IMG/VR virus record: IMGVR_UViG_3300042892_002274
Coordinates: 1 to 28,949 of that record
Length of the DNA: 28,949 nucleotides
Reading direction: 5' to 3' (one strand)
Origin: a virus
The notes beneath the pieces were generated by a model that was given only the letters and a program-made list of their open reading frames with translations, ran no database searches and was not told the origin of the DNA. Shown here one piece after another: positions 1-28,949 of the stretch (positions are counted from its first letter, which is position 1; each line of letters opens with the position of its first letter). The position numbers were made by a program, and so were the translations under genes.

Positions 1-1466
1 ATTTCAAATGGAGTGTCTCCATCTTTAATCATTGGCAATCCAAGTTTCTCTCTTGCTTCATTTGGCATCATTACTTGGGTCTTAACATACCGTTCAAGAA
101 TTTGAGACTGAGAAATTTCATCAGTAAGCGTAAGTTCGTTAAATTTAAGTTCAAGAATGTCGGTTTTTTCACGAATAATTTTGTTAATTAATTTTGATAT
201 CTCATTCTGTGCTGGACGAGAAACCTGTTCTTTAAATGTGCGATCCTGTGCAAGTGCGTTGGCAATTGACCCAGAATCTCCTCCACCTAATTTAGACAAT
301 GGAACCTGATGAGCCACTAAAATATCGTTTCTATTTTGAAGTCTGTATTCTTTAAAAGATCCTTCTTGAACGCCATTTTCAATTGGCTTCATGTCAAACT
401 CAACCTTACTATTTTCAGTATCTCCTGGAAGTGGAATATACAAAGTTCTATGAGACTGACCTTTTAAGCCAGTTTGTAAAAATCTAAACATTTTGTCTTC
501 TGCATCTGCACTTAACTTAGCGCCTTTAAGTGTAATAATATATCTTGGCACTGCCTTGTTTTCAAAATAATCAATATTGTAGTTTGATGCAAGTTGATCA
601 CCAATAAGTGAAGAGAGGGCTGAAATAATATCTGGAACTCCATAATAAGTATTTAATGGAGAGTATTGCTTAAAATGAATAACCTCATTTGGTCTCGTAT
701 CTGTTGTTACAGGATTTTGATTCTTTGCCCCAAAATTTCTAAAGTATGTAACTGATGGCTGAATAATCTGAACATATCCGTCATTTAATCTGCGAACACG
801 CATTGTTGTTGATGGAATATGACCAATGTAACCAATCTCTCCTGTTACTTTACGACCAATTTCCATGTATCCATTTCCAGTTGCCTGTACATCTACATAA
901 ATTTTTTCCATAATTTTTGTAAAACTGTCGTCATCGTTAAGGTTTTCTAACCAATCACGCATTTCAATTTTTGCTCTTTCAATTCTTTTACGAGCACGAC
1001 CAAGAGAATTTTCATCTTCAACATTTTCAAGTTTTAGCATGGTACGTGAAGAAACAACAAAATCATAACCAAGACCAACAACATTCTCTACTTTAGCGTC
1101 AATCGCAGCATGGTTTGCAAAAGATGTATCGTAAAAGTTTGCCAATTCATAAAGGTTGTAAGGAGGTGTAATTACATCAAAAAGTCCATAACCATTTCTA
1201 ACTGCTGTTCCTGGATTTATGGCTTTTGATTTTGTATTATCTGTTCCAGATTGAACTGCATTTGCGCTATCTAAATATGCGGAGGTTGGATCTACTGCTT
1301 TGCCAATGTTGCGAGCAGTGCGTCTTTTAAAATTTTGATCAAGATTGTTTAAATTTTTAATAAAATCCCAGTTTTTATTAAAAGGATCATTCTTTTTAAA
1401 TTCGTCTTCTTTCTCTGCAAGGTTATCAATACTTGCTCCAAGATAGTACTCTTCTTCATCAATCAT
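1..1466 (-). CDS. phage portal protein, 3' end cut by window edge
   Basis: The reading frame is open from 1466 to the left edge (488 codons, no stop), so the C-terminus lies outside the window. The translation contains typical portal-protein stretches: an N-terminal part rich in charged residues, NPGTAVRNGYGLFDVITPPY near residue 85, then VVGLGYDF, GNGYMEIGR, IGHIPSTTMRVRR, EVIHFKQYSPLNTYYGVPD and KLGGGDSGSIA. These match the PBSX/SPP1-like phage_portal family (pfam04860). Portal forms the dodecameric DNA channel at the capsid vertex. I chose the ATG at 1466 because AAAGGAG lies 10 nt upstream; an in-frame ATG at 1475 is only 1 nt from that ribosome site. The start overlaps the end of the preceding gene by 8 nt, suggesting translational coupling. 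Terminase and capsid genes are probably beyond the left edge (inference). Confidence 0.9.
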   Translation of the reverse strand, partial: MIDEEEYYLGASIDNLAEKEDEFKKNDPFNKNWDFIKNLNNLDQNFKRRTARNIGKAVDPTSAYLDSANAVQSGTDNTKSKAINPGTAVRNGYGLFDVITPPYNLYELANFYDTSFANHAAIDAKVENVVGLGYDFVVSSRTMLKLENVEDENSLGRARKRIERAKIEMRDWLENLNDDDSFTKIMEKIYVDVQATGNGYMEIGRKVTGEIGYIGHIPSTTMRVRRLNDGYVQIIQPSVTYFRNFGAKNQNPVTTDTRPNEVIHFKQYSPLNTYYGVPDIISALSSLIGDQLASNYNIDYFENKAVPRYIITLKGAKLSADAEDKMFRFLQTGLKGQSHRTLYIPLPGDTENSKVEFDMKPIENGVQEGSFKEYRLQNRNDILVAHQVPLSKLGGGDSGSIANALAQDRTFKEQVSRPAQNEISKLINKIIREKTDILELKFNELTLTDEISQSQILERYVKTQVMMPNEAREKLGLPMIKDGDTPFE

Positions 1467-1827
1467 CGGAACCATGCTCCTTTATTGTTTGCTGTGCTGC
1501 ATGAACTGCACCCAAATCATTCATATTAGGAATAAGTCCTTCTTTCATTCTGGCAATCTGCTCAGAGTATTCCATCTCGCTTACACGGTTTACACCAGGA
1601 TGAAAAACTGGTTTTCCTTCTGGCTGACCCCAATATTCTGCTGCTTTGCGTAATTCCATGATTTTTTCAAGATCACCTTTACGTGCAGGAATGTTTAAAA
1701 GGTTTCCGTGACCATCTCCAAAGACCTTGCCATTGGGTTTTTCCCAAAAATATAAACCCCAATCATAGTTTTTTTCAATAAGTTTTATCTTGGACTTACC
1801 AACTTCTCCTGGTTTTTTCTCTCTCAT
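1459..1827 (-). CDS. hypothetical 122-aa protein upstream of portal
   Basis: A soluble protein with no signal peptide or membrane segment. It has a basic N-terminus (REKKPGEVGKSKIK), aromatic patches (YDWGLYFWEKPNGKVFGDG) and an acidic C-terminus. It overlaps the portal start by 8 nt, so it is probably co-translated with it. An in-frame ATG at 1833 also exists, but neither start has a Shine-Dalgarno site. I prefer 1827 because TATACT lies 7 nt upstream, which fits the leaderless pattern seen elsewhere in this window. I do not recognise the family. Its position suggests a head or connector-associated or packaging-related role (inference only). Confidence 0.7.
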   Translation of the reverse strand: MREKKPGEVGKSKIKLIEKNYDWGLYFWEKPNGKVFGDGHGNLLNIPARKGDLEKIMELRKAAEYWGQPEGKPVFHPGVNRVSEMEYSEQIARMKEGLIPNMNDLGAVHAAQQTIKEHGSDD

Positions 1828-1834
1828 AACCATT

Positions 1835-1840
1835 AGTATA
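1835..1840 (-). promoter_or_regulatory. candidate leaderless -10 box (TATACT-N7-ATG)
   Basis: On the minus strand TATACT ends 7 nt before the ATG at 1827, placing the expected transcription start at or next to the start codon. No clear -35 was identified. Confidence 0.35.
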
Positions 1841-1845
1841 CCATA

Positions 1846-4800
1846 TTATGCTACAGTTGATGTAGAACTTTGCCAAATGGTGTCTTTAAATACCTTCAAA
1901 TAGTCAGTCTCTATATAGATACCTTCATCGTCATCTATAATATATTTATTTGTTCCAACATAGTTTTTATATACTTCTCCAGCATTAACAATATACCTGC
2001 TGTCTCTACTTTTAACTAAAACGCTGTCCCAATTTGAATTGTCCCAAACGTTCCAAGTTTGATTATCTACTTCTCCCCAAGTTCTAAACAAAACTTGCTG
2101 TTCGAGTTGTGAATTAGTACCTTTATAAAAAGATATGTTGTTAAAAGTCATTAGATGCTTTAAGTTTATTTTTCCATTATAAGAGTTTAGGCCTAAGTTA
2201 ACTGGGAAAGATATACCTAAAACAGTCCATCTTTGAATTGATATAGTTGGCTCTGTTACATAAAGTCCATTTAAATAATAAGATAATTCTGTAAACGGCA
2301 GGTCATCCGATTTTGTTTTAGCAAAAATAGTTGCTCTATCTGCATTTGATGAATTAGCCTGAATATAAAACTCAATAGTGTCAGTTGCATACTCTATTTC
2401 AAACATTAAAACTGGGTCTTCAGGAAATGCCCATAAATCTGACCTGATAAACATTTGAATAGCACTTAGAGAATACTTGATGTCTAAACCTGGATTAATG
2501 TCAATACTTAACCCACGATTTAAATTGTTTAGTCCATCTCTTAATTCAATCCCGCTTTTTCTTGTAAGGTATAGGTATGGAACGCTTTCTTTGTCGATAA
2601 CATATGGATTAACTCCTTTATAATCAGGAATACCACTTACTAACTTGTATGGAACTAAGTCTATTGCATATCTACTTTTTATTGGATTTGAATTATTTGC
2701 ATTTAAACTTTTTGCTGCAAATTCTATTTTTCTTAAAGAAAGTTTATTATGTAATATGCCAAATACTTTAAACCTAATAGAATAAACCATTGATATAGTG
2801 TTAAAATCAATATCTTTTGATGGATAGATTAAATAATTGTCAACAATCTCAAACCTTTCAGTCTGCCAATCTGCCTCAGTATTTAAATTTAATATTCTTT
2901 TCTTAATTGCTGGATTTGTTGTTGCATAGTCTGCGTCTGCTTGTGTAATTCCTTGAGAAATATCTTGAAAAGTAACATATACTCTTACGTTTGAATTGTT
3001 AGTATTTAATGAATCAGAATTGTCTACCCAGTAGGTGTCTCCTTCTTCTTTTACTTCAGATGGTGCTGGATAGTCAATATTAAACTGAATAAAATCAATA
3101 TCTGTTATAGTCTCTTCATTTTCATCTAAAACATCTTTTGCAAGTACTGATAATGGAATGTAGTCTTCCCAGTAACCAAAAACTGAAATATCAATAAAAA
3201 ACTTTCCATAATCTTCAAAAGAAAATAGAGTATAACTAGAAACATGATTAATAATAGAGTTTGAAAAATTAAAAGTACCGTCATCATAAAAGTATGAGTC
3301 TAAAGTAAAAGATGTATGTTTATATGTGTTAATTCCAACATTATATATATTTCCAGTAAACATATTTTCTTTATTTGGTTGGCTTCCAATATATAGTTTT
3401 AATGATCCTGGATTTGCAAAAAATTGAGCAAGACCACCTGTTGTATTGTTTGCAATTAGTTTTGAAATTTGAATTCCGGCAGTAAAAATTCCAACGGGAC
3501 AAGTATGTGATCTAATCGTAGTTGAAACTCCAGCATAAGTAAAAACATAGTTTAATAAAGTAGATTCTTTTTTAATAGCAAAACTATTTACTCCGTCTGT
3601 TATGTATAAAAACATAGCGTTTTGATTTTCTTCTAATTTAAATGTTCCAACAATAGAATCTATAGTGTTTGAAATAAATGAAAGACTTTCAAAATATATA
3701 TAAGAATCAGTTCCCCAAGTTCCAGATGGCTTCAAACTAAAAAATTTAGATCCTGTAGTTTGAATTAATTTATTGGCAGCCTCTAGTTCAGTTATGGTTT
3801 TATTGTCAGATAGAATAAAATTAGGCAATTCATAGTCCGGAGTTTTAAGTGTTGATATTCCAGGAATTAAATTATCTTCAATTCCAGAATCCCAAGATCT
3901 TGTAGTTGGATATGTTATGTTATTGCTATATTCTGCAAATGGATAGTCTATCTCTACTGTTGATCCACCATAATAATTATCTATAATTTCTGGTGTTGTT
4001 GGTATACCCTGACCTAAAATATAATGAACTTTTGCTGCATTTGTTGAAATAGAATATGGATATAAAGAAATACAATCAATCTTAATTTGATCCACATATG
4101 TTTCATATGCATAGAAAGCAATCCAGTCATTGCTTTTACTTGTCTGTATTTCGTCGTATTGTGAAGGAAGATTTATCAATGATGTATTAATTACCAAAGA
4201 TCCAACTTCTTCACCATTAACCAAAAGAATTGCTTGATTTTTAATAAGTTTAATGTGAACAAGCATTGGTCTATACCATTCACCAACAAAATGTGAAACA
4301 AAATCTCCATCAATTACTAAAGTTAAAAAACAATCTTTTACATATAAACCATCTGTTGATCCTATTGGTCCCAAAATTCTTTTTGCATCTGACGTATTTA
4401 CGTCTGCCTGTAGCCAAACCTCCAAAGTGTAGTCATTGTGTCTGCCAGATTCGTTTAAAAATCCATACCCTGGAAAAATAAAAGATGGTTGAGTATTTGC
4501 AATTAAATCTGCTTCATCTACAAAATAATTTATATCTGTCCAAGAATCTTCTGTATTTTTCCAATAAGACCAACTTTCTTCAGCAACCTGTTCCCAAGTT
4601 CTATAATCAATTATTTCTGAGTGTGGAATTAACTGAACTGCTCTGTCTGATCCATAAACAAGCGGTACACCAAAATTTTTACCAGCCAAAGAATTGTTGT
4701 CAACAACATAGTATCCACTGTTTGCATTAAGACCATAAGCATTTGCCTCAACTACTCCGTCTAAAGATAAATTAATAGTTGCTGGACTTGAAAGTTTTGT

Positions 4801-5412
4801 TTGACCTAATGATGTTGCATTAAACTCTTCACTGTGTTGACCTGCAGTAATTCCGTTAAAATGAATATTATAGGCTGCAATATCTGCTCCTCCTGGAGAA
4901 GAAACAACTTTTATAACAAATTTAAATTCTTTGTCAAGGTCTGGAAAAGTAAATGTTGCTGAAATTGGAGTCCAAACCTCTGATTCAATAATTGTAAAAT
5001 CTTTAAACTCTGATCCTCCATCATACTCATATCCAATAGATATTGAAACAATATTTGCACTTGCTGTATAGTAGTATGTGCTTAAAGCAAAGGTTTGTAG
5101 TGTAGGATTTAAAGATTGAAAATTTACTAGGTTTGCACTTTTTATATAAGATGTCGTATTTGAAGGTGCAACAGGAAGCGTAGATCTAAAAACTTTACGA
5201 TAACTATCTGGAAAAGGCTCAACTTGGTTTTCTGAATTAATCTGTGGAGTTGACCCAGTAATGACTGTTCCACTTGTTTTAGTCCAAGTATTAATATCTC
5301 TTTGTGCTTCTGATATTAAAGATATGTAATCTGCAGAATCATCTAATGGCCAAATTGCAAGCGGATGCTCAGCAAAAATTTTCTCGGCATATAAATTAGA
5401 AGGAATATTCAT
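1846..5412 (-). CDS. large LamG-like tail/adhesin protein, 1188 aa
   Basis: The protein opens with HPLAIWPLDDSADY, the typical beginning of phage minor tail or fibre proteins carrying concanavalin/LamG-type beta-sandwich domains. Further LamG-like strand patterns occur around residues 330-470 (NDYTLEVWLQAD, AILLVNGEEVGSL) and again towards residues 1030-1130. A Trp-rich motif occurs twice: TWEQVAEESWSYWKNTEDSW near residue 275 and RTWGEVDNQTWNVWDNSNW near residue 1140. The protein is rich in Ser, Thr, Asn, Tyr and Ile with no membrane segment, consistent with a secreted or virion beta-structural protein. It is probably a virion-surface carbohydrate- or receptor-binding protein. It lies between a 2OG oxygenase gene and the small gene before portal. 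I cannot say whether it is a baseplate component or a fibre. Confidence 0.75.
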   Translation of the reverse strand: MNIPSNLYAEKIFAEHPLAIWPLDDSADYISLISEAQRDINTWTKTSGTVITGSTPQINSENQVEPFPDSYRKVFRSTLPVAPSNTTSYIKSANLVNFQSLNPTLQTFALSTYYYTASANIVSISIGYEYDGGSEFKDFTIIESEVWTPISATFTFPDLDKEFKFVIKVVSSPGGADIAAYNIHFNGITAGQHSEEFNATSLGQTKLSSPATINLSLDGVVEANAYGLNANSGYYVVDNNSLAGKNFGVPLVYGSDRAVQLIPHSEIIDYRTWEQVAEESWSYWKNTEDSWTDINYFVDEADLIANTQPSFIFPGYGFLNESGRHNDYTLEVWLQADVNTSDAKRILGPIGSTDGLYVKDCFLTLVIDGDFVSHFVGEWYRPMLVHIKLIKNQAILLVNGEEVGSLVINTSLINLPSQYDEIQTSKSNDWIAFYAYETYVDQIKIDCISLYPYSISTNAAKVHYILGQGIPTTPEIIDNYYGGSTVEIDYPFAEYSNNITYPTTRSWDSGIEDNLIPGISTLKTPDYELPNFILSDNKTITELEAANKLIQTTGSKFFSLKPSGTWGTDSYIYFESLSFISNTIDSIVGTFKLEENQNAMFLYITDGVNSFAIKKESTLLNYVFTYAGVSTTIRSHTCPVGIFTAGIQISKLIANNTTGGLAQFFANPGSLKLYIGSQPNKENMFTGNIYNVGINTYKHTSFTLDSYFYDDGTFNFSNSIINHVSSYTLFSFEDYGKFFIDISVFGYWEDYIPLSVLAKDVLDENEETITDIDFIQFNIDYPAPSEVKEEGDTYWVDNSDSLNTNNSNVRVYVTFQDISQGITQADADYATTNPAIKKRILNLNTEADWQTERFEIVDNYLIYPSKDIDFNTISMVYSIRFKVFGILHNKLSLRKIEFAAKSLNANNSNPIKSRYAIDLVPYKLVSGIPDYKGVNPYVIDKESVPYLYLTRKSGIELRDGLNNLNRGLSIDINPGLDIKYSLSAIQMFIRSDLWAFPEDPVLMFEIEYATDTIEFYIQANSSNADRATIFAKTKSDDLPFTELSYYLNGLYVTEPTISIQRWTVLGISFPVNLGLNSYNGKINLKHLMTFNNISFYKGTNSQLEQQVLFRTWGEVDNQTWNVWDNSNWDSVLVKSRDSRYIVNAGEVYKNYVGTNKYIIDDDEGIYIETDYLKVFKDTIWQSSTSTVA

Positions 5413-5427
5413 TATTAGTCTATTTTA

Positions 5428-5958
5428 TCATACAATGCGGGTAAACCATCTTGGTAATGTGTACCTATTAGTTCCTGTGACAGTTTTTACTCCGTGAACA
5501 AAATCTGGTGTATCTGGAAAACACACTAAATCTCCTGCCTCTGGTTTAATTATAATGTCTAACTCTGGAAAATAAATCTCACCGCCAGAGTAATTATCAT
5601 TTATATATATAAGGCAGGCAATGTCATTTGTTTTAGTAACATCAAAATGCTCATGCATTGATGCGCCAACTTCAAATCTAGCAATATGATTTAAATTTGA
5701 TACGTAGTCTACAAATGGTCCAGGATAATTTTCTAATACAAAATCATAAACTTTTTTTTGATACTCATTTAAAATTAAAAATTCTTCAGAAACATCTGAT
5801 TTTGCAATACCAGAATGAAATGCTTTAAATTCTTTTTTTGTATTTCCAAATTCTGTAAACTCTGAATCAACGCTTAATGCAAAATTATATAGCATACTAG
5901 AAACTTCTTTTGGCATAAAAGTTTTTATATGCTTTATTTTAGATAAACGATCTTCCAT
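5428..5958 (-). CDS. 2OG-Fe(II) oxygenase, prolyl-4-hydroxylase-like
   Basis: A 176-aa protein with the complete iron and 2-oxoglutarate binding set of the P4Hc fold: H104-F-D106 (in MHEHFD), distal H155 (in DFVHGV) and R165 ten residues later. Between them is the hallmark GGEIYFPELDIIIKPEAGD segment, in which the GGE..F and P..G..v.F strands form the jelly roll. Known relatives hydroxylate protein side chains or small molecules. Many phages carry them next to structural or nucleotide-metabolism genes, with substrates mostly unknown. The start overlaps the nrdJ stop by 1 nt, so it is expected to be co-transcribed and coupled with nrdJ. No truncation is seen. A small-molecule rather than protein substrate cannot be excluded. 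Confidence 0.87.
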   Translation of the reverse strand: MEDRLSKIKHIKTFMPKEVSSMLYNFALSVDSEFTEFGNTKKEFKAFHSGIAKSDVSEEFLILNEYQKKVYDFVLENYPGPFVDYVSNLNHIARFEVGASMHEHFDVTKTNDIACLIYINDNYSGGEIYFPELDIIIKPEAGDLVCFPDTPDFVHGVKTVTGTNRYTLPRWFTRIV

Positions 5959-7988
5959 TAAGAAACCTTAATTTCACAGTAGTCTGTTGTGCAATACATT
6001 TCTCCAACGGAATCAAGATTTTCAATACCGTCATAAATTGCATCAAAGTTAATGTGAGCAACCTTTCCGACATAAGCATCATACTCTTCTTTAGTAATTT
6101 GTGTGTATGGCTGTTGTGGATAAGTATGATTTCCCATTGGAAGGAATGAAACTGCTTTTAATTGACCTTCGTACATATGAAGTGCAGGAGCAATGTGTTT
6201 TGTTTCTGTTTCTTTGTCAAAAGATAAAGTTACAGAGACTCCATTATCTGACCAATATTTTTGTGTAGTTGCAGCAAGACCAATCTTTTCAAAAAGACTT
6301 ACATCTTTTTCTGATCTTGGATGTCCAGAAGATACTGGAAAATATACTACTGTAGTATTTGCTGAAACTAGATCATCTTCAATTTTATACCCTGCTGCTT
6401 TAAATAAATGCAACATTGGATCTGTATTTCCAAAACGAATTGCACGTAAGAAATACTCTCCACCAACAGACCAATGAACTCCTGGAGATGCTCCAGAAAG
6501 CAATGAGACAGATCCTGAAGGCTTTACTGTAGTTACACGAATTGACTCACGAACACATAGCCATTCTGAATATTGCTTATCGTAGTGGCGAATCTTTTTG
6601 TATCCTTCGTCCATCCATTCTCTGGTTGTTGGCATTCCATTGATATCGGTAAATGATGCAATACCAGTTAAAGATGTTCCAATTCTGCGGTTTCTTTGCA
6701 TAATACCGTTTGTAATTTGCCAATGTGTTGGAAGCAATGTAACAGTCTTTCCATAAAGATATGCAAATTTCAAGGTACGCATAAAATCTTCTTTATCTGT
6801 GTGACGATTTAAATGAACTTCAACAAGGGTACAAAGTTCATAAGATTCTAGTGGTTGTTCTGCACAAGGATTAAATCCCATAACACGATAGTCTTTTCCA
6901 TCTGCTGGATCTGCTAATCTTCCATAATTTCTTGCAACATCAAGCCAAATAAAACCAGGCTCTCCATTATCTGCAATTAAATCTACATAATCTTCATAAT
7001 GAGTTCCAACTTCAGCAGAGATAGAGTTATTACTCATCCATGCCCATCCTGGATTTTCTGAATCAAAAGAGTTGCGATCTGGGAATACTTCTGAATTTTT
7101 AAGATTAATAAAATCTTTATCATTTGGATTTCCAAGAGCAAGTGTTGCAGATCTACGAACATTTCCAGAAACAACACAAGTTCCAATAAGATTTACAATA
7201 TCTACAATTGCTCTAGAATCAAACTTCTCTCCTGCTCTAGAACCAATTACTTTACGTATCATTGTATGTAGGTCCATCAATGGTTTTGGACCGCTAGCAA
7301 CCCCACCAAAGCCTTTAATTAGTGCTCCTAGAGGACGTATTAGATCATAGTTAAATTCTTGAATTGGTTGATTTACTCTCAAAAATGAATTAAGTAAAAG
7401 TCTAACAGATTCTACCCATCCTTCACGAGTGTCTGGAATTTCGTATATAGATGCTGGCTCTGTTGGTGCATAAATAGATAGATCTTTTTCTTGACCTACC
7501 GTGTCAAAACCAACTCCAATGCCAAGCATCAGTGCGTCCATAACCCATGAAAATAAAGATCCTGGATCGTTACGGTCAATGTCTCTTGTTGAAACCATTG
7601 CACAATTTTGAAGAGATGCAGAGTTTTTCTTTTCCATTGTCATTGGGGTACCAAAAGCCCAAAGACCTCTTCCTGGTGGAGTCCATTTAAGATTAAACAT
7701 ACGGTCATATGCTTCTTGTGCTGATTTCTGTGCTTTATAGTCATTCCAAGGCAGTCTGTTTTCTTTCGCATGATTCTTTTGCACTGAGTACATGCCTTCA
7801 ATTACTCTTTTACAAACCTCATACCATCTTTCCTTAGTACCATCGTCTTTTACACGGGAATAAGTACGAACAAACGTAATCTCTCCTAATGAGTTTCCAC
7901 CTGCATCTTTGAACCCAAATGGTGGTTCAATTTCAATATATTTGTTTACAAAATCATCAGAAAAGCGAAAAGAAAATACGTCAGACAT
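5958..7988 (-). CDS. nrdJ: class II adenosylcobalamin-dependent ribonucleoside-triphosphate reductase
   Basis: A monomeric B12-dependent RNR of the Lactobacillus leichmannii RTPR type that converts ribonucleotides to deoxyribonucleotides. Visible elements are C129 in SASLQNCAMVSTRD (reducible Cys), the finger-loop motif N373-P-C375-A-E377 (thiyl-radical Cys and catalytic Glu), C386 in SYELCTLVEVHL (partner Cys) and a C-terminal redox pair C666-x4-C671 (CTTDYC) that would regenerate the active-site disulfide. VKPSGSVSLLSGASPG near residue 485 is the usual phosphate-binding stretch. At 676 aa it is slightly shorter than the ~739-aa reference enzyme. The start at 7988 has AAGGAG 5-6 nt upstream and a promoter at 8018-8046. 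The enzyme depends on host or environmental cobalamin and supplies dNTPs aerobically or anaerobically. Confidence 0.96.
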   Translation of the reverse strand: MSDVFSFRFSDDFVNKYIEIEPPFGFKDAGGNSLGEITFVRTYSRVKDDGTKERWYEVCKRVIEGMYSVQKNHAKENRLPWNDYKAQKSAQEAYDRMFNLKWTPPGRGLWAFGTPMTMEKKNSASLQNCAMVSTRDIDRNDPGSLFSWVMDALMLGIGVGFDTVGQEKDLSIYAPTEPASIYEIPDTREGWVESVRLLLNSFLRVNQPIQEFNYDLIRPLGALIKGFGGVASGPKPLMDLHTMIRKVIGSRAGEKFDSRAIVDIVNLIGTCVVSGNVRRSATLALGNPNDKDFINLKNSEVFPDRNSFDSENPGWAWMSNNSISAEVGTHYEDYVDLIADNGEPGFIWLDVARNYGRLADPADGKDYRVMGFNPCAEQPLESYELCTLVEVHLNRHTDKEDFMRTLKFAYLYGKTVTLLPTHWQITNGIMQRNRRIGTSLTGIASFTDINGMPTTREWMDEGYKKIRHYDKQYSEWLCVRESIRVTTVKPSGSVSLLSGASPGVHWSVGGEYFLRAIRFGNTDPMLHLFKAAGYKIEDDLVSANTTVVYFPVSSGHPRSEKDVSLFEKIGLAATTQKYWSDNGVSVTLSFDKETETKHIAPALHMYEGQLKAVSFLPMGNHTYPQQPYTQITKEEYDAYVGKVAHINFDAIYDGIENLDSVGEMYCTTDYCEIKVS

Positions 7989-8017
7989 AATACTCCTTAA
8001 ATTTAATTATATGTTTT

Positions 8018-8046
8018 ATTATAGCAGAGTTTTTATTTTTTAACAA
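8018..8046 (-). promoter_or_regulatory. promoter for nrdJ operon (TTGTTA-N17-TATAAT)
   Basis: On the minus strand TTGTTA (8041-8046) and TATAAT (8018-8023) are separated by exactly 17 nt. This predicts a start near 8011 and a 22-nt leader containing AAGGAG before the nrdJ ATG. It implies that nrdJ and the downstream oxygenase form a separately initiated unit. Confidence 0.6.
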
Positions 8047-8072
8047 CTCTATACTTCTACATGAGATAGAGT
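8046..8072. repeat. intergenic inverted repeat between oxygenase-like gene and nrdJ
   Basis: ACTCTAT (8046-8052) and ATAGAGT (8066-8072) are perfect complements around a 13-nt loop. The segment is also flanked by two direct copies of AGAGTTTTTATTTTTT (starting at 8027 and 8069). The T-rich tail follows the hairpin only on the plus strand, where no gene ends. On the minus strand it sits just after the 8075 gene and before the nrdJ promoter, so it may be a weak terminator, an RNA-processing site or an operator. Confidence 0.45.
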
Positions 8073-8074
8073 TT

Positions 8075-8746
8075 TTATTTTTTATAAACTAAAGGTGTAT
8101 AAAGTTTTTGTGTTTTATCATCAAAAGAATTTGCTGGCTGTATACTATAGCCTAAAGTTATTCTTTTTGAATTCTCTTTCCAATATCCTCTTCCATGCAA
8201 AAGTCCAGTTTCAGACAAAATGGCCCTATTGTTTTTATTAACATTTTGAAATAATTCTCCAGACTCTAATTTATAAATTGTTACAGATGGTTCTGCATTT
8301 ATGCAGTAATATCCATGAAAATCTGGAATCCCTCTTTCGTGATCATCATGAAAGGTCATATCTTTATTAAATAATTCTTTAGGAGCAGTAATATTTTGAA
8401 AATCGTTTAAATCACAGTTAAACCAACCTTTAATTAAATAATTTTCTTTATTAAAATCAATATCATAATAGTCGCAAGCATTTTGTGTCATTTCTAACAA
8501 AGCATTATTTAAATTAATAATTTCTTTATAATCATATTTAAAAAGATTATAAAAATTTGAAAAGATAGTCGTCATTCCTTTTTCATAATATTTTTGACCA
8601 TCAGACTTTGATATTCCTTCAATTTCTCCATTAAGCATTTTTTGTTCTTCATTAAGTAAAAAATTATAAAAATCATCAAGATTATTATTTAAAAAAACTT
8701 CAAAAAACTTATGAGGTTTTTTATTTAATTGATTGCTATCTGTCAT
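8075..8746 (-). CDS. putative 2OG-Fe(II) oxygenase (2OG-FeII_Oxy_5-like)
   Basis: Encodes 223 aa. The C-terminal half resembles the double-stranded beta-helix oxygenases common in T4-like and marine phages. A His-Asp cluster is seen at FH133-D-D135-H136, then FHGYYCINAEPSVTIYKLES in place of the usual SGVYYL strand, then H184 (LLHGRG) followed by R195 (SKRITLGYS). This is consistent with HxD...H...R iron and 2OG ligands, though more diverged than the other two oxygenases here. The N-terminal ~100 residues are helical and Asn/Lys-rich. A longer in-frame start (8836) would overlap the previous gene by 80 nt. I chose the ATG at 8746 because GAAAGGA lies 5-6 nt upstream. Substrate unknown. Confidence 0.65.
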   Translation of the reverse strand: MTDSNQLNKKPHKFFEVFLNNNLDDFYNFLLNEEQKMLNGEIEGISKSDGQKYYEKGMTTIFSNFYNLFKYDYKEIINLNNALLEMTQNACDYYDIDFNKENYLIKGWFNCDLNDFQNITAPKELFNKDMTFHDDHERGIPDFHGYYCINAEPSVTIYKLESGELFQNVNKNNRAILSETGLLHGRGYWKENSKRITLGYSIQPANSFDDKTQKLYTPLVYKK

Positions 8747-8756
8747 TCTATTCCTT

Positions 8757-9473
8757 TCATTTGTATGTTTTTCTATTCCAATACCATTTTTTATATCCAC
8801 CAGTAAATCTACTTCTAACTTTATTTGTTTGTTCATTTACTATTTTTATATCAAAATCTTTATTAAACTCTGCTACCCAATTCTCTCGTTTAAATGGAAA
8901 AACTTGCACCAATGGGGTGCCTTGTTTAATTGTTCCTTTAAATCCTTTATCTATAAAAAAAGAAAATAGACCATCTGACATATAACCATCTGTATCAATA
9001 ATTGCAGCAATAGCATGCATTGGCATATAGTCTTGATGTTGTGGTTCCATAAATAAAGAACTGTATCCTTTTTCAGTTTCAACAACCCATCCAATGTTAA
9101 CTCTAAATATGCAGTCTGTAAAAAAATCATAATTAAATGGATAGTGCGATACTTGTTCTTTTGAATGAGATCCAATTAATGGAGTTTTTAATTTTTTATA
9201 ACTATCTGAAATTTTAAAAACTTTATTATCCCCAGTTGTATCAATCTCTATGTCTACTGGACATAGCAACAAATAACCTGTAGTAATAATATCAAAAATT
9301 GCTTGACAATTTTTTATTGTTATTCCATCAATAGGGTTGTTTTCTTGCACAATGTAACTTGGTTGATCTTTATACCATTCTGGTAATTTTTTTGACATAG
9401 GAATTGGCTGAGGAAAAGCATCAATCATTTTTGGATATCTATAATTAAATGTTATTTTTTTCTCTGTTTCCAT
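8757..9473 (-). CDS. conserved phage protein of unknown function, 238 aa
   Basis: A soluble, mainly beta protein. The pattern is recurrent in phage and bacterial hypothetical proteins: KLPEWYKD near residue 30, IKNCQAIFDIITTGYLL, FRVNIGWVVETEKGYSSLFMEPQH in the middle, IAAIIDTDGY, and KGTIKQGTPLVQVFPFKRENW near residue 205. The last stretch resembles the GTPIAQ(V/I)(I/F)PFK signature of a cupin- or dUTPase-like beta fold. I think it belongs to a DUF family (possibly DUF6065), but I am not certain of the accession. It sits between the FN3/Hint protein and the oxygenase-like gene, with 10 nt to the latter. The start is supported by TATAAT ending 5 nt upstream rather than by a ribosome site. Confidence 0.75.
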   Translation of the reverse strand: METEKKITFNYRYPKMIDAFPQPIPMSKKLPEWYKDQPSYIVQENNPIDGITIKNCQAIFDIITTGYLLLCPVDIEIDTTGDNKVFKISDSYKKLKTPLIGSHSKEQVSHYPFNYDFFTDCIFRVNIGWVVETEKGYSSLFMEPQHQDYMPMHAIAAIIDTDGYMSDGLFSFFIDKGFKGTIKQGTPLVQVFPFKRENWVAEFNKDFDIKIVNEQTNKVRSRFTGGYKKWYWNRKTYK

Positions 9474-9478
9474 AACTA

Positions 9479-9484
9479 ATTATA
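9479..9484 (-). promoter_or_regulatory. leaderless -10 box (TATAAT-N5-ATG) for 8757-9473
   Basis: TATAAT on the minus strand ends 5 nt before the ATG at 9473. No Shine-Dalgarno sequence is present, so translation of a leaderless or near-leaderless transcript is predicted. Confidence 0.5.
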
Positions 9485-10759
9485 TCAGTAATCAGGACGG
9501 TCAAAGACTAACATGTTCTCAGTAAAGAAGTTATCGTATGGCTCGCAGTTTATAGAAATTTTTTCCATTTCTACATTTACTTCTTCTACTGTTGTAATTG
9601 GTAGCCATGCTTGATGCTCATAATTATAAACCTCATAAGTTGTATCAATATTAGGTGCCTGTATAAACTTAGTAATTCCGTCTTTTTTAACTAAAAGATA
9701 ATGAGCAGGAGTATAAAGGTTTCCATTTATATGAATAAAGTTTTCAGCAGTTCCAGGAGTAACTGACATAACTGTTGTTTCTACAACAAGATCATTATCT
9801 AATTGTATATCAGAAGAACTCCACTCTGTCCAATTTGTTGTTTCATTTCCACCTAAATTCATTGCATAAACTGTATCTCCAACAACCAAATCTTCAATAA
9901 ATTTTGTTCCAGTTGGAGTCAATACTTTTGTTTGCACTGCAAGAGAGTCTCCCCAAACGGAAAATCCAAAAGAGTAAGGCCAAAAACCAAATACGTTAAA
10001 TGCTGGTGCAAAAGCAAATACGCTAAATGCTGGTGCAAAACCAAACACTCCAAATGGTGCAAAACCAAAAACTGCAAATGGAGCAAAACTAAATGGAGTA
10101 AAAGTAAAACTTGTAAAAGTTGCAGATGCTGCAGATGTAGAAGAGTTGCCATTTGCATTTGTTGCATATACTGTATATGCCTGAGCCGTTCCAGCCTCTT
10201 GAGCAACGTTAGCAGAAAGGGTTGATCCGCTTACCGTTCCTGTTTTACTATCATTAGATGCCCATGTATATCCTGTAATTGTACTTCCTCCAGTTGCTGG
10301 GGCTACCCAAGTTACAATATCTGTTGCTGTTTGTGACACTGTATCAATAGTTGGTGCTGCTGGAGTTGCTGGAACTGTTGTTACTGTTACTGAAGAAGAA
10401 GTTGTTCCACTTGCAGTTCCTGAAGCATTTGTTCCCTGTACTGTAAATGTGTATGAAGTATTAGATGCTAATCCTTGAAAAGTATAGGAAGGAGTAGATG
10501 AGCCAGTACTAACTGTATAGGTTGAAGGAGTGGTAGTAATAGTATATCCAGTTGCTGCTGGAGATCCTGCTGGAAGTGTCCAAGTAAGAGATACTGACCC
10601 ACCTGTGCCTGCTGCTGATGCTGCTGAAGTAGTATTAGCGGTAGCAAGATAAGGACGAGATGTTCCTACGTTTGTGCCACTTAAAGAAGTAACGTTATCT
10701 GGTTGCAAAAAGTTATCTTGTGCTGAAGACTTGATACCTCTTTTTTTACTAACTGCCAT
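9485..10759 (-). CDS. FN3-repeat virion protein with C-terminal Hint (intein-like) domain
   Basis: A three-part protein of 424 aa. (1) Two fibronectin type III modules at about 43-130 and 131-216, with Ser/Thr/Gly-rich strands such as SVSLTWTLPAGSPAATGY and SYTFTVQGTNASGT. (2) A phenylalanine-rich low-complexity segment at about 216-268 built from repeats such as VFGFAPF and AFSVFAFAPAF. (3) A Hint domain at 272-424. S272-LAVQTKVLTPTG matches intein block A (nucleophile Cys/Ser), FIEDLVVGDTVYAMN follows it, T350-P-A-H353 is block B TxxH, and DNFFTENMLVFD near 410-420 resembles block G but ends FD instead of HN. Known Hint domains cleave or transesterify at residue 1. This one could self-process before S272 or attach a nucleophile, without splicing (inference). 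The start has GAGGAG 5 nt upstream. Confidence 0.85.
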   Translation of the reverse strand: MAVSKKRGIKSSAQDNFLQPDNVTSLSGTNVGTSRPYLATANTTSAASAAGTGGSVSLTWTLPAGSPAATGYTITTTPSTYTVSTGSSTPSYTFQGLASNTSYTFTVQGTNASGTASGTTSSSVTVTTVPATPAAPTIDTVSQTATDIVTWVAPATGGSTITGYTWASNDSKTGTVSGSTLSANVAQEAGTAQAYTVYATNANGNSSTSAASATFTSFTFTPFSFAPFAVFGFAPFGVFGFAPAFSVFAFAPAFNVFGFWPYSFGFSVWGDSLAVQTKVLTPTGTKFIEDLVVGDTVYAMNLGGNETTNWTEWSSSDIQLDNDLVVETTVMSVTPGTAENFIHINGNLYTPAHYLLVKKDGITKFIQAPNIDTTYEVYNYEHQAWLPITTVEEVNVEMEKISINCEPYDNFFTENMLVFDRPDY

Positions 10760-10790
10760 TTTTACTCCTCTTTTCTATTATATTAAACTA

Positions 10791-12815
10791 CTATGCTGAC
10801 AAATCTCCCATTACAACCCAAAGATTTGCTGCTCTCTTAAACAATGTTGCTGATGACCATTGTGCACGAAGTTTTAATCCAGGAGTTGCATTTACTGTTG
10901 TTGTTACTGGCGTTGCTGCTTCAATTGTTACTGCTCCAGTATTTGTTCGAAGAATGTCAATTGATGTTCCAATTGGAAAGTTAAAAGTAGCGTCTGTTGG
11001 AATTAAAACCTTAACTGCAGTTCCGCCTGTATGTGAAACTTCAATTAATGAGTCTCTTTCATTTGCTGCTGAAAGGGTGTATTCTGCTGTCTTCTGAATA
11101 ATTGATGTCCGTGATGGAACACCTTCTTTTGTTTGTGTACCGTCGGTAAAAATAAATCCACCAGCAGTTGTACTAATAACTGAAGTTCCGTTTACTTTAA
11201 GATCTTTTCCTGAAGCAAGGTTGATATGCTCGGAAGATGTCCAAGAATCTGTAGAATCTACCCAGTTAAAGGTTTTGTCTGTTGCGCCTTTAAGTGTAAT
11301 ACCTCCGCCATCTGCAGTTGTATCAGTAGGAGTTCCTGTATCTCCAAGAACAATGTTTTTGTCTTCAATAACAAGGTTAGTTGAGTTAAGGTTTGTTGTA
11401 GTTCCATTAATCGTTAAGTTTCCAGAAAGCGTTAAGTCTGTTCCAGATACTGCGCCTGTAAATGTTGCTCCTGAAAGAGAAGCCTTAGCGTCTAACTGTG
11501 TTTGAATTGCAGAAGTAACGCCATCAACATATCCAATTTCTGTTGAAGATACGGTTGAAGAGATACCAAGTTTGGTCCAATCAATTGCAGCAGATGCGTT
11601 AATATCAGCATCAACAATAGTTCCGTCAAGAATTTTTGCAGAGGTAACTGCACCATCTGCTAAATCTCCAACAACAATTGTTCCATCAAGAATCATTGCA
11701 GATGTAACAGTTCCTGAAGGAAGAGTTACTGTTCCTGTGAATGTAGGAGAGGCTAGTGGTGCTTTTGCGTCAATTTGAGTTTGAATGGCTGAAGTTACTC
11801 CGTCAAGATATCCAATTTCAGTATTGTTAACACCTGCAACAACTGCTTGTTTATTATCTAATTGTGTTTGAATAGCAGAAGTTACTCCATCAAGATATCC
11901 AATTTCAGTGTTTGAAACATTTCCAACTATGGCTTGGTATGTATTAGATGCGGTTGTGATACTTAGTTTTGCAGCAAGATCATCAGTAAGTCCTGAAATT
12001 TTTGATTGACTAATTCCTGCAGTTGCTGAAATATCAGCATTAACAATAGTTCCATCAGCAATCATTGGAGATGTAACAGTTCCTTCAGGAAGGGTTACTG
12101 TACCCGTAAATGTAGGATTATTTATTGGAGCCTTAAGTGCATCGGCAGTGTCTACGTATACTTTTGATGCGCCATCTGTATCTGCAGTAGGTACTGGCAT
12201 ATTAATAATTTTTGTAACCAAGTTTAAATCAATATTTCCAGTCATTTGACCGCCTGCTTTTGATAGACGTTCAGTAACATCTGAAACTAATGCTACTGTA
12301 CCTGCTGCGTTTGGAAATTGAATTGCTCTATCTGCTGTAGGTTCTATAACGCTAATTGTTGTTTCATGAGCATCTGCTGTAGTACCTTCAAAAACAATTC
12401 CTGTTGTAGCATTAATTGTTGTGCTGTTAATAGTAGTAGTTGTACCACTTACTGTTAAATCCCCTGAAATTGTAACATCGCCAGTAGAGGAGTTGGCTAA
12501 AACAACTGTTCCTGCTGCATCTGGAAGAATAATCGCTCTATCTGCTGTAGGGTCTGTTACTGATAGGGTAGTTTCAAAACCATTTGCTGTGGCACCTTCA
12601 AAAACAATACTTGAACCAAATTGAGGGTTTGTTGTGCTATCTGCGTCCATGAAGTAATCAAGGCTTAGCCAGTGGTTTGTGCCATCACCAATTTTAAATT
12701 TATTAGTATCTGACTCGTAACCGATTTCTCCGGCTGCAAGAATTGGGCCATTGCCACTATTGGTTGATATCCATTGGGCTGCAGTGCCTCGTCTCTGTTG
12801 CATTCTTGTTGCCAT
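10791..12815 (-). CDS. tail fibre with major-tropism-determinant-like N-terminus, 674 aa
   Basis: The N-terminal ~55 residues (RMQQRRGTAAQW, AAGEIGYESDTNKFKIGDG, HWLSLDYF) match the Mtd_N-type domain found at the start of many phage receptor-binding proteins. The stalk contains repeats: three copies of T-E-I-G-Y-x-D-GVTSAIQTQ (about residues 300, 323 and 420) and repeated TFTGTVTLP(E/S)GTVTS units. A block with SGTTTTINST and DKTFNWVDSTDSWTSSEHI is shared with the 13357-15147 protein. The last ~100 residues (YTLSAANERD...LWVVMGDLSA) are paralogous to the C-terminus of the 19473-20258 protein. It is expected to be a virion-surface fibre. It has a leader with a G-rich ribosome site (AGGGGG). 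Confidence 0.85.
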   Translation of the reverse strand: MATRMQQRRGTAAQWISTNSGNGPILAAGEIGYESDTNKFKIGDGTNHWLSLDYFMDADSTTNPQFGSSIVFEGATANGFETTLSVTDPTADRAIILPDAAGTVVLANSSTGDVTISGDLTVSGTTTTINSTTINATTGIVFEGTTADAHETTISVIEPTADRAIQFPNAAGTVALVSDVTERLSKAGGQMTGNIDLNLVTKIINMPVPTADTDGASKVYVDTADALKAPINNPTFTGTVTLPEGTVTSPMIADGTIVNADISATAGISQSKISGLTDDLAAKLSITTASNTYQAIVGNVSNTEIGYLDGVTSAIQTQLDNKQAVVAGVNNTEIGYLDGVTSAIQTQIDAKAPLASPTFTGTVTLPSGTVTSAMILDGTIVVGDLADGAVTSAKILDGTIVDADINASAAIDWTKLGISSTVSSTEIGYVDGVTSAIQTQLDAKASLSGATFTGAVSGTDLTLSGNLTINGTTTNLNSTNLVIEDKNIVLGDTGTPTDTTADGGGITLKGATDKTFNWVDSTDSWTSSEHINLASGKDLKVNGTSVISTTAGGFIFTDGTQTKEGVPSRTSIIQKTAEYTLSAANERDSLIEVSHTGGTAVKVLIPTDATFNFPIGTSIDILRTNTGAVTIEAATPVTTTVNATPGLKLRAQWSSATLFKRAANLWVVMGDLSA
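11480..11910 (-). repeat. in-gene repeats encoding the TEIGY-x-DGVTSAIQTQ stalk unit
   Basis: Three near-identical ~50-nt units inside the 674-aa fibre gene (about 11490-11540, 11775-11822 and 11855-11912). Each encodes a TEIGY(L/V)DGVTSAIQTQ element. A fourth diverged unit lies in the neighbouring fibre gene near 14495-14545. The repeats are long enough to support recombination within and between the fibre genes. Confidence 0.7.
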
Positions 12816-12861
12816 AATTTAATCCCCCTAGATTTTATTCTTTCTTTATTATAACATATGA

Positions 12862-13332
12862 TTAATTAAAGTTATCTAACGGACTTCCGCCATCATAACT
12901 TGTTAACCACTCTGCTGTATCATAAAACCCTGCAATTTGTGTTGAAGAGAATACATCATCATATGCTCCTGCATCTTGAAAAACGGTAGTAATAAGTCCC
13001 GTTCCATCAATTGCAGTATCGTGAATATGTTGTCTCAAGTTTGCAGTATCATCAAAAGTAGCAATCATAATCCAGTCGGCAGCATCTGTTGAATATATCG
13101 AAAGATGTTGCGTAACTGTATCAAAATATATTTGTCCATCTACTGGTGCAACTGGAGCAGTTGATTCGGTTGGGACAACGTTTGCATTTCCAGCAACCGT
13201 ATCAACATACAACTTGGTTGCTGCGTGTGTATTTAAAGTTGGGGTAGCAACTGTAACAGTTCCTCCAAAGATGCCTGTTGTGGCTACGTTTAAGCCATTC
13301 TTGACCTTGAAGTCTTTATCTGTTGTTGGCAT
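12862..13332 (-). CDS. short tail-fibre-like protein, 156 aa
   Basis: It starts with TDKDFKVKNGLNV, nearly identical to the N-terminus of the adjacent 596-aa fibre (VDKDFKVKNGLIV), so the two probably share an attachment module. It is followed by HAATKLYVDTVAG, a typical phage-fibre phrase, and QIYFDTVTQHLSIYS near residue 68. The C-terminal half is unique (IHDTAIDGTG, AEWLTSYDGGSPLDNFN). It has no signal peptide or membrane segment. AGGGGG lies about 6 nt before the ATG. It may be a minimal fibre or a chaperone-like companion of its neighbours (inference). Confidence 0.75.
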   Translation of the reverse strand: MPTTDKDFKVKNGLNVATTGIFGGTVTVATPTLNTHAATKLYVDTVAGNANVVPTESTAPVAPVDGQIYFDTVTQHLSIYSTDAADWIMIATFDDTANLRQHIHDTAIDGTGLITTVFQDAGAYDDVFSSTQIAGFYDTAEWLTSYDGGSPLDNFN

Positions 13333-13356
13333 TTACTACCCCCTACTTTTTATTTG

Positions 13357-15147
13357 TTATGCTTCGATGTATGTCTTGCTTACTTTAACGCTTGTATCTG
13401 CAGATGCGCCAGTTACTTGAAGAAGAACATTTCCAGAACTGTAAACAGCGTTTGTTGTGCCTAGTTCAGCATTGCTAACTACATCAGCATACTCTGTTAA
13501 GTAAACGTTATTTGATCCATCAATGGTAACAAGTAATTCAATTACTTCAATATCAGTACCCTTTTTCATTTGTACGATATATTTAGCGCTTGAGTATGTT
13601 GTTGCTGACCATGTATCAATAGTTGTTGCAGTTGCAGCAGCAGTTCCTGTTGCAGATCCAATAAGAGCATCTGGAAGAGCAAGGCTTGTACCTGTTGCTG
13701 CTCCAATTTCTGGAGTAACAAGAGTTGGTGTATTAGCAAATACTAATGCGCCTGTTCCTGTCTCGTCTGAAATAACTCCTGCAAGTTCTGAAGATGATGT
13801 TGCAGCAAGTGCTGAGATCTTGCTTGCTGTAGTAATACCATTTGTAACTGTTGCAGCATTTCCAGTGTACTGTGTTGCTGACAGAACTTCAGTTCCATTA
13901 ATCTTTAATACCTTGCCAGAAGCAAGATCCATGTGCTCAGAAGATGTCCATGCATCAGTTGCATCAATCCATGAGAAGGTTTTGTCTGTTGTACCCTTAA
14001 GTGTAAGACCACCACCGTCAGCGCCTGCATCTGTTGGAGTTGCTACTGAACCAAGTGTAAGGTTCTTGTCATCAACTGTGATTTCTGTTGAGTTAATTGT
14101 GGTTGTTGTACCATTAACTGTTAGGTCCCCTGAAAGAACCAAAGATGTACCAGTTGCAGCACCAATGTTTGGTGTTACGAGTGTTGGTGTATTAGCAAAA
14201 ACAAGTGCTCCAGTACCAGTTTCATCAGAGATGATACCAGCAAGTTCTGAAGAAGATGTTGCTGCAAGTACGTTCAACTTATCTGTTGTTACAACAAGAG
14301 TCTTTGTGCTTGGAATACTTGTACCATTGATAGAATCAGCAGTTGCAACACCAAGTGCTGGAGTTGTAAGAGTTGGGCTTGTCAATGTTTTATTTGTAAG
14401 TGTCTGTGTGTTAGTTGTTCCAACTACCGCACCAGTTGCACCATGTGCCTCTGTTGCACCTGTGTGAGTTGTAAGATCTGAAGAAGTAGCCTTAGCATCC
14501 AACTGAGTTTGAATTGCTGAAGTTACGCCATCTACGTAGTTAAGTTCTGTAGCGGTTGCAGTAAGTGATGTACCAGCAATTTGTAAAGTTGTAGCGTTTA
14601 CTTCTCCTGCTGCGCCATAAACAACTGCCTTACCATTTGCAATAGTTCCTGCTGATGATCCATCTACTAAGTTGAGTTCAGAAGCACTTGCAGTCAAATC
14701 TGAAACATTTGCTACTTGAACTGTAACTGTGTTGTTTGTATAAGAAATTGTTTTGTTGCTTAATGTTTGTGTTGCATCATTAAGTGTTACAGTACCTGTA
14801 GCGTTTGGAAGTGTGATAGTACGATCTGCTGTTGGTTCTGCTACTTCAAGAGTTGTCTCATAGTCATCTGCTGTTGCACCTTCAAATGAAATTGAAGAAC
14901 CAAATACACCAACTGCTGCTGGATCTGACCATTGAACGCCATATGTTGCACCTGACGCTGCAGTGAGGACCTGTCCGTTGCTTCCAACGCCAAGACGTGC
15001 TACTGCATCATTTGCACTACCAACAATTAAATCACCTTTAGCATCTACAGTTCCTGCGGTAATAACATTTTTACCATTAACAGTTGCTGTTTCTCCTTGA
15101 ACAATTAAACCATTTTTTACTTTAAAATCTTTGTCTACTGTTGCCAT
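13357..15147 (-). CDS. tail fibre with internal duplicated modules, 596 aa
   Basis: It begins with the VDKDFKVKNGLIV anchor shared with the 156-aa neighbour. VDAKGDLIVGSANDAV and GSNGQVLTA near residues 33-65 are shared with the 261-aa protein (MDAKGDLFVGTGNNAV, GSNGYILTA). Two copies of a module with LAATSSSELAG(I/V)ISDETGTGALVFANTPTLVTP occur about 150 residues apart, separated by the GTTTTINST / DKTFSWIDATDAWTSSEHM block common to the 674-aa fibre. The last ~90 residues (IDTWSATTYSSAKYIVQMKK to the end) are paralogous to almost the whole second half of the 148-aa product of the preceding gene. It is a virion fibre or tip protein. GGAGAT lies 6 nt before the ATG. Confidence 0.85.
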   Translation of the reverse strand: MATVDKDFKVKNGLIVQGETATVNGKNVITAGTVDAKGDLIVGSANDAVARLGVGSNGQVLTAASGATYGVQWSDPAAVGVFGSSISFEGATADDYETTLEVAEPTADRTITLPNATGTVTLNDATQTLSNKTISYTNNTVTVQVANVSDLTASASELNLVDGSSAGTIANGKAVVYGAAGEVNATTLQIAGTSLTATATELNYVDGVTSAIQTQLDAKATSSDLTTHTGATEAHGATGAVVGTTNTQTLTNKTLTSPTLTTPALGVATADSINGTSIPSTKTLVVTTDKLNVLAATSSSELAGIISDETGTGALVFANTPTLVTPNIGAATGTSLVLSGDLTVNGTTTTINSTEITVDDKNLTLGSVATPTDAGADGGGLTLKGTTDKTFSWIDATDAWTSSEHMDLASGKVLKINGTEVLSATQYTGNAATVTNGITTASKISALAATSSSELAGVISDETGTGALVFANTPTLVTPEIGAATGTSLALPDALIGSATGTAAATATTIDTWSATTYSSAKYIVQMKKGTDIEVIELLVTIDGSNNVYLTEYADVVSNAELGTTNAVYSSGNVLLQVTGASADTSVKVSKTYIEA

Positions 15148-15163
15148 TTTTTATCTCCTTTTT

Positions 15164-15610
15164 TTATGCCTTTAATCCCATACGTGAATAACGTACAGTG
15201 ATTGGGGTTATACCGATTACTGGAGTAACCGTTAAGGATACTGTATTTCCAGCACGGGAGACGCTAATGGTGCCAATATTCCCATCATTGTCAATAAGGC
15301 CATACTCAGTGACAGATACATCTGCACTGTCAGCAAGAACAACCAGTTCTGTTGCGTAGTATTTATTTTCGCCACCAGAAGTTTTTTTAATAGAGACCGA
15401 ATACTTAACAGATCTCCATTCTGTTGCATCAAAATTATCAATTACTGTAGCACTTTCAATGCCGTTAATTGTTGACTCATTGTTTCCTGCACTACCCAAA
15501 TCTGTTGCTTGAGCGCTTGCTGTGTCAATAAAATCTTCAAAGTCCGTCTGTGAAGGACGATCTCCTGTTTGAAATCTTAACTTTAAGTTTGCTAGTGATA
15601 GACGGGCCAT
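15164..15610 (-). CDS. fibre-tip-like protein, 148 aa
   Basis: The N-terminus (LSLANLKLRFQTGDRPSQTDFEDFIDTA) resembles a short adaptor helix region. From residue ~57 the protein (IDNFDATEWRSVKYSVSIKK, then TEY and GNTVSLTVTP) aligns by eye with the C-terminal domain of the 596-aa fibre (IDTWSATTYSSAKYIVQMKK, TEY, GNVLLQVTG). This is therefore a free-standing version of that tip domain. It starts exactly 6 nt after TATAAT and has no ribosome site. It is predicted to be a virion protein. Exact role unknown. Confidence 0.75.
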   Translation of the reverse strand: MARLSLANLKLRFQTGDRPSQTDFEDFIDTASAQATDLGSAGNNESTINGIESATVIDNFDATEWRSVKYSVSIKKTSGGENKYYATELVVLADSADVSVTEYGLIDNDGNIGTISVSRAGNTVSLTVTPVIGITPITVRYSRMGLKA

Positions 15611-15616
15611 GTTTAT

Positions 15617-15622
15617 ATTATA
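15617..15622 (-). promoter_or_regulatory. leaderless -10 box (TATAAT-N6-ATG) for 15164-15610
   Basis: TATAAT on the minus strand is separated from the ATG at 15610 by exactly six nucleotides and no Shine-Dalgarno sequence intervenes. Confidence 0.55.
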
Positions 15623-15633
15623 ACATAATTTTA

Positions 15634-15951
15634 TTACAAGATATAGTTAGAAAAACCAATAATCTGCATACCAATTCCTGGGGGATTTAAAGGATTTACA
15701 CCTTCAATACCTACATTAGTTATCTTTAATCTAAATGGAAGTATTTCATTTATTGATACCTTTTTAGAATAGTCAACTGTTTTTATACCCGAAGATTTAA
15801 AACCTTTTATTGGAGTTATTTTGGTTTTTGTTTTAACATCAGTTAAAGTTGTTTTTGAATAATTAACAGTTTTAATTTTGGAAGACTTAAAATCTTTTAC
15901 TGAAGTTACTTTTGCTTTTGCCTTAACATCAGTTAATGTTGCTTTAGCCAT
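15634..15951 (-). CDS. Lys/Thr-rich protein with a tandem ~30-aa repeat, 105 aa
   Basis: The first 64 residues are two tandem copies of a ~30-residue unit: TLTDVKAKAKVTSVKDFKSS followed by KIKTVNYSK, then TLTDVKTKTKITPIKGFKSS followed by GIKTVDYSK. A conserved-looking tail (ITNVGIEGVNPLNPPGIGMQ, then IIGFSNYIL) follows. The protein is strongly basic. It begins 3 nt after the stop of the Ig-like 15955-16371 gene. That is the same arrangement as the small ORFs following the other two Ig-like genes in this window, so it may work with that protein in the virion. No known domain recognised. Confidence 0.7.
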   Translation of the reverse strand: MAKATLTDVKAKAKVTSVKDFKSSKIKTVNYSKTTLTDVKTKTKITPIKGFKSSGIKTVDYSKKVSINEILPFRLKITNVGIEGVNPLNPPGIGMQIIGFSNYIL

Positions 15952-15954
15952 TTG

Positions 15955-16371
15955 TTATGACTGATCTGTAACTTCGCCAAGCATGATCATTTCTCCTTGA
16001 CATACAGTCCAAACCCTTGTAGCATCTGTAAGTTGAACATCAAAAACATCACCAGTTCTTAGTTGTTTAGATTGAGCAGGGGTCAAAGAAACTAAAAACT
16101 CTCCATCGCCATCAGTTACTGATTGTACTGGTACTAATTTAAATATTAAGTCATCTCCAACGTTATCAGAGTACCGTCTAAAATCGACCTCAATGTCCCA
16201 ATCATCGACTACAATTGGATCTCCTGCATCATCTTGTACATATATTCTAAAAGAGGCGCTATCGCCAATTACAACCGTCCAGTTAACCAATGGTGGCTTA
16301 TTTCCAATATTGTAGGTAGAAGGAGCCTTTACATCCATCTCTGATTCGTCTGGATTGCGGTATTTAGCCAT
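15955..16371 (-). CDS. Ig-like / baseplate-upper-like protein, 138 aa (paralog 1)
   Basis: It belongs to a set of three paralogous beta-sandwich proteins in this window. The shared pattern is an aromatic strand then GDSASFRIYVQDDAGDPI near residue 36, a central strand with FRRYSD, a T..L.TGD.FDVQL strand near residue 103, and a terminal strand MIMLGEVTDQS. Similar modules (BppU-like or Ig-like) occur in phage baseplates and fibres. The start is exactly 6 nt after TATAAT, with no ribosome site. The upstream region is shared with the divergent lysozyme promoter. Virion role inferred. Confidence 0.7.
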   Translation of the reverse strand: MAKYRNPDESEMDVKAPSTYNIGNKPPLVNWTVVIGDSASFRIYVQDDAGDPIVVDDWDIEVDFRRYSDNVGDDLIFKLVPVQSVTDGDGEFLVSLTPAQSKQLRTGDVFDVQLTDATRVWTVCQGEMIMLGEVTDQS

Positions 16372-16377
16372 AAAGAA

Positions 16378-16383
16378 ATTATA
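16378..16383 (-). promoter_or_regulatory. leaderless -10 box (TATAAT-N6-ATG) for 15955-16371
   Basis: TATAAT on the minus strand lies six nucleotides before the ATG at 16371. Eighteen nucleotides further upstream is AGTCAA, the reverse complement of the TTGACT -35 box of the divergent lysozyme promoter. Confidence 0.55.
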
Positions 16384-16401
16384 TCACATTAAGTCTTTAA
16401 G

Positions 16402-16431
16402 TTGACTCAATCTCCAAATCCATGATATACT
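16402..16431 (+). promoter_or_regulatory. lysozyme-gene promoter (TTGACT-N18-TATACT)
   Basis: TTGACT (16402-16407) and TATACT (16426-16431) are separated by 18 nt. The predicted start is near 16438, immediately before a perfect hairpin. It is one of several TTGACW-TATACT promoters in the window. Confidence 0.75.
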
Positions 16432-16438
16432 AGTGAGT

Positions 16439-16460
16439 AACACCATAACTTTATGGTGTT
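16439..16460 (+). other. perfect 10-bp hairpin at the 5' end of the lysozyme mRNA
   Basis: AACACCATAA and TTATGGTGTT are perfect complements around a 2-nt loop, followed by TTTGTTT. The hairpin begins about where transcription should start. It could protect the 5' end from decay or act as an attenuator because of the U-rich tail. AGGAGG follows, 7 nt before the gene's ATG. Confidence 0.7.
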
Positions 16461-16483
16461 TTTGTTTCTAAGGAGGAACAGTC

Positions 16484-17029
16484 ATGACAACTAATAAGAT
16501 AGTGATTGGAATACTCGCAGCAGTAACTGGAATTGCTTTGTTCTCTAATTCTAGTGCTAATGCTGAAAATAACTTGAGTAGTACCGTGTCAAAAAGTGAA
16601 ACCCAAACCGCTGAGGCGGTTTTTTCAGTTTCTAAGGAAGAAAATAATAAAACTAAGAAAAAGTACAAATATGGAACCCCTCTTGAAAAAGATGAACTAA
16701 TTAAAATATTAAAGTCTGTAGGGTTTGAGGGTTATTCTCTTAAAGTTGCCTGGGCAACAGTAATGAAAGAATCTATGGGTACTCCTAATTCTTGGAATCC
16801 TAATGCAAAGACTGGAGACAACTCTTATGGATTATTTCAAATCAATATGTTAGGATCAATGGGTCAAGATCGACGGGATAAGTTTAACCTAAAGTCTAAC
16901 GAAGACTTATTTGATCCAGTTAGAAATGCAGAGATTGCTTATCATATGAGTGATGGTGGTAAAGACTGGTCTGCCTGGAAGGGCATTACTTGGAAGACTA
17001 AAGAGTGGCTCGCAAGGTATCCTGATTAG
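16484..17029 (+). CDS. secreted lytic transglycosylase / lysozyme-like (SLT, GH23-like)
   Basis: A 181-aa protein. Residues 1-27 form a signal peptide (positively charged start, hydrophobic IVIGILAAVTGIALF, cleavage after ANA). A Ser/Lys-rich linker runs to ~65, then the SLT domain: ATVMKE96S carries the candidate catalytic Glu, followed by NAKTGDNSYGLFQINM, the canonical G-L-F-Q-I-N motif. It ends with W-rich AYHMSDGGKDWSAWKG. It would cleave peptidoglycan outside the membrane. The signal peptide could make it an exported endolysin; a virion role is less likely. AAGGAGG gives a strong ribosome site. It is the only plus-strand gene among minus-strand virion genes and overlaps the oxygenase gene tail-to-tail by 4 nt. 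Confidence 0.9.
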   Translation: MTTNKIVIGILAAVTGIALFSNSSANAENNLSSTVSKSETQTAEAVFSVSKEENNKTKKKYKYGTPLEKDELIKILKSVGFEGYSLKVAWATVMKESMGTPNSWNPNAKTGDNSYGLFQINMLGSMGQDRRDKFNLKSNEDLFDPVRNAEIAYHMSDGGKDWSAWKGITWKTKEWLARYPD

Positions 17030-17613
17030 TAAACAAAACTAACAATTGCATACCTAACACCACCTGTTATTGGCAAAACCTTATGCTGATATACATAACT
17101 TGATGGGAAAAGAAATAGTTGATTAGCCTTTGGCCTAATCGTTAAATTAAACTTGGAAAATTCTATTTCTCCTCCTTCGTAATCGTCATTGCAATAATAA
17201 ATTAAAGACATCCTTCTTGGTGTTTCAATATGATCATCTAAATGATTATTAAAATATTGACCCTTTCTATATTTTAAAACTAAATAGGGTTCGTGAGTTT
17301 TTGTTTCTAGATGAAACATTTCCTTGTAGTATTCTTCATATGGCGTAAACAAATTTTTTAACTTATTTGAAGTTTCAAGTAAAAATAAATCATTTTGATC
17401 TGATTCAAATGGGATGCTAATAGAAAAAACATTTCTTGTAGACAGGTCAATAACCTTTTCTCCATAAGAGTTGTGGGTTCCACCAAATCCCCAATTAAGA
17501 TTTCTTTTTTTTGTTTCTAACTCTAACTCTTCTATAAAATTTTTTGAATCTAGGAAAACATCATCATAAATAAAAAATCCTGGAATTGGTTCTGTATAAT
17601 TAGATAATGTCAT
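17026..17613 (-). CDS. 2OG-Fe(II) oxygenase, prolyl-4-hydroxylase-like
   Basis: A 195-aa protein with all ligands: H124-L-D126 (FNNHLDDH), H177 (YVYQHKVLP) and R187 (GGVRYAIVSF). The strand signature YYCNDDYEGGEIEFSKFNLT and RPKANQLFLFPSS lies between them. The N-terminal helical part (IPGFFIYDDVFLDSKNFIEE) is typical of this phage family. It is the second clear P4Hc-type enzyme in the window and is only modestly similar to the 5428-5958 enzyme, so they are probably not recent duplicates. It follows the 68-aa gene by 2 nt and ends against the lysozyme gene. Its substrate is unknown; neighbouring virion genes make protein hydroxylation possible (inference). Confidence 0.87.
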   Translation of the reverse strand: MTLSNYTEPIPGFFIYDDVFLDSKNFIEELELETKKRNLNWGFGGTHNSYGEKVIDLSTRNVFSISIPFESDQNDLFLLETSNKLKNLFTPYEEYYKEMFHLETKTHEPYLVLKYRKGQYFNNHLDDHIETPRRMSLIYYCNDDYEGGEIEFSKFNLTIRPKANQLFLFPSSYVYQHKVLPITGGVRYAIVSFVY

Positions 17614-17615
17614 TT

Positions 17616-17822
17616 TTATACGGGATAACTATCGCCAACTGACAACTGACCATCTTCAATAAAAATCATTTGATGTGGTGTTGCAATAACTCTTGCCAAT
17701 AATTCATTACAGTCCATAATACATTCTACTACCCCATTAACTGCAATTGCTATTTTATAACTATGATCATTAATATCATAGCCTTCTTTTTTAATTATTT
17801 CTAAACTTCTTGCCGTAAGCAT
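17616..17822 (-). CDS. small phage protein, 68 aa, paralog of 18085-18321
   Basis: The pattern YKIAIAVNGVVECIMDCNEL, then ATPHQMIFIEDGQLSVGDSY, parallels the 78-aa neighbour (KLALVIDNEVVDILHTDERL, then SNPIIIDVSE, LFVGATY). Both read as two beta strands, a helix, a strand and a final VG.xY turn, a combination common in small phage proteins encoded near fibres. It is immediately downstream of the Cys-rich gene (9-nt gap) and 2 nt upstream of the oxygenase. Function unknown. Confidence 0.7.
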   Translation of the reverse strand: MLTARSLEIIKKEGYDINDHSYKIAIAVNGVVECIMDCNELLARVIATPHQMIFIEDGQLSVGDSYPV

Positions 17823-17831
17823 TTTTCTCCA

Positions 17832-18080
17832 TTAGTCTTGTACAGCAGGCCATTTGTTAATTGGACAAGATGCTGCTTTTAGTTTTGTTTTTTGATTCAT
17901 AAAACATCCACAGAGTTTGCAAGTCTTGGTTGCTTGAATTAATTCTGGACAAGACAAACAAATATCATATCTTTCTTTTTGTATTTCATCCGTTGTATGA
18001 TTGTTTGGATTAAGAAGATCCCAAGGTTTTACTTGTGACTGTGCTTCTTTCCAAATTTGCCATTTAGTTTTTTCTGTCAT
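17832..18080 (-). CDS. small zinc-ribbon-like protein, 82 aa
   Basis: Six cysteines arranged C41-x2-C44, C54-x2-C57-x-C59 and C72 in RYDICLSCPELI / TCKLCGCFMNQKTKLKAASC, ending PINKW. This is the pattern of a widespread small phage Cys-rich family (I believe DUF6171), also frequent in T4-like phages. It is probably a metal-binding or protein-interaction module. The N-terminus has a KWQIWKEAQ helix. It lies in a tight run of small genes between the LamG-like adhesin and the oxygenase. Confidence 0.75.
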   Translation of the reverse strand: MTEKTKWQIWKEAQSQVKPWDLLNPNNHTTDEIQKERYDICLSCPELIQATKTCKLCGCFMNQKTKLKAASCPINKWPAVQD

Positions 18081-18084
18081 TTAA

Positions 18085-18321
18085 CTACTCTACATTGTTA
18101 AATGTTTTAGTTGTTTCATTATATGTTGCACCAACAAAAAGCGTTGGTCTGTTTTCTTCATTATAAAAATTTTCACTAACATCAATAATAATTGGATTAC
18201 TTAAAAGTATTGCAGACAATCTTTCGTCTGTATGTAAAATATCAACAACCTCATTATCAATAACTAATGCTAGTTTTACTAGTGGTAATGCTGGTTGCTC
18301 AGGCGTTGTGGTTTCTGACAT
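18085..18321 (-). CDS. small phage protein, 78 aa, paralog of 17616-17822
   Basis: After a flexible acidic N-terminus (SETTTPEQPALP) comes KLALVIDNEVVDILHTDERL SAILLSNPIIIDVS and the closing LFVGATYNETTKTF. The pattern matches the 68-aa protein two genes downstream. The ATG has AAAGGAG about 8 nt upstream, and a TATAAT-like region lies just before that, so this gene probably starts a small transcript. It is followed 4 nt later by the zinc-ribbon gene. No enzymatic motif; function unknown. Confidence 0.7.
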   Translation of the reverse strand: MSETTTPEQPALPLVKLALVIDNEVVDILHTDERLSAILLSNPIIIDVSENFYNEENRPTLFVGATYNETTKTFNNVE

Positions 18322-18356
18322 GTAAGTCTCCTTTATTATATTTTATCATATTTTAA

Positions 18357-19463
18357 CTAAACTGACTCTGCAGAAAAATTATCTATTAAAGATCCAGCAT
18401 TTGTACTAGATGGTGTTTTTATAATACCAGCCTTAGTTCCTTTTAATGGACTTGCAGGAGTATTAGTTAGTGTGGTTGCAAAAGCAGAACTTAATCCAGA
18501 ACTTTGATATGCTGTAATTGTAATGTCATCTCCGGAAGTAGATGCTTTAATAGAGTTTGCCTCTACAAATGCACTACTATTAGAATTAATTTGTGTTGTT
18601 TGAACTGTTGATATAGTTCCAGAAACATTTTTATATAATTTTAATTCTGTTAAATATGTTGTACCACCTGCAGCAACATATGTTCCACAATCTCCACCAC
18701 CACTAGTTGAGTTTCCTCCTGGTCCAGCGCAACCATAGGTTGTAGTAGTTACAACTGACTGACTGCAAGAGTCTCCAGTCGCTGGACTATAACTTGAACC
18801 AGTATATATTGTATATGTTGTTGATCCTTGTGATACGGTAGGTGCACCACACCCACTATCGTCAAAACTAGAAAAACATGTATCAAAAAAAGCACTGTAA
18901 TAGCACCCACCAGGACAAGTATATATATTTGATCCTGGGGTTGATGAAATAACATTTGAAACACTTCCACCTGTGCATTGATTTGTTACAGTGCCAGGAC
19001 TGCCTGATGCGGATCCAGTTTGACTCCAAGAACATGCTGTTCCAGCAATAGTTGTTCCACAACCACCAGTGCAAGCCCCAGATACTGGTCCGCCAGAACA
19101 ACTTGATGTACTTCCAGTTGCTACCGTACTGCCTGTGTAGTATGCTTGTGCGGTTGAAGAAGAATAGTTAACAGAACTTGCCCACCAAGAGTTTGCATCT
19201 GTTACCCAAAAAGCAACTCCTGGACCACCATCAGTAATATCAGCAGAAACAGTAACATTCTGTGCTCCTGTTTCAACTGCTGCCAATGGGTAGGTACTTC
19301 CTGCATCAGAGGATGTTGCTTTGTTTGTAGATATTGTCCATGTTCCTCTTGTTGCAGACCACGCTTGTCCTGTATCTGTTGACCCTAAAGAACCATCTGC
19401 TCTATTAAAAGAATCAGTTATTTTACTTAATATTGATGTGATAATTCCAAGTATATTTAGCAT
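18357..19463 (-). CDS. LamG-like adhesin with a cysteine-rich insertion, 368 aa
   Basis: The N-terminal part (ITDSFNRADGSLGSTDTGQA, TWTISTNKA, VSADI, VAFWVTDANSWW) is the start of a LamG/concanavalin-like sandwich seen in many phage and bacterial surface proteins. The same fold resumes at residue ~269 (YLTELKLYKNVSGTIST) and ends TNAGSLIDNFSAESV. Between them, residues ~122-259 hold 12 cysteines in Gly/Ser-rich sequence (e.g. GACTGGCG, CPGGCYYS). There are no cysteines elsewhere in the protein. The insert splits the sandwich and would need disulfide formation or metal binding. It is probably a host-recognition protein. The ribosome site is AAGGA 5-6 nt before the ATG. Confidence 0.78.
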   Translation of the reverse strand: MLNILGIITSILSKITDSFNRADGSLGSTDTGQAWSATRGTWTISTNKATSSDAGSTYPLAAVETGAQNVTVSADITDGGPGVAFWVTDANSWWASSVNYSSSTAQAYYTGSTVATGSTSSCSGGPVSGACTGGCGTTIAGTACSWSQTGSASGSPGTVTNQCTGGSVSNVISSTPGSNIYTCPGGCYYSAFFDTCFSSFDDSGCGAPTVSQGSTTYTIYTGSSYSPATGDSCSQSVVTTTTYGCAGPGGNSTSGGGDCGTYVAAGGTTYLTELKLYKNVSGTISTVQTTQINSNSSAFVEANSIKASTSGDDITITAYQSSGLSSAFATTLTNTPASPLKGTKAGIIKTPSSTNAGSLIDNFSAESV

Positions 19464-19472
19464 GGAATATCC

Positions 19473-20258
19473 TTAAGCCGTCAGATCGCCTAGAAGAACC
19501 CAACTATTTGTACCTGTTTTAATAAGTGTTGCTGCTGAGTATTGGCCAGAAAGTTTTCTATTGTTATTCTTGCTATTTAATGTAACGCTTCCACTTACTG
19601 GTGCAACTGATGTTTGAACAGATCCTATTTGTAGAATGTCGACTCTTGCTCCCGCAGGAAATGTGGTTTCTAATGGAATTGTAATAATTGAAGTTGATGA
19701 AGAAACGTTCATAATAATAATTTTTCCAGCGTCTGCTGGATCTAATGTATAATTTGCTGTTTTTGTTGATGAATCAACTGTTTGCTTTAATGTTGAGACA
19801 GCAGTTGGTGTTGCTGCTTTAACTGATGAAGTTTCTGATGTTGAATCACTTAGTTGAGAAACTCCAGGCTGTGAAGTTGTTGCTGCTTGTGGTGCTGCCC
19901 ATTTAAGACCAAATGTTCCTTGTGTATCGTCTGCAGTTAAAATATATCCATTGCTGCCAACTGTTAAATTATCAACAGCATTATTTCCGGTTCCAACAAA
20001 AAGATCTCCCTTTGCATCCATAACAGACTCTAAAACAACAGCACTAGTCTCTGTAGAAATTGCAGCAATCGATGCTTCAATATCGTATAAATATTTTGCA
20101 ATACCACCAGTTGGTGCAGCATTGGCAGCAAGTGGAGTATCCTGTCCATAATGATAATTTTTTAATGCAATCTGAATATCTGCAGCATCAGTTAATTCTG
20201 GCATTTTTGCAAGGGGGTATTTATGAGTTCCGTCAGTTCCAATATTTGTGGCAGCCAT
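19473..20258 (-). CDS. tail fibre-like protein, 261 aa
   Basis: Residues ~80-130 (MDAKGDLFVGTGNNAVDNLT, GSNGYILTADD) are shared with the 596-aa fibre. QLSDSTSETSSVKAATPTAV near 146 is the classic Phage_fiber_2-type phrase. The C-terminal ~95 residues (TKTANYTLDPADAGKIIIMN, VDILQIGS, NSWVLLGDLTA) align with the tip of the 674-aa fibre. It starts six nucleotides after TATAAT, with no ribosome site. It is predicted to be a short surface fibre or tip, one of the shuffled modules of this cassette. Confidence 0.8.
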   Translation of the reverse strand: MAATNIGTDGTHKYPLAKMPELTDAADIQIALKNYHYGQDTPLAANAAPTGGIAKYLYDIEASIAAISTETSAVVLESVMDAKGDLFVGTGNNAVDNLTVGSNGYILTADDTQGTFGLKWAAPQAATTSQPGVSQLSDSTSETSSVKAATPTAVSTLKQTVDSSTKTANYTLDPADAGKIIIMNVSSSTSIITIPLETTFPAGARVDILQIGSVQTSVAPVSGSVTLNSKNNNRKLSGQYSAATLIKTGTNSWVLLGDLTA

Positions 20259-20264
20259 ACAAAG

Positions 20265-20270
20265 ATTATA
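20265..20270 (-). promoter_or_regulatory. leaderless -10 box (TATAAT-N6-ATG) for 19473-20258
   Basis: TATAAT on the minus strand is exactly six nucleotides before the ATG at 20258. It lies in the 27-nt gap after the 48-aa gene. Confidence 0.55.
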
Positions 20271-20285
20271 CCATAATAATAAAAA

Positions 20286-20432
20286 CTATTGATTTACTGT
20301 AATAGCGCTATTTGCTTCAATTACTTCTATTTCTTGATCGATTCCCGTCAAATTTGGAGCGGTATTTAGAACAATGTTTAACTGTGATTCATAAACAGTA
20401 ACTGAGTCTTCATAAACAAAAACTTCTGGCAT
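20286..20432 (-). CDS. small protein, 48 aa, coupled to Ig-like gene
   Basis: It starts with ATG overlapping the stop of the 20432-20809 gene by 1 nt (TAATG), a strong coupling signal. The product is acidic and beta-like: it begins MPEVFVYEDSVTVYESQLNI and ends IEANSAITVNQ. There is no domain I recognise. Like the ORFs after the other two Ig-like genes, it directly follows a member of that paralog family, so a joint virion role is plausible. Confidence 0.65.
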   Translation of the reverse strand: MPEVFVYEDSVTVYESQLNIVLNTAPNLTGIDQEIEVIEANSAITVNQ

Positions 20433-20809
20433 TATGCACCAGTTACATCGTCAGTTACTGTAATTGCTCCAGTTAGAAGCGTATATCTTAATGTAGTGCT
20501 ATTAAAAATTTCAACATCGTAATAATATGTTGATCCTCCAACCAAATCGGTTCTAGCACTTGGTTTAATTGTACAAGTAATAATATCTGCACCTGTATCG
20601 ATCACTGCAGAAAGTTTAGTTGTATCCGCAACACTATTAATTGCTGTAGTTGGGCTGTCGCCTCTACTTGAAGCGATTGAAAAGATTGCTCCCGCAGCAG
20701 CATAGTCATCTAATGCAAATGTTGCTCCAGTAGAAGTTTTCGGGGTAATTTTAAAAACAAATGTGTCTCCACGATAATAGTCAAAGTCATATGTTCCAGG
20801 AAATGCCAT
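20432..20809 (-). CDS. Ig-like / baseplate-upper-like protein, 125 aa (paralog 2)
   Basis: It follows the same plan as the other two paralogs: an aromatic strand then YYRGDTFVFKITPKTSTGAT near residue 10, a middle strand with AAGAIFSIASSRGD, then VGGSTYYYDVEIFNSTTLRY and the end LLTGAITVTDDVTGA. This R-G-D-(T/S) strand and terminal (I/V).V..DVT are typical of short phage beta-sandwich modules. It starts exactly six nucleotides after TATAAT, with no ribosome site. Virion or baseplate association is inferred from context. Confidence 0.75.
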   Translation of the reverse strand: MAFPGTYDFDYYRGDTFVFKITPKTSTGATFALDDYAAAGAIFSIASSRGDSPTTAINSVADTTKLSAVIDTGADIITCTIKPSARTDLVGGSTYYYDVEIFNSTTLRYTLLTGAITVTDDVTGA

Positions 20810-20815
20810 GATCTT

Positions 20816-20821
20816 ATTATA
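20816..20821 (-). promoter_or_regulatory. leaderless -10 box (TATAAT-N6-ATG) for 20432-20809
   Basis: TATAAT on the minus strand ends six nucleotides before the ATG at 20809. The whole gap between this gene and the collagen-like gene is only 15 nt. Confidence 0.55.
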
Positions 20822-20824
20822 CCA

Positions 20825-21589
20825 CTAAGAAATGTGGACTAAGATAGATTTGACTTTTACATCCCCGTCAAAATCTGCTCTAATTTGTGGATTAATACCA
20901 TATTTTCTAATTCTGTCATTTACTATGTACAAGGTTTGAGTAACTGAAAAATCATAAAGATATTTATACTTTAGGTTTGCTACGAACTGTGTTGAATTTA
21001 AAGTTGCTTTTTCAGAAAAGGCTCTTATCCAAACCTCAGTATTATTTCCATATGTTTCTAGTTCAAAACAATAAGTTATTTCAACTCTAGTGCCTATGTC
21101 TAATCCTTTAAAGTTTAATTGTTGATTTGCTGCACTCCATAGACTTACATTTCCTTTTGGCAAATATTCTTCGTTTGTCCCCTCAGATTTTGCATCATTT
21201 AATAAATTTACCCATCCTTCATCTCCGCTAGATAGTCCTACACGAATTTGTGATTGATCTAAATTTTCATAATATGCCCAACCAGACTTTCTATTTTGAG
21301 AAACTACTCCGTTGCTTGCAACAATTGATGATTCTCCTGGTTCTCCCTTTTGTCCTCTTTCACCTTTTGGACCTTGTGGACCAGCATCACCTTTATCGCC
21401 TTTTGGTCCTATCTCTCCCTGTCTACCAGCAATTCCTTGTGGTCCTGGTGGCCCTACAAGTATTCTGTAGTCTATATCGGGCACTGAGGGATTATTTGTT
21501 TCTATAACTGTTTCTGCTACTGCTTCGGCATAGCCATATTTAGGTTTTGATTGCATTCCTGGAATTTCAGACTTTTTACTTATACTCAC
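20825..21589 (-). CDS. collagen-like fibre protein, 254 aa
   Basis: Residues 46-87 are an uninterrupted run of about 14 Gly-X-Y triplets (GPPGPQGIAG ... GQKGEPGES), which would form a trimeric collagen helix. A short N-terminal anchor precedes it. A ~165-residue beta-rich head follows (SGWAYYENLDQSQIRVGLSS, LWSAANQQLNFKGLDIGTRV, YLYDFSVTQTLYIVNDRIRK). Collagen segments are common stalks of phage fibres. The start is GTG, overlapping the stop of the 27-aa ORF as GTGA, and lies six nucleotides after TATAAT. It is probably a receptor-contacting fibre. Confidence 0.87.
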   Translation of the reverse strand: MSISKKSEIPGMQSKPKYGYAEAVAETVIETNNPSVPDIDYRILVGPPGPQGIAGRQGEIGPKGDKGDAGPQGPKGERGQKGEPGESSIVASNGVVSQNRKSGWAYYENLDQSQIRVGLSSGDEGWVNLLNDAKSEGTNEEYLPKGNVSLWSAANQQLNFKGLDIGTRVEITYCFELETYGNNTEVWIRAFSEKATLNSTQFVANLKYKYLYDFSVTQTLYIVNDRIRKYGINPQIRADFDGDVKVKSILVHIS

Positions 21590-21669
21590 TTATTAATTAT
21601 AAAGGTTTTTAAGTTAACCTTAATCACCTTAGAGGGTGTAACTGCAGGTGATGTAACTTTAATAATCAT
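21586..21669 (-). CDS. tiny ORF, 27 aa, overlapping both neighbours
   Basis: Its ATG overlaps the stop of the Ig-like 21666-22079 gene (ATGA) and its stop overlaps the GTG of the collagen-like gene (GTGA), a continuous coupled chain. The product begins MIIKVTSPAVTPSKVIKVNL and is short and basic. Position matches the small ORFs after the two other Ig-like paralogs. With only 27 codons it may simply be a coupling peptide. Confidence 0.45.
   Translation of the reverse strand: MIIKVTSPAVTPSKVIKVNLKTFIINK
21596..21601 (-). promoter_or_regulatory. leaderless -10 box (TATAAT-N6-GTG) for the collagen-like gene
   Basis: TATAAT on the minus strand is exactly six nucleotides before the GTG at 21589. 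It also lies inside the 27-aa ORF, so the gene could be both coupled and independently initiated. Confidence 0.45.
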
Positions 21670-22079
21670 AATCCAGTACCTGTTACATCGCTAAGCACTA
21701 CAATAGTTCCAATAACTGGTGTCCAAGTAACTTCTGATTCAACTGCACCAGACTCATCGTTAGGAATAATAATTTCCAAGTCAAAAGGTAATTCTAAAAC
21801 GGTATTTCTATAACCAGTTCCCCAAAGTTTTGTAATCTCAGAGGTAGCGGTAATAACAACATAACCAGTATATTTTTCAACGGTCAATTCATCTAAAGTA
21901 TCACCAGAGGCATCGTAGGAAGAAGAAACAAATGTCCAATCAGAAATATCTACAGAAGTAACTTCATCGTCTTCTAAAAATTCTACTTTAAGAGTTGCAG
22001 AATCTCCACGAACTACTTTCCATTGGATATTTATTGGAGATGCACCTACTTGATCAATGGAAGCGGTGACATAACTCAT
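21666..22079 (-). CDS. Ig-like / baseplate-upper-like protein, 137 aa (paralog 3)
   Basis: IQWKVVRGDSATLKVEFLED near residue 18 parallels NWTVVIGDSASFRIYVQDD of the 15955-16371 product. The central SDWTFVSSSYD strand, the PFDLEIIIPND strand near residue 100 and the terminal TPVIGTIVVLSDVTGTGL also match the family. It starts exactly six nucleotides after TATAAT, with no ribosome site. It is the first virion-type gene of the minus-strand run after the holin-like gene. Confidence 0.75.
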   Translation of the reverse strand: MSYVTASIDQVGASPINIQWKVVRGDSATLKVEFLEDDEVTSVDISDWTFVSSSYDASGDTLDELTVEKYTGYVVITATSEITKLWGTGYRNTVLELPFDLEIIIPNDESGAVESEVTWTPVIGTIVVLSDVTGTGL

Positions 22080-22085
22080 AAAATT

Positions 22086-22091
22086 ATTATA
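22086..22091 (-). promoter_or_regulatory. leaderless -10 box (TATAAT-N6-ATG) for 21666-22079
   Basis: TATAAT on the minus strand is six nucleotides before the ATG at 22079. TGTCAA, the reverse complement of the plus-strand -35 box at 22108, lies 16 nt upstream. Confidence 0.55.
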
Positions 22092-22107
22092 CCATACGGT
22101 TTTTCAT

Positions 22108-22136
22108 TTGACAGATCAGGAAAGTTCGTGTATACT
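22108..22136 (+). promoter_or_regulatory. strong plus-strand promoter (TTGACA-N17-TATACT)
   Basis: A consensus TTGACA, 17-nt spacer and TATACT. It points right into an AT-rich palindromic segment and then antisense through the holin-like gene towards the plus-strand genes at 22462. No gene begins close downstream on this strand. Confidence 0.75.
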
Positions 22137-22137
22137 T

Positions 22138-22214
22138 AAAATATATAAGAAAAAAGATATATCTTTAAGTTAAATATATAAAAGATATCTTATATATATT
22201 ATATATAGTATATA
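22138..22214. repeat. AT-only-type palindromic cluster downstream of a promoter
   Basis: A 77-nt stretch almost free of G and C. It contains the perfect palindromes AAAGATATATCTTT (22153-22166) and AAGATATCTT (22182-22191) plus flanking TATATAAG/CTTATATA arms. It may be a regulator-binding site, a small structured RNA, or a weak terminator of the holin-like gene. Confidence 0.5.
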
Positions 22215-22427
22215 TTACTTAGAATCTGAAATTCGATTTTCGATTAAAATGTCATACAATTTGTCAACTTTAATTTCAAGCCTATTGACCTGGTCTTTTA
22301 CACTAGATCCACCATTCGGGCGCAGTTCGGATAAATAATGTTTTACAAGCCATTTGACTCCGCCTGCAACTAGTGCTAGAATTGATAGCAATGTAAGAAT
22401 CATTCCTAACCAGTCTTGTGCATTCAT
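22215..22427 (-). CDS. one-TM holin-like membrane protein, 70 aa
   Basis: A short N-terminus is followed by one hydrophobic helix (LGMILTLLSILALVAGGVKW, residues 6-25), the conserved-looking LVKHYLSELRPNGGSSVKDQ, and a C-terminal coiled coil (VNRLEIKVDKLYDILIENR). This layout, with the LRPNGGSS(V/L)KD phrase, is common in actinobacteriophage membrane proteins of the DUF2746/holin-like type, often near lysis genes. It may form membrane lesions or act with the lysozyme 5 kb away. It has no Shine-Dalgarno site; TATAAT lies 9 nt before the ATG. The gene is antisense to the transcript expected from the promoter at 22108. Confidence 0.75.
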   Translation of the reverse strand: MNAQDWLGMILTLLSILALVAGGVKWLVKHYLSELRPNGGSSVKDQVNRLEIKVDKLYDILIENRISDSK

Positions 22428-22444
22428 TGTAGGATTATTATATC
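22416..22444 (+). promoter_or_regulatory. weak candidate promoter for 22462-23232
   Basis: TTGTGC and TATATC are spaced by 17 nt, with the expected start just before the AAGGAG ribosome site of the TTG-initiated gene. The match is imperfect. The stronger promoter at 22108 may serve the gene instead. Confidence 0.35.
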
Positions 22445-22461
22445 ATCATTTAAGGAGAGTT

Positions 22462-23232
22462 TTGAAAAAAGAAATACTCAGTACGCTTGAATACTCAAAA
22501 AATATAATTATATCTCCAGATGTTGATGGTTTAATGAGCGCCACGCTTCTTTCTCGAAATTTGGGACATCGAGTCGTCGGCACATATGACAAAAGTATTT
22601 TATGTTTGGCGGAAGGTATAAATCCGGCGGAATGTCTGTTCGTCGACTGCGATATGAATACTTCAGAGTTCGCGTCAATTGGAAATCATATGCGACTTAT
22701 GGAAGATAACATCTGTATCGAATCCTTTAATCCAAATGTTCACTTCGCCACCAAAAAGTATAACGAAAAGTTCCCTTACGCAACCTGTTACTTAATCGCG
22801 TTCGCAATAGAGGCACAAACCACCACTTTAGACAAACAACGCATGGCATATGCAGATTCGACATATAAAAATGCTGTCGACTATGCAGAGAATATGCGAA
22901 ATTGGTCTACTAGGATGGATGATGAGAATGTCCGATATGTTTTATCTGATGATGTAGATGTTTCCGAAGTAGCAAAAGAGTATGAAGAGAAACAAGGTTT
23001 GGTATCTCGCAGACTAGGCTTAGAAAAATATCTAGTTGAGATGAATACCGCACTAAAGAAACAATCTGCATGGAACTTTGCATTTCCTGGTGAATTAACA
23101 ACAATTAAAAAATATAAAACGGGATTAGTTGACAAAAATACTGTCATACGGTACAATAAAGATATAATCTCCTATGCCGAAATTTATGGTGGAGAATACA
23201 GCGTTACCTACAAGGATTTGGAAGAGGTATGA
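22462..23232 (+). CDS. DHH-family phosphoesterase-like protein (RecJ-like)
   Basis: Encodes 256 aa. The TTG start is chosen because AAGGAG lies 5 nt upstream; an in-frame upstream ATG at 22354 has no such site and overlaps the holin-like gene. The order of motifs follows the DHH superfamily: IIISPDVDGLMSATLLSR near residue 18 (metal-binding DxDG plus S/T-A), LFVDCDMN near residue 59 (motif II), IGNHMRL (where DHH or equivalent stands in the family) and SFNPNVHF. The rest is helical. Relatives are RecJ-type exonucleases or oligonucleotide/cyclic-dinucleotide phosphodiesterases. The third motif is degenerate, so the exact activity is uncertain. It overlaps the next gene by 4 nt. Confidence 0.65.
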   Translation: MKKEILSTLEYSKNIIISPDVDGLMSATLLSRNLGHRVVGTYDKSILCLAEGINPAECLFVDCDMNTSEFASIGNHMRLMEDNICIESFNPNVHFATKKYNEKFPYATCYLIAFAIEAQTTTLDKQRMAYADSTYKNAVDYAENMRNWSTRMDDENVRYVLSDDVDVSEVAKEYEEKQGLVSRRLGLEKYLVEMNTALKKQSAWNFAFPGELTTIKKYKTGLVDKNTVIRYNKDIISYAEIYGGEYSVTYKDLEEV

Positions 23233-23414
23233 TGAATAAAGAACAGATTAAAGAAATTCTAATCAATGAGATGGTTGATATTTGGAAAGAACAAGCAAAA
23301 GAAACTGCTGTTCCTACAAAAATGTTTGAAAGGTCAATGAAAACAATGATGCCTGGATTAGAAAATTTTGCAGAAAGAGCATCTTTAAAAATAACAGAAA
23401 ATATTGGTTTGTAG
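23229..23414 (+). CDS. hypothetical 61-aa protein whose end overlaps tRNA-Asn
   Basis: ATGATG start overlapping the previous stop (ATGA), with GAAGAGG upstream. A helical, charged protein (NKEQIKEILINEMVDIWKEQ, then FAERASLKITENIGL). Its last three codons and stop lie inside the first 10 nt of the tRNA gene. No recognised domain. Confidence 0.7.
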   Translation: MMNKEQIKEILINEMVDIWKEQAKETAVPTKMFERSMKTMMPGLENFAERASLKITENIGL

Positions 23415-23477
23415 CACAATCGGCAGTGCAGTCGGCTGTTAACCGACAGGTTATAGGTTCGAGTCCTATCAAACCAG
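23405..23477 (+). tRNA. tRNA-Asn (anticodon GTT)
   Basis: A full cloverleaf can be folded: acceptor TGGTTTG with CAAACCA, D-stem GCAC/GTGC, anticodon stem GTCGG/CCGAC with loop CTGTTAA, T-stem ATAGG/CCTAT with loop TTCGAGT, and discriminator G. The U1-A72 pair is usual for bacterial tRNA-Asn. CCA is not encoded. The 5' end overlaps the upstream CDS by 10 nt, so maturation would compete with an intact mRNA. Confidence 0.95.
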
Positions 23478-23481
23478 CAAC

Positions 23482-23510
23482 TTGACTTTCACATATATCC
23501 TAGATATACT
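23482..23510 (+). promoter_or_regulatory. promoter of the metallopeptidase gene (TTGACT-N17-TATACT)
   Basis: TTGACT (23482-23487) and TATACT (23505-23510) with 17-nt spacing, directly behind the tRNA. The leader carries ATAACAACTACGAAGGG, similar to the leaders of the right-hand promoters. Confidence 0.75.
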
Positions 23511-23536
23511 TAATATAACAACTACGAAGGGTTACT

Positions 23537-24694
23537 GTGTTTAAATCAAGAGTATTATTACTATGTATTTCATTTTTATTGGTTTCTGCTGTTCCATCCC
23601 ACTCTGCCGTTAAAAAACCAACATCTAAGACTGTTGTTAAAAAGTCTGTTGTTAAAAAAATAGTAGTCAAGCCAATACAAACCAAATCTCCAACTGTAGA
23701 GTCACCTAAAGTTGTAGAGCCAACCCCAACTCCCACTCCAACGACACCTGCTCAACCAATTACTTTTGAGAATCTGGATTTTATTTGGACAAGCAGGGTT
23801 GCTCGTACTGAAATACTCACGGAATTTGCAAAGTTAAAGAAGCCTGATGGTGCTTACGAACTCTTTGTTGGACCAACGGTTGCTTCAGGAGATATTGTCG
23901 AAGAGAAGAGACTTTTAGATATTGCTACTACTATGTTTTCAGAATATTTTCTTCCAAAAAAGTTTCAGGTGGTTTATTTCTCAGAACGGGATGCTAGTTG
24001 GGCTGAAGAAACCAAAACTAAAATTGGCGCTGGATACCATACGACTTTTCAAGCAGAAATTGACAAATTGCCGTATAGATGTGATTTTGCTTTTGCAACA
24101 AAAGGTAAAGATCAAACACCTGCATATTTTTCTTGCCTAGATTCTAAAGTCTCTCGGGGCATCATGAATGCTTCAATTCCAATTCATGAATATTTTCATT
24201 TTGTACAACAAAAATACTCATGGCAAAAAATGCCATGTTGGATGTTAGAAGGATCTGCTACGTATTTTGGTGCAGCGTTAGGGATTGATAAAAATGATCC
24301 GACTGGAAAAATGTCCTTTGAGTTTACAAAAAATCTTGCATACCAATATGGTCCTGAAGGTCAATTCAATCCTGGTAGTTTAAATCAAAGCAACACACGA
24401 TTAATTGAAAAAATTGTAAGTGAGGTTGGACTCTTGGATTTGTTTATACAATTAGATAAAAATATGAACGAGTTAGGAAATACGTCTTGTACTTCATTAG
24501 GAGGTTACACCGTTGGTTCTATTGCAACAGAAGCATTAATTGCAGTCAAAGGATATAAAACCTATATGGATTTTGTGACAACTTTTTCAAATACTTCAGA
24601 TTGGAAGGCTGAATTTAAGAAGGCTTATGGATTATCAGCAGAGGATTTCTATTTGAAGTTAGCACCATACTTGCGTTATCGGATTACTGGTTAG
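23537..24694 (+). CDS. secreted HExxH zinc metallopeptidase-like protein
   Basis: Encodes 385 aa with a GTG start (GAAGGG 8 nt upstream). Residues 1-24 are a signal peptide (FKSRVLLLCISFLLVSAVPS, AxA-like cleavage after SHSA). A Lys/Val-rich region and a Pro-Thr linker (EPTPTPTPTTPAQP, 61-74) follow. The catalytic region has H217-E-Y-F-H221 preceded by NASIPI and, 17 residues on, WMLE238GSATYFG. This is the HExxH plus distal Glu arrangement of gluzincin metallopeptidases. Four Cys (182, 200, 234 and one near 325) could form disulfides. It resembles secreted actinobacterial proteins more than phage proteins, so host origin is likely (inference). It may digest host-surface or neighbouring-cell proteins. 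It has its own promoter. Confidence 0.8.
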   Translation: MFKSRVLLLCISFLLVSAVPSHSAVKKPTSKTVVKKSVVKKIVVKPIQTKSPTVESPKVVEPTPTPTPTTPAQPITFENLDFIWTSRVARTEILTEFAKLKKPDGAYELFVGPTVASGDIVEEKRLLDIATTMFSEYFLPKKFQVVYFSERDASWAEETKTKIGAGYHTTFQAEIDKLPYRCDFAFATKGKDQTPAYFSCLDSKVSRGIMNASIPIHEYFHFVQQKYSWQKMPCWMLEGSATYFGAALGIDKNDPTGKMSFEFTKNLAYQYGPEGQFNPGSLNQSNTRLIEKIVSEVGLLDLFIQLDKNMNELGNTSCTSLGGYTVGSIATEALIAVKGYKTYMDFVTTFSNTSDWKAEFKKAYGLSAEDFYLKLAPYLRYRITG

Positions 24695-24812
24695 GATTAG
24701 CAAATAGTTCGTCTTGGTGCCAATTAGGGTTTGGATCTAATACCGTTTGGCAATCGCAATGTTGACAAACCTCTTGTTGAAAAACCTTCAATGCAAAACC
24801 ATTGTTTTCCAT
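24684..24812 (-). CDS. small Cys-rich protein, 42 aa
   Basis: A short protein (MENNGFALKVF then CQHCDCQTVLDPNPNWHQDE) with a C-x2-C-x-C cluster, overlapping the metallopeptidase gene tail-to-tail by 11 nt. A longer in-frame ATG start exists at 24935, but it would begin right at the end of the upstream terminator. I chose 24812 because TATAAT lies exactly six nucleotides before it. Possibly metal-binding; function unknown. Confidence 0.55.
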   Translation of the reverse strand: MENNGFALKVFQQEVCQHCDCQTVLDPNPNWHQDELFANPNQ

Positions 24813-24818
24813 ATATTC

Positions 24819-24824
24819 ATTATA
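24819..24824 (-). promoter_or_regulatory. leaderless -10 box (TATAAT-N6-ATG) for 24684-24812
   Basis: TATAAT on the minus strand ends six nucleotides before the ATG at 24812. It lies downstream of the terminator at 24934-24971, so this gene must be separately initiated. Confidence 0.5.
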
Positions 24825-24933
24825 TACCCGATTTTCTAATTTTCTGAAAAATTTTATATTTGGGAAAAGTGGTTTTACAGAAATCTGAATATATTTTGCA
24901 GATGTACGATACATACATACAAAAAAAATAAAC

Positions 24934-24971
24934 AAAAAAAATTAGTGAGCACACCATAGAGATGTGCCCAC
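24934..24971 (-). terminator. intrinsic terminator of the 24986-25692 operon
   Basis: Read on the minus strand, GTGGGCACA (24971-24963) pairs with TGTGCTCAC (24953-24945), with one G-U pair, across a 9-nt loop. It is followed by TAATTTTTTTT. It lies 15 nt after the stop of the 58-aa gene. Confidence 0.85.
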
Positions 24972-24985
24972 CATATCTATTTGCT

Positions 24986-25162
24986 TTACTGTGTACCTTG
25001 TACCCACCCATTCAATCCTAATAAATCACAATCAACTCTTACCCGTGTTGATTTATTTAATCGCTTAGGCAAGTTATCAACGAAGACGTGCGCCTTAGCA
25101 ATCTCATCAAAGGACATTTTCTTTTCTGTTCCTTGTGTTGTTGTTAATGTAATCGTTATCAT
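24986..25162 (-). CDS. hypothetical 58-aa protein, last gene of minus-strand operon
   Basis: The ATG at 25162 overlaps the region after the previous stop by a 3-nt gap, with GAAGGAG upstream inside that gene. The product begins MITITLTTTQGTEKKMSFDE and ends VDCDLLGLNGWVQGTQ. It is a small mixed alpha/beta protein without recognised motifs. It is directly followed by the terminator. Confidence 0.65.
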   Translation of the reverse strand: MITITLTTTQGTEKKMSFDEIAKAHVFVDNLPKRLNKSTRVRVDCDLLGLNGWVQGTQ

Positions 25163-25165
25163 TTT

Positions 25166-25282
25166 TTATTCTCCTTCACATTCGCATGGCATGACTAGCG
25201 TTCCTTCTGTACCGTAAAAAACAAATCCTGCGCTGTTACACTCAACGCAATCAACCGCTATAACATCTAATAAATTACCCAT
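25166..25282 (-). CDS. small zinc-finger-like protein, 38 aa
   Basis: It begins MGNLLDVIAVDCVECNSAGF and ends TLVMPCECEGE, giving C-x2-C and C-x-C pairs spaced like a small zinc knuckle. It starts 2 nt after the stop of the 72-aa gene, with a GGAG about 10 nt upstream. Probably part of the early minus-strand operon; binding partner unknown. Confidence 0.65.
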   Translation of the reverse strand: MGNLLDVIAVDCVECNSAGFVFYGTEGTLVMPCECEGE

Positions 25283-25284
25283 TT

Positions 25285-25503
25285 CTATAAACTCCAATCT
25301 ATACTAGGATTCAATCTAGAGTTGCGTAATGCGAACTCTGTTCGCTCAATCTCACTCATAGAGTTGAGTATTGACTGAGCCTTAGCGATACTATTTCGTA
25401 TCTCTTTTTTCTTCCACTCTGGAAGCGAATCACCTCTATAATTAGGGGACTTTCTATCGAATGGTACTTGTTGCCATTCATCTTGATTTGTAAAGTAAGT
25501 CAT
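25285..25503 (-). CDS. hypothetical 72-aa protein
   Basis: The ATG abuts the previous stop (TAAATG), with GAGG upstream. Hydrophilic: N-terminal FTNQDEWQQVPFDRKSPNYR, then a predicted helix (PEWKKKEIRNSIAKAQSILN) and acidic/basic tail. Its size and position next to the divergent control region would fit a small early regulator or host-takeover protein, but no helix-turn-helix is evident. Confidence 0.65.
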   Translation of the reverse strand: MTYFTNQDEWQQVPFDRKSPNYRGDSLPEWKKKEIRNSIAKAQSILNSMSEIERTEFALRNSRLNPSIDWSL

Positions 25504-25692
25504 TTATTTTACCTCGAATTCTTCGATATAGTTAATTTTATAATTGAAACCTTCTGTAGTTCCAAAGTTTTTTAATATATTTTCTAAACGCTTAGCATCT
25601 TCTTTTTTGATAAATGCTTCTGCTTTTTTTATTGTTGAGAAGGTGCCTATTGCGCCATCCTCGTAGTTCTCGAACACTTGGTATATTTTCAT
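25504..25692 (-). CDS. hypothetical 62-aa protein, first gene of minus-strand operon
   Basis: Of the possible starts, the ATG at 25692 has AGAAAGG 6 nt upstream. Longer in-frame starts run into the control region and are unlikely. Product: MKIYQVFENYEDGAIGTFST then KKAEAFIKKEDAKRLENILK, which reads as beta-beta-alpha-beta, similar to small phage proteins of unknown role. It is preceded by the TGTCAG-class promoter at 25742-25763. Confidence 0.7.
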   Translation of the reverse strand: MKIYQVFENYEDGAIGTFSTIKKAEAFIKKEDAKRLENILKNFGTTEGFNYKINYIEEFEVK

Positions 25693-25741
25693 TTTAAGCC
25701 TTTCTAGTTTAGGGACTTTCCCTAACTTCCTTATACCCTGA

Positions 25742-25763
25742 ATTATACACAAACCGACTGACA
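25742..25763 (-). promoter_or_regulatory. TGTCAG-N10-TATAAT promoter of the minus-strand operon
   Basis: TGTCAG (25758-25763) and TATAAT (25742-25747) on the minus strand are spaced by 10 nt. A TTGAGA hexamer upstream also gives a 17-nt spacer. A copy of the ATGTCCG motif lies 22 nt further upstream. Confidence 0.6.
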
Positions 25764-25960
25764 TTCTCAAATCGAGAATCGGGCGATTTCGGACATTTTG
25801 CAAAAGTGTAATGTACCTCACATAACAAACTAGGGCAAAACGGACATCACATGTCGATTCACATGTCGGCGCCCGAAATGTCCGATTTGTGCTATGTGAT
25901 GTAACACACATTGAGAGTTGTCCGATTTGTCTGATAATTACTTGACATAACAACTGCAAA

Positions 25961-25982
25961 TGTCAGTGGTGCCTGTTATAAT
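25961..25982 (+). promoter_or_regulatory. TGTCAG-N10-TATAAT promoter for 26013-26183
   Basis: TGTCAG (25961-25966), 10 nt, TATAAT (25977-25982), then a leader starting ATAACAACAA seven nucleotides after the -10. The TGTCAG is part of an inverted repeat TGACAT-N11-ATGTCA (25943-25965). Confidence 0.6.
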
Positions 25983-25997
25983 AAAACTATAACAACA

Positions 25998-26025
25998 AGA
26001 AAGGTGGTCAAAATGACTACATTAA
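25998..26025 (+). repeat. 28-nt leader/start repeat, copy 1
   Basis: AGAAAGGTGGTCAA, the ATG and the following ACTACATTAA recur at 26257-26284 with a single mismatch. They cover the ribosome site and first codons of two unrelated small genes. Confidence 0.75.
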
Positions 26026-26183
26026 TCCTAATGCCCCTAAATCGGTACTATTTAACCGATTACACCCAATTCACCCACTGCGACGAGGTTCAATACCGCC
26101 ACTATTGCGAAAAGCATTTCGAGGCGCAAGGTTGCTACTATTGCGAGTTTGACCCTTATGAGCCTTGCGAGTGTGATCAGTAA
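26013..26183 (+). CDS. small Cys-rich protein, 56 aa
   Basis: Starts with the duplicated leader (AAAGGTGG 6 nt before the ATG). Product: MTTLILMPLNRYYLTDYTQF, then cysteines in HCDEVQYRHYCEKHF, GCYYCEF and PCECDQ. Seven Cys and several His make metal binding likely. It is the first gene right of the divergent control region, so it is likely expressed early. No family recognised. Confidence 0.65.
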   Translation: MTTLILMPLNRYYLTDYTQFTHCDEVQYRHYCEKHFEAQGCYYCEFDPYEPCECDQ

Positions 26184-26215
26184 CACACCCGACACGAGTC
26201 CAAAATGGGCTTAAA

Positions 26216-26237
26216 TGTCAGACCCCTCTGCTAGACT
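26216..26237 (+). promoter_or_regulatory. TGTCAG-N10-TAGACT promoter for 26272 operon
   Basis: TGTCAG (26216-26221), 10 nt, TAGACT (26232-26237), then TACACC and ATAACAACAA, matching the other right-arm promoters. A CCAAAATGGG element lies just upstream and recurs inverted near 27021-27031. Confidence 0.6.
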
Positions 26238-26256
26238 TACACCATAACAACAAAAA

Positions 26257-26284
26257 AGAAAGGTGGTCAATATGACTACATTAA
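26257..26284 (+). repeat. 28-nt leader/start repeat, copy 2
   Basis: Second copy of the 25998-26025 segment, 27 of 28 positions identical, again spanning ribosome site and first codons. Confidence 0.75.
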
Positions 26285-26451
26285 CAATAAACAAAATCCA
26301 TACCCATACTCCTTTCAAGAGTGCTATCTCTATCGTTGATGAGGTTGCCTATACTTTCTGTATAGAGTGTGAACAAAATATCGAGTCCTTCTATATTGAC
26401 TTTGATAGTGACCGCTTAGGTCGTTGGTCAAAATGGGAGGTATCTAAATAA
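26272..26451 (+). CDS. small CxxC protein, 59 aa
   Basis: The ATG at 26272 is preferred over the GTG at 26263 because of the AAAGGTGG ribosome site and the repeat shared with 26013. Product: MTTLTINKIHTHTPFKSAIS, FCIECEQNIES, YIDFDSDRLGRWSKWEVSK. One C-x2-C and His residues suggest a half zinc ribbon. It shares only its first four codons with the 56-aa gene. It overlaps the next gene by 1 nt (TAATG). Confidence 0.7.
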   Translation: MTTLTINKIHTHTPFKSAISIVDEVAYTFCIECEQNIESFYIDFDSDRLGRWSKWEVSK

Positions 26452-26609
26452 TGATGACACGCAAACACTACCAAGAGGTAGCAGATATTCTAAAAAATAC
26501 TGATATGCCTGCTGGCGTACTTGAAACTTTGATAATGGATTTCTCTGATTTCTTTGAGAGAGATAATTCCAATTTTAATTCCGAACTATTTGAAAAGGCG
26601 TGTAAATAA
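26451..26609 (+). CDS. hypothetical 52-aa protein, paralog of 27096-27284
   Basis: Start overlaps the previous stop. It begins MMTRKHYQEVADILKNTDMP and continues VLETLIMDFSDFFERDNSNF then ELFEKACK. The 62-aa product at 27096 has the same plan (MMTRKDYVNVSDIL, LIMDFADFFQADNDNF, KFENACY). They are clear paralogs, both all-helical and acidic. The C-terminus overlaps the membrane-protein start (TAATG). Confidence 0.7.
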   Translation: MMTRKHYQEVADILKNTDMPAGVLETLIMDFSDFFERDNSNFNSELFEKACK

Positions 26610-26719
26610 TGAACTATTGGGCTCTAATATCTTTCGTATCTGCTGGACTTGTTGCGCTTGCTGGCGTACTAGCCTTTGGCTTATTGCTAAGGGCTGAGAA
26701 ATATGGGTGGGATGAATGA
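26609..26719 (+). CDS. single-TM small membrane protein, 36 aa
   Basis: MNYWALISFVSAGLVALAGV then LAFGLLLRAEKYGWDE: one hydrophobic helix of ~25 residues with a short charged cytoplasmic tail. Coupled at both ends (TAATG before, ATGA after). It could be a membrane anchor, an antiholin-like or a host-interaction peptide. Confidence 0.6.
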   Translation: MNYWALISFVSAGLVALAGVLAFGLLLRAEKYGWDE

Positions 26720-26901
26720 AATATAAATTAGATAGTGCGTGTGCGTATTGTCCTGATTGTAATTTTGGTCAGGACTCTTGGGATAGGACTTGTATCTCTT
26801 GCGGTGAACAATCTCTAGTGAGTGGCTTTCGCTATATAGATTTAATAAATCTAAAGTATGTATATAGCGACGCACCACCACAAGAAATATTGGAGTTATA
26901 A
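26716..26901 (+). CDS. small double-CxxC zinc-ribbon-like protein, 61 aa
   Basis: The ATG overlaps the previous stop by 4 nt. Cysteines at C-A-Y-C-P-D-C (near residues 9-15) and C-I-S-C (near residues 26-29) form a compact zinc-ribbon-like pair, followed by a hydrophobic strand (SGFRYIDLINLKYVYS). It ends just before the candidate origin region. Probably nucleic-acid or protein binding. Confidence 0.7.
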   Translation: MKYKLDSACAYCPDCNFGQDSWDRTCISCGEQSLVSGFRYIDLINLKYVYSDAPPQEILEL

Positions 26902-27095
26902 AACCCTTATATTTCAATGTAACGCACTCGGGCGTGTCGCACACATGTGATTGTGGATAACCTTGTGGATAACTTATGTGGGCTATCTCACAAAACTAAT
27001 TTAAGAAATGTCCGATTTATCCCCATTTTGGATTGGTGTTTGTCAGTGGCTTAGGCTAGACTTAGAATATAACAACAACGAAGGGAAAACCTATA
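26902..27095. other. 194-bp intergenic region with DnaA boxes, candidate replication origin
   Basis: Two perfect DnaA-type 9-mers TGTGGATAA are seen at 26952-26960 and 26964-26972, 12 bp apart and in the same orientation. An 8-of-9 match TTATCCCCA lies in the opposite orientation at 27017-27025. CACATGTG (26942-26949) and an ATGTCCGATTTAT copy (27008-27020) are also present. The cluster precedes a TGTCAG promoter. Confidence 0.55.
27041..27062 (+). promoter_or_regulatory. TGTCAG-N10-TAGACT promoter for 27096 operon
   Basis: TGTCAG (27041-27046), 10 nt, TAGACT (27057-27062), TAGAAT, then ATAACAACAACGAAGGG. An ATGTCCGATTT motif lies 20 bp upstream. Confidence 0.6.
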
Positions 27096-27284
27096 ATGAT
27101 GACAAGAAAAGACTATGTTAATGTATCGGATATTTTGCGAGCATACCAAGATGAAATACCTCAAACTTTATTCGAGGATTTAATAATGGATTTCGCAGAT
27201 TTCTTTCAAGCAGACAACGACAATTTTTCACCAGAGAAATTTGAAAATGCTTGCTATAATTCTACTATGAAAGTTGGTGCGTAA
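27096..27284 (+). CDS. hypothetical 62-aa protein, paralog of 26451-26609
   Basis: An all-helical acidic protein sharing MMTRK, LIMDF(A/S)DFF and F.(N/K)AC with the 52-aa protein about 640 bp upstream. It carries an extra ~8-residue tail. The start follows the CGAAGGG leader at long spacing; a second in-frame ATG lies 3 nt later. It is the first gene of the second right-arm operon and overlaps the next ATG by 1 nt. Function unknown. Confidence 0.7.
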   Translation: MMTRKDYVNVSDILRAYQDEIPQTLFEDLIMDFADFFQADNDNFSPEKFENACYNSTMKVGA

Positions 27285-27493
27285 TGAGTTACACTTATTC
27301 ATTCGAAAGAGTTACACCAGAAACTGACGGGTATGGAGATACTATTTTTGATACCCCAGAAGTTGACACAATTCCTGCAGATCTTTATTCTGATTGGACA
27401 GATGAGGACTTAGCAGAATATGAGGCGTACTATGAGGAACACTATGACGAAACAGAGGAACTACAACAGGAAGCGAGAAACAACAATGAATAA
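27284..27493 (+). CDS. acidic 69-aa protein
   Basis: Very acidic (TDEDLAEYEAYYEEHYDETE) with a beta-like N-terminus (SYTYSFERVTPETDGYGDTI). Such proteins sometimes mimic DNA or bind host proteins, but nothing specific is visible here. Coupled by 1-nt overlap to the gene before and an 8-nt overlap with the next. Confidence 0.65.
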   Translation: MSYTYSFERVTPETDGYGDTIFDTPEVDTIPADLYSDWTDEDLAEYEAYYEEHYDETEELQQEARNNNE

Positions 27494-27689
27494 CACTCTA
27501 ACAGTAGAGACCCCTATCATCTTTAAACACACACTAAACCTAAACGACTATCCACAATTTAACCAGATGAGTGAGGAAGTAATTAAAACTTTTCTTACTG
27601 GAATGGTCGTGGCTGTCTTTGAATTAAAAGAAATGGAAAAGAAAGTCAATAAGTACAACAATGGATCTTATTGTGAGGTGATTGTTTAA
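27486..27689 (+). CDS. hypothetical 67-aa protein
   Basis: The ATG at 27486 is chosen because it follows the end of the previous gene and a GAAGCGAG stretch. A longer start at 27420 would run antiparallel in content through the acidic gene. Product: NNTLTVETPIIFKHTLNLND, SEEVIKTFLTGMVVAVFELK, GSYCEVIV. Small alpha/beta. It overlaps the next ATG by 1 nt. Confidence 0.65.
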   Translation: MNNTLTVETPIIFKHTLNLNDYPQFNQMSEEVIKTFLTGMVVAVFELKEMEKKVNKYNNGSYCEVIV

Positions 27690-27994
27690 TGGGTAACAAT
27701 TTATCTACTGAGTTGGCTAGCGGGGATTTCAATATCCCCCTAGAAACTGCGATCACTATTCAGTTGCGTAGTAATCACTACCCGCCCATTCCTCATTCAA
27801 TGGTATCTGTATGCGTTGAAGCAATTACCGCATATAATGACGGACTAACACAAAAACTAATTGAGTTGCCTTGCGATGGATTAGATAGAAATGGCGAGCC
27901 ATTCCAAATTACTTGGAAAGGTGAGCGATTTGCGCCAGCAGATGCAATTATTGAATCTCACCACTTATGGGAATGGATATATGACAATGACTAA
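27689..27994 (+). CDS. conserved-looking phage protein, 101 aa
   Basis: Sequence highlights: NLSTELASGDFNIPLETAIT, LRSNHYPPIPHSMVSVCVEA, KGERFAPADAIIESHHLWEW. I recall similar YPPIP.SM..VC.EAI phrases in early-region actinophage proteins but cannot name the family. No membrane segment. It overlaps the small helical gene that follows by 14 nt. Confidence 0.65.
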   Translation: MGNNLSTELASGDFNIPLETAITIQLRSNHYPPIPHSMVSVCVEAITAYNDGLTQKLIELPCDGLDRNGEPFQITWKGERFAPADAIIESHHLWEWIYDND

Positions 27995-28079
27995 AACACT
28001 ACAAGAAAAGTTAGATGAAGCATCCTTAGCACTAGAGCCAGTGCTTTGGGAAATACTAAAAGAAATTGAGGAAAATTAA
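27981..28079 (+). CDS. short helical protein, ~32 aa
   Basis: Starts at ATG 27981 (or 27987, 6 nt later). Product from the second start: MTKTLQEKLDEASLALEPVL, WEILKEIEEN. It overlaps the 101-aa gene by 14 nt and ends 1 nt before the next ATG. A short amphipathic helical peptide of unknown role. Confidence 0.5.
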   Translation: MTMTKTLQEKLDEASLALEPVLWEILKEIEEN

Positions 28080-28080
28080 A

Positions 28081-28230
28081 ATGATAACAAACCTAGATAT
28101 AATCGCTATAACAATCGCACTTGCAGGATCTTGCTTAGTAATGATTTTGCAATTTAATTATATTAGAAAACAAAAAGATAGTATTTATATTTTGCAAACT
28201 CTAAACAAAAAACTTATGCATAGAAAATAA
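28081..28230 (+). CDS. single-TM small membrane protein, 49 aa
   Basis: MITNLDIIAITIALAGSCLV, MILQFNYIRKQKDSIYIL, then a basic tail. One TM helix at residues ~6-26. GAGGAAAAT lies upstream. It ends the second right-arm operon before a UUCG stem-loop. Confidence 0.6.
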   Translation: MITNLDIIAITIALAGSCLVMILQFNYIRKQKDSIYILQTLNKKLMHRK

Positions 28231-28235
28231 TAAAA

Positions 28236-28247
28236 GCCCTTCGGGGT
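28236..28247 (+). other. short UUCG stem-loop after the small-gene operon
   Basis: GCCC-TTCG-GGGT with a stable C(UUCG)G loop but no downstream T-run on this strand. It could slow or pause transcription, or define an mRNA 3' end. Confidence 0.35.
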
Positions 28248-28256
28248 CACATGTGA

Positions 28257-28270
28257 ATGTCCGTTTTGTC
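28257..28270 (+). promoter_or_regulatory. ATGTCCGTTTTGTC motif copy upstream of 28322 promoter
   Basis: Sixth copy of the dispersed ATGTCCGWTTTGTC element, 16 bp upstream of the TTGACT box at 28287. CACATGTG also lies immediately upstream. Confidence 0.55.
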
Positions 28271-28286
28271 TAGAATCTCCCAGGAA

Positions 28287-28315
28287 TTGACTTTGGCTTA
28301 ACCAAATGATAAAAT
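28287..28315 (+). promoter_or_regulatory. leaderless promoter (TTGACT-N17-TAAAAT-N6-ATG) for 28322
   Basis: Complete -35 and -10 boxes with 17-nt spacing. The -10 ends six nucleotides before the ATG at 28322, which makes a leaderless transcript the simplest reading. Confidence 0.7.
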
Positions 28316-28321
28316 TATCCT

Positions 28322-28468
28322 ATGACAAAAAAGACAGATGAGGAGTTACGTATCCTAATGGAATTACGTAGATCTAATGCTGCTTCCTATGTCCCGTCAA
28401 AAAAAGTTTACGTACGCAAGAAAAAACACCCTAAATTGTCAGTGCAGGAAGGTATAATAGAACCATGA
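28322..28468 (+). CDS. basic 48-aa protein
   Basis: MTKKTDEELRILMELRRSNA, ASYVPSKKVYVRKKKHPKLS, VQEGIIEP. Strongly basic and helical at the start. No ribosome site, and the start is six nucleotides after TAAAAT. Its stop overlaps the GP88-like ATG (ATGA), so the two are coupled. The 3' part contains the promoter for the next gene. Possibly a nucleic-acid-binding protein. Confidence 0.65.
   Translation: MTKKTDEELRILMELRRSNAASYVPSKKVYVRKKKHPKLSVQEGIIEP
28437..28458 (+). promoter_or_regulatory. TGTCAG-N10-TATAAT promoter, leaderless, for 28465
   Basis: TGTCAG (28437-28442), 10 nt, TATAAT (28453-28458), then six nucleotides to the ATG at 28465. This copy combines both signals of the window and lies within the upstream gene. 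Confidence 0.6.
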
Positions 28469-28949
28469 ACCCCAAACTAAAAAGATCAAACGATAGAAAG
28501 GTCGCTAATGCTGTCAGCCCTAATGGTAAGACTGCAACAATTGCTAACACCTTTGGCCTCCCCGCTGGTAAAGCCTATTCCTGTCCAGGAGAAACCCCTA
28601 CCTGCAAAAAAGTCTGTTACGCAGGAAAGTTAGAAAAGATTTACAAGGGAGTAAGAGATAACCTGCTCCATAATTGGGACCTATTAAAAGACGCTGATCA
28701 TGAAACTATGGTTAATTTACTTTCAGAAATGATTGAAGACTTTAAAAAAGATTGCGATAAACGCAATGCAGAAAAACTATTCCGCATTCACTGGGACGGT
28801 GATTTTTTCAATGATACTTATACACGTGCTTGGCGTGATGTTATTGAAAACAACGAGGATGTTCAATTCTGGGTTTATACACGTGTCGCCTCTGCAACCG
28901 TATGGTTAAAAGATATTGCAAACTTATCTTTATATTACTCAACAGACGA
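28465..28949 (+). CDS. GP88-like actinophage protein, 3' end cut by window edge
   Basis: Open to the right edge. After a basic N-terminus comes the signature NTFGLPAGKAYSCPGETPTC KKVCYAGK (residues ~28-55), the Cys-containing hallmark of the GP88-type family (PF17338) first named from mycobacteriophage genes. Further on are FRIHWDGDFFNDTYTRAWRD and VQFWVYTRVASATVWLK. The Cys arrangement C-x6-C-x3-C suggests a metal or iron-sulfur site, unproven. Its biochemical role is unknown. It starts six nucleotides after TATAAT and is coupled to the preceding gene by an ATGA overlap. Confidence 0.8.
   Translation, partial: MNPKLKRSNDRKVANAVSPNGKTATIANTFGLPAGKAYSCPGETPTCKKVCYAGKLEKIYKGVRDNLLHNWDLLKDADHETMVNLLSEMIEDFKKDCDKRNAEKLFRIHWDGDFFNDTYTRAWRDVIENNEDVQFWVYTRVASATVWLKDIANLSLYYSTD

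Follow-up and report, generated by a model that had tools for sequence, protein, structure and literature searches.

Closest described Hint systems

B-type BIL domains share all intein motifs except the last, occur in variable proteins and have been described to cleave at their N-terminal side, and both they and the Hedgehog domains are described as carrying out the N-terminal acyl shift only (PMC7765530). Inteins ending in Asp have been described as well, in a paper that also gives the residues of the intein steps (PMC4031507). In the open-licence literature searched, accounts of Hint domains in phages deal with inteins of packaging or nucleotide-metabolism genes, and none was found that covers a Hint at the C-terminus of a phage fiber.

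Domain layout and gene neighborhood

The window, i.e. the whole 28.9-kb virus record (28,949 nucleotides), carries an ORF at 9485..10759 (minus strand, as for all features of this gene and its two neighbors) that encodes 424 amino acids from its ATG. Together, the ORF, its PF00041 match and a full-length AF2 model give its product the layout FN3-FN3-stalk-Hint. An earlier reading of the DNA alone (the sequence-only reading) had taken it for a virion-type FN3 protein, and the Pfam scan of the window protein bore out the FN3 assignment with a PF00041 match in two stretches (E=8e-12). FN3-like domain 1 comprises residues ~25-126 (10382..10687; PF00041 at 51-120, AF2 beta strands at 25-126), and FN3-like domain 2 residues ~137-210 (10130..10351; the second PF00041 stretch, AF2 strands at 137-208). 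These are followed by a Phe-rich stalk or linker (residues ~211-263, FTPFSFAPFAVFGFAPFG...; 9971..10129), a low-complexity repeat that the sequence-only reading missed, and by the Hint-like domain (residues 272-424; 9488..9946), as delimited by profile matches, the AF2 model and fold matches, with a four-residue tail, RPDY (9488..9499), ending the translation. In the full-length model, the beta domains at 25-126 and 137-210 and a C-terminal beta domain are separated by a low-confidence stalk region (pLDDT < 50 for residues 218-275). Three contigs that differ in sample number share a 100% identical Hint part, which makes an assembly error unlikely.

Upstream lies the gene of a fiber protein with an Mtd_N domain (10791..12815; PF18454, 7e-12), and downstream a gene of unknown function that matches phrog_7084 (8757..9473), both being conserved neighbors by synteny. 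Among the related contigs, the gene before the Hint gene encodes a fiber protein (Mtd_N or g19473 type), and in the majority its successors are a phrog_7084 gene and one for a B12-type ribonucleotide reductase. Some phages of the family have two slots with two Hint-ending paralogs. Judging from this synteny with tail-fiber genes, the window protein is predicted to be a tail-fiber or other virion protein, the neighborhood supporting a fiber role as context.

Hint fold

Taken alone, the window sequence only grazes the Hint models: Pfam Hint_2 was matched at E=0.02-0.1, under the curated cut-off (15.6 vs. 28.4 bits), and the Hint cut-offs were not reached in single-sequence Pfam, PHROG and NCBIfam scans. 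With the single sequence marginal, the family profile was needed to reveal the domain. Counting matches with E up to 1, Intein_splicing was matched by 16 and Hint_2 by 10 out of 27 family members (best 6.5e-6 and 2.5e-6, respectively), and a profile of 27 members matched the solved inteins gp41-1 (1.3e-5) and Aes123 PolB1 (1.5e-4) as well as Tetrahymena BIL2 (1.9e-4) and NrdJ-1. In a phmmer search of PDB, tail fiber gp9 was the top match (E=0.02), which we took as chance, with gp41-1 in second place.

The sequence-only reading had proposed comparing a predicted structure with Hint folds, and an AF2 model of the domain (pLDDT 86.6, pTM 0.82) did match Hint proteins, namely BIL2 (6y75, 1e-7), a C. 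thermocellum BIL (2lwy, 1e-7), inteins and Drosophila Hedgehog (1at0, 1e-5), with all 50 PDB matches listed belonging to the Hint superfamily. FN3 and Hint proteins of uncultured Caudovirales phages were among the nearest viral models. By profile and predicted structure, the C-terminal domain belongs to the Hint (Hedgehog/Intein) superfamily, with BIL domains nearest in fold.

Active-site residues of the family

We aligned 69 distinct domains, 67 of the window's type and two relatives from the annotated-phage collection, and in all 69 the Hint domain forms the extreme C-terminus. The candidate nucleophile at Hint position 1 is Ser272 (9944..9946); Ser occupies this position in 67 of the 67 domains, which form 33 clusters at less than 70% identity, and thus in every cluster. 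Its codons are TCN and, in a single cluster representative, AGY. Position -1 varies freely in the 67 domains (Y, D, N, F, H, E, W, M), which speaks neither for nor against cleavage. The GD turn of block A is Gly294-Asp295 (9875..9880; from the sequence and the family alignment), and block B is T350-P-A-H353 (9701..9712), with His353, i.e. B:10, kept in 67/67 domains. B:7, where TPAH has its Thr, varies in the family, a point missed by the sequence-only reading: it is Ser in 50, Thr in 12 and Val in 5 domains, and thus Thr/Ser in 62 out of 67. The invariance of Ser1 and His353 is not a search artefact, since Ser272 was part of no search pattern and His353 of only one, the motif independent of the C-terminus.

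Aligned to the gp41-1 intein, block F appears rebuilt (S402-I-N-C405-E-P-Y-D409-N-F-F; 9524..9556), with Ser402 at the Asp site F:4, Asp409 at the block-F His site (F:13) and a new, nearly invariant Cys405 at F:7, all of which had escaped the sequence-only reading. The conservation of CEPYDNFFT is inflated, as these words served as search patterns; among the complete window-type members read from an N-terminal query, which is free of this bias, only L211 lacked Cys405 and only L187 lacked Ser1. Both exceptions are C-terminal ends of FN3-stalk ORFs. L187 lacks Ser1 and the block-B His and keeps KCEPYNNFF, while L211 has Thr for Cys405 and a His-Asp-Ser end with a ~45-aa tail, and might be closer to a splicing-competent state.

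At the intein His-Asn site (G:6-G:7), the window has F419-D420 (9500..9505). Throughout the 67 domains, this pair consists of F, Y, L, K, M or W followed by D (59), E (6), N or G, and the +1 residue is mostly Arg, with minorities of Thr, Ser and Ala and no consistent nucleophile. All residues that the sequence-only reading had named, i.e. Ser272, Gly294-Asp295, T350-P-A-H353 and F419-D420 with only RPDY after it, are present in the ORF translation, and the loss of the splicing end that it had read from them agrees with the profile, fold and comparative data. It had further seen a BIL- or hedgehog-type arrangement, and this interpretation is partly supported: profile, fold and comparison put the domain closer to BIL domains than to splicing inteins, while hedgehog-type transfer received no direct support, the sterol-recognition region, Cys1 and block-F Asp being absent.

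Comparison with known Hint classes

The B-type BIL domains and the window domain have the Hint fold and blocks A and B in common, and both lack the C-terminal His-Asn. The window differs by its Ser1, the Ser at F:4, the Asp in place of the block-F His, the new Cys405 and its location in a phage fiber-type protein. By definition, a B-type BIL retains block F, in which the window has lost the F:4 Asp and the His, with blocks A and B kept; by analogy, it may nevertheless work like one. An A-type BIL was rejected on the Phe-Asp in place of His-Asn. The Hedgehog Hog/Hint domain (1at0; fold match at E=1e-5) is likewise C-terminal, lacks His-Asn and keeps the step-1 residues. In contrast to it, the window domain has Ser instead of Cys at position 1 and neither the sterol-recognition region nor the block-F Asp, and a Hog domain is ruled out by Ser1 and by the mere four residues after the Hint.

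With the class 1 inteins (gp41-1, DnaB, DnaE) the window shares the fold and blocks A/B, and Ser272 agrees with the Cys/Ser that this class has at position 1. Unlike them, it lacks His-Asn and a C-extein nucleophile and is fixed at the C-terminus, not inserted; Asp420 is present but followed by Arg at +1 and nothing beyond RPDY, i.e. no C-extein, and class 1 was rejected. Class 3 inteins (Cys at F:4, WCT, no Cys/Ser1), considered on account of the invariant Cys, do not fit either, given that Cys405 aligns with F:7, F:4 is Ser402 and Ser1 is present.

Like the window, the Erwinia/Dickeya jumbo phages (Alexandravirus, Yoloswag) and phage NCTB have a C-terminal Hint on a stalked tail protein, with ~25% identity to the window domain and, in most, a shared (E/D)P(Y/F)D motif. 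Unlike in the window, the stalk is collagen-like, Cys1, the block-B His and His-Asn are intact, +1 is Thr, Met or Ala, and the Alexandravirus type has the block-F Asp. Directly after its Hint tail protein, phage NCTB (L253, 4483-4944) encodes a small stand-alone 'intein domain protein' with His-Asn near the end. The 'large intein domain protein' of jumbo phages (Alcaligenes phage copy) gave no Pfam match and no match to the family profile. A C-terminal self-cleaving fiber domain is, in concept, also represented by the Peptidase_S74 intramolecular chaperones of phage fibers, which have an unrelated fold.

A phage-only family and an exchangeable end

Scanning IMG/VR yielded 35 loci by search patterns and 26 by the motif independent of the C-terminus, and the profile scan gave at least 181 confirmed viral stretches with relatives. 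No relative of the Hint family was found in a scan of cellular genome contigs. As far as sequence comparison can tell, the window's Hint family is a phage-only clade, and no description of it was found in the open-licence literature searched. In a tree of the Hint domains, a quick one with long branches and unsure inner detail, a single starred branch unites the domains of the window's type, among which L187 and L211 are nested, and leaves the other types outside.

Searching with the FN3-stalk N-terminus alone, we obtained 272 related stretches. The Hint profile was matched by 32 of the 64 ORFs read and not by the other 32, one of which (L191) is cut by a contig end. No Hint was present in 27 of 57 distinct ORFs, which end in a bare stalk or in a short, often Cys-rich tail just after it (examples of bare or Cys-rich ends are L154, L160, L161, L163, L173, L175, L182, L189, L214 and L215). 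On a tree of the FN3 part with 57 rows, Hint presence and absence needs at least 13 changes. Other Hint types are found in the same place; they start with Cys1, mostly carry Gln where block B has its His, and close either with His-Asn and a further 1 to 14 residues or at ...LVIS. Ends with Cys1 and His-Asn were seen in L193, L196, L197, L201, L203, L210, L219 and L222, and ends stopping at ...LVIS in L174, L200 and L226; L153 is also listed among the other types. The Cys1/Gln domains diverge too much for their alignment (A4) to serve in a collection scan. One and the same FN3-stalk can carry this Hint, another Hint type, a Cys-rich tail or nothing at all, which makes the Hint an end module that can be exchanged.

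Proposed self-processing and rival explanations

The explanation that we favor, at even chances, is that the domain is a Hint-derived self-processing module that is reduced to the first intein step and frees the FN3-stalk fiber. With Ser1 and His B:10 kept and the G block and +1 nucleophile lost, the domain would be limited to the N-terminal acyl shift, and because the step-3 residues (G:6, G:7 and the block-F His) are changed, cleavage would be expected at the N-terminal side only. After folding, His353 with Thr350 would promote an N-to-O acyl shift at the Asp271/Ser272 bond, and the ester at Ser272 would be resolved by water or another small nucleophile. The mature FN3-stalk fiber (residues 1-271) would thereby be freed from a ~17-kDa Hint end that might first aid folding or assembly and then be disposable. 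We infer the ester formation, the hydrolysis instead of transfer, and fiber maturation as the purpose. The bare-stalk relatives have the look of the proposed cleavage product, and we counted them in favor of autocleavage before Ser272. On the residues present, self-cleavage by the window domain is plausible, and splicing is very unlikely.

An Asp at F:4 assists step 1 in many inteins, and its loss, the residue now being Ser402, counts against self-cleavage. So does L187, which retains the domain without Ser1 and the His, since the fold can evidently persist without catalysis. These are the main doubts about autocleavage, and both fit its chief rival, namely a non-catalytic end in which the Hint fold serves as a C-terminal cap, oligomerization or attachment domain of the stalk and Ser1, the His and Cys405 are held by packing. 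L187 has kept the block-F motif, and the other Hint types mostly have Gln for His B:10 with Cys1 kept, i.e. their active sites are mixed and matched. However, packing hardly explains why Ser1 and the His never change over 33 diverged clusters when the neighboring residue varies freely, and L187 is a single long branch, so we hold such a structural role to be possible but somewhat doubtful. The same invariant columns, along with the conserved synteny, speak against a decaying, functionless relic of an intein or BIL, even though the search patterns inflate some of the block-F conservation. Replacements do affect many of the canonical active-site residues, and we still find decay very improbable.

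With the step-1 residues kept and splicing lost, the nucleophile that attacks the Ser272 ester might instead sit on the surface of the host or belong to a second virion protein, and the FN3 stalk would be covalently anchored, comparable to Hedgehog lipidation. The near-invariant Cys405 and the acidic end could bind or activate an acceptor, and the Cys-rich alternative ends of the FN3-stalk protein might cross-link, but a known acceptor, a sterol-recognition region and the block-F Asp are missing, and we consider such transfer unlikely. Slightly less likely still is the fuller version, a phage-specific mechanistic Hint class (Ser1, His B:10, Cys F:7 and the acidic end) that forms an N-terminal ester and, by Hedgehog-like transfer, anchors the FN3-stalk fiber on another molecule. 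A splicing-competent intein with an Asp terminus has precedents (PMC4031507), and the relative L211 does end in His-Asp-Ser with its ~45-aa tail. The window, on the other hand, reads Phe-Asp-Arg with four residues after the domain, and the family shows no consistent nucleophile at +1, which leaves this explanation barely credible.

What the clade offers is a Hint fixed as an exchangeable end of a fiber-type protein, with an active site that consists of the first-step residues plus a new Cys. The window Hint may trim or anchor the fiber. An active domain would represent a new route by which fibers mature and a compact N-cleaving Ser-Hint tool, an inactive one a rare case of a Hint fold kept as structure.

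Stalk composition and other genes of the window

The stalk repeats of the relatives are FGA, FFPP or HYAGF. An ORF with a Pro-Pro stalk (FFPP, FFAPPG) is nearly always followed directly by one to four 2OG-Fe(II) oxygenase genes, and low-Pro stalks (FGA, FTPFG, HYAGF) almost never stand beside such genes (relatives L020-L027, L116, L119 and L154-L226). In 62 Hint proteins, Pro-Pro stalks and oxygenase neighbors correlate with a Spearman coefficient of 0.80. Among the 57 ORFs with or without Hint, 46 are positive for both, 10 negative for both and one is discordant, using a cut-off of >=2 motifs for a 'PP stalk' that was chosen afterwards, as >=3 misclassified two-motif FFP stalks. There were ~3-4 independent transitions, nearly always concordant, and phylogeny-corrected significance was not reached. 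The association suggests proline hydroxylation of the phage fiber stalk, which would explain it. For cyanophage 2OG-Fe(II) oxygenases, the published idea is an action through 2-oxoglutarate levels (PMC3037559), to which prolyl hydroxylation of the stalk is an alternative. The window itself has two 2OG-Fe(II) oxygenase genes (5428-5958 and 17026-17613; PF13640).

Elsewhere, the window encodes a Cys- and Gly-rich protein of 368 aa (18357-19463) that has no family match in Pfam and PHROG scans, and a collagen-repeat protein (20825-21589; PF01391, 4e-9). Its B12-type ribonucleotide reductase (5958-7988) is 60-61% identical to the enzymes of mycobacteriophage Gaia and the freshwater Actinomycetia phage DSL-LC01, a sequence likeness that hints at an actinobacterial host.
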